Shown here one piece after another: positions 1-35,293 of a stretch of 35,293 nucleotides of DNA. The notes under the pieces were generated by a model, which was not told where the DNA came from, did no database searches, and worked only from the letters and a program-made list of their open reading frames with translations. Numbering within the stretch: the stretch's first letter is position 1; each line of letters opens with the position of its first letter. The translations under genes and the position numbers were made by a program. The DNA is taken from positions 1 to 35,293 of the IMG/VR virus record IMGVR_UViG_3300030329_000267; one strand, written 5' to 3'. This DNA is from a virus.

Positions 1-1
1 C

Positions 2-349
2 CTAGAGGCTCGCAAAAGTGATGAGTCTTTATTTAGAGAATGGGAACATAGTAGGTATGAGGTAGACCGCAGGGTACTTGAAACACATGGCTTAATAAAC
101 TTATCTGAAGATTATGCTGTAGACTTTGGAGAAGTGTCTTACCCTATGTCGCCCCAGGAAGAAAGGGCATGGCTTGATTGGAAGATGGCAAATGGCATAA
201 TGAGCAAGAAAGACCTACTGCTTTATTTTAACCCAGACATGACAGACGAAGAACTGCAGGCTAAATTAAATGAGGTAAGGGAAGAGGTAAGAACGGAAGC
301 AGAAGCAACACAGCCAACCTCTACATTTCAAAGAATACTAAATGCCTAA
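2..349 (+). CDS. Portal protein, C-terminal part (cut by the window edge)
   Basis: Open from base 2 with no start inside the window; 115 residues are visible. They match residues 336-450 of the complete portal at 31989-33344 with few changes, including LEARKSDESLFREWEH near the left end and SYPMSPQEERAWLDW. The portal is the dodecameric ring at the capsid vertex through which DNA is packaged. The MuF-like gene starts inside its last codons (ATG at 342), exactly as in the second copy. Codon choice differs from the right-hand copy throughout, so this is a diverged relative and not a sequencing duplicate. Confidence 0.88.
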   Translation, partial: LEARKSDESLFREWEHSRYEVDRRVLETHGLINLSEDYAVDFGEVSYPMSPQEERAWLDWKMANGIMSKKDLLLYFNPDMTDEELQAKLNEVREEVRTEAEATQPTSTFQRILNA

Positions 350-1031
350 TATCCAACCAGCTATTGACACATTCATGGCTGATATAACATTAATGGAAAA
401 GGGGTTTGACCAAGATATACGCAAGATGATAAAGCGTATGCAGGGTATGAGTGAAACGGAATTAATAAACACCATTAACCAGGCAAACTTTTTTCAGGAA
501 ATGGTAGATGCTGGGTATGGTGAAGCCCTAGATAAATTAGATGATGAGTATACTAGGGTATTACAAGCAGCAATAAAAGAAGCTAGAAAGAGAGGGATAG
601 AACCCCTAACTGGTGCAAGCATAGAAGGGCTTGAAACATTAAGGGATTTAGATTATAAAAGGTTATTGGGTAGGGCTGAAGCCCATGCTGATGATTTACG
701 CAGCATTTTATTCAGGGGTGTTTATGGTGGCAACTCTATACAAAGTATTTCAGCCGCATTAGAATCTACTACATTAGCAAGTCATCAATTAAATGTAGTG
801 GCTTACGATAGTTTAGCAATATTTGATGATACTGCTAGGTTCAAAGTATTTGAGGGGCAAGATGTAAGGTGGACATATATCGGTCCACAAGATGAAAGAA
901 CTAGGGACGCTTGTAAACAAACAAAAGCAGATGAACCTAAGAACGGCTATAAAGAAAAAGACATTCCAAGAGATACTCCTATCGGTGTTCGTGGCGGTTT
1001 TAATTGTAGACATAGTTGGATGGTAAGATGA
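342..1031 (+). CDS. MuF-like minor head protein (SPP1 gp7 / Mu gpF family)
   Basis: 229 residues. Proteins of this family sit inside the procapsid near the portal and help head morphogenesis or ejection. The N-terminal two thirds is helical (for example MIKRMQGMSETELI). The C-terminal third has the usual arrangement: RWTYIGPQDERTRDAC, then a segment rich in charged residues, then GGFNCRHSWMV, the conserved Cys-Arg-His ending of the family. It begins within the portal stop region and shares an ATGA overlap with the next gene at 1028. The second copy at 33334-34029 confirms its limits. No toxin or other C-terminal fusion is present. Confidence 0.8.
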   Translation: MPNIQPAIDTFMADITLMEKGFDQDIRKMIKRMQGMSETELINTINQANFFQEMVDAGYGEALDKLDDEYTRVLQAAIKEARKRGIEPLTGASIEGLETLRDLDYKRLLGRAEAHADDLRSILFRGVYGGNSIQSISAALESTTLASHQLNVVAYDSLAIFDDTARFKVFEGQDVRWTYIGPQDERTRDACKQTKADEPKNGYKEKDIPRDTPIGVRGGFNCRHSWMVR

Positions 1032-1498
1032 AGCCAGGGGACATACCAAAATTTAGAAAATGGGCAGAGCTTGGTGGTAAGCTGGTCACAAGAATTGTAG
1101 AGGATGCAGATAAAGGCATTAGTCAAGATCCAGATGGTAATAAGTTTCCGCCCTATAAAAAAAGCTATGCTGATAAAAAAAAGGCTGGCAAAGCAACACC
1201 AAAGGGTGTTAGAACCAATAGAAAAGTTCAGCCTGCAAATCTTAGGCTTACTGGTGAAATGCTTAATTCAATCAAAGCACAAAAGCCAACAAATGACAGC
1301 GTTGAAATAAATTATAGGTCTGGGCTAAAAGCACAAGGCAATGCAAACCCCCCTAAAAGATTAAAGAAAAAAAGAAGAAACATAATAGGGCTTAATGATA
1401 AGAACTGGGAATTTGCTAAAGACTTTATTGAAAAAGAAATTGATGATAGGATAATAAAGTTTTACAAAAAGAAAATAATAATTGATATAGATATATAA
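1028..1498 (+). CDS. Phage virion morphogenesis protein (Mu gpG-like)
   Basis: 156 residues, basic. MKPGDIPKFRKWAELGGKL followed by a Lys-rich loop and the motif LRLTGEMLNSIKA fits the family of head-tail joining or tail completion proteins that resemble Mu gpG. An upstream TTG at 1016 is in frame, but ATG at 1028 is preferred: it overlaps the MuF stop as ATGA, and the second copy (34026) has the same ATGA arrangement and aligns from this Met. The C-terminal part, FAKDFIEKEIDDRIIKFY, is nearly unchanged between copies. Confidence 0.7.
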   Translation: MKPGDIPKFRKWAELGGKLVTRIVEDADKGISQDPDGNKFPPYKKSYADKKKAGKATPKGVRTNRKVQPANLRLTGEMLNSIKAQKPTNDSVEINYRSGLKAQGNANPPKRLKKKRRNIIGLNDKNWEFAKDFIEKEIDDRIIKFYKKKIIIDIDI

Positions 1499-1565
1499 AT
1501 GCATTTACCCTATTTTAAAAAACTTGTTTTTATATTTAAATTAAATAAACAAAAAAGAGGACAGA

Positions 1566-2150
1566 ATGTCTGAAGAAACAAAATCCCAGAGTGCGGAAAC
1601 CCAACCCAAGCCGTATGTTGAACAGCCTGTGGTTGAAAAACAAACATCAACAGAGGTGGCAACTGATAGCCAGAATAACGACATAGAATTACCCGACTAT
1701 GGTCAGTTAGTACAAGAATCTAAAAAGTACAGGAAGAGGGCGCAGGAATCTGAAGCTAAACTAGCTAAGATGGAAAAACAGCGTGAAGCTGATAGGCAGA
1801 AGCAAATGGAAGAACAGAACCAATGGCAACAACTTGCAGAAGAAAGACAAGCAAAGTTGAATGAAATGGAACCCATTGTAGAAGCCTTTAAAAAAGATGA
1901 AGCTGACCAGCGTGAAAGGATCCTTGCAGATTTTGAAGAGAGCGATAGGGAACAATTTGGAAGTTTATCGCTTCCACAATTAAGAGCCTTACACTCTAAA
2001 TTAATTAATACAAATGATAGCGTACCTCCAACAAGTGGAACTCCAGCTAGGGCAGTCAATCCAAACAATAAAGATTGGACAAAGATGGATAGGACGGAAA
2101 GACAAGCTAATTGGAAAGACATTGTAAAGAGTTATGCTATGAATAAATAA
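1566..2150 (+). CDS. Capsid scaffold protein
   Basis: 194 residues, highly charged. A disordered acidic and Gln-rich N-terminus (to about residue 40) leads into ELPDYGQLVQESKKYRKRA, then a long predicted coiled coil with many Gln, Glu and Lys residues (about residues 50-125), and a short basic C-terminal region that would contact the coat protein. Size, composition and position directly before the MCP are those of phage scaffold proteins, which fill the procapsid and leave during maturation. The start has a GAGGAC sequence 5 bases upstream, conserved in the second copy. The 67-base gap before it (1499-1565) is AT-rich with no convincing promoter. Confidence 0.8.
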   Translation: MSEETKSQSAETQPKPYVEQPVVEKQTSTEVATDSQNNDIELPDYGQLVQESKKYRKRAQESEAKLAKMEKQREADRQKQMEEQNQWQQLAEERQAKLNEMEPIVEAFKKDEADQRERILADFEESDREQFGSLSLPQLRALHSKLINTNDSVPPTSGTPARAVNPNNKDWTKMDRTERQANWKDIVKSYAMNK

Positions 2151-2160
2151 GGAGCTTTAA

Positions 2161-3290
2161 ATGGCTAATTATTATGGATTTACAGGAGATGTCACACAGA
2201 AATCTGATGTTGATGTTTTCGTGCCTGAGCTAGATTTATGGCGTTTTCATAGGTAACTATGATTATTATTATTGAGGAATTAAGCGGGAAACCTAAGTGC
2301 AAAAGCATAAGGCAATCCGAACCGAAGGCTGTACTAAGTACAGTCAGGGGCAGAGCATAGCTGGTGAAAAGATATAATCCAGCCACGAGTCCTCAACTAC
2401 TTACTAAGTAGAAAAGATATGCCGATACTCCGTAGAAATGCGGAGATGTGAGATAAAAAACTCACTATAACATTTGATGGGCAGATGGTGTTTACAGATA
2501 TTTTGAGAAGGCATTAGTTTTAAAACCCTTTTTTGATGACTATTCAAGTTTAGTTCAAGGGCGTGGCGATGTCTTACACATTCCTACGGTTCAGGAAGTC
2601 TCTAGTGCTGATAAATCTGCAAATACAGCAGTTGAATACACAGCTAATGTGGAAACAGATATTGATCTAGCGATTGATCAACACGTGTACTCAGCTAAGT
2701 TGTTTGAGGACATAGCAATGGCGCAAAGTAATGAACAGCTTTTCGACAAATACACACAAAGTATGGCGTATGCTCTTGCTAAAGCTGTGGATACTAAAAT
2801 TGAAGCACTTCTTCAAACGATAGGAACAACACAAACATTAGCGGCTGACAATTCTATGTCAAATGCAGATGTTGAAACAGCATTAGGTACATTAATGTCT
2901 AATGATATTCCTGCTGATGAATGTGCTTTCTTTGTAAATCCACTTATCTATGCTGATTTACTTAACTCTAAAGCCTTTGTTACTAATAATTCTGGAGCAG
3001 GAGTTGGTTTTGGTAATGATAATGCTGTTATGCAGACTGGTCAAGTTGGAAGCCTTTTCGGTATTCCAGTTATGACAAGTTCTTTGATACCTACTACAAC
3101 AAGTACAGGAATTGAAGCGGCTTATCTAGTGCATAAAAGCGCTATAGCGGTAGCAGTTCAGCAAGATATTCGAGTACAAAGTGAATATGATGTATCATAT
3201 CTCGGCACAAAGGTAGTCGCCGATATAATCTACGGTGCAGTTATCACTACTTCAAATCATGTTAAAGGAATTGAGTTTCTTAATCCTTAA
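2161..3290 (+). CDS. Major capsid protein, intron-interrupted: join(2161..2231, 2477..3290)
   Basis: Exon 1 (2161-2231) encodes 23 codons plus two bases. Exon 2 starts at 2477. Joined, they give 294 residues reading VPEL-WADGVYRYFEKALVLKP across the junction. That matches the conserved PEIWS-type N-terminal motif of a common phage coat family with the HK97-like fold. Without splicing, exon 1 reads into the intron and stops at 2254-2256 after 31 residues. Exon 2 upstream of 2649 is open back to the splice site and has no good start of its own, so ATG 2649 is an internal Met. The coat protein builds the capsid shell. AAGGAG upstream of 2161 is a good ribosome binding site. A diverged second copy starts at 35150. 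Confidence 0.88.
2227..2304 (+). repeat. 78-bp exact repeat, left copy
   Basis: Bases 2227-2304 are identical to the last 78 bases of the window (35216-35293). The repeat covers the last 5 bases of MCP exon 1 and the first 73 bases of the intron. The base just before it differs (CCT versus CCG codon), and the exon upstream is diverged. Confidence 0.95.
2232..2476 (+). ncRNA. Group I self-splicing intron within the MCP gene
   Basis: A hand fold gives a complete core. P1: exon GAGCU (2227-2231) with GGC and following U residues at 2240-2246, one bulge, U2231.G2240 at the splice site. P2: 2247-2252/2257-2262 with a GUAA loop. P3: UUGAGGA 2272-2278/UCCUCAA 2390-2396. P4 and P5 lie in 2284-2319 (CGGG/UCCG, CCU...GG). 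P6a: CUGUAC/GUACAG. P7: GCAUA 2355-2359/UAUGC 2418-2422, covarying from the usual R and S elements. An extra stem is GCUGG 2360-2364/CCAGC 2379-2383. P8: 2397-2402/2406-2411. P9: 2428-2432/2441-2445. P9.2: 2448-2452/2461-2465. The intron ends in G2476. Exon 2 AUGGG can pair with 2235-2239 as P10. It has no ORF. The extra stem between P7 and P3' suggests subgroup IA. Confidence 0.9.
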
Positions 3291-3311
3291 ACCTGAAGAT
3301 GCAATAATTTT

Positions 3312-3333
3312 GGGGGCAATTTATTTTGCCTCC
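3312..3333 (+). terminator. Stem-loop after the capsid gene, possible partial terminator
   Basis: GGGGGCAA (3312-3319) pairs with UUGCCUCC (3326-3333), 8 bp with one G.U and a 6-base loop. It lies 22 bases after the MCP stop. No U-tract follows, so it is more likely to be a transcript-stabilising or processing hairpin, or a leaky terminator that tunes expression after the abundant coat gene, than a full terminator. Confidence 0.45.
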
Positions 3334-3353
3334 AAAGTTAGAAAGGAAAATTT

Positions 3354-3521
3354 ATGATAGTATTAAAAAAAGATAATCATTATGAACACACTACAGATGC
3401 CGATAAAGCGTCAAAAATGGTGCAAAATGGCTATAAAGTAGTCAAAGGCAGTAGTATGTTAGCTAAAACAAAAACAGCAGAAAAACCAAAGAAAAAGCCA
3501 TCGTCAAAAAAGAAAAAATAA
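3354..3521 (+). CDS. Small basic protein, function unknown (55 aa)
   Basis: Starts at an ATG with GAAAGGAAAA just upstream. The first 35 residues (MIVLKKDNHYEHTT...NGYKVVKG) look folded, and the last 15 are a Lys/Pro/Ser-rich tail ending KKKPSSKKKK. It follows the MCP directly, where small head accessory proteins are often found, but I do not recognise a family. The 57 bases after it hold only a 12-codon ORF and the next ribosome binding site. Confidence 0.65.
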   Translation: MIVLKKDNHYEHTTDADKASKMVQNGYKVVKGSSMLAKTKTAEKPKKKPSSKKKK

Positions 3522-3578
3522 TTCTTTAAATATGGCTCGTTCACGGTTTACCATTAACCTTAGAGATTAGGAGAATCA

Positions 3579-3863
3579 ATGGCAACTTCAAATTTACACC
3601 ACTATACAACCCAAGAAGCACAGAACCGTCTAGGTGGGGGCGGTTATGATTATGTAACAGACGCAACAGTTAATTCTCATACTTATGTAGCAATTCAAGC
3701 ACTTTCAGTAGATTGTGTTATTAGCGCAACAAGTGTTGATACGGATATCTGGGACAGTCTTTCAAGTGTAACTTTATTAGCAGGGCAGACTATTTATGGA
3801 GAATGGTCTGCCGTAACAGTAGCAAGTGGTGACTTTGCTATGGTATATAGGAAATCGAGTTAA
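3579..3863 (+). CDS. Small structural-type protein, unknown (94 aa)
   Basis: TTAGGAGAATCA precedes the ATG. The protein is Ser/Thr/Val/Ala-rich with alternating beta-type residues and a Gly run at 19-22 (LGGGGYDYV). It ends GQTIYGEWSAVTVASG...YRKSS. Such short beta proteins are frequent beside fibre genes in marine phages and may be virion decoration or fibre-base proteins; that role is inferred. It is followed two bases later by another small beta-rich gene and then the fibre. Confidence 0.7.
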   Translation: MATSNLHHYTTQEAQNRLGGGGYDYVTDATVNSHTYVAIQALSVDCVISATSVDTDIWDSLSSVTLLAGQTIYGEWSAVTVASGDFAMVYRKSS

Positions 3864-3865
3864 TT

Positions 3866-4210
3866 ATGGCAAAATTACATAAACGATCAGTACAAGAATC
3901 TTTAAATGCAACAGTAGGTGGAGAATGGAGTGTTAATTCAGTAGGAACGGCTGGATCAAGTGCAAGTACAGGTAATACAATACATTTAGCATTAGCAACT
4001 ATGACTTCTACATTAGGGGTGTATAGTGCAGTGGAGATTTATTTTAATTTTTCTACAACAACAACAGATGTTACTACTGGAAATGACTTAGTAATTCCAA
4101 AAAATACATTGACATTCGTTACCGTGCCAAGAGGGTTAGGCAATACAGTTTATTTTAATTATTTATCAACTACTACCACAACAGGGGCAGTAAAAACTGT
4201 GGAGATATAA
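3866..4210 (+). CDS. Thr-rich beta-structured protein, unknown (114 aa)
   Basis: Strongly Thr/Ser/Val-rich, with stretches such as FNFSTTTTDVTTGND and LSTTTTTGAVKTVEI, and no Cys. It starts MAKLHKRSVQESLNATVGGEW. Its stop abuts the fibre start at 4211, so the two are probably co-translated, which fits a fibre-base or capsid-surface protein. No named family is recognised. Confidence 0.7.
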   Translation: MAKLHKRSVQESLNATVGGEWSVNSVGTAGSSASTGNTIHLALATMTSTLGVYSAVEIYFNFSTTTTDVTTGNDLVIPKNTLTFVTVPRGLGNTVYFNYLSTTTTTGAVKTVEI

Positions 4211-7200
4211 ATGCAGAGTTCAATGTTAAAAGCAATCGTTGAAGATTTTGGCAACGGTGGAACAATAGATGGCGACTTAACTATTACTGGTGATTTACAA
4301 GTTAATGGAGGTGGCTCACTTAGCTTTGATGAAATAATAGAAGGTACTTCTGTAATAGATGTGACTGATACAGAAGCATTTCTTGTACGGAAGAACGGTG
4401 ATGGTGGTGACATATTCACAGTAGACACTACTAATTCATTAGTTAAATTTGGTGGAACATTAAAAGTTCTAAGTGATAGCAAGAGCATATATCTTGGTGC
4501 TGGTGATGATTTGAGATTAATCCACGATGGCAACCATTCATATATTGACCATGAAAATACTGGTTCTTTAAAAATTAGAAGTTTAGTTCATGGGGGAGAT
4601 ATTGTTTTCCATACTGAAGCAAGTGATGGTACCCAAAACACTACTGCATTAACTATTGACAGCGATGGTAATTCTACATTTGCTGGTATAGTAAAAGTAG
4701 ACCAAAACGCATCTACTGGCGAACACGCATTGCATATTGATTCAGAATCAACAAATTATCATAATATTTTCATTGAGGGGCCGGCAACAACAACTGCGGC
4801 AGTAATAAGAATTGATGGCGCATCTGCTTTGACTACTGGGCATTTATTTAATGCTAATATAACATCTACTGCAATGGCAACAACAGCAACAGATGGTGCT
4901 TTTAGAATTGACCATACTGGCAACACAACAAGTAATGTAAATAATTTAATGTATTTGCATAATAACCATGCAAGTTCTAGTGGAACTACTGTATTAAAGC
5001 TTGTACAAGATGCTAATGCTCCTGCTTTATATATCGACAATCAAGGAAATCAAGCCTCCATAGCAGTATCAAGTGATGATAATGTTTTTATATCTATGGA
5101 TACTACACAATCAAATGGTGATGAGTGGCAAATAATGAATGCAGTTGGAGGTACAACTTCTAATTTGCAATTTAAGAACGTAGACCAATCAAAAGTTGTG
5201 ATGTTGATGGAAGAAGATGGAAAGATTGGCATATCAAATACTGATCCAGACAGCTTACTCCACATTGGTGGAGCAAATCAAGGCGGTGCTGGAGCGGCTT
5301 TTAATGTAAGAAATGATAGTGGAGATGGAGCAAGGATATGGACAGGTGCAACTGGTGGTGGAAGAGCATTAATGGTTGGTCACTTACAAAGTAATGCAAG
5401 TTCACAATCTATATTTGAAGTTAAAAAAGGTAATGCAAGTAATGATGCGTATTCTGCTGAAATGTTTGTTGTTAAAACAGATAAGGCATATTTTAAAAAT
5501 GGGAATCTTGGAATAGGAACGACTAGTCCAGCAAGTGCCGCTGGTGCAAATGCTTTAGATATAGTAGATACAAATACAAGTTCAGCAACACAAGGAGCTT
5601 CATTGAAACTTGGTTCTAATGATGGCGCAGTTATGGGAGCTGGGCATAGAATGGGTGTAATTGAATTTGCTGGTGCTGAAGATGGCGGTGGTACTATGGT
5701 TGGGGGTGCAAGGATTGATGCTTTGGCTGTTGATGCGTTTACTGCTACTGGTACTTATGACCATAATTCAAAATTACGTTTTTCAGTTCAAAGTGGAGTA
5801 TCTGGTACTGACCAATTAGCTGTTCCAGTAATGATTTTAGACGCTGACTCCCGAATCTCACTTAGTAATAATGATGATGGTTCTAATAATACAATATTTG
5901 GTAAAAATGCTGGAGATTCAGATGGAGCTGGAGATGAAAATGTATTTGTGGGAGAATTAGCTGGCGGAACTGGTACTCAAACTGATAATGCAGATGGAAA
6001 CACAGGAGTAGGATATAATTCTTTGACTGACCTTACTTCTGGAAGTCAAAATACAGCTATTGGGGGACACTCGGCTGATGATATTACTTCTGGTGGATAT
6101 AATACGGCAGTTGGAAAATCTGCACTTGCAACTTTGACTACTGGAAGTAATAATGTAGTGGTAGGTAGAGCAACATTTTCAACTGCGGCTGATGATGAAG
6201 CACATAATATTGCCATTGGTAATAGTGCATTAGGAAACGCTAAACAAGATGGTACAGTAAGTGCTACCAATAGAGAATTGAAACACAATGTCGCTATTGG
6301 TCAAGATGCTCTATTAGGAGGTACTTTATCATCAACCAATCACCTTGAATACAATATAGCAATCGGTTCTTATGCCCTTGATGCTACAAGTTCATATAGT
6401 AAAACTGGAACGATAGCCATTGGACATCAATCTTTGAGTGCGTGTACTTCTGGACAGAGGAACGTGGCTCTTGGACACCAGTCAGGAATGACTCTTACAT
6501 CAGCCGATGAAAATATCGCTATTGGATATGAAACAATGAAAACGCATTTAACTGGTTCTAAAAATGTAGCGATTGGACACCAAGTAATGCTTGACACAGA
6601 CGCTGGGACTACGAGTCAGTCTTCTTCTGAGAATGTATTTATAGGTTATCAAGTGGCTTCTGGAACATGGACAGATGCGGCTTGTAATCATAATGTTGGA
6701 ATAGGCAATGATGTAATGAGAGGTGCGTTAGATGGAGCAACTCAAAATGTAGCGGTTGGAAGTGAGGCTTTAGTAGCTCTTACCACAGGAGATGGAAATG
6801 TTGCTTTAGGATATAAGGCTCTTGAGGATGTTAATACTGGAGGCAGTAACGTTGCTATTGGAAATGCGACTGCGATAAACCTGACAAGCGGAACTGATAA
6901 CATAGCAATAGGAACAAACTGTTTATATAATTCTACCGATGTAGATAAAGCAGTAATTATTGGAAAAAATGCTGGTAATGGTGCTTTGGATAGTGGAGCA
7001 GATGGGGTAATAGGCATTGGCTTTGAGGCACTGACTGCCTGTACATCCGGGACTGGGAATATCGCCATCGGATACGAAGCAGGAAAGGCGATTACCACAG
7101 GAGAATATTCAACAGTTATAGGATATCAGGCTCTAAAAACTGCAACAGTTACTGCTGGTCAAGATGAGCATACAGCAGTTGGTTATCAAGCATTAAAAGA

Positions 7201-8218
7201 TTGTAACGGAGATAGAAATACAGCAGTCGGTGCGGGTGCGATGAGTGGAGTAGACAATTCTGATAATTGTGTTGCAGTAGGGGCATATGCTCTTCAAAGT
7301 GGAGGAACTTCAGACGATGGTATAGATGGTACTGTAGCCATTGGGGATTCTTCTTTGAATAGTCTCACTACAGGTAGTGGAACGACTGCGGTGGGTAAGG
7401 CTACAGGTTTGTATCTCACGACAGGAGATTATAATACAGCGATTGGATTTGAGGCATTATACACAGAAGATGCAGGGGGTGGAAATACTGCCGTTGGATA
7501 CAGAGCATTGAAAGTTTGTAATAATGATACTGGTGGAAACACAGCAGTGGGTAAAGGTGCTCTATTGGCTACTACATCTGGAAATAACAATACAGCCGTA
7601 GGTCTTGGTGCAGGAGACAGTTTACAATCTGGGACTAATAATGTTTTTATTGGGAGAAATTCTCAAGCAAGTGCAGTAGGAGGAACAAACCAAGTTGTAA
7701 TAGGTGGAATTGATACAGGAGGCATCGGTGATAATTATGCAGTAATTGGCAATAGCGATACAACAAGATTGTATGCCGCTGAAGATGTTGGTGCTACATT
7801 ATATGCTGGAAGTGCCACAGTGCAAACTTCTGATGAAAGAATAAAAGAAGATATTAAAGATTCATCTCTTGGATTGAACTTTATCAATCAGTTAAGAGCT
7901 GTTGAATATAAGAAACGACAGCCTGCTGATTACGATGAGAGCCTGAAGAAAGAAATGAACTGGTATAAGAAGGACAAAAAACCACGAGTTTTAGATGAAT
8001 TGGATAAAAATAAATCAAGAACAGGATTTATAGCTCAAGAGGTTGGTAGAGTGTTAAAAGATATTGGTTTTGATGACAATAACGATATTGTTGAAATTGA
8101 CGAAAGCAATACTCAACAGATGATTTCTTATTCAAAATTAGTATCACCATTAGTAAAAGCAGTGCAAGAATTATCTGCGAAAGTAGAAGAATTAGAATCA
8201 AAACTAAAGGATAAATAA
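4211..8218 (+). CDS. Long fibre/spike protein with YadA-head-like repeats and C-terminal S74 chaperone
   Basis: 1335 residues, the largest gene here. Residues 1-150 carry beta-helix-like motifs common in marine phage fibres (TIDGDLTITGDLQVNG; IYLGAGDDLRLIHDG). About residues 560-1165 are many N-x-A-[IV]-G repeats like the YadA trimeric head. The C-terminus is a Peptidase_S74 intramolecular chaperone: TSDERIKEDI with Ser1207 and Lys1212 as the likely self-cleavage dyad, LNFINQLRAVEYK, then SPLVKAVQELSAKVEELE as trimeric coiled coil. In this family the chaperone trimerises the fibre and then cuts itself off. Position right after the MCP, before the neck genes, is unusual for a tail fibre, so a capsid fibre is possible. 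GGAG lies 6 bases before the ATG. Confidence 0.85.
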   Translation: MQSSMLKAIVEDFGNGGTIDGDLTITGDLQVNGGGSLSFDEIIEGTSVIDVTDTEAFLVRKNGDGGDIFTVDTTNSLVKFGGTLKVLSDSKSIYLGAGDDLRLIHDGNHSYIDHENTGSLKIRSLVHGGDIVFHTEASDGTQNTTALTIDSDGNSTFAGIVKVDQNASTGEHALHIDSESTNYHNIFIEGPATTTAAVIRIDGASALTTGHLFNANITSTAMATTATDGAFRIDHTGNTTSNVNNLMYLHNNHASSSGTTVLKLVQDANAPALYIDNQGNQASIAVSSDDNVFISMDTTQSNGDEWQIMNAVGGTTSNLQFKNVDQSKVVMLMEEDGKIGISNTDPDSLLHIGGANQGGAGAAFNVRNDSGDGARIWTGATGGGRALMVGHLQSNASSQSIFEVKKGNASNDAYSAEMFVVKTDKAYFKNGNLGIGTTSPASAAGANALDIVDTNTSSATQGASLKLGSNDGAVMGAGHRMGVIEFAGAEDGGGTMVGGARIDALAVDAFTATGTYDHNSKLRFSVQSGVSGTDQLAVPVMILDADSRISLSNNDDGSNNTIFGKNAGDSDGAGDENVFVGELAGGTGTQTDNADGNTGVGYNSLTDLTSGSQNTAIGGHSADDITSGGYNTAVGKSALATLTTGSNNVVVGRATFSTAADDEAHNIAIGNSALGNAKQDGTVSATNRELKHNVAIGQDALLGGTLSSTNHLEYNIAIGSYALDATSSYSKTGTIAIGHQSLSACTSGQRNVALGHQSGMTLTSADENIAIGYETMKTHLTGSKNVAIGHQVMLDTDAGTTSQSSSENVFIGYQVASGTWTDAACNHNVGIGNDVMRGALDGATQNVAVGSEALVALTTGDGNVALGYKALEDVNTGGSNVAIGNATAINLTSGTDNIAIGTNCLYNSTDVDKAVIIGKNAGNGALDSGADGVIGIGFEALTACTSGTGNIAIGYEAGKAITTGEYSTVIGYQALKTATVTAGQDEHTAVGYQALKDCNGDRNTAVGAGAMSGVDNSDNCVAVGAYALQSGGTSDDGIDGTVAIGDSSLNSLTTGSGTTAVGKATGLYLTTGDYNTAIGFEALYTEDAGGGNTAVGYRALKVCNNDTGGNTAVGKGALLATTSGNNNTAVGLGAGDSLQSGTNNVFIGRNSQASAVGGTNQVVIGGIDTGGIGDNYAVIGNSDTTRLYAAEDVGATLYAGSATVQTSDERIKEDIKDSSLGLNFINQLRAVEYKKRQPADYDESLKKEMNWYKKDKKPRVLDELDKNKSRTGFIAQEVGRVLKDIGFDDNNDIVEIDESNTQQMISYSKLVSPLVKAVQELSAKVEELESKLKDK
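5880..7710 (+). repeat. YadA-head-like repeat array within the fibre gene
   Basis: The encoded protein shows roughly 20 or more short units built on N-[TVI]-A-[IV]-G followed by a small helix-like stretch (for example NTAVGKSALATLTTG, NVALGHQSGMTLTS, NTAIGFEALYTEDA). At DNA level the recurring pieces are GC[TA]ATTGG-like, not exact. Such arrays change length by recombination, which can alter fibre length and host range. Confidence 0.8.
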
Positions 8219-8502
8219 TGAAATGGTCTAAATATAGTTCATTAAAAACTGCAAAGAAGGTTGCATTTGAAAAGGTTGCTGAAGTAAAAGATAGCGACGA
8301 TAGAGTAACAAAAGAAGCTTATGTTGTCTTAGCTCAGAAACGATTTAATAGTGAAACTGGTGAAGCATTAGCTGATTCAAAAAATGAAATCTCTTTATCA
8401 GATTTAGAAAGAGAAAAAGCTAGATATGATGACGATATGGCAAGAGCAAAAGCAGAAAGTGATGAACTAGCAAAAGCAATAGCAGATTTTAAAAAACTTT
8501 AA
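8218..8502 (+). CDS. Helical coiled-coil protein, unknown (94 aa)
   Basis: Overlaps the fibre stop by one base (TAATG). Rich in Lys, Glu, Ala and Asp. The C-terminal half, from SLSDLEREKARYDDD to the end, is a clear coiled coil. Translational coupling to the fibre suggests a fibre assembly or attachment partner, which is inference. No family recognised. Confidence 0.7.
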   Translation: MKWSKYSSLKTAKKVAFEKVAEVKDSDDRVTKEAYVVLAQKRFNSETGEALADSKNEISLSDLEREKARYDDDMARAKAESDELAKAIADFKKL

Positions 8503-8520
8503 CTAACAAAGGAGTCAATA

Positions 8521-8733
8521 ATGGCTAAAGAAAAAGACAATGAACAAAAGCCAGTCTTGAATCTAGATGATAAGGAATATGTAATTGAAGACATGACTGA
8601 TTATCAGAAATCAATACTGGAAGACATAAACAACTACCAAGTACAGATAAACAGATTGGACAGGTGGAAAGCTGGTCAAATTCATGTTCTTCGTGAATCT
8701 CTAAAAAAAGAAGAGGTTGAAACGGAAGCATGA
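8521..8733 (+). CDS. Small phage protein resembling DUF6447 (70 aa)
   Basis: AAAGGAGTCAATA precedes the ATG. The pattern LNLDDKEYVIEDMTDYQKSI followed by an amphipathic helix with QVQINRLDRWKAGQ resembles the small DUF6447-type proteins found next to tail fibres in marine phages (a short beta hairpin, then a helical hairpin). Function unknown. It shares an ATGA overlap with the next gene. Confidence 0.65.
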   Translation: MAKEKDNEQKPVLNLDDKEYVIEDMTDYQKSILEDINNYQVQINRLDRWKAGQIHVLRESLKKEEVETEA

Positions 8734-9020
8734 TTGTCCGAAGATGCGCCCAAGATCATGATGTAGTAATACATAAAAACTCTAAAAGAGGTATGACAAA
8801 AACAGTTCGGTTGGCTAACGGAACTGTTGCTACAATTACATATCCGACTTCAAAAGCATATTTCCTTTGGACGGATAATCAGATCATTAAAAAGTCTGAT
8901 AATTTCCAAGTAATAGAAGAAGAATATGTAAAAGAGTGTGCTAAAAAACATTCTAATGGTAATGGGCGCATGGACATTGTAAAACATAAATTAGTAAATA
9001 ATAAGGTAGTCAAAAGATGA
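8730..9020 (+). CDS. Hypothetical protein (96 aa)
   Basis: Starts in an ATGA overlap at 8730. Basic, with a beta-rich middle (TKTVRLANGTVATITYPTS) and a Lys-rich C-terminus (MDIVKHKLVNNKVVKR). Two Cys residues (6 and 71) are far apart and do not form an obvious metal site. Its end overlaps the next gene by four bases. No family recognised. Confidence 0.65.
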   Translation: MIVRRCAQDHDVVIHKNSKRGMTKTVRLANGTVATITYPTSKAYFLWTDNQIIKKSDNFQVIEEEYVKECAKKHSNGNGRMDIVKHKLVNNKVVKR

Positions 9021-9307
9021 GAAGTCCTTTAACTAAATTAGTTCAATGGCAATTAAGAACAGGGCAATTAGACGGCTGGACTGCATATCATATTGGAGCA
9101 GGAGCATTTTTTTGTAAGATATTTCAATGGCTTAATTTTAGCGATTTATGGTGTGTTTTAGGTGTATTGATACTGGGTATAGCTTGGGAGGTTTTTGAGT
9201 GGATAATCGAGAACTATGAGCCTTATACAACTAAAAAAAGATGGATGTATAATACAATAGCTGACATTATAGTAGAAACTGGCATTGCTTGGTGGATGGT
9301 GCTGTGA
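9017..9307 (+). CDS. Small integral membrane protein with WEVFE motif (96 aa)
   Basis: Three hydrophobic segments: about 24-40 (AYHIGAGAFFCKIFQWL), 44-60 (LWCVLGVLILGIAWEVF) and 80-96. The arrangement HxGxG, then GIAWEVFEW, then NTIADIIVETG recalls VanZ/DUF2238-like membrane proteins, with His, Glu and Asp in or near the membrane. It opens a run of small membrane proteins before a putative endolysin, so it may take part in lysis, but no holin family is recognised. Confidence 0.65.
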   Translation: MRSPLTKLVQWQLRTGQLDGWTAYHIGAGAFFCKIFQWLNFSDLWCVLGVLILGIAWEVFEWIIENYEPYTTKKRWMYNTIADIIVETGIAWWMVL

Positions 9308-9423
9308 AGAAAACAATTAAAAAATATAAAAACGGAGATTTTAGGGTTGTTTATGAAAAAAGTGATACATCTTATGGCTATCCTGTTCGTTATCATTTTG
9401 TTGATAAGTGTAACAGGGTGTGA
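9304..9423 (+). CDS. Possible small basic protein (39 aa, GTG start)
   Basis: GTG at 9304 overlaps the previous stop as GTGA. The product KKTIKKYKNGDFRVVYEKSD... is basic and beta-like. Its second half overlaps, in another frame, the lipoprotein gene at 9353. The ribosome binding site is weak, and it may be only the spacer that carries the next gene's start. Confidence 0.38.
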   Translation: MKKTIKKYKNGDFRVVYEKSDTSYGYPVRYHFVDKCNRV

Positions 9424-9460
9424 TTCTGGCTGGTCTGTAATGGGCTGGGAGGTTAAGTGA
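9353..9460 (+). CDS. Tiny lipoprotein, possible outer-membrane spanin (Rz1-like)
   Basis: 35 residues: MKK, then a hydrophobic stretch (VIHLMAILFVIILLISV), then the lipobox VTGC and a short tail ending WEVK. AGGG lies six bases before the ATG. Lipoproteins of this size lying in a phage lysis region, and overlapping a neighbouring frame, are typical o-spanins, which link the outer membrane to an inner-membrane partner. The next gene (9457) has one membrane helix and a coiled coil, as expected of the partner. Mature length of about 14 residues is short for Rz1, so the role is tentative. Confidence 0.55.
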   Translation: MKKVIHLMAILFVIILLISVTGCDSGWSVMGWEVK

Positions 9461-9780
9461 GTGGCAAACCAGATACCGCCAGAAGTTATCGTGCTACTGT
9501 TCTTGATGATAATGCCATTGTTTCTATTAACCTTAAATGGCTTGGTCAAATTGCAGTTCTTATCGGAATGCTGGTCTATGGCTATTGGCAAATTGAAACT
9601 CGTATTAGAAAACTTGAAGATAGTGTTGTTACTCAAACTGAACAAATTGGGAGCCTACTTGATAAGCACATCGTGGAAGAACGGATTGAGAGACAAGAGC
9701 TGGCAGAGAAAGTAGCTTTTTATGAAAAAGAATTTAATATCAACCCGCTAAGTTGGGGTAAAAAAGGAAAAAAGAAATAA
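9457..9780 (+). CDS. Membrane-anchored coiled-coil protein, possible inner-membrane spanin
   Basis: 107 residues from GTG at 9457, which overlaps the lipoprotein stop as GTGA and has GGGAGG upstream. About 28 N-terminal residues, one membrane segment (WLGQIAVLIGMLVYGYW), then a helical coiled coil (ETRIRKLEDSVVTQTEQI... AEKVAFYEKEF) and a basic tail (WGKKGKKK). The topology fits an Rz-like i-spanin or a holin accessory protein. An alternative 84-residue reading from 9461 in another frame is a shadow. Confidence 0.6.
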   Translation: MSGKPDTARSYRATVLDDNAIVSINLKWLGQIAVLIGMLVYGYWQIETRIRKLEDSVVTQTEQIGSLLDKHIVEERIERQELAEKVAFYEKEFNINPLSWGKKGKKK

Positions 9781-10097
9781 TGGATTTTATACAGGTATAC
9801 GGTGAGGCTGGAATGATAGGAGTTGTTGGAGCGATGTTTGTTTATTTAGTTGTCTCTTTATCTAATAAATCAGCAAAGCAACAAGAAACATTAGAAAATT
9901 TAAAAGTTGAGAATAAAGGTCAAAGTGAAACATTAGAAAATATGGAAGGCATGGTAATTAAATTAATTAATCGCTGGAATCAATCAGATGATAAACTGGA
10001 TAGGAAATTTGATGCTATCACAAAAGAAATAAATGATCTGGATAATCAAATATCAGAAGTTAAAGGCTCTTTAAGTAGGATAAACGGTAGGCATTAA
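9780..10097 (+). CDS. N-terminally anchored coiled-coil protein, holin/spanin-like (105 aa)
   Basis: TAATG overlap with the previous gene. One membrane helix near the N-terminus (MIGVVGAMFVYLVVSL), then heptad-like sequence rich in Glu, Asn, Lys and Leu to the end (ENLKVENKGQSETLENME... EVKGSLSRING). The layout is like BhlA/UviB-type holin-like proteins and like the neighbour at 9457. The exact role in lysis is not shown by sequence. Confidence 0.6.
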   Translation: MDFIQVYGEAGMIGVVGAMFVYLVVSLSNKSAKQQETLENLKVENKGQSETLENMEGMVIKLINRWNQSDDKLDRKFDAITKEINDLDNQISEVKGSLSRINGRH

Positions 10098-10234
10098 TGG
10101 ATACATTAAAAGTTTTTACAATAAGTACAGCAAATTATTTTATTAATATAAGCCAAATTAGTGAATACTTACAGATATTAGTGAGTGTTTTATCAATAGT
10201 GGCTTTAATCTTAACCATAAGAAAGGAGAAATAA
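10097..10234 (+). CDS. Small membrane protein (45 aa)
   Basis: Starts in a TAATG overlap at 10097 and ends in another at 10234. A polar N-terminal half is followed by a membrane helix (LQILVSVLSIVALILTI) and RKEK. The final RKEK codons contain AAGGAG, the ribosome binding site of the next gene. It belongs to the lysis-like run and could be a small holin or anti-holin. Confidence 0.6.
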   Translation: MDTLKVFTISTANYFINISQISEYLQILVSVLSIVALILTIRKEK

Positions 10235-10461
10235 TGGATTTTAAATCAATGTTAATGGAGATGGCTGAAGCCCAAGCAGATAAAATGAGGGATGAGGCTA
10301 TGAAGCAAATTAGCTCTGATGATTTTGCAGATATGTTAGCAACAAAACTAAATGAAAAAATTGACATTCCATTTGTGAGTGAAGAAAAAGAACAGGAGTT
10401 TTTTGAAAAAGCAATGGATTTATTAACAGATGTATTAGCTGGGTTTTTTAAAGGTAAATAA
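10234..10461 (+). CDS. Small acidic helical protein, unknown (75 aa)
   Basis: Strong AAGGAG site six bases upstream. Rich in Glu, Asp, Met and Lys, predicted all-helical (MLMEMAEAQADKMRDEAM...), ending VLAGFFKGK. It overlaps the endolysin-like gene by one base (TAATG). No family recognised. Confidence 0.65.
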   Translation: MDFKSMLMEMAEAQADKMRDEAMKQISSDDFADMLATKLNEKIDIPFVSEEKEQEFFEKAMDLLTDVLAGFFKGK

Positions 10462-10949
10462 TGATTGACACTATGCAAATATTAACTGTAATAAAAACAA
10501 CTCTTGAAAAAATGGGTTCTAAATATTACAGCCATGATGCAATGATGTTAGTTTACAGAACTGGTTTAGTTGAATCAAAATATCAATATATTATGCAGAA
10601 AGGTGGTGATAATATAGCGAGAGGTTTCTTTCAGTGCGAACCGTGGGTAGCTGTTAGTCTTTGTAATGATTACTTGAAATACAGGGAATCTCTAATGAAA
10701 AGAGTGGCTGATGTTTGTTACCTAGATTGGAAATATTTTACCAGCCCAGAAGAACGTGAATGGAAAAACATATTAACAACAAATTTAATTGCTCAAATAG
10801 TTGTATGTAGACTGCACTATTGGAGAGTCCCTAAAAAACTTCCAGAATCATTAGACGACCAAGCAGTTTATTGGAAATCTTTTTATAATACGTCAAAAGG
10901 TGCTGGAACGGTAGAGCATTTTAAAGAGATTGTTGTTAAGTATGGCTGA
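10461..10949 (+). CDS. Putative endolysin, lysozyme/transglycosylase-like
   Basis: 162 residues. YRTGLVESKYQYIMQ followed by NIARGFFQCEPWVA resembles the catalytic Glu segment (ES.Y..) and following G-[FL]-[WF]-Q loop of lysozyme-like transglycosylases that cut peptidoglycan. The C-terminal part (RLHYWRVPKKLPE, YWKSFYNTSKGAGT) matches what I recall of small phage proteins annotated as lysozyme-like. Glu38 is the candidate catalytic residue. It lies directly after the small membrane proteins, as in a lysis cassette. It has no signal peptide. A virion-associated hydrolase is an alternative. Confidence 0.55.
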   Translation: MIDTMQILTVIKTTLEKMGSKYYSHDAMMLVYRTGLVESKYQYIMQKGGDNIARGFFQCEPWVAVSLCNDYLKYRESLMKRVADVCYLDWKYFTSPEEREWKNILTTNLIAQIVVCRLHYWRVPKKLPESLDDQAVYWKSFYNTSKGAGTVEHFKEIVVKYG

Positions 10950-11988
10950 AGAAATAGTAAAGGATGTAGATGGAAATATTATTGCCTGTAAATATTGTGG
11001 AAGTAGAGATATTAGAAAATTTGGATTTCTATATAGAGCAAAAAGCAAAAAACAGCAATGGATGTGTAATAACTGTGGAAAAAGAACTGTGTCCCCAACA
11101 ATAATAGAAAAAGCTCATTTTATTACTGAAGAAATGGAGCCTGAATTTATGCCTATTGACCAGTTGATAGAGCATAGAAAAAAGAAATATGCAATTCAAA
11201 TTAAAGCTAAGGAATCAAAAAAATTAATTAATATTGATATAACAACAGACGGACCAATAGGAATTTGCCATTTTGGTGATCCTCATATAGACGATGATGG
11301 TACAAATATTGCAGAAATATATTCTTTGTGTAATCTAATTAATAAAACAGATGGAATGTTTGCTGGAAATTTAGGGGATGTTCAAAATAACTGGGTTGGA
11401 AGGTTGTCTTTTTTATATGGTCAGCAGTCTACAAGTGCAAAGGAATCATGGAGACTTACAGAACATTTTGTAAATAGTGTAGAATGGCTGTATTTAGTAG
11501 CAGGAAATCACGATGTCTGGTCAGGTGATGGAGATCCCTTAGATTTTATAATGAGGGGGCATAGTGGAGTTTATGAAAAATGGGGTGCAAGGTTAAATCT
11601 TAGGTTTCCTAATAAAAAAAATATTAGAGTAAATGCTAGACATTATTTTAAAGGCTTTTCAATGTGGAATACAGCTCATGGTGTTGCAAAAGCGGCTCAA
11701 ATGGGATGGAAAGACCATATTTTAACCTGCGGACATACTCATGTCTCTGGTTATCAAGTTTTAAAAGACACAGCATCGGGCTTAATTTCTCATGCAATAC
11801 AAGTGGCAAGTTTTAAAATCATGGACAGTTATGCAGACAAAATGGGACTAGATGATAAGAACATATTTAATGCTCCAGTTACAATTATTGATCCGCAGTA
11901 TGAAGATCATGACAATAGGCTTGTCACTACAATTTTTAATCCGTATGAGGCGGCAGAATATTTGACATGGAAAAGATCAAAGAAATAA
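10942..11988 (+). CDS. Calcineurin-like metallophosphatase with N-terminal zinc ribbon
   Basis: 348 residues from ATG 10942, preferred over TTG 10930. Residues 16-45 are a zinc ribbon (CKYCGS...RKFGF...MCNNCGKR) of the kind found at the N-terminus of IS1-type transposases and many DNA-binding proteins. The metallophosphoesterase core follows: GDPHID (112-117), GNLGD (142-146), AGNHD (187-191), His246 and CGHTH (263-267), a full metal-binding set, so it should be active on phosphodiesters or monoesters. Substrate is unknown; DNA or RNA is suggested by the ribbon. It sits between the endolysin-like gene and the head-tail adaptor, an odd place for an enzyme. Confidence 0.82.
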   Translation: MAEEIVKDVDGNIIACKYCGSRDIRKFGFLYRAKSKKQQWMCNNCGKRTVSPTIIEKAHFITEEMEPEFMPIDQLIEHRKKKYAIQIKAKESKKLINIDITTDGPIGICHFGDPHIDDDGTNIAEIYSLCNLINKTDGMFAGNLGDVQNNWVGRLSFLYGQQSTSAKESWRLTEHFVNSVEWLYLVAGNHDVWSGDGDPLDFIMRGHSGVYEKWGARLNLRFPNKKNIRVNARHYFKGFSMWNTAHGVAKAAQMGWKDHILTCGHTHVSGYQVLKDTASGLISHAIQVASFKIMDSYADKMGLDDKNIFNAPVTIIDPQYEDHDNRLVTTIFNPYEAAEYLTWKRSKK

Positions 11989-12191
11989 AAACTGACAACA
12001 TTGACTATAATGCTTTTGATTTAATGTTGAGATGTAAAGAATTATCCCAGCAAATAGATTTATCAAATATTATTCTTGACAATACAAGCATTGATGAGAA
12101 AGAAATGTTAATTACAATTATAGAATCCATAAGGACTCTTGAATTTGAAATAATTGAAGAGCCTTATTTAATACCAAAGGCACAAGCATGA
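11967..12191 (+). CDS. Small acidic helical protein, unknown (74 aa)
   Basis: Starts within the last codons of the metallophosphatase and overlaps the adaptor gene start by four bases. Acidic and helical (YNAFDLMLRCKELSQQIDL, DEKEMLITIIESIRTLEFE). The close coupling to the adaptor suggests a head-completion or chaperone role, but nothing is recognised. Confidence 0.65.
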   Translation: MEKIKEIKTDNIDYNAFDLMLRCKELSQQIDLSNIILDNTSIDEKEMLITIIESIRTLEFEIIEEPYLIPKAQA

Positions 12192-13174
12192 GTACATACT
12201 ATGAATCATACTGCAATACAACAACAGATTTGCTATTTATTGAGCCTTATTTAAGTGAATACGATCAAAAACGAGTTTTAGCAGGAAATTTTACCACTAC
12301 AGATACATCTAATCTGTATCAACTGAACAACACAGGATATGTTGGATTATTGTTTAAAGACGGTGTTGAAATGACTTCTGTTGGAGATAGTCCGAATGCC
12401 GATAATGAATATAATTATTCATCCAGCACAGATTCTTTTCAGTTCTACTTAGCATCGTCTTCTGTGTCTGCATTAAATAGTGCAGTTTTTGAAGCATCCC
12501 AAGATTGGAGTGATCTAAAGACAACTGCCACAAAAAGAGCCTCCGACTTTGTTCGCAGTTTCCTCCCTTTCCCAATATACCCAAACAAAGGAGTTGGCTC
12601 TGGGGATGCTACTAATAGGGATTACCCTGAGATAATTGTAAGAAGCACAGCGATTATGGCAGTGGAATCTTTAATAAGACCTTACGATGTAGAAAAAGCT
12701 GATCAAATAAAATCTCAAGCTATAAATGAAGATGGTTCTGGGTGGTTGGATATGCTTAGAAAAGGTGAAATAAGTGTCTACAGTAGTGAATCACAGCAAA
12801 AGCACAAGGGAATAATATCACCAGTTTCCATAAATGCAAATACGACTGGTGGAATTTTAGATGTAAAAGGAAGAGCAAGTACAGAATGGGATGCTATAAA
12901 AATTATCATTTCAAACGGTGGTACAATTACAGCAGGTTCTGCAAATACAACTATCAAATATTCTACATACACTAGAAATGAGAAAGGTTTAAAAATGAAT
13001 CAAGATGTCAATGAAGAGGTGATTGATTGCGGATGGCAACCAGCGGGACATGATATGTGGATACGTTTTTCTTCAGGATTATATACAACAAACGATGAAT
13101 GGCAATTAGAAGTGAGTGGGGTTTTAGATCAATCTTTTACACCGATTAAAACAATTTCAACTAGCAGATATTAA
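12188..13174 (+). CDS. Putative head-tail adaptor/neck protein
   Basis: 328 residues. About residues 100-200 form a helical domain (DWSDLKTTATKRASDFVRSF... YPEIIVRSTAIMAVESLI) like the helical bundle of gp6/gp15-type adaptors that dock under the portal. The C-terminal third is beta-rich (ASTEWDAIKIIISNGG... IRFSSGLYTTNDEWQLEVSG). Position before the tail terminator and tube genes supports a connector role. The family assignment is from pattern and context, not a clear signature. Confidence 0.55.
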   Translation: MSTYYESYCNTTTDLLFIEPYLSEYDQKRVLAGNFTTTDTSNLYQLNNTGYVGLLFKDGVEMTSVGDSPNADNEYNYSSSTDSFQFYLASSSVSALNSAVFEASQDWSDLKTTATKRASDFVRSFLPFPIYPNKGVGSGDATNRDYPEIIVRSTAIMAVESLIRPYDVEKADQIKSQAINEDGSGWLDMLRKGEISVYSSESQQKHKGIISPVSINANTTGGILDVKGRASTEWDAIKIIISNGGTITAGSANTTIKYSTYTRNEKGLKMNQDVNEEVIDCGWQPAGHDMWIRFSSGLYTTNDEWQLEVSGVLDQSFTPIKTISTSRY

Positions 13175-13596
13175 TGGCAATAACATTTTCAAATACAATT
13201 TATGATGATATAATGGAAACACTAGCAACATTAATAAATGATGAATTTAATATTGCTGTTTATTACGATGAACATAAACCGCCACAGTCTTTTTTATTAA
13301 CTCCAGAGTCTGATGAATTGGTAACAAACTTGTCTACAGGTACACAGAGGGAATATAATGTTTTAATTAATTATGAATTAAAATTTGGAGGTCAATACAC
13401 CAAAAACAACATGAAACAAGTTTCTAATATTATGGAAAGACTGAAAAGATTAATTTATAATAATTCATCCTATTCAGGTGGGGCAACTTGGTTTGATGCT
13501 AACATTACAAGTATTGAATATGAAAGAGATGAAGATGATCAGACTCTTTTAAGGGGAACAGGAACTTTTAATTGCAATAATATAGAGGTAATATGA
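13174..13596 (+). CDS. Putative tail terminator / tail completion protein
   Basis: 140 residues, overlapping the adaptor by one base. An N-terminal helix (YDDIMETLATLINDEFN) is followed by alternating strands, a helix (NNMKQVSNIMERLKRLIYN) and a C-terminal strand set (GTGTFNCNNIEVI), the usual layout of lambda gpU-like terminators that cap the tail tube and join it to the head. It lies one small gene upstream of the tail tube gene, as expected. Confidence 0.6.
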   Translation: MAITFSNTIYDDIMETLATLINDEFNIAVYYDEHKPPQSFLLTPESDELVTNLSTGTQREYNVLINYELKFGGQYTKNNMKQVSNIMERLKRLIYNNSSYSGGATWFDANITSIEYERDEDDQTLLRGTGTFNCNNIEVI

Positions 13597-13784
13597 TGAA
13601 AATAAAAGCAAGGTTAAATAAATTTCACAGAGTAAATCCCAACGGAGTGCTTTGTGATGCTACTTCACTTGATAAACTCAGGGAAGGTGGGGTTGTAGAT
13701 GTCCCTGAAGAAGTTGGAAACGAATTACTTAAAATGGGATTCGTAGAACAAGCAAAAACAAAAACAAAGAAGGAGGCTAAATAA
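13593..13784 (+). CDS. Small basic protein between tail genes, unknown (63 aa)
   Basis: ATGATG start in an ATGA overlap. Contains GVVDVPEEVGNELLKMGFVEQ and a Lys-rich end (KTKTKKEAK) whose last codons hold AAGGAGG for the tail tube gene. Similar small proteins with a VP...A..LI..G pattern are common near head-tail joining genes. The role is unknown. Confidence 0.65.
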   Translation: MMKIKARLNKFHRVNPNGVLCDATSLDKLREGGVVDVPEEVGNELLKMGFVEQAKTKTKKEAK

Positions 13785-14863
13785 TGGCTGACACAAGAGT
13801 AGTCCCTGTAAGTAGTATAAAATATGGCTTAAAAGCTGAAACGTCTTTCGGGGTAGCATTAGATTCAAGTGGCAATGATGGTACTGCATATTTAACACAA
13901 CCAGTTGTCCAAACACAGAAACCAACATTCAATATTTCTAGGGAATCTAGATTATTAAGTGGAAGAGGTAGCGTTAAAAATGCCGCGGATACCGTAGTAA
14001 ATACAAAAGGGGGTACAGTAACAATGCCTTTTGAAATGTTGGCAACTCCAAGAACATTAGCACAGCACGCTTTGCTCGTAGGACAAGAAAGTGGAACATC
14101 TGGTAGTACAGTTCATGAAATGGAAATAGATGGAACAAGTAATGCTGATTCAATAGGTGGTACAATATCAAGCGGTATCCCTCATTCTTGTAATTTAGCT
14201 TATTATCCAGCTACAGGTGAAGGAATTAAGGTTACTGGAGTGGTGTGTTCTGATCTAACAATAGCTGGTGACGTAGGTGCGAATAATGGGTTGGTAACTA
14301 TCAGCGGAAATTATTTTTCTGGTTTTAGTAATACAGTAAGTACAGCAACAGTCTTAGAACAGACTTTTGATGGAACTTGGGTAGACTCAGAAACTCAATA
14401 CTATAATGTGATGGATGCTTCGGCACTTACATTAGATGTTGAAGGAAATGCAAATCAAACTTTTATTATGAAATCATTTAGTTTTAATATTGCGAATGGT
14501 GTCAATAGAGTTGGATTTGATACAAATGGAAATGCGGAGGTTTATGTTTTTCCAGAATATGCAGTAACAGGAAGTCTTGTTATTAAATACGATAGCGAAT
14601 TTGATTACGGTGAAGACAATAATGTAATTCAGGATTTTCTTGATGGGGATACTTTAAGCCTTGTAATTAAAATTGGTGATGGAACTATCAGCTCTGAAGG
14701 TGAAATGCACATAACAGCAGAAATTCAATACACAGGTGATCCAGCGCAAGATTTGAGTGAGTCTGGAGTATTTCACACATTAGAATTTGAATGTGTTAAA
14801 AATGGCTCTACTGAAGCATTTAAACTAGAATCATTTAAAAATGAAGCAGTAACAGTTTGGTAA
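13784..14863 (+). CDS. Major tail (tube) protein
   Basis: 359 residues, mostly beta-sheet, with an excellent AAGGAGG site. The order terminator, tube, frameshifted chaperone, tape measure identifies it as the tube subunit. It starts with MADTRVVPVSSIKYGLKAETSFGV and has SRESRLLSGRGS and KGGTVTMPFEM, seen in tube proteins of related marine phages. The middle (about 140-210) resembles an added beta domain. A 16-base gap follows, with GGGAGG for the next gene. Confidence 0.75.
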   Translation: MADTRVVPVSSIKYGLKAETSFGVALDSSGNDGTAYLTQPVVQTQKPTFNISRESRLLSGRGSVKNAADTVVNTKGGTVTMPFEMLATPRTLAQHALLVGQESGTSGSTVHEMEIDGTSNADSIGGTISSGIPHSCNLAYYPATGEGIKVTGVVCSDLTIAGDVGANNGLVTISGNYFSGFSNTVSTATVLEQTFDGTWVDSETQYYNVMDASALTLDVEGNANQTFIMKSFSFNIANGVNRVGFDTNGNAEVYVFPEYAVTGSLVIKYDSEFDYGEDNNVIQDFLDGDTLSLVIKIGDGTISSEGEMHITAEIQYTGDPAQDLSESGVFHTLEFECVKNGSTEAFKLESFKNEAVTVW

Positions 14864-14879
14864 TTAATAGGGAGGAAAT

Positions 14880-15155
14880 ATGATTGTAGATACACCACAT
14901 GGTGAATTTGAGGTCAAAGACATAACAAGGAAAGAGCGTAGAAAATATTATAGAAAGGTTAAAACAGTTTTTGCAGAACAGGATCAAGAAAAATTACATG
15001 ATCTTTCTGATGAATTTGCTTTATTAGCTTTTAAAAATGATGAAACTGCTGAAAAAAAACTTGGCAATCTAACTGCTTTGCAGGAAGATGAAGTCTTAAC
15101 TGCTATCATAATTGCGTACATGGGGTTAAAGGTGGGAAACTCTACTGGCGATTGA
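14880..15155 (+). CDS. Tail assembly chaperone, short form (lambda gpG-like)
   Basis: 91 residues, helical and charged (VKDITRKERRKYYRKVKTV... LTALQEDEVLTAIIIAYM). It sits between the tube and tape-measure genes. In siphoviruses this position holds a chaperone made in two forms, the longer by -1 frameshift. A GGGAAAC heptamer in the right frame lies at 15134-15140, near the end of the gene. The short form stops at 15153-15155. Both forms would coat the tape measure during tail assembly. Confidence 0.8.
   Translation: MIVDTPHGEFEVKDITRKERRKYYRKVKTVFAEQDQEKLHDLSDEFALLAFKNDETAEKKLGNLTALQEDEVLTAIIIAYMGLKVGNSTGD
15134..15140 (+). promoter_or_regulatory. Programmed -1 frameshift slippery heptamer GGGAAAC
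   Basis: In the zero frame the codons are GGA (15135-15137) and AAC (15138-15140), so the heptamer reads G GGA AAC, the X XXY YYZ form, close to lambda's GGGAAAG in gene G. The -1 frame is open from 15092 to 15547. I do not see a strong downstream pseudoknot. Confidence 0.8.
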
Positions 15156-15547
15156 GATGTGCAGTCTGGTTTTCTCAATTAGGTTTTACAAATAATGAAA
15201 ACTTTGTTTTTCCTTATACAGCTCAGTCGCCTGTTACTGGTAAAAAGAAAACATTTGAAAACAATAAAGATGTTTTAAATGAAATAAACAATGTACTAAA
15301 TCAAAAAGGAACTGAAAAATTTGGAATTGGTCAAACACTATATTATGAAATTCCTTTTTTTACAAACCCGTATATTATTATAAGCAACTGGTGCTGGGAT
15401 ATGATACAAGATTACAAGCTAGTAACTAATTACAATGTTCCTTTGGGAGTTGATTTAGATTCAATTTCTGTTTTTAAGATTGACTGTTTTTCAATTATTG
15501 ATCAAGAAATAAAAAACATAAAAACACATAGAGAAAAAAATGGCTAA
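15140..15547 (+). CDS. Tail assembly chaperone, frameshifted extension (lambda gpT-like part)
   Basis: Read in the -1 frame after slippage at GGGAAAC, this adds 135 residues to the first 87 of the short form, giving a 222-residue GT-like product. There is no credible independent start: the only early candidate is TTG at 15152 with no ribosome binding site. Content includes WFSQLGFTNNENFVFPYT and NPYIIISNWCWDMIQDY. It ends overlapping the tape-measure start by eight bases, the standard order. The T-like part is thought to contact the tube protein while the G part binds the tape measure. Confidence 0.75.
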   Translation, partial: LYWRLRCAVWFSQLGFTNNENFVFPYTAQSPVTGKKKTFENNKDVLNEINNVLNQKGTEKFGIGQTLYYEIPFFTNPYIIISNWCWDMIQDYKLVTNYNVPLGVDLDSISVFKIDCFSIIDQEIKNIKTHREKNG

Positions 15548-17741
15548 GTCTGTTATAATAAAAATTACTCAAAAGGGAGCTAAGAAAACTGCTGGAGCAT
15601 TAAAAAAAGTAGGAAGTGCAGTTACATCTTTAGGTAAAGCATCTGCTTTAGTTGGGGGAGGATTTGCAGTATTATCTACAAAACTTGCTGGAGACTTCCA
15701 AAAAAGTCTTTTAGAAGTTTCTACATTAATGGGCAAAATGACCGATGGTCAGATGAAAAGGATGTCTAAGGAATTAAGACTTGTTTCTCAAACATCTGGG
15801 TTAGCATTAGATTCATTAAGTAAAGCAAAATATGATATAGTTTCTGCTGGGTTTTCTAATGCCGCTGAGTCTGCGGAAGTTTTAGCTACTGCATCAAAAT
15901 TAGCTGTTGGTGGTGTTACAAGTGCCGCAGAAGCGGCTGATCTTTTAACTACGGCGTTAAATGCAATGGGGAAAGATGCTAGTGAGGTTAATGAGGTTTC
16001 AGATTCTTTATTTACAACAGTTAGGCTTGGTAAAACAACTATGACTGAATTGGCATCCTCAATGGGTCAAGTATTGCCATTCGCAAGATCAGCAGGACTT
16101 AGCTTAGATGGTGTGAACTCTGCAATGGCTACAATTACAGCTAGTGGTATTTCTACAGCACAGGCTACTACATCATTAAGGGCGGCTCTTGTTTCCCTTA
16201 CCTCTCCAGCAGATAGCTCTAGGGAGGCTATGGAAGAGGCAGGAATTGAAATAAAAAGATTTGATGATGGGACATTAGACCTTGTTGGGACAGTAAAGCA
16301 ATTTCAAGGTCTTGACCCAGATACATTTAAAAAGATAATACCTAGAGTTGAGGCGATTCTTGGTATTCAAACAATGGCTAATAATTTTCAAACTCTTTCT
16401 GAAAATGTTGAAGAATTTGGGGAAAAATCTGCTGGTGCTACTGAAAAAGCATTTGAAAAAATGGCAGGGGGATTTAATCAGCAAATGCTAATGCTAAAAA
16501 ATTCGACTCAATCGGTTATGATAGAAGTAGGCAATGTTATAATTGATGTAATTACTCCAGTCTTAAAAGATGTAAACAAAGAATTTGCCACATTAGGTCA
16601 AATTGGATTTGATAATTTAGGAGCCGCTATTAGAGACGACTTGCCATTGTTAATGAATGTTCTTAAGCAGACATTTATAGTTGCTTTTGAATTTATTGAA
16701 GATAGAGCTAGTTTAATGGGCTATACAATTATTGAGCATTTAAAAAGTGCAATTCCGGGAATTGACGCAAATTTTAAAATTATAGAAGCCTATTCAAAAC
16801 AACTATCAGACAAAGCTGAAATTGATGCAAAATTTTTAGCAAATGTATATACAAATGCTTATGGAATAATAAAACTCAAAGCAGAAGAAAGAGCCTCTGA
16901 TGACTTTGAAATCACAGATAATATAGTTGAATATGATAGAGAGAAGCATGGAGAATTATTTGCTAATAGAGAGCAACTAATGTTAAAAGATTTTGAGGGA
17001 GCACTTGCAACAGCAGAAAACATTAAAGCTGTTACACAAGAAAAAGTAGATTTTGAAAATGCAATTAGTAGGGATCAAGCAATAAAATTTATAGAAGATA
17101 GAAATGTTTCATATAATGCTGTATTAGCCGCACATGATCAATTTATAGACACCTTAACAGATACAGAAATGCATGGAGCAGAAAGAAGAAAATTAATTCA
17201 AGAAGCAATAAAAAATAGTGCAATTAGATTTATTGGTGAGCATACTAAGGCTTTTATAAAAAACAAAATGCAAGAGGCTTTAATTGAGGATGCTGTAAAT
17301 AAAATGAAATTAGGCTCTCAACAAGCAACTGCCTTGCAAAGTTTTCTTATTGAAAAAGGCTCTGCTCTTGCAAGTGTAATTGTAAGTATGGCAAGAGGTG
17401 CGGCAAAAGCTATAGCCGCCTCAATGCCTATTGCATTAGTTACAGCCCCTGCAATTATTGCGACAGTTGCCGCTATTGGAAAAGGGATTAGCAGTAAAAT
17501 AGAATCTGCTCAAATAGGCTTTGCAGATGGAGGAATTGTTCCGGGCACAGGACAAGGCGATACGGTTCCAGCCATGCTAACTCCGGGTGAATTAATTTTA
17601 AATCAAGCACAGCAAGATAATCTTGTAGGGGGATTAGGTGGAATAACAATTAATTTTAACGGTCCGATTACAAATGATGAATACGTAAAAGATTTTATAC
17701 TTCCAGAAATTGAAAAAACTATTAGTCAGGGATTAGCTTAA
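15540..17741 (+). CDS. Tail tape measure protein
   Basis: 733 residues. The N-terminal half matches the TP901-type tape measure domain: LVSQTSGLALDSLSKAKYDI, AAEAADLLTTALNAMG, TAQATTSLRAALVSLTSP. A long helical region follows, then hydrophobic stretches near 630-650 (AIAASMPIALVTAPAIIATV), and the C-terminal signature FADGGIVPGTGQGDTVPAML-TPGEL. It sets tail length and is ejected ahead of DNA. Taking the usual 0.15 nm per residue, the tail would be about 110 nm. No lysozyme or peptidase insert is evident. Confidence 0.9.
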   Translation: MAKSVIIKITQKGAKKTAGALKKVGSAVTSLGKASALVGGGFAVLSTKLAGDFQKSLLEVSTLMGKMTDGQMKRMSKELRLVSQTSGLALDSLSKAKYDIVSAGFSNAAESAEVLATASKLAVGGVTSAAEAADLLTTALNAMGKDASEVNEVSDSLFTTVRLGKTTMTELASSMGQVLPFARSAGLSLDGVNSAMATITASGISTAQATTSLRAALVSLTSPADSSREAMEEAGIEIKRFDDGTLDLVGTVKQFQGLDPDTFKKIIPRVEAILGIQTMANNFQTLSENVEEFGEKSAGATEKAFEKMAGGFNQQMLMLKNSTQSVMIEVGNVIIDVITPVLKDVNKEFATLGQIGFDNLGAAIRDDLPLLMNVLKQTFIVAFEFIEDRASLMGYTIIEHLKSAIPGIDANFKIIEAYSKQLSDKAEIDAKFLANVYTNAYGIIKLKAEERASDDFEITDNIVEYDREKHGELFANREQLMLKDFEGALATAENIKAVTQEKVDFENAISRDQAIKFIEDRNVSYNAVLAAHDQFIDTLTDTEMHGAERRKLIQEAIKNSAIRFIGEHTKAFIKNKMQEALIEDAVNKMKLGSQQATALQSFLIEKGSALASVIVSMARGAAKAIAASMPIALVTAPAIIATVAAIGKGISSKIESAQIGFADGGIVPGTGQGDTVPAMLTPGELILNQAQQDNLVGGLGGITINFNGPITNDEYVKDFILPEIEKTISQGLA

Positions 17742-19987
17742 TGGCATTAACTCTCCCAAGTTCATTCTTAAATCATTCAATAAAACAGAACTGGTTATTC
17801 CAGTTGCATTATGATGATGAAAGCAACTTTACTGGGGTAGCTTTTTACGACACAACAGTTGAATCTATTTTTTATAACGGATCGGTTTTAAACAAACCTA
17901 GCATCAGGGAGAGCATTGATTTAAAAAAGAGTAAAGCTAAAACAGGAAATGTATCCCTAACTTTGGCTAATTTTCTACACTTAGGAGAGAATTTTTCTGA
18001 TGAAATATATGGAGGCTCTAGGGATTATATAAATAGAATTATCAAGATTTATATTCAGCCAGAGGATGTAACTGGAATAAGTGATTGCTTTTTAATATAC
18101 ACAGGAAAATTAACCAATATATCTCATACTATTGATAAAATAAAATTATCTGTTAATGCTCAAAAGCCGTGGGATGGTGTTGAAGTTCCACAGGTTAAAA
18201 CCTCCAAGAATAAATATTTTCCGATAGCTTATGGAGATTTTACTCCAAATGCGAGTCAGGGAAATGCAGATTCTGTTTCAATTACTTTTGGCTCTGCAAA
18301 TAATGTTGATGAATTTAGAAAGCGAAAAACTTTATATCCTATTCCTGTTAATGAATTAAGAGGTGATACTGGCTTTTGTATAACTGGAGAATGGTCACAG
18401 GGAGAGAAGGCTTGGCCGCATTATTATGAAAAATCTACAGATCAATTTATACCTATTGCTAATGATGCCTCAACTTATTCAACAGTTGATTTAGCAAATG
18501 AAACTTATGGAGATGGATATGCAGTCAGGTTTCATCAAAATTTATTGAAAAAAAGTTTTTTTAAACCGCTAGAGCTTGCAAGTAGGTCAAATGGGACTTC
18601 ACTTACTTGGGCAGATAATAGTAATGCTTTTAATACAGAAGATGATATTGAAACAAGCTCATATACAGAATGTCTTGTAGATGGAGATTATGTAAATGAC
18701 GACACTGCTACAGCTACTTGGAAAGTGCCTCAATTAACAGGATATCCAAGTACACTCGCTGTCCATTTAGTCCTAACTGGAGCATTTACATTAGCTAATG
18801 AGTCTGGAGCTGGCACAATGAAATTGGAGTTGCTAGATAGGTCTTTTGGCGCTGGTGATACATTAGGATATTATGACAACACAGGTGATGGATCAACGGC
18901 TCAATTACATAAAACTACAGGAGGAACTTTAAGCACTGCGGGTGTTGCGTATTTAACTGGTCAATATGACCACGATGCTGAATTTCTTGCAGGAAACGGA
19001 TACAGTGATGGAGTTTCTTTAAGAACTAAACTATCAAGAGGCGGGGGAGAAAATATAGATGGAGATGTAAGTGGTAATATTAGAATATATGACATTGTAG
19101 TTGAAGCCACTACTCAATTAGATTTTACAGCTACTACAGCAACAGGCAAGAGTGAGGCATCTAGGTTTTTAAGTGACATAGAATATGTTTACTCTGGAGG
19201 AGATGGACAAGTTGATAATGGCTGGAATAGTAATGCCGCAATAACAGAAATTCATGAAGCACATAGAGATTTACTACATAGGTACACAAGCTATGCAAAT
19301 TCAAATACGCCTACAAATTGGGGGAGTGGTACAAACTTAAACTCTATTAAAGATTGGAGAATTAGGTATTGGATAAATGAGCCAACTCCATTAATTAGAG
19401 TATTAGAAAAGTTACAATATGAAGGCGGTTTTATTTTTAGGTTTAATGGACAAGGAGCAGGAGAATATATATTTGTCCCAGATAGCATTAGCACAGATCA
19501 CACTTTAAACACAGATGATTTAGCAGATCTAAACATTTCATTAACACCAATGAATGATATTGTTACCACAATGGATATTGAATATAGAAAACACCCTGCT
19601 ATTTCAGGATACACAACAAAAGTAACTGCAACAAATTCGACTGCAATCAGCGATTTGAAAGTAGGCACAAATGAAAATAAAAAAACAATTAGACTTGATG
19701 CTTATGTAGGTGATTCAAGTGGAGAGAATGATATACCAACAGCATCAACGAGTAACGTAAATGACGATTGGTTTTCTTATTATGATAATATACTAGGAGA
19801 ACAAAAAATTGAAGTAGATGCAACTGTGATTAATCCAGCTTTTTATGGAATAGATGTCGGTGATTTTGTAGCTTTTGGCACAATGCCAGTTAAAGCATTT
19901 AATGGAGCTTGGTCTGGAAAAAACTTCATGGTTGTTAGTGTATCAAGGCAAGTTGGTAAATTAAAATGTAAATTTAGGGAAATATAA
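17741..19987 (+). CDS. Tail tip / baseplate hub protein
   Basis: 748 residues, directly after the tape measure and overlapping its stop. The N-terminus (LPSSFLNHSIKQNWLFQLHYDDE... TGNVSLTLANF) looks like a distal-tail type beta domain. The middle (about 280-450) looks like an inserted beta, possibly carbohydrate-binding, domain. The C-terminal part (LIRVLEKLQYEGGFIFRFN, DVGDFVAFG, FMVVSVSRQVGKLKC) resembles hub proteins that close the tube. The exact split of tip functions between this gene and the next is inferred. Confidence 0.65.
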   Translation: MALTLPSSFLNHSIKQNWLFQLHYDDESNFTGVAFYDTTVESIFYNGSVLNKPSIRESIDLKKSKAKTGNVSLTLANFLHLGENFSDEIYGGSRDYINRIIKIYIQPEDVTGISDCFLIYTGKLTNISHTIDKIKLSVNAQKPWDGVEVPQVKTSKNKYFPIAYGDFTPNASQGNADSVSITFGSANNVDEFRKRKTLYPIPVNELRGDTGFCITGEWSQGEKAWPHYYEKSTDQFIPIANDASTYSTVDLANETYGDGYAVRFHQNLLKKSFFKPLELASRSNGTSLTWADNSNAFNTEDDIETSSYTECLVDGDYVNDDTATATWKVPQLTGYPSTLAVHLVLTGAFTLANESGAGTMKLELLDRSFGAGDTLGYYDNTGDGSTAQLHKTTGGTLSTAGVAYLTGQYDHDAEFLAGNGYSDGVSLRTKLSRGGGENIDGDVSGNIRIYDIVVEATTQLDFTATTATGKSEASRFLSDIEYVYSGGDGQVDNGWNSNAAITEIHEAHRDLLHRYTSYANSNTPTNWGSGTNLNSIKDWRIRYWINEPTPLIRVLEKLQYEGGFIFRFNGQGAGEYIFVPDSISTDHTLNTDDLADLNISLTPMNDIVTTMDIEYRKHPAISGYTTKVTATNSTAISDLKVGTNENKKTIRLDAYVGDSSGENDIPTASTSNVNDDWFSYYDNILGEQKIEVDATVINPAFYGIDVGDFVAFGTMPVKAFNGAWSGKNFMVVSVSRQVGKLKCKFREI

Positions 19988-20769
19988 TGGCTAAAACTTT
20001 TTACTACGATGATAAAAATGTAATGGACTTAACACTAGGAGAAGGTACTTTTGGAATTGGATCGGGGTTATTAGTTTTTTCTGCTGGAAGTGCAGTTAGC
20101 AACCAAGAAAGATTAATTGACCAATCTACAAGTCTAGCAATTACCAGCTTTCAAAATACGAGCAACAATGCTGGGGATGCAGTTGTAATTCCATTTGGAG
20201 CAAATACAAAGCTAGATTTTTTAGCTGTTTACATGAGCGCATCGGAAGCAGGAGATTTAAAATTCGGAACAGAAAATGCTACTAATAACCAATATACCGA
20301 AAGACTCCATTTCTCATCCACATTTAGTGCAGGTTGGACAGTTGGAGAATTTAGTGAACAAAGTTCAGATAACTGGATGCTTTACACCTTTAATGCAGAT
20401 TTAGATAATTTTACTGAATTTATTACTGGTGAAAAATTAGTTTTTTCAGTCAATCCAGAAATGGGAACAGGGGAAGCTGAAGAATTTAATACAGAAATTA
20501 ACACAAGTATTGGAGGCGTTGAATATGCTGTTAAAACTGGAAACCCTAAAACCACTATAAGTATGAACTTTTCAAGCATAGGAAGCACCTTTAAAGGTAG
20601 ATTAGAATCAATGCAAGAAAATGTACAAAACTATAAAAAATTTATTTATTCAGAAGATGGAACAACAGGACCGTTTCATTATGTACGATTAGCAAAACCT
20701 ATTGATTTTAAAGAGGTTTCTTATAATAGGTATTCTTGTTCTATTGATTTAATAGAACAATTATCATAA
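19987..20769 (+). CDS. Tail tip protein, beta-rich (260 aa)
   Basis: Overlaps the hub gene by one base (TAATG) and is the last gene of the tail operon. Almost entirely beta-type sequence: VVIPFGANTKLDFLAVYMS, FSAGWTVGEFSEQSSDNW, and a C-terminal unit KGRLESMQENVQNYKKFIY ending IDLIEQLS that looks like the end of a distal tail protein. It probably forms part of the adsorption tip. No enzymatic motif was seen. Confidence 0.6.
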   Translation: MAKTFYYDDKNVMDLTLGEGTFGIGSGLLVFSAGSAVSNQERLIDQSTSLAITSFQNTSNNAGDAVVIPFGANTKLDFLAVYMSASEAGDLKFGTENATNNQYTERLHFSSTFSAGWTVGEFSEQSSDNWMLYTFNADLDNFTEFITGEKLVFSVNPEMGTGEAEEFNTEINTSIGGVEYAVKTGNPKTTISMNFSSIGSTFKGRLESMQENVQNYKKFIYSEDGTTGPFHYVRLAKPIDFKEVSYNRYSCSIDLIEQLS

Positions 20770-20790
20770 TTATTTTGTAAATTCTCCCAC

Positions 20791-20861
20791 GGCAGGGGTG
20801 TTAAGGTGTTTTTGCTCCAACATTTTCACCTTTATTCACAACTATAAAAATCACTCCTGCC
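20791..20861 (+). terminator. Nested stem structure after the tail operon, putative terminator
   Basis: GGCAGGGGUG (20791-20800) can pair with CACUCCUGCC (20852-20861), 10 bp with one G.U. Inside it AAGGUG (20803-20808) pairs with CACCUU (20827-20832). UUUU occurs soon after, at 20867-20870. It lies between the tail operon and the early-region promoter, where transcription would be expected to stop. The shape is more complex than a simple intrinsic terminator, so a protein-bound or packaging-related element is also possible. Confidence 0.45.
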
Positions 20862-20877
20862 TCCCCTTTTACCCTAT

Positions 20878-20944
20878 ACTAACCCTTATAAATAAAAATT
20901 AAAGTGTTTGGATTTCTCATTTATTATGCTTAACATTGTATAGT
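20878..20944 (+). promoter_or_regulatory. Promoter/operator region upstream of the 20980 operon (motif copy 1)
   Basis: ACTAACCCTTAT (20878-20889) is followed 16 bases later by GTTTGGAT (20906-20913). The same pair occurs at 28975-29001. TTGGAT could be a -35 box, with TAACAT (20931-20936) as a -10 box 17 bases on; TATAGT at 20939-20944 is another -10 candidate. The site is in the only gene-free stretch of about 200 bases, just before the early-type operon. Confidence 0.5.
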
Positions 20945-20979
20945 TGTGTTTTTAGAAAAAAAATAAAATGGAGTCTTTA

Positions 20980-21387
20980 ATGAACTATATTCAAAAATCT
21001 AAGATAAAATCTTTGGTAAAAGATCAAGGTTTTAGACTTAGCCCTAATGCTATTGATGGCATAAATAGATCAGTAGAAAATCTTATTAAGCAGATGCTTA
21101 ATAATGTAGAATCTGATGGTATGAAAACATTGATGAATCAGCATACTGGAGTTGTAAAGGTAAAGCAAAAATCAAATGATACTATTTATGGAAAAAAATG
21201 TCAAAGGTGTTGCAATTTAGATGATGCTTTTTTAAGAAAGGGGCAAGATGAACAAAGATGGTTTTATGATGAAGTAAAAAGATGCTCTAACAATCTTATC
21301 AAGAAAAGAAATTATGATCCTCATTTTGCTACCAAACAAGGTAGGGTAAATAATTTTCTTAATAAACCATATAAAAAGGGGGCATAA
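20980..21387 (+). CDS. Putative histone-fold DNA-binding protein with Cys-containing tail
   Basis: 135 residues. The start is ATG 20980, because GGAG lies six bases before it; an in-frame ATG at 20968 has no such site. Residues 6-55 follow the pattern of single histone folds of the archaeal and DUF1931/bacterial histone type: KSKIKSLVKDQGFRLSPNAI, a long middle helix (DGINRSVENLIKQMLNNVES), then DGMKTLMNQH, where the family has NGRKT.... Residues 74-78 give CQRCC, then a basic helical tail with RWFYDEVKRCSNN. It opens the early-type operon. It may coat or bend phage DNA or act as a regulator. The assignment is by pattern only. Confidence 0.6.
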   Translation: MNYIQKSKIKSLVKDQGFRLSPNAIDGINRSVENLIKQMLNNVESDGMKTLMNQHTGVVKVKQKSNDTIYGKKCQRCCNLDDAFLRKGQDEQRWFYDEVKRCSNNLIKKRNYDPHFATKQGRVNNFLNKPYKKGA

Positions 21388-21749
21388 TGAATAAACCAGT
21401 ACACACCCTTATGGGCTTTAAAATGGATGACAATCATGAGTTTTTAGTAATTGGCACATGGTGTTGGGGATTAGGAAAAACCATTGAACAGGCTATGAAA
21501 AATGCTAGTGTTAATGGTGATGTAAAAAGGTGCTATTGCAAAATAGTACCTATTGAAAAAAATACAGGAGGCAGATGGGAAATCTGCAACATCACAGGGG
21601 GAATTACAGTATTTGATTCTGAGACATGGAAGCATAAAGAAAATAAAATATTCAGTCAAACATGGAACAAGGCTTTTCATGTTGGTGGGAATAAGAGGGG
21701 TAAAGTTGTTAAGTTTGGCTTTGATCTATTTACAGAGGGGGGTAAGTAA
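21387..21749 (+). CDS. Hypothetical protein (120 aa)
   Basis: Starts in a TAATG overlap with GGGGG just upstream. Contains FLVIGTWCWGLGKTIEQAMKNA and RWEICNITGGITVFD, with several Trp and Cys residues but no paired metal site. It ends EGGK, and those codons make the GGGGGG ribosome binding site of the next gene. Weakly similar in layout to the next gene (a Trp strand, then T..QAM..A helix). Confidence 0.6.
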   Translation: MNKPVHTLMGFKMDDNHEFLVIGTWCWGLGKTIEQAMKNASVNGDVKRCYCKIVPIEKNTGGRWEICNITGGITVFDSETWKHKENKIFSQTWNKAFHVGGNKRGKVVKFGFDLFTEGGK

Positions 21750-21952
21750 TGGATAGCTACGATTGGGGTAATGCAAAAATAGAAATTACCTGGAAAAGCA
21801 GTCAGAATTTAGGATACACCTGTTATACAAGAGTTAGGACAATGAAACAAGCTATGCAGTATGCCATAGAAAAAAGAGGTTTTAAATATAAAAATAAAAA
21901 TAATGAGTGGGTTTCATTTCCGTTTAAAACACTTTCTAAAGGGGGTAAGTAA
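21749..21952 (+). CDS. Hypothetical protein (67 aa)
   Basis: Strand AKIEITWKSSQNLGYTCYTRV, helix TMKQAMQYAIEKRGF, strand NNEWVSFPF, and SKGGK at the end. The beta-helix-beta pattern resembles part of the preceding protein, so the two may be distant paralogues. Start and stop are both TAATG junctions. Function unknown. Confidence 0.6.
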   Translation: MDSYDWGNAKIEITWKSSQNLGYTCYTRVRTMKQAMQYAIEKRGFKYKNKNNEWVSFPFKTLSKGGK

Positions 21953-22308
21953 TGGAAAAAGATAAATTTATTAAAAGCAGGGTTGATACTATAGAATGGA
22001 ATAAGGAAAATGTCTTAGTGGAAAAAGGCATGAGAGAAATAAGACTTTATGCTAAATCTTGCTATGATCAACATTATCAGCATATTGGGACTATTTGTTA
22101 TGACATTGCTGATGGAACGCAATTTGTTCAGCCTGTAATTATGGGAAAGGATAAATATTATTATTATAATCGTGATAAAATGCAGTATTACAAGACCTTA
22201 GAAAAGGCTCAAAATTATAGCAAAAATCAGTACATAAAATCCGTAAAACTAAAGGCAAATTGGCAGTTTAAATTTCTTGAGGGGGGTAAACAATGCAGTG
22301 GGCAATAG
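21952..22308 (+). CDS. Hypothetical protein (118 aa)
   Basis: Rich in Lys, Tyr and Gln (YYYYNRDKMQYYKTLEKAQ). It reaches the same EGGK ending as its neighbours, but the following codon is CAA where they have TAA, so it runs on five residues and overlaps the next gene by 16 bases. This looks like loss of a stop at a shared junction sequence. Function unknown. Confidence 0.6.
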   Translation: MEKDKFIKSRVDTIEWNKENVLVEKGMREIRLYAKSCYDQHYQHIGTICYDIADGTQFVQPVIMGKDKYYYYNRDKMQYYKTLEKAQNYSKNQYIKSVKLKANWQFKFLEGGKQCSGQ

Positions 22309-22529
22309 ATGCTTGGTGTGGTTATGGAAATCAAAACAAAAAATCTGTAATGAAAAAACCACAAGCTGATAAAGCTAAAAAAGAAACATACAGAATGAGC
22401 TATTGTATTTCTTGTAAATGTGTCTGGGAAACAGATAAGGGTTCACCTCAATACATACATAAATATCAAGATTTTCCAACAATAGGAATCAAAAAGAAAA
22501 AATGCAAATACTGTAAGGAGTTTAAATGA
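22293..22529 (+). CDS. Zinc-ribbon protein (78 aa)
   Basis: ATG after GAGGGGGGTAAACA. The N-terminal 30 residues are basic. Then comes YCISCKCVWE, about 30 residues, and a closing PTIGIKKKKCKYCKEFK: a two-knuckle CxxC...CxxC zinc site. The same C-terminal layout (PTIGKKRKICRGCK) ends the protein at 26696-26959, so the two share a module. Likely nucleic-acid binding; the target is unknown. Confidence 0.65.
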   Translation: MQWAIDAWCGYGNQNKKSVMKKPQADKAKKETYRMSYCISCKCVWETDKGSPQYIHKYQDFPTIGIKKKKCKYCKEFK

Positions 22530-22855
22530 TGTACACTTGTATTAATTGTGATTTTCCATTTGAAGAACGACAGATGGATTTAGGTGAAAGAATGTGCAAT
22601 AAATGTTTAGAAAAAGAAAGATACTGTATGGAGGTTGAATTTGATGTTGATCCAAGTAGTGATAGAGTTGATTATAATGTTTTAGTAGATGATAGCTTAG
22701 AATGGCTTTTAAAGGAGTATAATGAGGCTAAAACAAAGGGATTTCATTCTAAGCTAGGTTCATGTCCTAAAATAAAAATATTAAGCGTTACCGATGTTTT
22801 AGATGGTATTATAATTGATCCAAATAAAATTAATTCAATGTTGGAGGAAATGTAA
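22526..22855 (+). CDS. Protein with N-terminal zinc ribbon (109 aa)
   Basis: ATGATG start after AAGGAG; either ATG could serve. Residues 4-29 form CINC...MCNKC, a compact zinc ribbon. The rest is acidic (FDVDPSSDRVDYNVLVDD, EWLLKEYNEAKTKGF) with no recognised fold. It shares a TAATG junction with the next small gene. Confidence 0.6.
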   Translation: MMYTCINCDFPFEERQMDLGERMCNKCLEKERYCMEVEFDVDPSSDRVDYNVLVDDSLEWLLKEYNEAKTKGFHSKLGSCPKIKILSVTDVLDGIIIDPNKINSMLEEM

Positions 22856-22971
22856 TGGAACAATTCTGTGTTTTATGTAATTGGTGGAGAAACCAAGCAG
22901 ATGATAATTGTAAAAAGAATCATTTTAAAGAAAAAAAAAGGAGCAGTAATGAAAGTAAAAGAACTAATTAA
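22855..22971 (+). CDS. Micro-protein with Cys/His motif (38 aa)
   Basis: Starts in a TAATG overlap. CVLCNWW (Cys5, Cys8), then Cys19 and His23, could form a small zinc knuckle; the tail is basic. It overlaps the next gene by 23 bases in another frame, and the Lys-rich end contains that gene's ribosome binding site. Short and unrecognised, but the coupled start and metal-type spacing favour a real gene. Confidence 0.45.
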   Translation: MEQFCVLCNWWRNQADDNCKKNHFKEKKRSSNESKRTN

Positions 22972-23137
22972 AAAACTAGAACAAATCAAAGACAAAGAAT
23001 TATATGTAGTTGTTGCAGATATTGAAGACTGTTTTGGGGAGTTCCCGAATCATTGGGTAAAAAGTATTGAGGAGCATGAAACTGGCTCTAGTGGGTATGA
23101 GATAGAAGGCGAAGTAAGATTATTAACAAGTATATAA
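22949..23137 (+). CDS. Hypothetical protein (62 aa)
   Basis: ATG 22949 with AAAAAGGAGCAGTA upstream is the clear start. MKVKELIKKLEQIKDKEL followed by YVVVADIEDCF and VRLLTSI is the pattern of a common small phage protein (helix, then beta sheet) seen in early regions. Function unknown. Confidence 0.65.
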   Translation: MKVKELIKKLEQIKDKELYVVVADIEDCFGEFPNHWVKSIEEHETGSSGYEIEGEVRLLTSI

Positions 23138-23149
23138 AAAGGAGCAGAA

Positions 23150-23569
23150 ATGCCAGTACCATTTTTAAATAAACATAGTGAAGAGCAATATTTAGAGTTG
23201 GAAAAACATTATCTAAATCTACATAGTGCTATGTCTTCTCTTCTTACAATCACGGAGGGAGAAGATTTAGATACAGATTCACAACGATTAATTCATTTTA
23301 ATGCGCTTTGCACAAGAGTAAATGAAATTATTGAAAGGTTTGATAAAATCACCAAGCAGGTTCAGGATTCCAAGTTCAAAGGGGACTCCGCAACTACATC
23401 CTCCTACCCTGAATCTGCTGAGGTGGTTATTTATTGCACTAAACAAGAGAGAGATGATATAATAGAGGCTCTTGAAAATTATTCAATGTTGCTGGATAAT
23501 TTAAAAATATCTGATAGGTTTAAATTATTAGCCAGTGAAATAAGCGAATCTAAAAAGGAGGTTGAATGA
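23150..23569 (+). CDS. Helical protein, unknown (139 aa)
   Basis: AAAGGAGCAGAA precedes the ATG. Two helical regions (YLELEKHYLNLHSAMSSLL... FNALCTRVNEIIERFDKI and TKQERDDIIEALENYSMLL) are separated by a Ser/Thr-rich linker. It ends KKEVE over the ribosome binding site of the next gene. No family recognised. Confidence 0.65.
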   Translation: MPVPFLNKHSEEQYLELEKHYLNLHSAMSSLLTITEGEDLDTDSQRLIHFNALCTRVNEIIERFDKITKQVQDSKFKGDSATTSSYPESAEVVIYCTKQERDDIIEALENYSMLLDNLKISDRFKLLASEISESKKEVE

Positions 23570-23895
23570 GTTTTTATAATACAATTAATGAGTCTGGCAA
23601 TGAGTTAAAAAATTCTAATCAAAAAGCAAGATCACAAGAGGATTTGATTTATAGCTATTTTTTAACTGCTGGCAAATCATTAAGTCCATCACAAATATTA
23701 GAAACATTAAAATTGAAATGCCCAATCACATCAGTTAGAAGAGCCTTGACTAACTTAACTAATGAAGAAAAACTTGTTAAGACTGATGATTATGTGCAGG
23801 GGGGTTTTGGTAAAAAAGAACATCTGTGGAGGTTAAGAACCGCACAAGATGATATTGATCCTAATCAGTACACATTATTTGGAGGTAAAAAATGA
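23566..23895 (+). CDS. Winged-helix DNA-binding protein
   Basis: 109 residues, ATGA overlap. Residues 23-90 give a winged helix: SQEDLIYSYFLTAGKSLSPS, QILETLKLKCPITSVRRAL as recognition-helix region, TNLTNEEKLVKTD, then the wing GGFGKKEHLWRL. Similar small proteins are common in phage early regions and may regulate transcription or replication. Ends FGGKK at the next gene's ribosome binding site. Confidence 0.7.
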   Translation: MSFYNTINESGNELKNSNQKARSQEDLIYSYFLTAGKSLSPSQILETLKLKCPITSVRRALTNLTNEEKLVKTDDYVQGGFGKKEHLWRLRTAQDDIDPNQYTLFGGKK

Positions 23896-24068
23896 GATAT
23901 TATTGGGAGGCACTTTTCAGTGTAGAATACTTTCCTTATTGGGAGTTTACAATGCTTATGGTGTTATTATTGAACCTAAGTATGCTATACAGGTTGCACA
24001 GGGTTGAAAAAAAGATTGATATACAGAATGAGTTGTTGCACCACATTATTGATGAGGTGGAGGAATGA
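23892..24068 (+). CDS. Small membrane protein (58 aa)
   Basis: ATGA overlap with the winged-helix gene and GGAGG upstream. One membrane helix (FTMLMVLLLNLSMLYRL) flanked by an aromatic N-terminus (MRYYWEALFSVEYFPYWE) and an acidic coiled C-terminus ending HHIIDEVEE. First of three adjacent tiny membrane genes. Confidence 0.6.
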   Translation: MRYYWEALFSVEYFPYWEFTMLMVLLLNLSMLYRLHRVEKKIDIQNELLHHIIDEVEE

Positions 24069-24208
24069 TTGTAATGAATATAGCAGAATGGATAGCAAAT
24101 ATTTTTATTCTTGGAATAGCTTGTTTAATCTGGGCAATAGCAATATTTGGATTTATTACAATTCTATCAATTTCAAATAAACTAATAAAGGATTTTATAA
24201 ATGATTAA
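24065..24208 (+). CDS. Small membrane protein (47 aa)
   Basis: Overlaps the previous stop. A strong GTGGAGG sits too close to ATG 24065 but well placed for ATG 24074, so the true product may be 44 residues. A single long hydrophobic stretch (IFILGIACLIWAIAIFGFIT) crosses the membrane. Function unknown. Confidence 0.55.
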   Translation: MIVMNIAEWIANIFILGIACLIWAIAIFGFITILSISNKLIKDFIND

Positions 24209-24317
24209 AATAGTAGAAAAAATTATAGACTGGTTAGATGATTATCTACCAATTATAATAGTGCCATTAGCAATTTTATTAATTCTAAGGGCTTTAATTC
24301 AAATAATAACACACTAG
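24201..24317 (+). CDS. Small membrane protein (38 aa)
   Basis: Overlaps the previous gene by eight bases. Amphipathic start (MIKIVEKIIDWLDDY), then a membrane helix (LPIIIVPLAILLILRALI). The stop is followed at once by TAGGAGGAAACA, the ribosome binding site of the SSB-like gene. Function unknown. Confidence 0.5.
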   Translation: MIKIVEKIIDWLDDYLPIIIVPLAILLILRALIQIITH

Positions 24318-24326
24318 GAGGAAACA

Positions 24327-24875
24327 ATGGCTTTTTTAAAACTAAAGAAAGCATTTCACATGGACAAACCTTTGTCAATTCAACTATTAACAGCACCATT
24401 AGATGTTGTTGCAGAAATGAATGATTTTGACACTATGGAATACAAATTTAAAGCTAAAAATGTTGGTTCTGATTTTGAAACAAAAGAAAAAGGCTCTTTT
24501 GCAATTAGGAACAATCAAGAGTTTGACTTTGTTATTTCAGAGGCTTTGTATAAAAGTGTAAGTCTGTACGATAAAGACTCTATGATTAAGATTGTGATGA
24601 AAAAAACAAAGGAAAGTAAAGCTGGGTTTGTATGGGATGTACAGCCAATGAGTGCAGATAATGTGGTTCAAGAATCTAAAAAAAGCTCAGACACTTCATT
24701 GGATATAAAATGGGGTATGGCTTTTAATAATGCAACAAGGTTAGTATCAAGTGAAAAACTGCACGAAGAAACAGACATCAATGATAAAGTTGCATTAGTT
24801 GAAATGATTATGCCAAAGATGTTTAAAATTGCTTGTTCAATGCCAGACAAATCAGATGATGATTTACCATTTTGA
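24327..24875 (+). CDS. Putative single-stranded DNA-binding protein
   Basis: 182 residues with a very strong GGAGG site. The final residues, KSDDDLPF, match the acidic tip (DDDIPF) of bacterial SSB, which recruits replication and repair enzymes. The N-terminal two thirds is beta-rich (FDTMEYKFKAKNV... SMIKIVMKKTKESKAGFVWDV) as for an OB fold, then a helical segment. It lies among nuclease and replication genes. Sequence in the core is not like host SSB, so it is a phage-type SSB by inference. Confidence 0.65.
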   Translation: MAFLKLKKAFHMDKPLSIQLLTAPLDVVAEMNDFDTMEYKFKAKNVGSDFETKEKGSFAIRNNQEFDFVISEALYKSVSLYDKDSMIKIVMKKTKESKAGFVWDVQPMSADNVVQESKKSSDTSLDIKWGMAFNNATRLVSSEKLHEETDINDKVALVEMIMPKMFKIACSMPDKSDDDLPF

Positions 24876-25018
24876 TGATTAAAAACGGAATAAGATGGAT
24901 GATTAGTTTTTATACTGAGTTGCTGTATTCAAATAAAATAAAAGTTGCAGGTTCAGCGCATAACAGGTTAAGGGAACTGCAGTTAAAGTATATTGATGAA
25001 AAAAAATCAAAAAACTAA
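24875..25018 (+). CDS. Small basic protein (47 aa)
   Basis: Starts in a TGATG overlap with the SSB-like gene. Contains IRWMISFYTELLYSNKIKVA and NRLRELQLKYIDEKKS, mostly helical. It overlaps the HNH gene start by 23 bases in another frame. No family recognised. Confidence 0.5.
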   Translation: MIKNGIRWMISFYTELLYSNKIKVAGSAHNRLRELQLKYIDEKKSKN

Positions 25019-25352
25019 ACTTAATAAATTAGTTAGGGAATATATCATCCTTAGAGATAAATGTTGCTTGAGGTGTGGAAAAACTCAAAATCTTCATGCC
25101 TCACACATTTATCCAAGAGGAAAATACCCTAAAATGGCTTTTGATGTTAATAATGTAAAAGCCTTGTGTTTAGGTTGTCACTTATACTGGTGGCATAAAC
25201 ACCCTATAGAGGCTAAGGAGTGGGCAGAAAAAACATTAGGTAAGGTAAGGTTAAGGCAATTAAAAAAACAAGCAAATACAATAAATAAAAACAAATTAGA
25301 TTATCAAATAATTAAAAATGAATTAGAAAAAAAAATAGGAGAATTAGAATGA
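24996..25352 (+). CDS. HNH-type nuclease, NinG-like
   Basis: 118 residues from ATG 24996. CLRCGK (Cys24, Cys27), LHASHIYPRG (His34, His37), NNVKALCLGCH (Asn53, Cys58, Cys61, His62) follow the order of an HNH fold with a structural zinc, as in NinG-type recombination proteins and many phage HNH enzymes. The tail is a Lys-rich coiled coil. It may resolve recombination intermediates, or could act as a freestanding homing nuclease. It overlaps the GIY-YIG gene by four bases. Confidence 0.7.
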   Translation: MKKNQKTKLNKLVREYIILRDKCCLRCGKTQNLHASHIYPRGKYPKMAFDVNNVKALCLGCHLYWWHKHPIEAKEWAEKTLGKVRLRQLKKQANTINKNKLDYQIIKNELEKKIGELE

Positions 25353-25810
25353 ATAATTATTTAAGCACGCCTCATTATCAAATTGATTTATTAAGAGAGG
25401 ATGCCAGAAAAACATATAAAGAGTTTATAAAAATTCATAATGAGTTTAGGTCTTTAAGACTAAATGTTGCTGAGATAAAAGAGTGGGCTGAATATGAGCT
25501 TACTAAATTATATGAAATTCCTCAAGAATATGAACTAGATAGTAAGTATGAATGTCACATATACTTTATAAGATGTTTAGATTCTGTCAAAATTGGTTAT
25601 AGTAAAAACCCTAGAATGAGACTATCAGCATTACAAACAGCTAATCCAAACAAATTAGAATTATTATACTCATTCCCCTCTTTTAAACATAGGGAAGAAA
25701 CAATACACGAAGATTTGAAACATCTTAGAAAAAGTGGCGAATGGTTTAAATATAATGATGAAGTAGATGAATATATAAAAACAATAAAAAAGGAGGAAAA
25801 AAATGGCTAA
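25349..25810 (+). CDS. GIY-YIG superfamily nuclease, T5orf172-like
   Basis: 153 residues. A helical N-terminus (to about 65), then the nuclease-like core: HIYFIRC (70-76), VKIGYSKNPRMRLSALQ (80-96, Arg91), His120, and SGEWFKY (129-135). This order matches the T5orf172/MUG113 branch of GIY-YIG, in which IYFI and KIGYS replace the GIY and YIG motifs. Activity is likely but the target is unknown. Paired with the HNH gene upstream. Confidence 0.75.
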   Translation: MNNYLSTPHYQIDLLREDARKTYKEFIKIHNEFRSLRLNVAEIKEWAEYELTKLYEIPQEYELDSKYECHIYFIRCLDSVKIGYSKNPRMRLSALQTANPNKLELLYSFPSFKHREETIHEDLKHLRKSGEWFKYNDEVDEYIKTIKKEEKNG

Positions 25811-25961
25811 AAAATTATCTGAAATAGAGAGATCACTTTATGAGTCTCACTTACAAACTAAGGAAACTTTAATTGATGTAATAAGGGACATGATTGATGT
25901 TATTAAAGTTGTAAACAAAATTCAAAATAGAGTACAAAAGTTGGAGGAAAAGAATGGCTAA
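25803..25961 (+). CDS. Small coiled-coil protein (52 aa)
   Basis: Strong AAAAAGGAGGAAAAA site. Entirely helical (LSEIERSLYESHLQTKE... VVNKIQNRVQKLEEKNG). Overlaps the replication-initiator-like gene by eight bases, and its final codons supply that gene's GGAGG site. Possibly an accessory subunit; no family recognised. Confidence 0.6.
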   Translation: MAKKLSEIERSLYESHLQTKETLIDVIRDMIDVIKVVNKIQNRVQKLEEKNG

Positions 25962-26715
25962 AAGGTTTATTGATACTAAAATATGGGACAAGGCTTGGTT
26001 TAGGAGACTAACACCTAAAAATAAATTGATCTGGATTTATTTATTAACAAGGTGTGATCATGCTGGTATTTGGGATGCAGATTGGGAGGCATCAGAGTTT
26101 TTTATTGGAGATTATGTTTCTTTTGATGAACTACCAAAAGAGATTACATCCAAAATGAAGTATATAGATGGTGAAGATCAATATTTTATACCATCATTTA
26201 TTGATTTTCAATATGGTGAATTGAAAGAAAACAGTAAACCTCATTTAAGTGTATTAAAAAGATTAACTGAAAAGGGTTTGCATAGGGTATCTAATACCCT
26301 TAAAGATAAAGATAAGGTTATAAATAAGGTTAAAGGAAAAGAAGAAAGGGAGATTGATTTTGCATCTAATGTAAAAAAAAAAGCAAAACAAATTGAAAAC
26401 ATATCAGAAGAACAGGTAAATAATTTTATTTATTACTGGACAGAATCAAATGAAAATGGAAAGAAATTAAAATTTGAGATGCAAAAAACATTTGACATAA
26501 AGCGCAGGTTAATGAAATGGAGGAATAATGATTTTGAGTGGTCAAAAAATGGAAAAGAAAAAAAATCTTTTGAATCTAATTTTACAAAAACACCAACAGG
26601 TTTTTATAGGGCTTTCTGTTCAAGATGTGGTAAAAAAGAACTACCTATAAATAAATGGCAATTAAAAGAAGGGTCAAGTTGTTGCAGGGTAGAATATGTC
26701 ACAGAAAAACCCTGA
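25954..26715 (+). CDS. Replication-initiator-like protein with winged helix and C-terminal Cys cluster
   Basis: 253 residues. The N-terminus (KIWDKAWFRRLTPKNKLIW, YLLTRCDHAGIWDADWE) is the conserved start of phage replication initiator or helicase-loader proteins with a winged helix. A basic linker (140-160) leads to a second helical region (EQVNNFIYYWTESNENG... FDIKRRLMKWRNNDF), typical of the same group. It ends with CSRCGKKELP...SSCC, a possible zinc site. It probably binds the phage origin and recruits host replication proteins. Confidence 0.65.
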   Translation: MAKRFIDTKIWDKAWFRRLTPKNKLIWIYLLTRCDHAGIWDADWEASEFFIGDYVSFDELPKEITSKMKYIDGEDQYFIPSFIDFQYGELKENSKPHLSVLKRLTEKGLHRVSNTLKDKDKVINKVKGKEEREIDFASNVKKKAKQIENISEEQVNNFIYYWTESNENGKKLKFEMQKTFDIKRRLMKWRNNDFEWSKNGKEKKSFESNFTKTPTGFYRAFCSRCGKKELPINKWQLKEGSSCCRVEYVTEKP

Positions 26716-26959
26716 ACATATTATTGAATATATTTTAAAAAAAACAGAACGCAAGTGGTCTAGAGAGCATTGGAAATTTAAGAAAAAATATAAAAAAGTG
26801 GAATATTCATTAGATAATACAATATGTTACTGTGAAATATGTGGACAGACTTGGAGTAAAGTTCCAGATTGGGTTGATCCTTTAAAATGGAGAAAGTATC
26901 CAAAAGGTAATGTTCCTACTATTGGCAAAAAAAGAAAAATTTGCAGGGGTTGTAAATGA
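26696..26959 (+). CDS. Zinc-ribbon protein (87 aa)
   Basis: Overlaps the initiator-like gene end. A basic N-terminus (LKKTERKWSREHWKFKKKYK) precedes CYCEICGQTWSK and a C-terminal PTIGKKRKICRGCK. The CxxC, W, PTIG, CxxC order is shared with the protein at 22293-22529. Likely nucleic-acid binding. Confidence 0.65.
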   Translation: MSQKNPEHIIEYILKKTERKWSREHWKFKKKYKKVEYSLDNTICYCEICGQTWSKVPDWVDPLKWRKYPKGNVPTIGKKRKICRGCK

Positions 26960-27348
26960 AACAAGTAACTCTATTTAAAGAAGATTCAACTGATGAATCA
27001 AAGTACACAAAGAAAGTTGATGTTCCATTATATGAACCTAAAAACAAAAAGCCTCATGTATTGGAATTATATGATCAAAATAAAACAAATCAACTTATTG
27101 CAAACATAGAAGCATCATCAGTTTCAGAAGATGATAAGAAGTTTCTTATTGAATCAGCAAAGAGACATACAGTTTTTAATTATGAAAAAATAGCTGATTA
27201 CTATGCACACTCATCAAAGGAAGTACAGCAACTCATGGAACAATCAGCACTGGTGATAATTGATTTTGAAAAGGCTCTAGTAAATGGCTATGTAAATCTT
27301 TCTCAGGATATGAAAAAAGAATACTTAGAACACTATGAAGAAGAATAA
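26956..27348 (+). CDS. Conserved phage protein of unknown function (130 aa)
   Basis: ATGA overlap with the zinc ribbon. The N-terminal 40 residues look disordered. The C-terminal part (FLIESAKRHTVFNYEKIADY, AHSSKEVQQLMEQSALVIID, FEKALVNGYVNLS) is the conserved domain; I recall similar segments in phages with nucleotide- or DNA-modifying genes, but cannot give it a function. It overlaps the glycosyltransferase-like gene by 14 bases, suggesting a shared task. Confidence 0.6.
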   Translation: MKQVTLFKEDSTDESKYTKKVDVPLYEPKNKKPHVLELYDQNKTNQLIANIEASSVSEDDKKFLIESAKRHTVFNYEKIADYYAHSSKEVQQLMEQSALVIIDFEKALVNGYVNLSQDMKKEYLEHYEEE

Positions 27349-28195
27349 CTATTGTGTATTTATTTTAAGTAATGGCAGACCAGATGATGTAATTACTTAT
27401 AAGACACTTAAAAAATGTGGATACACTGGTAAGGTATTTATAGTTGTAGATGATGAAGATAGTAAGATAGATCAATACAAGAAAAACTTTCAAAATGTAA
27501 TAGTCTTTAATAAGAACTTAATTTCTAAAAAATTTGATCAGTTTGATAATTTTAAAAACAAAAATACAGTAGTATATGCAAGAAATGCTTGTTTTGAAAT
27601 TGCAAAAAAACTAGGATACAAATACTTTGTACAGTTAGATGATGATTATAGGGCTTTTGAGTACAGGAAAATAAAAAATGATAAATTAGCTGTTGAATCT
27701 GTAAAGAGTTTAGACAATGTATTTGGAATCATGGTGAGATTTATTTCTGAAACACCTACAACATCTATTGCACTGGCACAGGGTGGTGATTTTATTGGTG
27801 GAGTAAACAATGATTTTGCAGTTAAAGGTGGTTTAAAAAGAAAAGCAATGAACAGCTTTGTATGTTCTACAGATAAACCTTTTTACTTTTATGGAAGAAT
27901 CAATGAGGATGTAAACACTTATGTTCTTTTAGGAAGTAGGGGTTATTTATTTTTTACAACTTATCTGGCATCATTAGTTCAGAAACAAACACAAAAAACA
28001 AAAGGTGGGATGTCTGATGTTTACCTTGATAATGGTACATATTTAAAAAGTTTTTATTCTGTAATATGCTCACCTAGCTCAGTAAAAATAAAAGCACTAA
28101 ATGCAAATCATAAAAGAGTGCATCATAGTATCAAATGGATAAATGCAGTACCAAAGATAATATCAGAAGGATATAAAAAATATGAAAGTAATTAG
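27335..28195 (+). CDS. Putative DNA-base glycosyltransferase, TAGT-like (GT-A fold)
   Basis: 286 residues. The start FILSNGRPDDVITYKTLKKC, then VFIVVDDED, YARNACFEIAKKLGY and VQLDDDYRAFEYR (Asp102-104) fits a GT-A fold sugar transferase with a DDD metal motif. It resembles the TET-associated glycosyltransferase group described in phages, which act on oxidised bases in DNA. Later motifs include FYGRINEDVNTYV and KGGMSDVYLDNGTYLKSFY. No TET/JBP oxygenase is in view, so the acceptor may be another modified base or a protein. It overlaps the next gene by 14 bases. Confidence 0.65.
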   Translation: MKKNNYCVFILSNGRPDDVITYKTLKKCGYTGKVFIVVDDEDSKIDQYKKNFQNVIVFNKNLISKKFDQFDNFKNKNTVVYARNACFEIAKKLGYKYFVQLDDDYRAFEYRKIKNDKLAVESVKSLDNVFGIMVRFISETPTTSIALAQGGDFIGGVNNDFAVKGGLKRKAMNSFVCSTDKPFYFYGRINEDVNTYVLLGSRGYLFFTTYLASLVQKQTQKTKGGMSDVYLDNGTYLKSFYSVICSPSSVKIKALNANHKRVHHSIKWINAVPKIISEGYKKYESN

Positions 28196-28958
28196 TTTAG
28201 GAATGGGTGTACAAAGCACAGCAATGTACATGATGAGTAGTAAAAACATAATAGAAAGAGCAGACCATGCAGTATTTGCTGATCCCGGTGCAGAACTTCC
28301 TAGAACTTATGATATTTTAGAAATGTTGCAAGATTGGGCATCACTAAATAATGGCATACCTATTCATGTAGTCAATGAAAGAAATCTTTTGCAAGATATA
28401 TTAAAAAAACAAAATTCACAAGGTGTAAGATGGGCATCAATACCAGCATTTAGTGAAAGCGGTGGAATGGTAAGAAGGCAATGCACAGGAGAATACAAAA
28501 TTCAACCTGTAATAAAAAAGACTAGAGAACTTCATGGATTAAAACCAAGACAAAGAATGCCTAAAACAGAAATGTGGCTAGGAATTACATTAGATGAAAT
28601 TCAAAGAATGAAAGAGAGTCAGTTACCAAGAATCGATTATGTTTATCCATTAATAAATCAAAGAATGAGCAGATCAGATTGTTACAAGGTTTTTAAAAGA
28701 TTTAATTTTCCAATACCTCCAAAATCATCATGTACATTTTGCCCATATCATTCAGATAAAAATTGGAAAGAAATAAAACAAAATCACCCAAAAGAATGGC
28801 AACAATGTATAGATGTAGACAATGCAATCAGAGATTCATCTAAAAGAGGATCAAAAGATAAAATGTATTTACATAGATCATTAGTACCATTAGAAAGAAT
28901 TGAGTTTGCAGACCAGCAAGAATTATTTATGTGTGAAGAAGGATTTTGTGGATTATAA
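28182..28958 (+). CDS. PAPS-reductase-like ATP pyrophosphatase (alpha-hydrolase superfamily)
   Basis: 258 residues. The N-terminal SLGMGVQSTAM (5-15) is a PP-loop that binds ATP. HAVFADPGAELPRTYDIL is the second strand of the fold. RRQCTGEYKIQPV and SSCTFCPYHSDKNW supply Cys residues that may bind an Fe-S cluster or carry sulfur. Phage members are often called PAPS reductases, but true sulfate reduction is doubtful; base thiolation or DndC-like DNA sulfur chemistry are alternatives. Coupled to the TAGT-like gene, it may belong to a DNA-modification unit. Confidence 0.75.
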   Translation: MKVISLGMGVQSTAMYMMSSKNIIERADHAVFADPGAELPRTYDILEMLQDWASLNNGIPIHVVNERNLLQDILKKQNSQGVRWASIPAFSESGGMVRRQCTGEYKIQPVIKKTRELHGLKPRQRMPKTEMWLGITLDEIQRMKESQLPRIDYVYPLINQRMSRSDCYKVFKRFNFPIPPKSSCTFCPYHSDKNWKEIKQNHPKEWQQCIDVDNAIRDSSKRGSKDKMYLHRSLVPLERIEFADQQELFMCEEGFCGL

Positions 28959-28966
28959 CTGTTAGG

Positions 28967-28986
28967 TAAGGGTTACTAAACCCTTA
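28967..28986 (+). terminator. Perfect 8-bp hairpin between operons
   Basis: TAAGGGTT (28967-28974) and AACCCTTA (28979-28986) form a perfect inverted repeat with loop ACTA, nine bases after the PAPS-reductase-like stop. No U-tract follows, so it is a weak terminator at best. Its right arm is part of the ACTAAACCCTTAT block shared with 20878, so it may instead be an operator. Confidence 0.45.
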
Positions 28987-29023
28987 TTAAACTGTTTGGA
29001 TATTCAATATTTTGTTGTATATT
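28975..29023 (+). promoter_or_regulatory. Promoter/operator region upstream of the 29062 operon (motif copy 2)
   Basis: ACTAAACCCTTAT (28975-28987), six bases, then GTTTGGAT (28994-29001). TTGGAT as -35 with a 16-base spacer leads to TATATT (29018-29023) as -10, a reasonable sigma70-type promoter. Transcription would start near 29030, about 30 bases before the first gene. The same two blocks occur upstream of 20980 with a spacing ten bases longer. Confidence 0.55.
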
Positions 29024-29061
29024 ACTTTGTGAATAATAATAAAAAAACAAAGGGATTAAAC

Positions 29062-29268
29062 ATGGAAATAAAAATTGGAGATAAATTGGAACTAAATTGG
29101 GAACATGATAACATTACTGTAGATGTTATAGATATTGATGCTTGTGAAAGAGGGTTAATAACTGTAGATGTTATTGGAAGTACACACTGTTATGAAATGA
29201 GTGGAGATGAGGATTTAGGACAATTTTGGGGAAAAGCTACAATAATATCAGTTAAAGGGGGGAAGTAA
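29062..29268 (+). CDS. Small acidic beta protein (68 aa)
   Basis: ATG 29062 with AAAGGGATTAAAC upstream. The reading frame is open further upstream, but that part overlaps the promoter. MEIKIGDKLELNWEHDNITV and VIDIDACERGLITVDVI give a small beta-barrel-like domain. It ends VKGGK over the next ribosome binding site. No family recognised. Confidence 0.65.
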   Translation: MEIKIGDKLELNWEHDNITVDVIDIDACERGLITVDVIGSTHCYEMSGDEDLGQFWGKATIISVKGGK

Positions 29269-29432
29269 TGAATCAAGAACAAAAAGACCTATTGGTTTTT
29301 CTTGTAAGGCAAGAAAGGGTTAGACTTAACTCTCTTCGTTGGAAAATAAGTACTTACGAAGATCGTAAAGTGGTAAGAAAAGAAATTTTATTATGCAACC
29401 TAACGCTTAAATCTTTAAAAGGAGGTAAGTAA
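29268..29432 (+). CDS. Small basic helical protein (54 aa)
   Basis: TAATG junctions at both ends, with AAAGGGGGG before its start. Helical and basic (LLVFLVRQERVRLNSLRWKI, DRKVVRKEILLCN), ending LKGGK. Function unknown; the size and charge would suit a regulator or a nucleic-acid binder. Confidence 0.55.
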   Translation: MNQEQKDLLVFLVRQERVRLNSLRWKISTYEDRKVVRKEILLCNLTLKSLKGGK

Positions 29433-29806
29433 TGAAAGCAATTAAACTTCAAGCAGAACCATTTAAAAAAGTATTTTTAGATTATTTAATTGTAAATACT
29501 TGGAATAATGATGATTTTGTTTTAAAAAGCACAGAATCAAGACTTCCAAACGATCCACATTTTTATGAGTGCCATCTTGGAAACTATTCAACTGTAGAGG
29601 ATGCAATGGAGTCGGCTGTTACTTATTTTATGATGAAAAGAATAGATGTATTTCATAAACAAATTCACCACAGAACACTTGGTACAAAAACATGGGGTGA
29701 GTGGTTTGTTTTTAGTGAAATCTTAGTCAAAGAGGGTTTGCCAATGCCTAATGAATTAAAAAGCAGTTCTTCATATACAATAGAACTAAGACAAGAAAGG
29801 AGTTAA
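29432..29806 (+). CDS. Hypothetical protein (124 aa)
   Basis: Strong AAAGGAGGTAAGTA site. DYLIVNTWNNDDFVLKST, FYECHLGNYSTVEDAMESAV, then WGEWFVFSEILVKEG. The strand followed by an S-T-V-E-D-A-M-x-x-A helix recalls the proteins at 21387 and 21749, a possible small family of unknown function. Confidence 0.6.
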   Translation: MKAIKLQAEPFKKVFLDYLIVNTWNNDDFVLKSTESRLPNDPHFYECHLGNYSTVEDAMESAVTYFMMKRIDVFHKQIHHRTLGTKTWGEWFVFSEILVKEGLPMPNELKSSSSYTIELRQERS

Positions 29807-29810
29807 AAAT

Positions 29811-30047
29811 ATGACAAAAACAAATAAAGAATCAGAAATTTGGTATGCTGAAAAAACTACTTGGGATGATGGCTATATGGGTTCAGATAGGTTGCCAAAA
29901 TGGATAATAAAAAGATATGATGAAAGTTTAAATAAGGATCAACGTGAGTTTAGTGAGTTAAATGTTGTATGTAAGGTTCAAGGTTCTGATAAAGATGCTA
30001 AAAGGTATAAGGATTTAATTTTAAATGCTGTAAATGGAGTTGAATAA
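29811..30047 (+). CDS. Hypothetical protein (78 aa)
   Basis: AAAGGAGTTAAAAAT precedes the ATG. Contains IWYAEKTTWDDGYMGSDRLP and ELNVVCKVQGSDKDAKRYK. Acidic, mixed alpha/beta. Last gene before a clear terminator, so it closes the operon that starts at 29062. No family recognised. Confidence 0.6.
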   Translation: MTKTNKESEIWYAEKTTWDDGYMGSDRLPKWIIKRYDESLNKDQREFSELNVVCKVQGSDKDAKRYKDLILNAVNGVE

Positions 30048-30079
30048 AAAACAATACTAACCACAAACCACTAAAAAAA

Positions 30080-30110
30080 GCCTCAGTTAATTCTGGGGCT
30101 TTTGTATTTT
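30080..30110 (+). terminator. Rho-independent terminator
   Basis: GCCUCAG (30080-30086), loop UUAAUU, CUGGGGC (30093-30099), then UUUUGUAUUUUU. Seven base pairs with one U.G, preceded by a run of A. It is the clearest intrinsic terminator in the window and separates the early-type genes from the packaging operon. Confidence 0.85.
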
Positions 30111-30114
30111 TAAA

Positions 30115-30142
30115 ATAACATATATTCTTTATAAATTATAAA
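30115..30142 (+). promoter_or_regulatory. Candidate promoter for the packaging/head operon
   Basis: ATAACA (30115-30120), 16 bases, TATAAA (30137-30142), just after the terminator and about 20 bases before the first gene. It matches a sigma70-type promoter moderately, but the stretch is so AT-rich that chance is a real possibility. Confidence 0.35.
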
Positions 30143-30164
30143 GTAAAAAATTAAAGCTAAAATT

Positions 30165-30353
30165 TTGTCTAATAATAAAAACAAGCTAGAAGGAATTACT
30201 CTCACTACTGAATTAGTAGGTATTAAGAATCTTAAAACAACAGGTAATTATAGGCTTGAATTTGATGTTTACGAAATAGATACTCACAAAGTCAAAGAAC
30301 TTATAGACAAGCTAAATAAAGCCTTTGTAATGGCTTTAGTAGAATATGACTGA
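30165..30353 (+). CDS. Hypothetical protein before the terminase genes (62 aa, TTG start)
   Basis: The frame has no ATG near its beginning, so TTG 30165 is the likely start, with a poor ribosome binding site. SNNKNKLEGITLTTELVGI, then GNYRLEFDVYEIDTHKVKEL, is an alpha/beta sequence that looks like a genuine folded protein. It overlaps the small terminase start by eight bases. Confidence 0.5.
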   Translation: MSNNKNKLEGITLTTELVGIKNLKTTGNYRLEFDVYEIDTHKVKELIDKLNKAFVMALVEYD

Positions 30354-30699
30354 TAAACAAACGCAAAACAAACGCTCTAATCATAAGGAAAATGGAGATT
30401 TTGCCAAAGGCAATAACTTAGGTAATAGATGGAAAAAAGGCGAATCTGGAAACCCTAATGGAAGAAGAAATGCTTATACAGACTTAATAAAAGAATATAG
30501 TTTCACAAAAATAAATGAAAAAGAAAGAAGGACAATTGTTGTTAGTAAATTATTTCAATTAGCAGAACGTGGAGACTTGAGAGCAATACAATTTATTATA
30601 GAAAGACTAGAGGGCAAAGCATTAGAACGTCAAGAACGAACAACAAAATCAGAACCTATACAAGTAATGGTAATAGATGATCAACTGGACAGTAAATAA
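30346..30699 (+). CDS. terS: Terminase small subunit (probable)
   Basis: 117 residues. FAKGNNLGNRWKKGESGNPN followed by GRR is the DUF5681-type start found in small phage proteins just upstream of terL. The helical rest (SKLFQLAERGDLRAIQFIIE, RLEGKALERQERT) would recognise phage DNA and recruit the large subunit. It overlaps terL by 23 bases. Confidence 0.7.
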   Translation: MTDKQTQNKRSNHKENGDFAKGNNLGNRWKKGESGNPNGRRNAYTDLIKEYSFTKINEKERRTIVVSKLFQLAERGDLRAIQFIIERLEGKALERQERTTKSEPIQVMVIDDQLDSK

Positions 30700-31879
30700 A
30701 ACTAGGAAAGAAATACTATATAATCCTGCAAGATTTAAAGTAATTGTAGCTGGGCGTAGATGGGGAAAGACTGTATTGAGTTTAATGTATTTATTAAAAG
30801 ATTCCTTTCAGCCTAATGAAAGAAGATGGTTCATAACACCCACGTATCGGCAAGGGAAGATGATTGTATTTCCAGTATTAAGACAAATGTTTGCAGGGTT
30901 TGATAATGCTAAACTAAATGAGAGTGAAATGAGTGTTGTGTTTAGTAATGGTGCAGAATTAGCAGTTAAAGGCGCAGATAATGAACATAATCTCAGAGGG
31001 GTTGAATTAACAAAAGCAGTTATGGATGAAATGGCTTATATCAAACCTCATGTCTGGGAAGAAATTATAATGCCTATGCTTGCAACCACTCAGGGGGAAT
31101 GTTTATTTATTGGAACACCCTCTGGCTATGATATAATGTATGAGCTTTACAACAAAGGACAATCGGATACTAATTGGAAGTCTTGGCAATTTAAAACCAT
31201 TGATGGAGGTTTTGTTCCTAAAGAAGAAATAGATTTAGCTAGAAGAACTATGGATGACATTGTATTTAGGCAAGAATTTGAAGGAAGTTTTGAAACAACT
31301 GGCAACAGAGCGGCTTATAATTTCAGTAGGGACGACCATTGTATAAAAGCAAATGAGCTGTCCAGCAATTTATGGTGGGGAGTCGATTTCAACGTAGACT
31401 ACATGACTGCTGTGTTAGCGTGTCAATTCACTGATGGAACAATACACTTCTTTGATGAGATTAGATTAAAGAATAGCAATACAGAAGAACTTGCTATAGC
31501 TATGAAAAAGATAGCCCCAAACATAGAGTGCTATCCAGACCCAGCGGGAAAAGCAAGATCAACGGTAAGCAGAAGATCCGACCATCAAATTTTAAGGGAT
31601 CATTCTTTTTTAATTAGAGCGAAGAAATCTCACCCTAGCCACATAGATAGGCTAAATGCTTTAAATAGAAAGTTAAAAGATGCAGAGGGTAGAATAGGAA
31701 TGACGGTTGATCCTAGTTGTACATATTTAATAAAAGACCTAGAGCAATGCCAAAGAGATAAAAAAGGTGGGTTGGCAAAAGATAATATAGAATTGACTCA
31801 TGCACTCGATGCTTGTTCGTATGCAATTAGTTATAAATTTCCAATACGCAGAATGATTGGAAAAATGATGGAGTGGTAA
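30677..31879 (+). CDS. terL: Terminase large subunit
   Basis: 400 residues. ATPase domain: Walker A AGRRWGKT (25-32), Walker B KAVMDEMAY with Asp117-Glu118, and FIGTPSG as the coupling motif. Nuclease domain: GVDFNVDY (Asp237), YPDPAGKAR and LTHALDACSY supply the acidic metal ligands. It pumps DNA into the procapsid through the portal and cuts genome ends. Length is slightly short but complete for this family. The start is the ATG within the small-subunit gene. Confidence 0.93.
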   Translation: MINWTVNKTRKEILYNPARFKVIVAGRRWGKTVLSLMYLLKDSFQPNERRWFITPTYRQGKMIVFPVLRQMFAGFDNAKLNESEMSVVFSNGAELAVKGADNEHNLRGVELTKAVMDEMAYIKPHVWEEIIMPMLATTQGECLFIGTPSGYDIMYELYNKGQSDTNWKSWQFKTIDGGFVPKEEIDLARRTMDDIVFRQEFEGSFETTGNRAAYNFSRDDHCIKANELSSNLWWGVDFNVDYMTAVLACQFTDGTIHFFDEIRLKNSNTEELAIAMKKIAPNIECYPDPAGKARSTVSRRSDHQILRDHSFLIRAKKSHPSHIDRLNALNRKLKDAEGRIGMTVDPSCTYLIKDLEQCQRDKKGGLAKDNIELTHALDACSYAISYKFPIRRMIGKMMEW

Positions 31880-31992
31880 TGCCTAACAAAAAAGCAAAAG
31901 AAAGAAAAAGAAAGAGATTAAAAAAGAATATGGAGTTAAAACGCACAGGGAGAACAGCTAAACAGAAACAAAAATACAAAAGGAAGAAATGA
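31879..31992 (+). CDS. Very basic micro-protein between terminase and portal (37 aa)
   Basis: TAATG start on the terL stop and ATGA-type overlap with the portal start. Over half of the residues are Lys or Arg (KKAKERKRKRLKKN), with almost no hydrophobic core. It could neutralise DNA or RNA, or aid packaging; or the ORF might only carry the portal ribosome binding site. Both couplings favour translation. Confidence 0.5.
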   Translation: MPNKKAKERKRKRLKKNMELKRTGRTAKQKQKYKRKK

Positions 31993-33344
31993 TGTATAAT
32001 TTTGGCAGATCAGCAAATAGAGTTGTTATCCCTGAAATGTCTGAGACTATTGTTTTAGATAGTGTAAAAGATGCTTATAAAGGATACTTAGAGAAAGAAG
32101 ATACAACTATAATGGAGTCACTTGATTTTTATTATAATCAAAATTTAGATAGACATTTAGAACAGTGGTTTGCTAGTGATAGTTTACAACAAGTCCCTCC
32201 ATTTATTCAATCTTGTGTCCCTAGATTTGCCAAGGCAAGAATGATGCTTTACAAAGAACCTCCACAAAGATTTTTAGCTGGTGAGATTAATCAAGATTAT
32301 AATGATCTAGCTTATAAATTAAATTCTAATACTAAAGAATTTGCTGAATTAACATGGCTGTTAGGGTGTTGTTGGTTCAAATCTCGTTATAATGAAAGAA
32401 AAAACAGATTGGAGTATGAAGTATTGCCTAATGTAAAAGAGTATTATTTTTATGGAGAAACAGAGCCATACGGTTATAGCTATGAAATAGAGGGAAACGC
32501 TACCGATAAAAGATATGTGTTTTGGTCTGAGGACAGAGATGGGATGCAAGGGATGCACTTTGAATTTGATGAAAAAGGAAAAAGATATTCTATTGAGTCA
32601 AATCCAGACATGGTAAATCCTTATGGAATTAATCCTATATCAAGAGCAATGTTCAGTAAAAACTCTTACGATGTAACTAGAGCCGCTTTACACATAGCAA
32701 TAGCAATGACAGAAATTGCATTAGGAACAAGATCAAGACTAGGACAGCCAGTATTTACTGGAATAGAAGAGGGGCAAAGTAAATTATCATCTGGCATTGA
32801 TAAAGCATTAATTTTGCCAGAGGGTGCAACATTTTCTTATCAATCACCAGCAGGGAGTCTTATTGAAATGATTGAAACTGCAAAGGCAATGGCTAATCAA
32901 ACAGCAGAGAACAATCAGCTTAGGATTAGATGGGGAGAATCTGGCGGAAACACACCAAGTGGAGAAGCGTTAAGAATATTAGAAATTGAAAATCTTGAAG
33001 CAAGAAAAAGTGATGAATCCCTATTTAGAGAATGGGAACATAGCAGATATGACATAGATAGAATAATACTTGAAACACATGGAGTAATTAATTTATCTGA
33101 AGATTATGCTGTTGATTTTGGTGAAGTATCTTATCCTATGTCACCACAAGAAGAAAGAGCATGGCTTGATTGGAAAATGGCAAATGGCATTATGTCTAGG
33201 AAAGATTTATTATTATATTTTAATCCAGACATGACAGATGAAGAGTTGGAAAATAAATTATCAGAAGTAGCAGAGGAAAACAGAGTACAAGCTGAGGCAA
33301 GCAAACCTACATCAACATTTCAAAGAATACTAAATGCCACCTAA
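31989..33344 (+). CDS. Portal protein
   Basis: 451 residues from ATG 31989; ATG 31992 has slightly better spacing from AGGAAG. The sequence FVSWAS-type core is not evident, but VPPFIQSCVPRFAKARMMLY, then NPYGINPISRAMFSKNSYDV and RIRWGESGGNTPSGEALRIL have the order of SPP1/HK97-like portals (an N-terminal wing, a clip and a long C-terminal stem). It is followed at once by a MuF-like gene, the usual arrangement. Residues from 336 onward align with the partial portal at the left edge. Confidence 0.82.
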   Translation: MMYNFGRSANRVVIPEMSETIVLDSVKDAYKGYLEKEDTTIMESLDFYYNQNLDRHLEQWFASDSLQQVPPFIQSCVPRFAKARMMLYKEPPQRFLAGEINQDYNDLAYKLNSNTKEFAELTWLLGCCWFKSRYNERKNRLEYEVLPNVKEYYFYGETEPYGYSYEIEGNATDKRYVFWSEDRDGMQGMHFEFDEKGKRYSIESNPDMVNPYGINPISRAMFSKNSYDVTRAALHIAIAMTEIALGTRSRLGQPVFTGIEEGQSKLSSGIDKALILPEGATFSYQSPAGSLIEMIETAKAMANQTAENNQLRIRWGESGGNTPSGEALRILEIENLEARKSDESLFREWEHSRYDIDRIILETHGVINLSEDYAVDFGEVSYPMSPQEERAWLDWKMANGIMSRKDLLLYFNPDMTDEELENKLSEVAEENRVQAEASKPTSTFQRILNAT

Positions 33345-34029
33345 GATTACACCAGCCATTGAAACTTTTATGGCTGATATTGCTTTAATGGAAAAAAAGT
33401 TTAATGCAGATTTAGCTAAATTAACAAAAAGATTGCAAGGCATGAGTGACACAGAACTGATAAGAACCATGCAAGAAGCTAATTTTTTTCAAGAAGTAAT
33501 TGATGCTGGATATGGAGATGCTTTAAATAAACTTGACGGTGAATATGCAAAAGTATTACAAGAAGCAGTAAAAGAAGCTAAGAAAAGAGGGGTTGATGTT
33601 TTAGGAACTGCAAGTATTGAGGGATTAGAAACACTCCAAGAATTAAATTATAATAGACTAATAGGCATGGGTGAAATATACGCTGATAATTTAAAAAGCC
33701 AGTTATTCCAATCTGTTTATACTGGTGGGACTCCTGCTGATATTATTGCAGGGTTAGGTGAAACCAATCTAGCTACACATCAAATGAATGTATTAGCCTA
33801 TGATAGTCTAAAAATATTTGATGATACAGCTAGATACAAAGTTTTTCAAGGACAAGATGTGAGGTGGACTTATGTTGGGCCGATTGATGATAGGACTAGG
33901 GATGCTTGTTTAAATACTGCTGGTAATGAGCCTAAAAATGGATACACAGAAAAAGAGGTTAATTCCTCTGATACTCCATTTGGCGTTAGAGGAGGTTTTA
34001 ATTGCCGACACAGTTGGATGATATTATGA
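33334..34029 (+). CDS. MuF-like minor head protein, second copy
   Basis: 231 residues, homologous along its length to 342-1031. Conserved blocks include MSDTELIRTMQEANFFQE, KIFDDTARYKVFQGQDVRWT and the C-terminal GGFNCRHSWM. Differences lie mostly in the middle. The start overlaps the portal stop and the end overlaps the next gene as ATGA, identical to the left copy. Confidence 0.8.
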   Translation: MPPKITPAIETFMADIALMEKKFNADLAKLTKRLQGMSDTELIRTMQEANFFQEVIDAGYGDALNKLDGEYAKVLQEAVKEAKKRGVDVLGTASIEGLETLQELNYNRLIGMGEIYADNLKSQLFQSVYTGGTPADIIAGLGETNLATHQMNVLAYDSLKIFDDTARYKVFQGQDVRWTYVGPIDDRTRDACLNTAGNEPKNGYTEKEVNSSDTPFGVRGGFNCRHSWMIL

Positions 34030-34490
34030 AAGCAAGGGATATACCAAAATTTAGGAAATGGGCATTACTTGGGGGCAAACTTGTTACAAGGATTGTAAAA
34101 GATGCTGGTAAGGGAATTAGTCAAGACCCAGATGGAAAACCTTTTCCAGCTTATAAAGAAAGTTACGCTAATTTAAAAAAGATAGGAAAAGCTGGAGCAA
34201 AAGGAACAGGTAAGAGCAGACAAATAAACCCTCCAGATTTAAGGCTTACTGGTGAGATGTTAAATTCAATTAAAGCACAAAAGCCAACAAATGACAGTGT
34301 TGAAATTAATTATAGATCTGGATTAAAGGTGTTAGGACATTCTAAAAAAAGAGGAAACAAAGCAAAAAGAAACATTATTGGATTAAATGACAAGAATTGG
34401 GAATTTGCTAAAGATTTTATTGCAGATGAAATAGATGATAGGATTATAAAATTTTATAAAAAAAAAGTAAAAATTGATTTAGAAATTTGA
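34026..34490 (+). CDS. Phage virion morphogenesis protein (Mu gpG-like), second copy
   Basis: 154 residues from ATG 34026, an ATGA overlap; an in-frame TTG at 34002 lies inside the MuF gene and is not needed. Aligns with 1028-1498 from the first residue (MKARDIPKFRKWALLGGKL). The basic loop differs in length and sequence, while LRLTGEMLNSIKAQKPTNDS is unchanged in protein and nearly so in DNA. Confidence 0.7.
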   Translation: MKARDIPKFRKWALLGGKLVTRIVKDAGKGISQDPDGKPFPAYKESYANLKKIGKAGAKGTGKSRQINPPDLRLTGEMLNSIKAQKPTNDSVEINYRSGLKVLGHSKKRGNKAKRNIIGLNDKNWEFAKDFIADEIDDRIIKFYKKKVKIDLEI

Positions 34491-34547
34491 CAATTTTAAA
34501 ATACTTAATAGTATTACTAAATTTTATTAACTAAAAAAGAGGACAGA

Positions 34548-35135
34548 ATGTCTGAAGATACCAATACACAGGAAGTGAAAAGTGAACCAAAGGCTTACGT
34601 TGAAAGACCATTGGTTGAAAAGCAAACATCAACAGAGATGGCAACTGATAGCCAGACTACTGACATAGAATTACCCGACTACGGTCAGTTAGTACAGGAA
34701 AGTAAAAAGTACAGAAAACGGGCGCAGGAATCTGAAGCTAGATTAGAAAAATTAAATAAAAAATTAGAATCTGATCGGCAGAAACAAATGGAAGAACAGA
34801 ACCAATGGCAACAACTAGCAGAAGAAAGGGCTGTAAAACTTGCAGAATTAGAGCCTTTAGTGGAAAAGTTTAAAAAAGAAGAAGCAGAACAAGTGGAGCA
34901 GATACTTGCAAAATTTACAGAAGAAGACAGGGAGCAATTTGGTGGATTATCTTTACCTCAACTTCGTGTCTTAGATAATAAATTAAATCAAAGTTCAACA
35001 GGTGTACCAGCAACAAGTGGAACTCCAGCCAGAGCAGTTAATCCTAATAATAAGGATTGGACTAACATGGATAAAGCAGAAAGACAGAGAAATTGGGGTG
35101 ACATTGTTAAAGGGTATGCTTTGAACAGAAAATAA
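34548..35135 (+). CDS. Capsid scaffold protein, second copy
   Basis: 195 residues, matching 1566-2150. The block IELPDYGQLVQESKKYRKRA is identical in protein and almost identical in DNA. The coiled-coil half has diverged, and the C-terminal ATSGTPARAVNPNNKDWT is conserved. The GAGGACAGA ribosome binding region is unchanged between copies although the 57-base gap upstream is not. Confidence 0.8.
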   Translation: MSEDTNTQEVKSEPKAYVERPLVEKQTSTEMATDSQTTDIELPDYGQLVQESKKYRKRAQESEARLEKLNKKLESDRQKQMEEQNQWQQLAEERAVKLAELEPLVEKFKKEEAEQVEQILAKFTEEDREQFGGLSLPQLRVLDNKLNQSSTGVPATSGTPARAVNPNNKDWTNMDKAERQRNWGDIVKGYALNRK

Positions 35136-35149
35136 CATAAGGAATAATT

Positions 35150-35293
35150 ATGGCTAATTATTATGGATTTACTGGTGATGTAACCCAGAAATCAGATATA
35201 GACGTATTTGTGCCGGAGCTAGATTTATGGCGTTTTCATAGGTAACTATGATTATTATTATTGAGGAATTAAGCGGGAAACCTAAGTGCAAAA
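35150..35293 (+). CDS. Major capsid protein, second copy, exon 1 only (cut by the window edge)
   Basis: Exon 1 is 35150-35220 and encodes the same MANYYGFTGDVTQKSD start with Ile for Val at residue 17; most differences from 2161-2231 are silent. The group I intron begins at 35221, and the window ends inside it, so exon 2 is not visible. AAGGAAT precedes the ATG. Confidence 0.85.
35221..35293 (+). ncRNA. Group I intron in the second MCP copy (5' 73 bases)
   Basis: Identical base for base to 2232-2304: the IGS, P2 with its GUAA loop, the 5' strand of P3 and the 5' side of P4/P5 are all present. The rest lies beyond the window. Confidence 0.88.

Follow-up and report, generated by a model that had tools for sequence, protein, structure and literature searches.

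A Phage Major Capsid Gene Holds a Small ORF-less Group I Intron from a Family Found at About 20 Sites

The major capsid protein (MCP) gene in IMG/VR record IMGVR_UViG_3300030329_000267 (below, the window, i.e., the whole stretch of 35,293 nt that was analyzed) is interrupted by 245 nt. Read without splicing, exon 1 (2161-2231) reaches a stop after 31 codons, and exon 2 lies in a different frame. Joining 2231 to 2477 yields a single ORF of 294 amino acids with ...VPELWADG... at the junction. This confirms the proposal of an initial annotation, made from the DNA alone, that the exons occupy separate frames and that splicing at U2231 and G2476 restores VPEL-WADG. The spliced 294-residue product matched PHROG 267 (major head protein; 1.8e-40) and Pfam Phage_capsid_4 (4.4e-8), which places it in HK97-type MCP families and bears out its earlier naming as the major capsid protein. 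Among the matches listed, cultured relatives reached at most ~28% identity in MCP; their TerL identity was no higher than 42.5%. The coding sequence is uninterrupted at the window's intron point in most of 80 relatives fetched by protein. The parts of the gene are as follows:

2161-2231, + strand: MCP exon 1, ending in G-C-U^ (from frame and splice mapping)
2232-2476, + strand: ORF-less group I intron, 245 nt (from Rfam, structure, covariation and a held-out HMM)
2477-3290, + strand: MCP exon 2, including the stop codon (from the joined ORF and Pfam)

Two other ways of reading a split gene were rejected. Programmed frameshifting fails because the frame of exon 1 runs into stops within the insert; the same stops argue against an intein, and the signature of the insert is that of an RNA rather than a protein.

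The insert can be drawn as a group I core, with the following elements (P1 supported by the fold and the guide test, all others by structure and covariation):

2229-2242, + strand: P1, exon GCU^A paired with guide UGGC, including U2231.G2240
2247-2262, + strand: P2 hairpin with a GUAA loop
2272-2278, + strand: 5' strand of P3, 7 bp (3' strand at 2390-2396)
2285-2349, + strand: P4, P5, P5a, P6 and P6a
2353-2359, + strand: 5' strand of P7, the predicted guanosine-binding helix (3' strand at 2418-2423)
2360-2383, + strand: P7.1 hairpin
2397-2411, + strand: P8 hairpin
2428-2465, + strand: P9 and P9.1 hairpins (P9.1 is the P9.2 of the initial annotation)

Every element of the full core from P1 to P9, including the covarying P7 and the 7-bp P3, was present where it had first been placed. 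In the window, P7 is GCAUA/UAUGC with a bulged A, and the last base of the intron is G2476. When this structure, drawn on the window sequence, was imposed on 35 family introns that were mutually <93% identical, its 64 pairs were formed in 96.0% of cells, whereas pairing was only 33-36% in a control in which the partners were slid by 1-3 bases. Both sides had changed in 46/64 pairs, and the observed covariation was reached in 0/500 shuffles. Across the family the two strands of P7 change together, being either GCAUA/UAUGC or GACUA/UAGUC, while two of its G-C pairs, at the predicted guanosine site, were unchanged in 35/35 introns. P7.1, a single hairpin between P7 and P3, had double changes in 5/5 pairs. 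The fold of the intron region was also more stable than 100/100 shuffles (z-score -3.1). Extra P7.1/P7.2 hairpins between P7 and P3 are a mark of subgroup IA (IA1/IA2), and on account of its P7.1 hairpin the window intron appears to be IA-like.

Profile searches gave a mixed picture. The initial annotation had suggested the Rfam group I model as a check; searched against 411 nt, this model (RF00028) did match at 2207-2445 (E = 6e-4), yet its 23.3 bits fell below the gathering score of 50, and a default Rfam scan of the whole window at the gathering threshold listed nothing. The gathering score is a curation threshold rather than a biochemical criterion. An HMM trained on 20 introns, each no more than 77% identical to that of the window, recovered 2230-2478 with E = 7.6e-65. 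No ORF was found within 2232-2476, and the structure, the covariation and the held-out HMM together uphold the original description of an ORF-less 245-nt group I intron. On these sequence grounds, we regard the identification of 2232-2476 as a group I intron of the MCP gene as settled.

The first search for relatives used a DNA pattern of the intron core that was blind to the host gene; it returned 14 contigs, with a capsid-gene match in 14/14. Two further core patterns enlarged this set to at least 290 loci, and an intron HMM run on the collected loci found at least 205 copies; these counts are lower bounds, taken from the matches listed, and nearly all of the loci are metagenomic contigs. 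Among the matches listed, 66 of 71 distinct strong copies lay in MCP or MCP-like genes: 52 in the MCP family of the window, seven in another family of MCP-like genes (PHROG 544/267), six in SU10-type MCP genes (PF17236) and one in a PHROG 9953 MCP. The other five were elsewhere or in genes without an MCP assignment. Family introns are ~210-290 nt long, with no endonuclease gene inside. Besides the window, 12 long intron-bearing records carried one to three copies each and none elsewhere in the record; 16 intron-free relatives carried no copy. In bacterial genomes the core pattern matched at least 118 stretches with no true intron among the matches listed, so that these are chance matches and give no pointer to a host.

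Two loci (L097:755-988 and L251:3248-3016) have a strong family member in a non-capsid gene, apparently that for the small terminase. The intron core has more distant relatives (~90-105 bits) at L166, L190, L201, L211 and ~30 similar loci, many of them in viral records from isolate genomes, adjoining long ORFs resembling tail tape measure genes.

To map splice points, candidate exon joins were translated and scored with an MCP profile. Among the matches listed, introns occupy ~20 positions in the MCP family of the window (site numbers come from profile alignment and are accurate to ~1 residue; labels for one site were merged), one being an N-terminal site that precedes the NFIPE motif. Exon frames were intact in all mapped intron-bearing cases. 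MCP residues beside the insertion sites had a mean identity of 0.853, versus 0.762 for random positions (HMM match columns; 0/10,000 draws), so that insertion at conserved codons, as proposed at first for the window, holds family-wide. Several MCP genes have two or three introns, and the maximum of four was found in L240 and L275 (211/240, 254, 247/245 and 258 nt). With the four taken out, an intact MCP of 288 amino acids results in each. Three of the sites are common to both genes and one is different, and in each gene there is more intron than coding sequence. At L182, L209, L234 and L238, SU10-type MCP genes contain two or three of the family's introns. In some introns of the four-intron genes, the segment from P9.1 to the 3' splice site includes additional AT-rich stretches resembling hairpins (L240, reverse strand, ~2790-2825; L275, ~1772-1801 and ~2137-2170).

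The fit between intron and exon was assessed with splice points set by the MCP HMM and the T/G ends alone, P1 pairing not being required. Exon 1 ended in G-N-U in 33/33 distinct introns. The guide base formed a Watson-Crick pair with exon position -2 in 31/33 and a U.G pair in 2/33; permuting the guide bases, with kinship among introns ignored, gave a mean of 13.1 Watson-Crick pairs and reached 31 in 0/20,000 cases. All four Watson-Crick combinations of guide base and N were represented. The P10 pairing with exon 2 described in the initial annotation was also supported: bases preceding the guide paired with exon 2 in 121/176 cases, versus 79 on permutation (kinship again ignored), and in the window P10 consists of two Watson-Crick pairs and then G.U pairs. 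Given ~20 sites and four guide combinations, chance is a very unlikely cause, though the permutations ignore relatedness. The guide and P10 matches indicate guide sequences fitted to the local exons, as working introns need. The sole introns with a U.G wobble at exon -2 are those at MCP site 75 (L087, L091 and L094), which may be newly arrived, with refitting still to come.

The ends of the contig bear on whether the split gene might have arisen in assembly or be a gene in decay. Positions 33006-35293 are a direct repeat, 74% identical, of 14-2304 (from the portal end to MCP exon 1 and the start of the intron), and the contig closes with 78 nt (35216-35293) that repeat 2227-2304 exactly. Comparison of the repeats (for the intron copy, also the HMM) adds two features:

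35150-35220, + strand: second, diverged copy of MCP exon 1
35221-35293, + strand: second copy of the intron, its first 73 nt, identical, cut by the contig end

The 74% repeat and the exact 78-nt terminal repeat suggest that the assembler fused sequence from two strains into one, probably chimeric, contig, and exons 1 and 2 of the window may thus be from different strains; a segment-by-segment comparison did not assign the exons to one strain. Given the terminal repeat, the genome size is probably ~33 kb. The diverged repeat and the contig end inside the intron are what favors an artefact. However, the same insertion occurs at the same codons in independent contigs, compensated structure and intact exon frames are found in all mapped cases, and covariation between guide and exon is not expected of artefacts. 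For the family this explanation is already refuted, and we give it next to no credence for the window.

By far the best explanation, and one that is very probably correct, is that the MCP gene carries at 2232-2476 a working group I intron, ORF-less and self-splicing, which belongs to a mobile capsid-gene family. The intron would leave the late mRNA in the usual two guanosine-initiated steps, the G-C-U^ at the end of exon 1 pairing with the guide triplet of the intron, and its excision would allow full-length coat protein to be made. That the window intron does splice is our inference. The family resides mainly in major capsid genes, at ~20 positions, and moves horizontally between distantly related phages, its guide sequences at each site matching both local exons. 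Counterpoints to this explanation are the Rfam score under the gathering threshold, the five strong copies outside identified MCP genes and the probable chimera. The initial interpretation is supported in part: the group I assignment, the exact splice points, the ORF-less body, the MCP identity and the conserved codons all stand. Its further suggestions are more speculative, namely that such a location might shield the intron from being lost and might make coat production depend on splicing. It did not notice the family or how many sites this occupies, nor the transfer from one distant phage to another, the partial second copy where the contig ends, or the probable chimera.

Evidence for movement came from several comparisons. 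At the site used in the window, the intron is 87-91% identical to its nearest relatives, whereas their MCP exons are only 36-52% identical, indicating that the intron moved between distant phages; the intron that L100 carries at this site is more distant (68% identity). No flanking exon sequence was co-transferred with the intron between distant phages. Near-identical intron-free alleles also exist (96.8-98.1% identity, gapless at the junction, in a comparison permitting up to three gap positions across the joined exons): intron-free L242 compared with L252 at both of its introns (98.1% and 97.1%), L281 with L093 at the site that the window uses (96.8% across 400 nt), and L202 with L198 (97.1%). 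In a tree of 101 introns, most sites formed their own group; sites 10, 249 and 5 had each been entered by more than one sublineage. In 5/6 independent recent jumps, taken as pairs of similar introns (≥91.5% identical) at different sites, both sites had the same G-N-U triplet, where ~0.3 would be expected for each pair; GGU^AUG is found at both site 101 and site 196, whose introns are near-identical. Together with the guide matches, these comparisons of copies and alleles show that the family is mobile and fitted to each site.

How the introns reach new sites is a separate matter. That group I introns colonize new sites through reverse splicing is a long-standing suspicion, most examples being old rDNA insertions. 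Our preferred route is reverse splicing into abundant capsid mRNA. Free intron RNA would recognize G-N-U^ and a few bases of exon 2 in that mRNA, probably the most abundant late mRNA, and insert; the RNA would then return to DNA by hypothetical reverse transcription and recombination, and retargeting would take a change of a single guide base. This route fits the pattern of retargeting, the absence of co-conversion and the preference for capsid mRNA, but it does need a way back to DNA. That endonuclease-free introns transpose within and between phage MCP genes by such RNA-guided reverse splicing is a tentative proposal, possible but short of probable.

The standard alternative is DNA homing by a free-standing, trans-acting endonuclease, unrecognized or lost, that cuts conserved sites of intron-free capsid genes, with new sites arising from rare illegitimate events. 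This would account for introns of one site mostly clustering on the tree, for insertion at conserved residues and for the existence of close intron-free alleles, and T4-like phages are known to have endonucleases that serve ORF-less introns in trans (PMC3984707). We searched for such a partner among the GIY-YIG, HNH_3, HNH and MUG113 families. GIY-YIG was found in 1/49 and HNH_3 in 0/49 intron-bearing records, revealing no common partner; an HNH gene was present both with and without introns, showing no association, and enrichment of neighboring ORFs gave no partner either. The T5orf172/MUG113 gene of the window was not above the cut-off in 28 related records. Because many of the records are fragments, the missing partner is weak negative evidence. 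Also against homing are the absence of flanking exon sequence carried between distant phages and the difficulty of explaining ~20 sites by one site-specific endonuclease. We hold homing, too, to be conceivable at less than even likelihood. In the window itself, an ORF at 24993-25352 with an HNH domain (match at 25065-25181) adjoins the T5orf172/MUG113 ORF at 25349-25810.

It might also be argued that the intron is kept as a regulator, its splicing efficiency timing coat synthesis or limiting it to late infection or a particular cell state. In favor of this, the capsid gene is a late gene whose dosage is critical, and introns have been proposed as molecular switches (PMC11878797). However, close relatives lack the intron, its site and number vary freely, and in two intron-blind, protein-fetched MCP samples it was present in only 5/80 and 6/80 loci, which looks more like a mobile element that phages tolerate than a regulator that they need. 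We consider a regulatory role improbable.

The initial annotation had called a coat gene a less usual site for an intron. That has to be qualified, since phage capsid introns were already known (LittleE, Tuc2009 and crAss-like phages; PMC3706429, PMC7886860). Mycobacteriophage LittleE (Cluster J) has an intron in its MCP gene that is most likely group I, with, as here, exon 1 ending in U and the intron in G; its splicing was shown by RT-PCR and protein sequencing, and related sequence is also present in a tail gene (PMC3706429). It differs in being a single intron of ~819 bp with an endonuclease ORF, with no multi-site family described (PMC3706429). Lactococcal phage Tuc2009, likened by its description in that source alone, is a single case of a capsid-gene intron (PMC3706429). 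crAss-like Zeta/Delta phages also have group I introns in the MCP gene, which in one Zeta phage is in five fragments, with intron-type domains in 3/4 of the intervening segments (PMC7886860). Those introns were found via endonuclease domains, in large gut phages whose PolB and other genes also carry introns (PMC7886860), whereas the introns described here are ORF-less and the contigs, where long, are ~32-37 kb. The Jug huge gut phages resemble our family in having many short group I introns per genome (~206 nt on average), splicing of 37 of the 76 checked being backed by metatranscriptomes; they differ in their 360-402 kb genomes, with introns over many genes and hundreds of stand-alone endonucleases (PMC12363816). 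Fungal nuclear rDNA introns likewise occupy many sites in the same genes, and reverse splicing has been proposed for them, but they lie in eukaryotic rRNA genes rather than phage protein-coding genes (PMC1299323).

The nearest matches in named phages are in Aeromonas phages AhC3_1 and PS1, where about two thirds of the intron aligns at ~70% identity and the family HMM gives ~102 bits. These differ in being jumbo phages in which the match lies in the RNA polymerase gene and carries no intron annotation; the unannotated intron-like sequence splits that gene (L291:2459-2672 and L292:2426-2675). The word capsid is absent from a 2025 study of Bastillevirinae introns (PMC11878797), and we found no description in the open-licence literature of an endonuclease-free intron family over ~20 capsid-gene sites. 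Thus, while single phage capsid introns are known, an enzyme-free family spread over one gene appears to be undescribed.

With ~20 sites, intron-free alleles at 97-98% identity and a one-base guide rule, the route of transposition becomes directly testable. Some capsid genes of marine phages will have been mis-annotated as broken or short ORFs. Ribozymes of ~245 nt may also be compact splicing tools, if splicing is efficient enough for a phage's most abundant protein. The virus of the window is a marine virus of bacteria, and the intron family that it carries may reveal how such elements move without an enzyme of their own.
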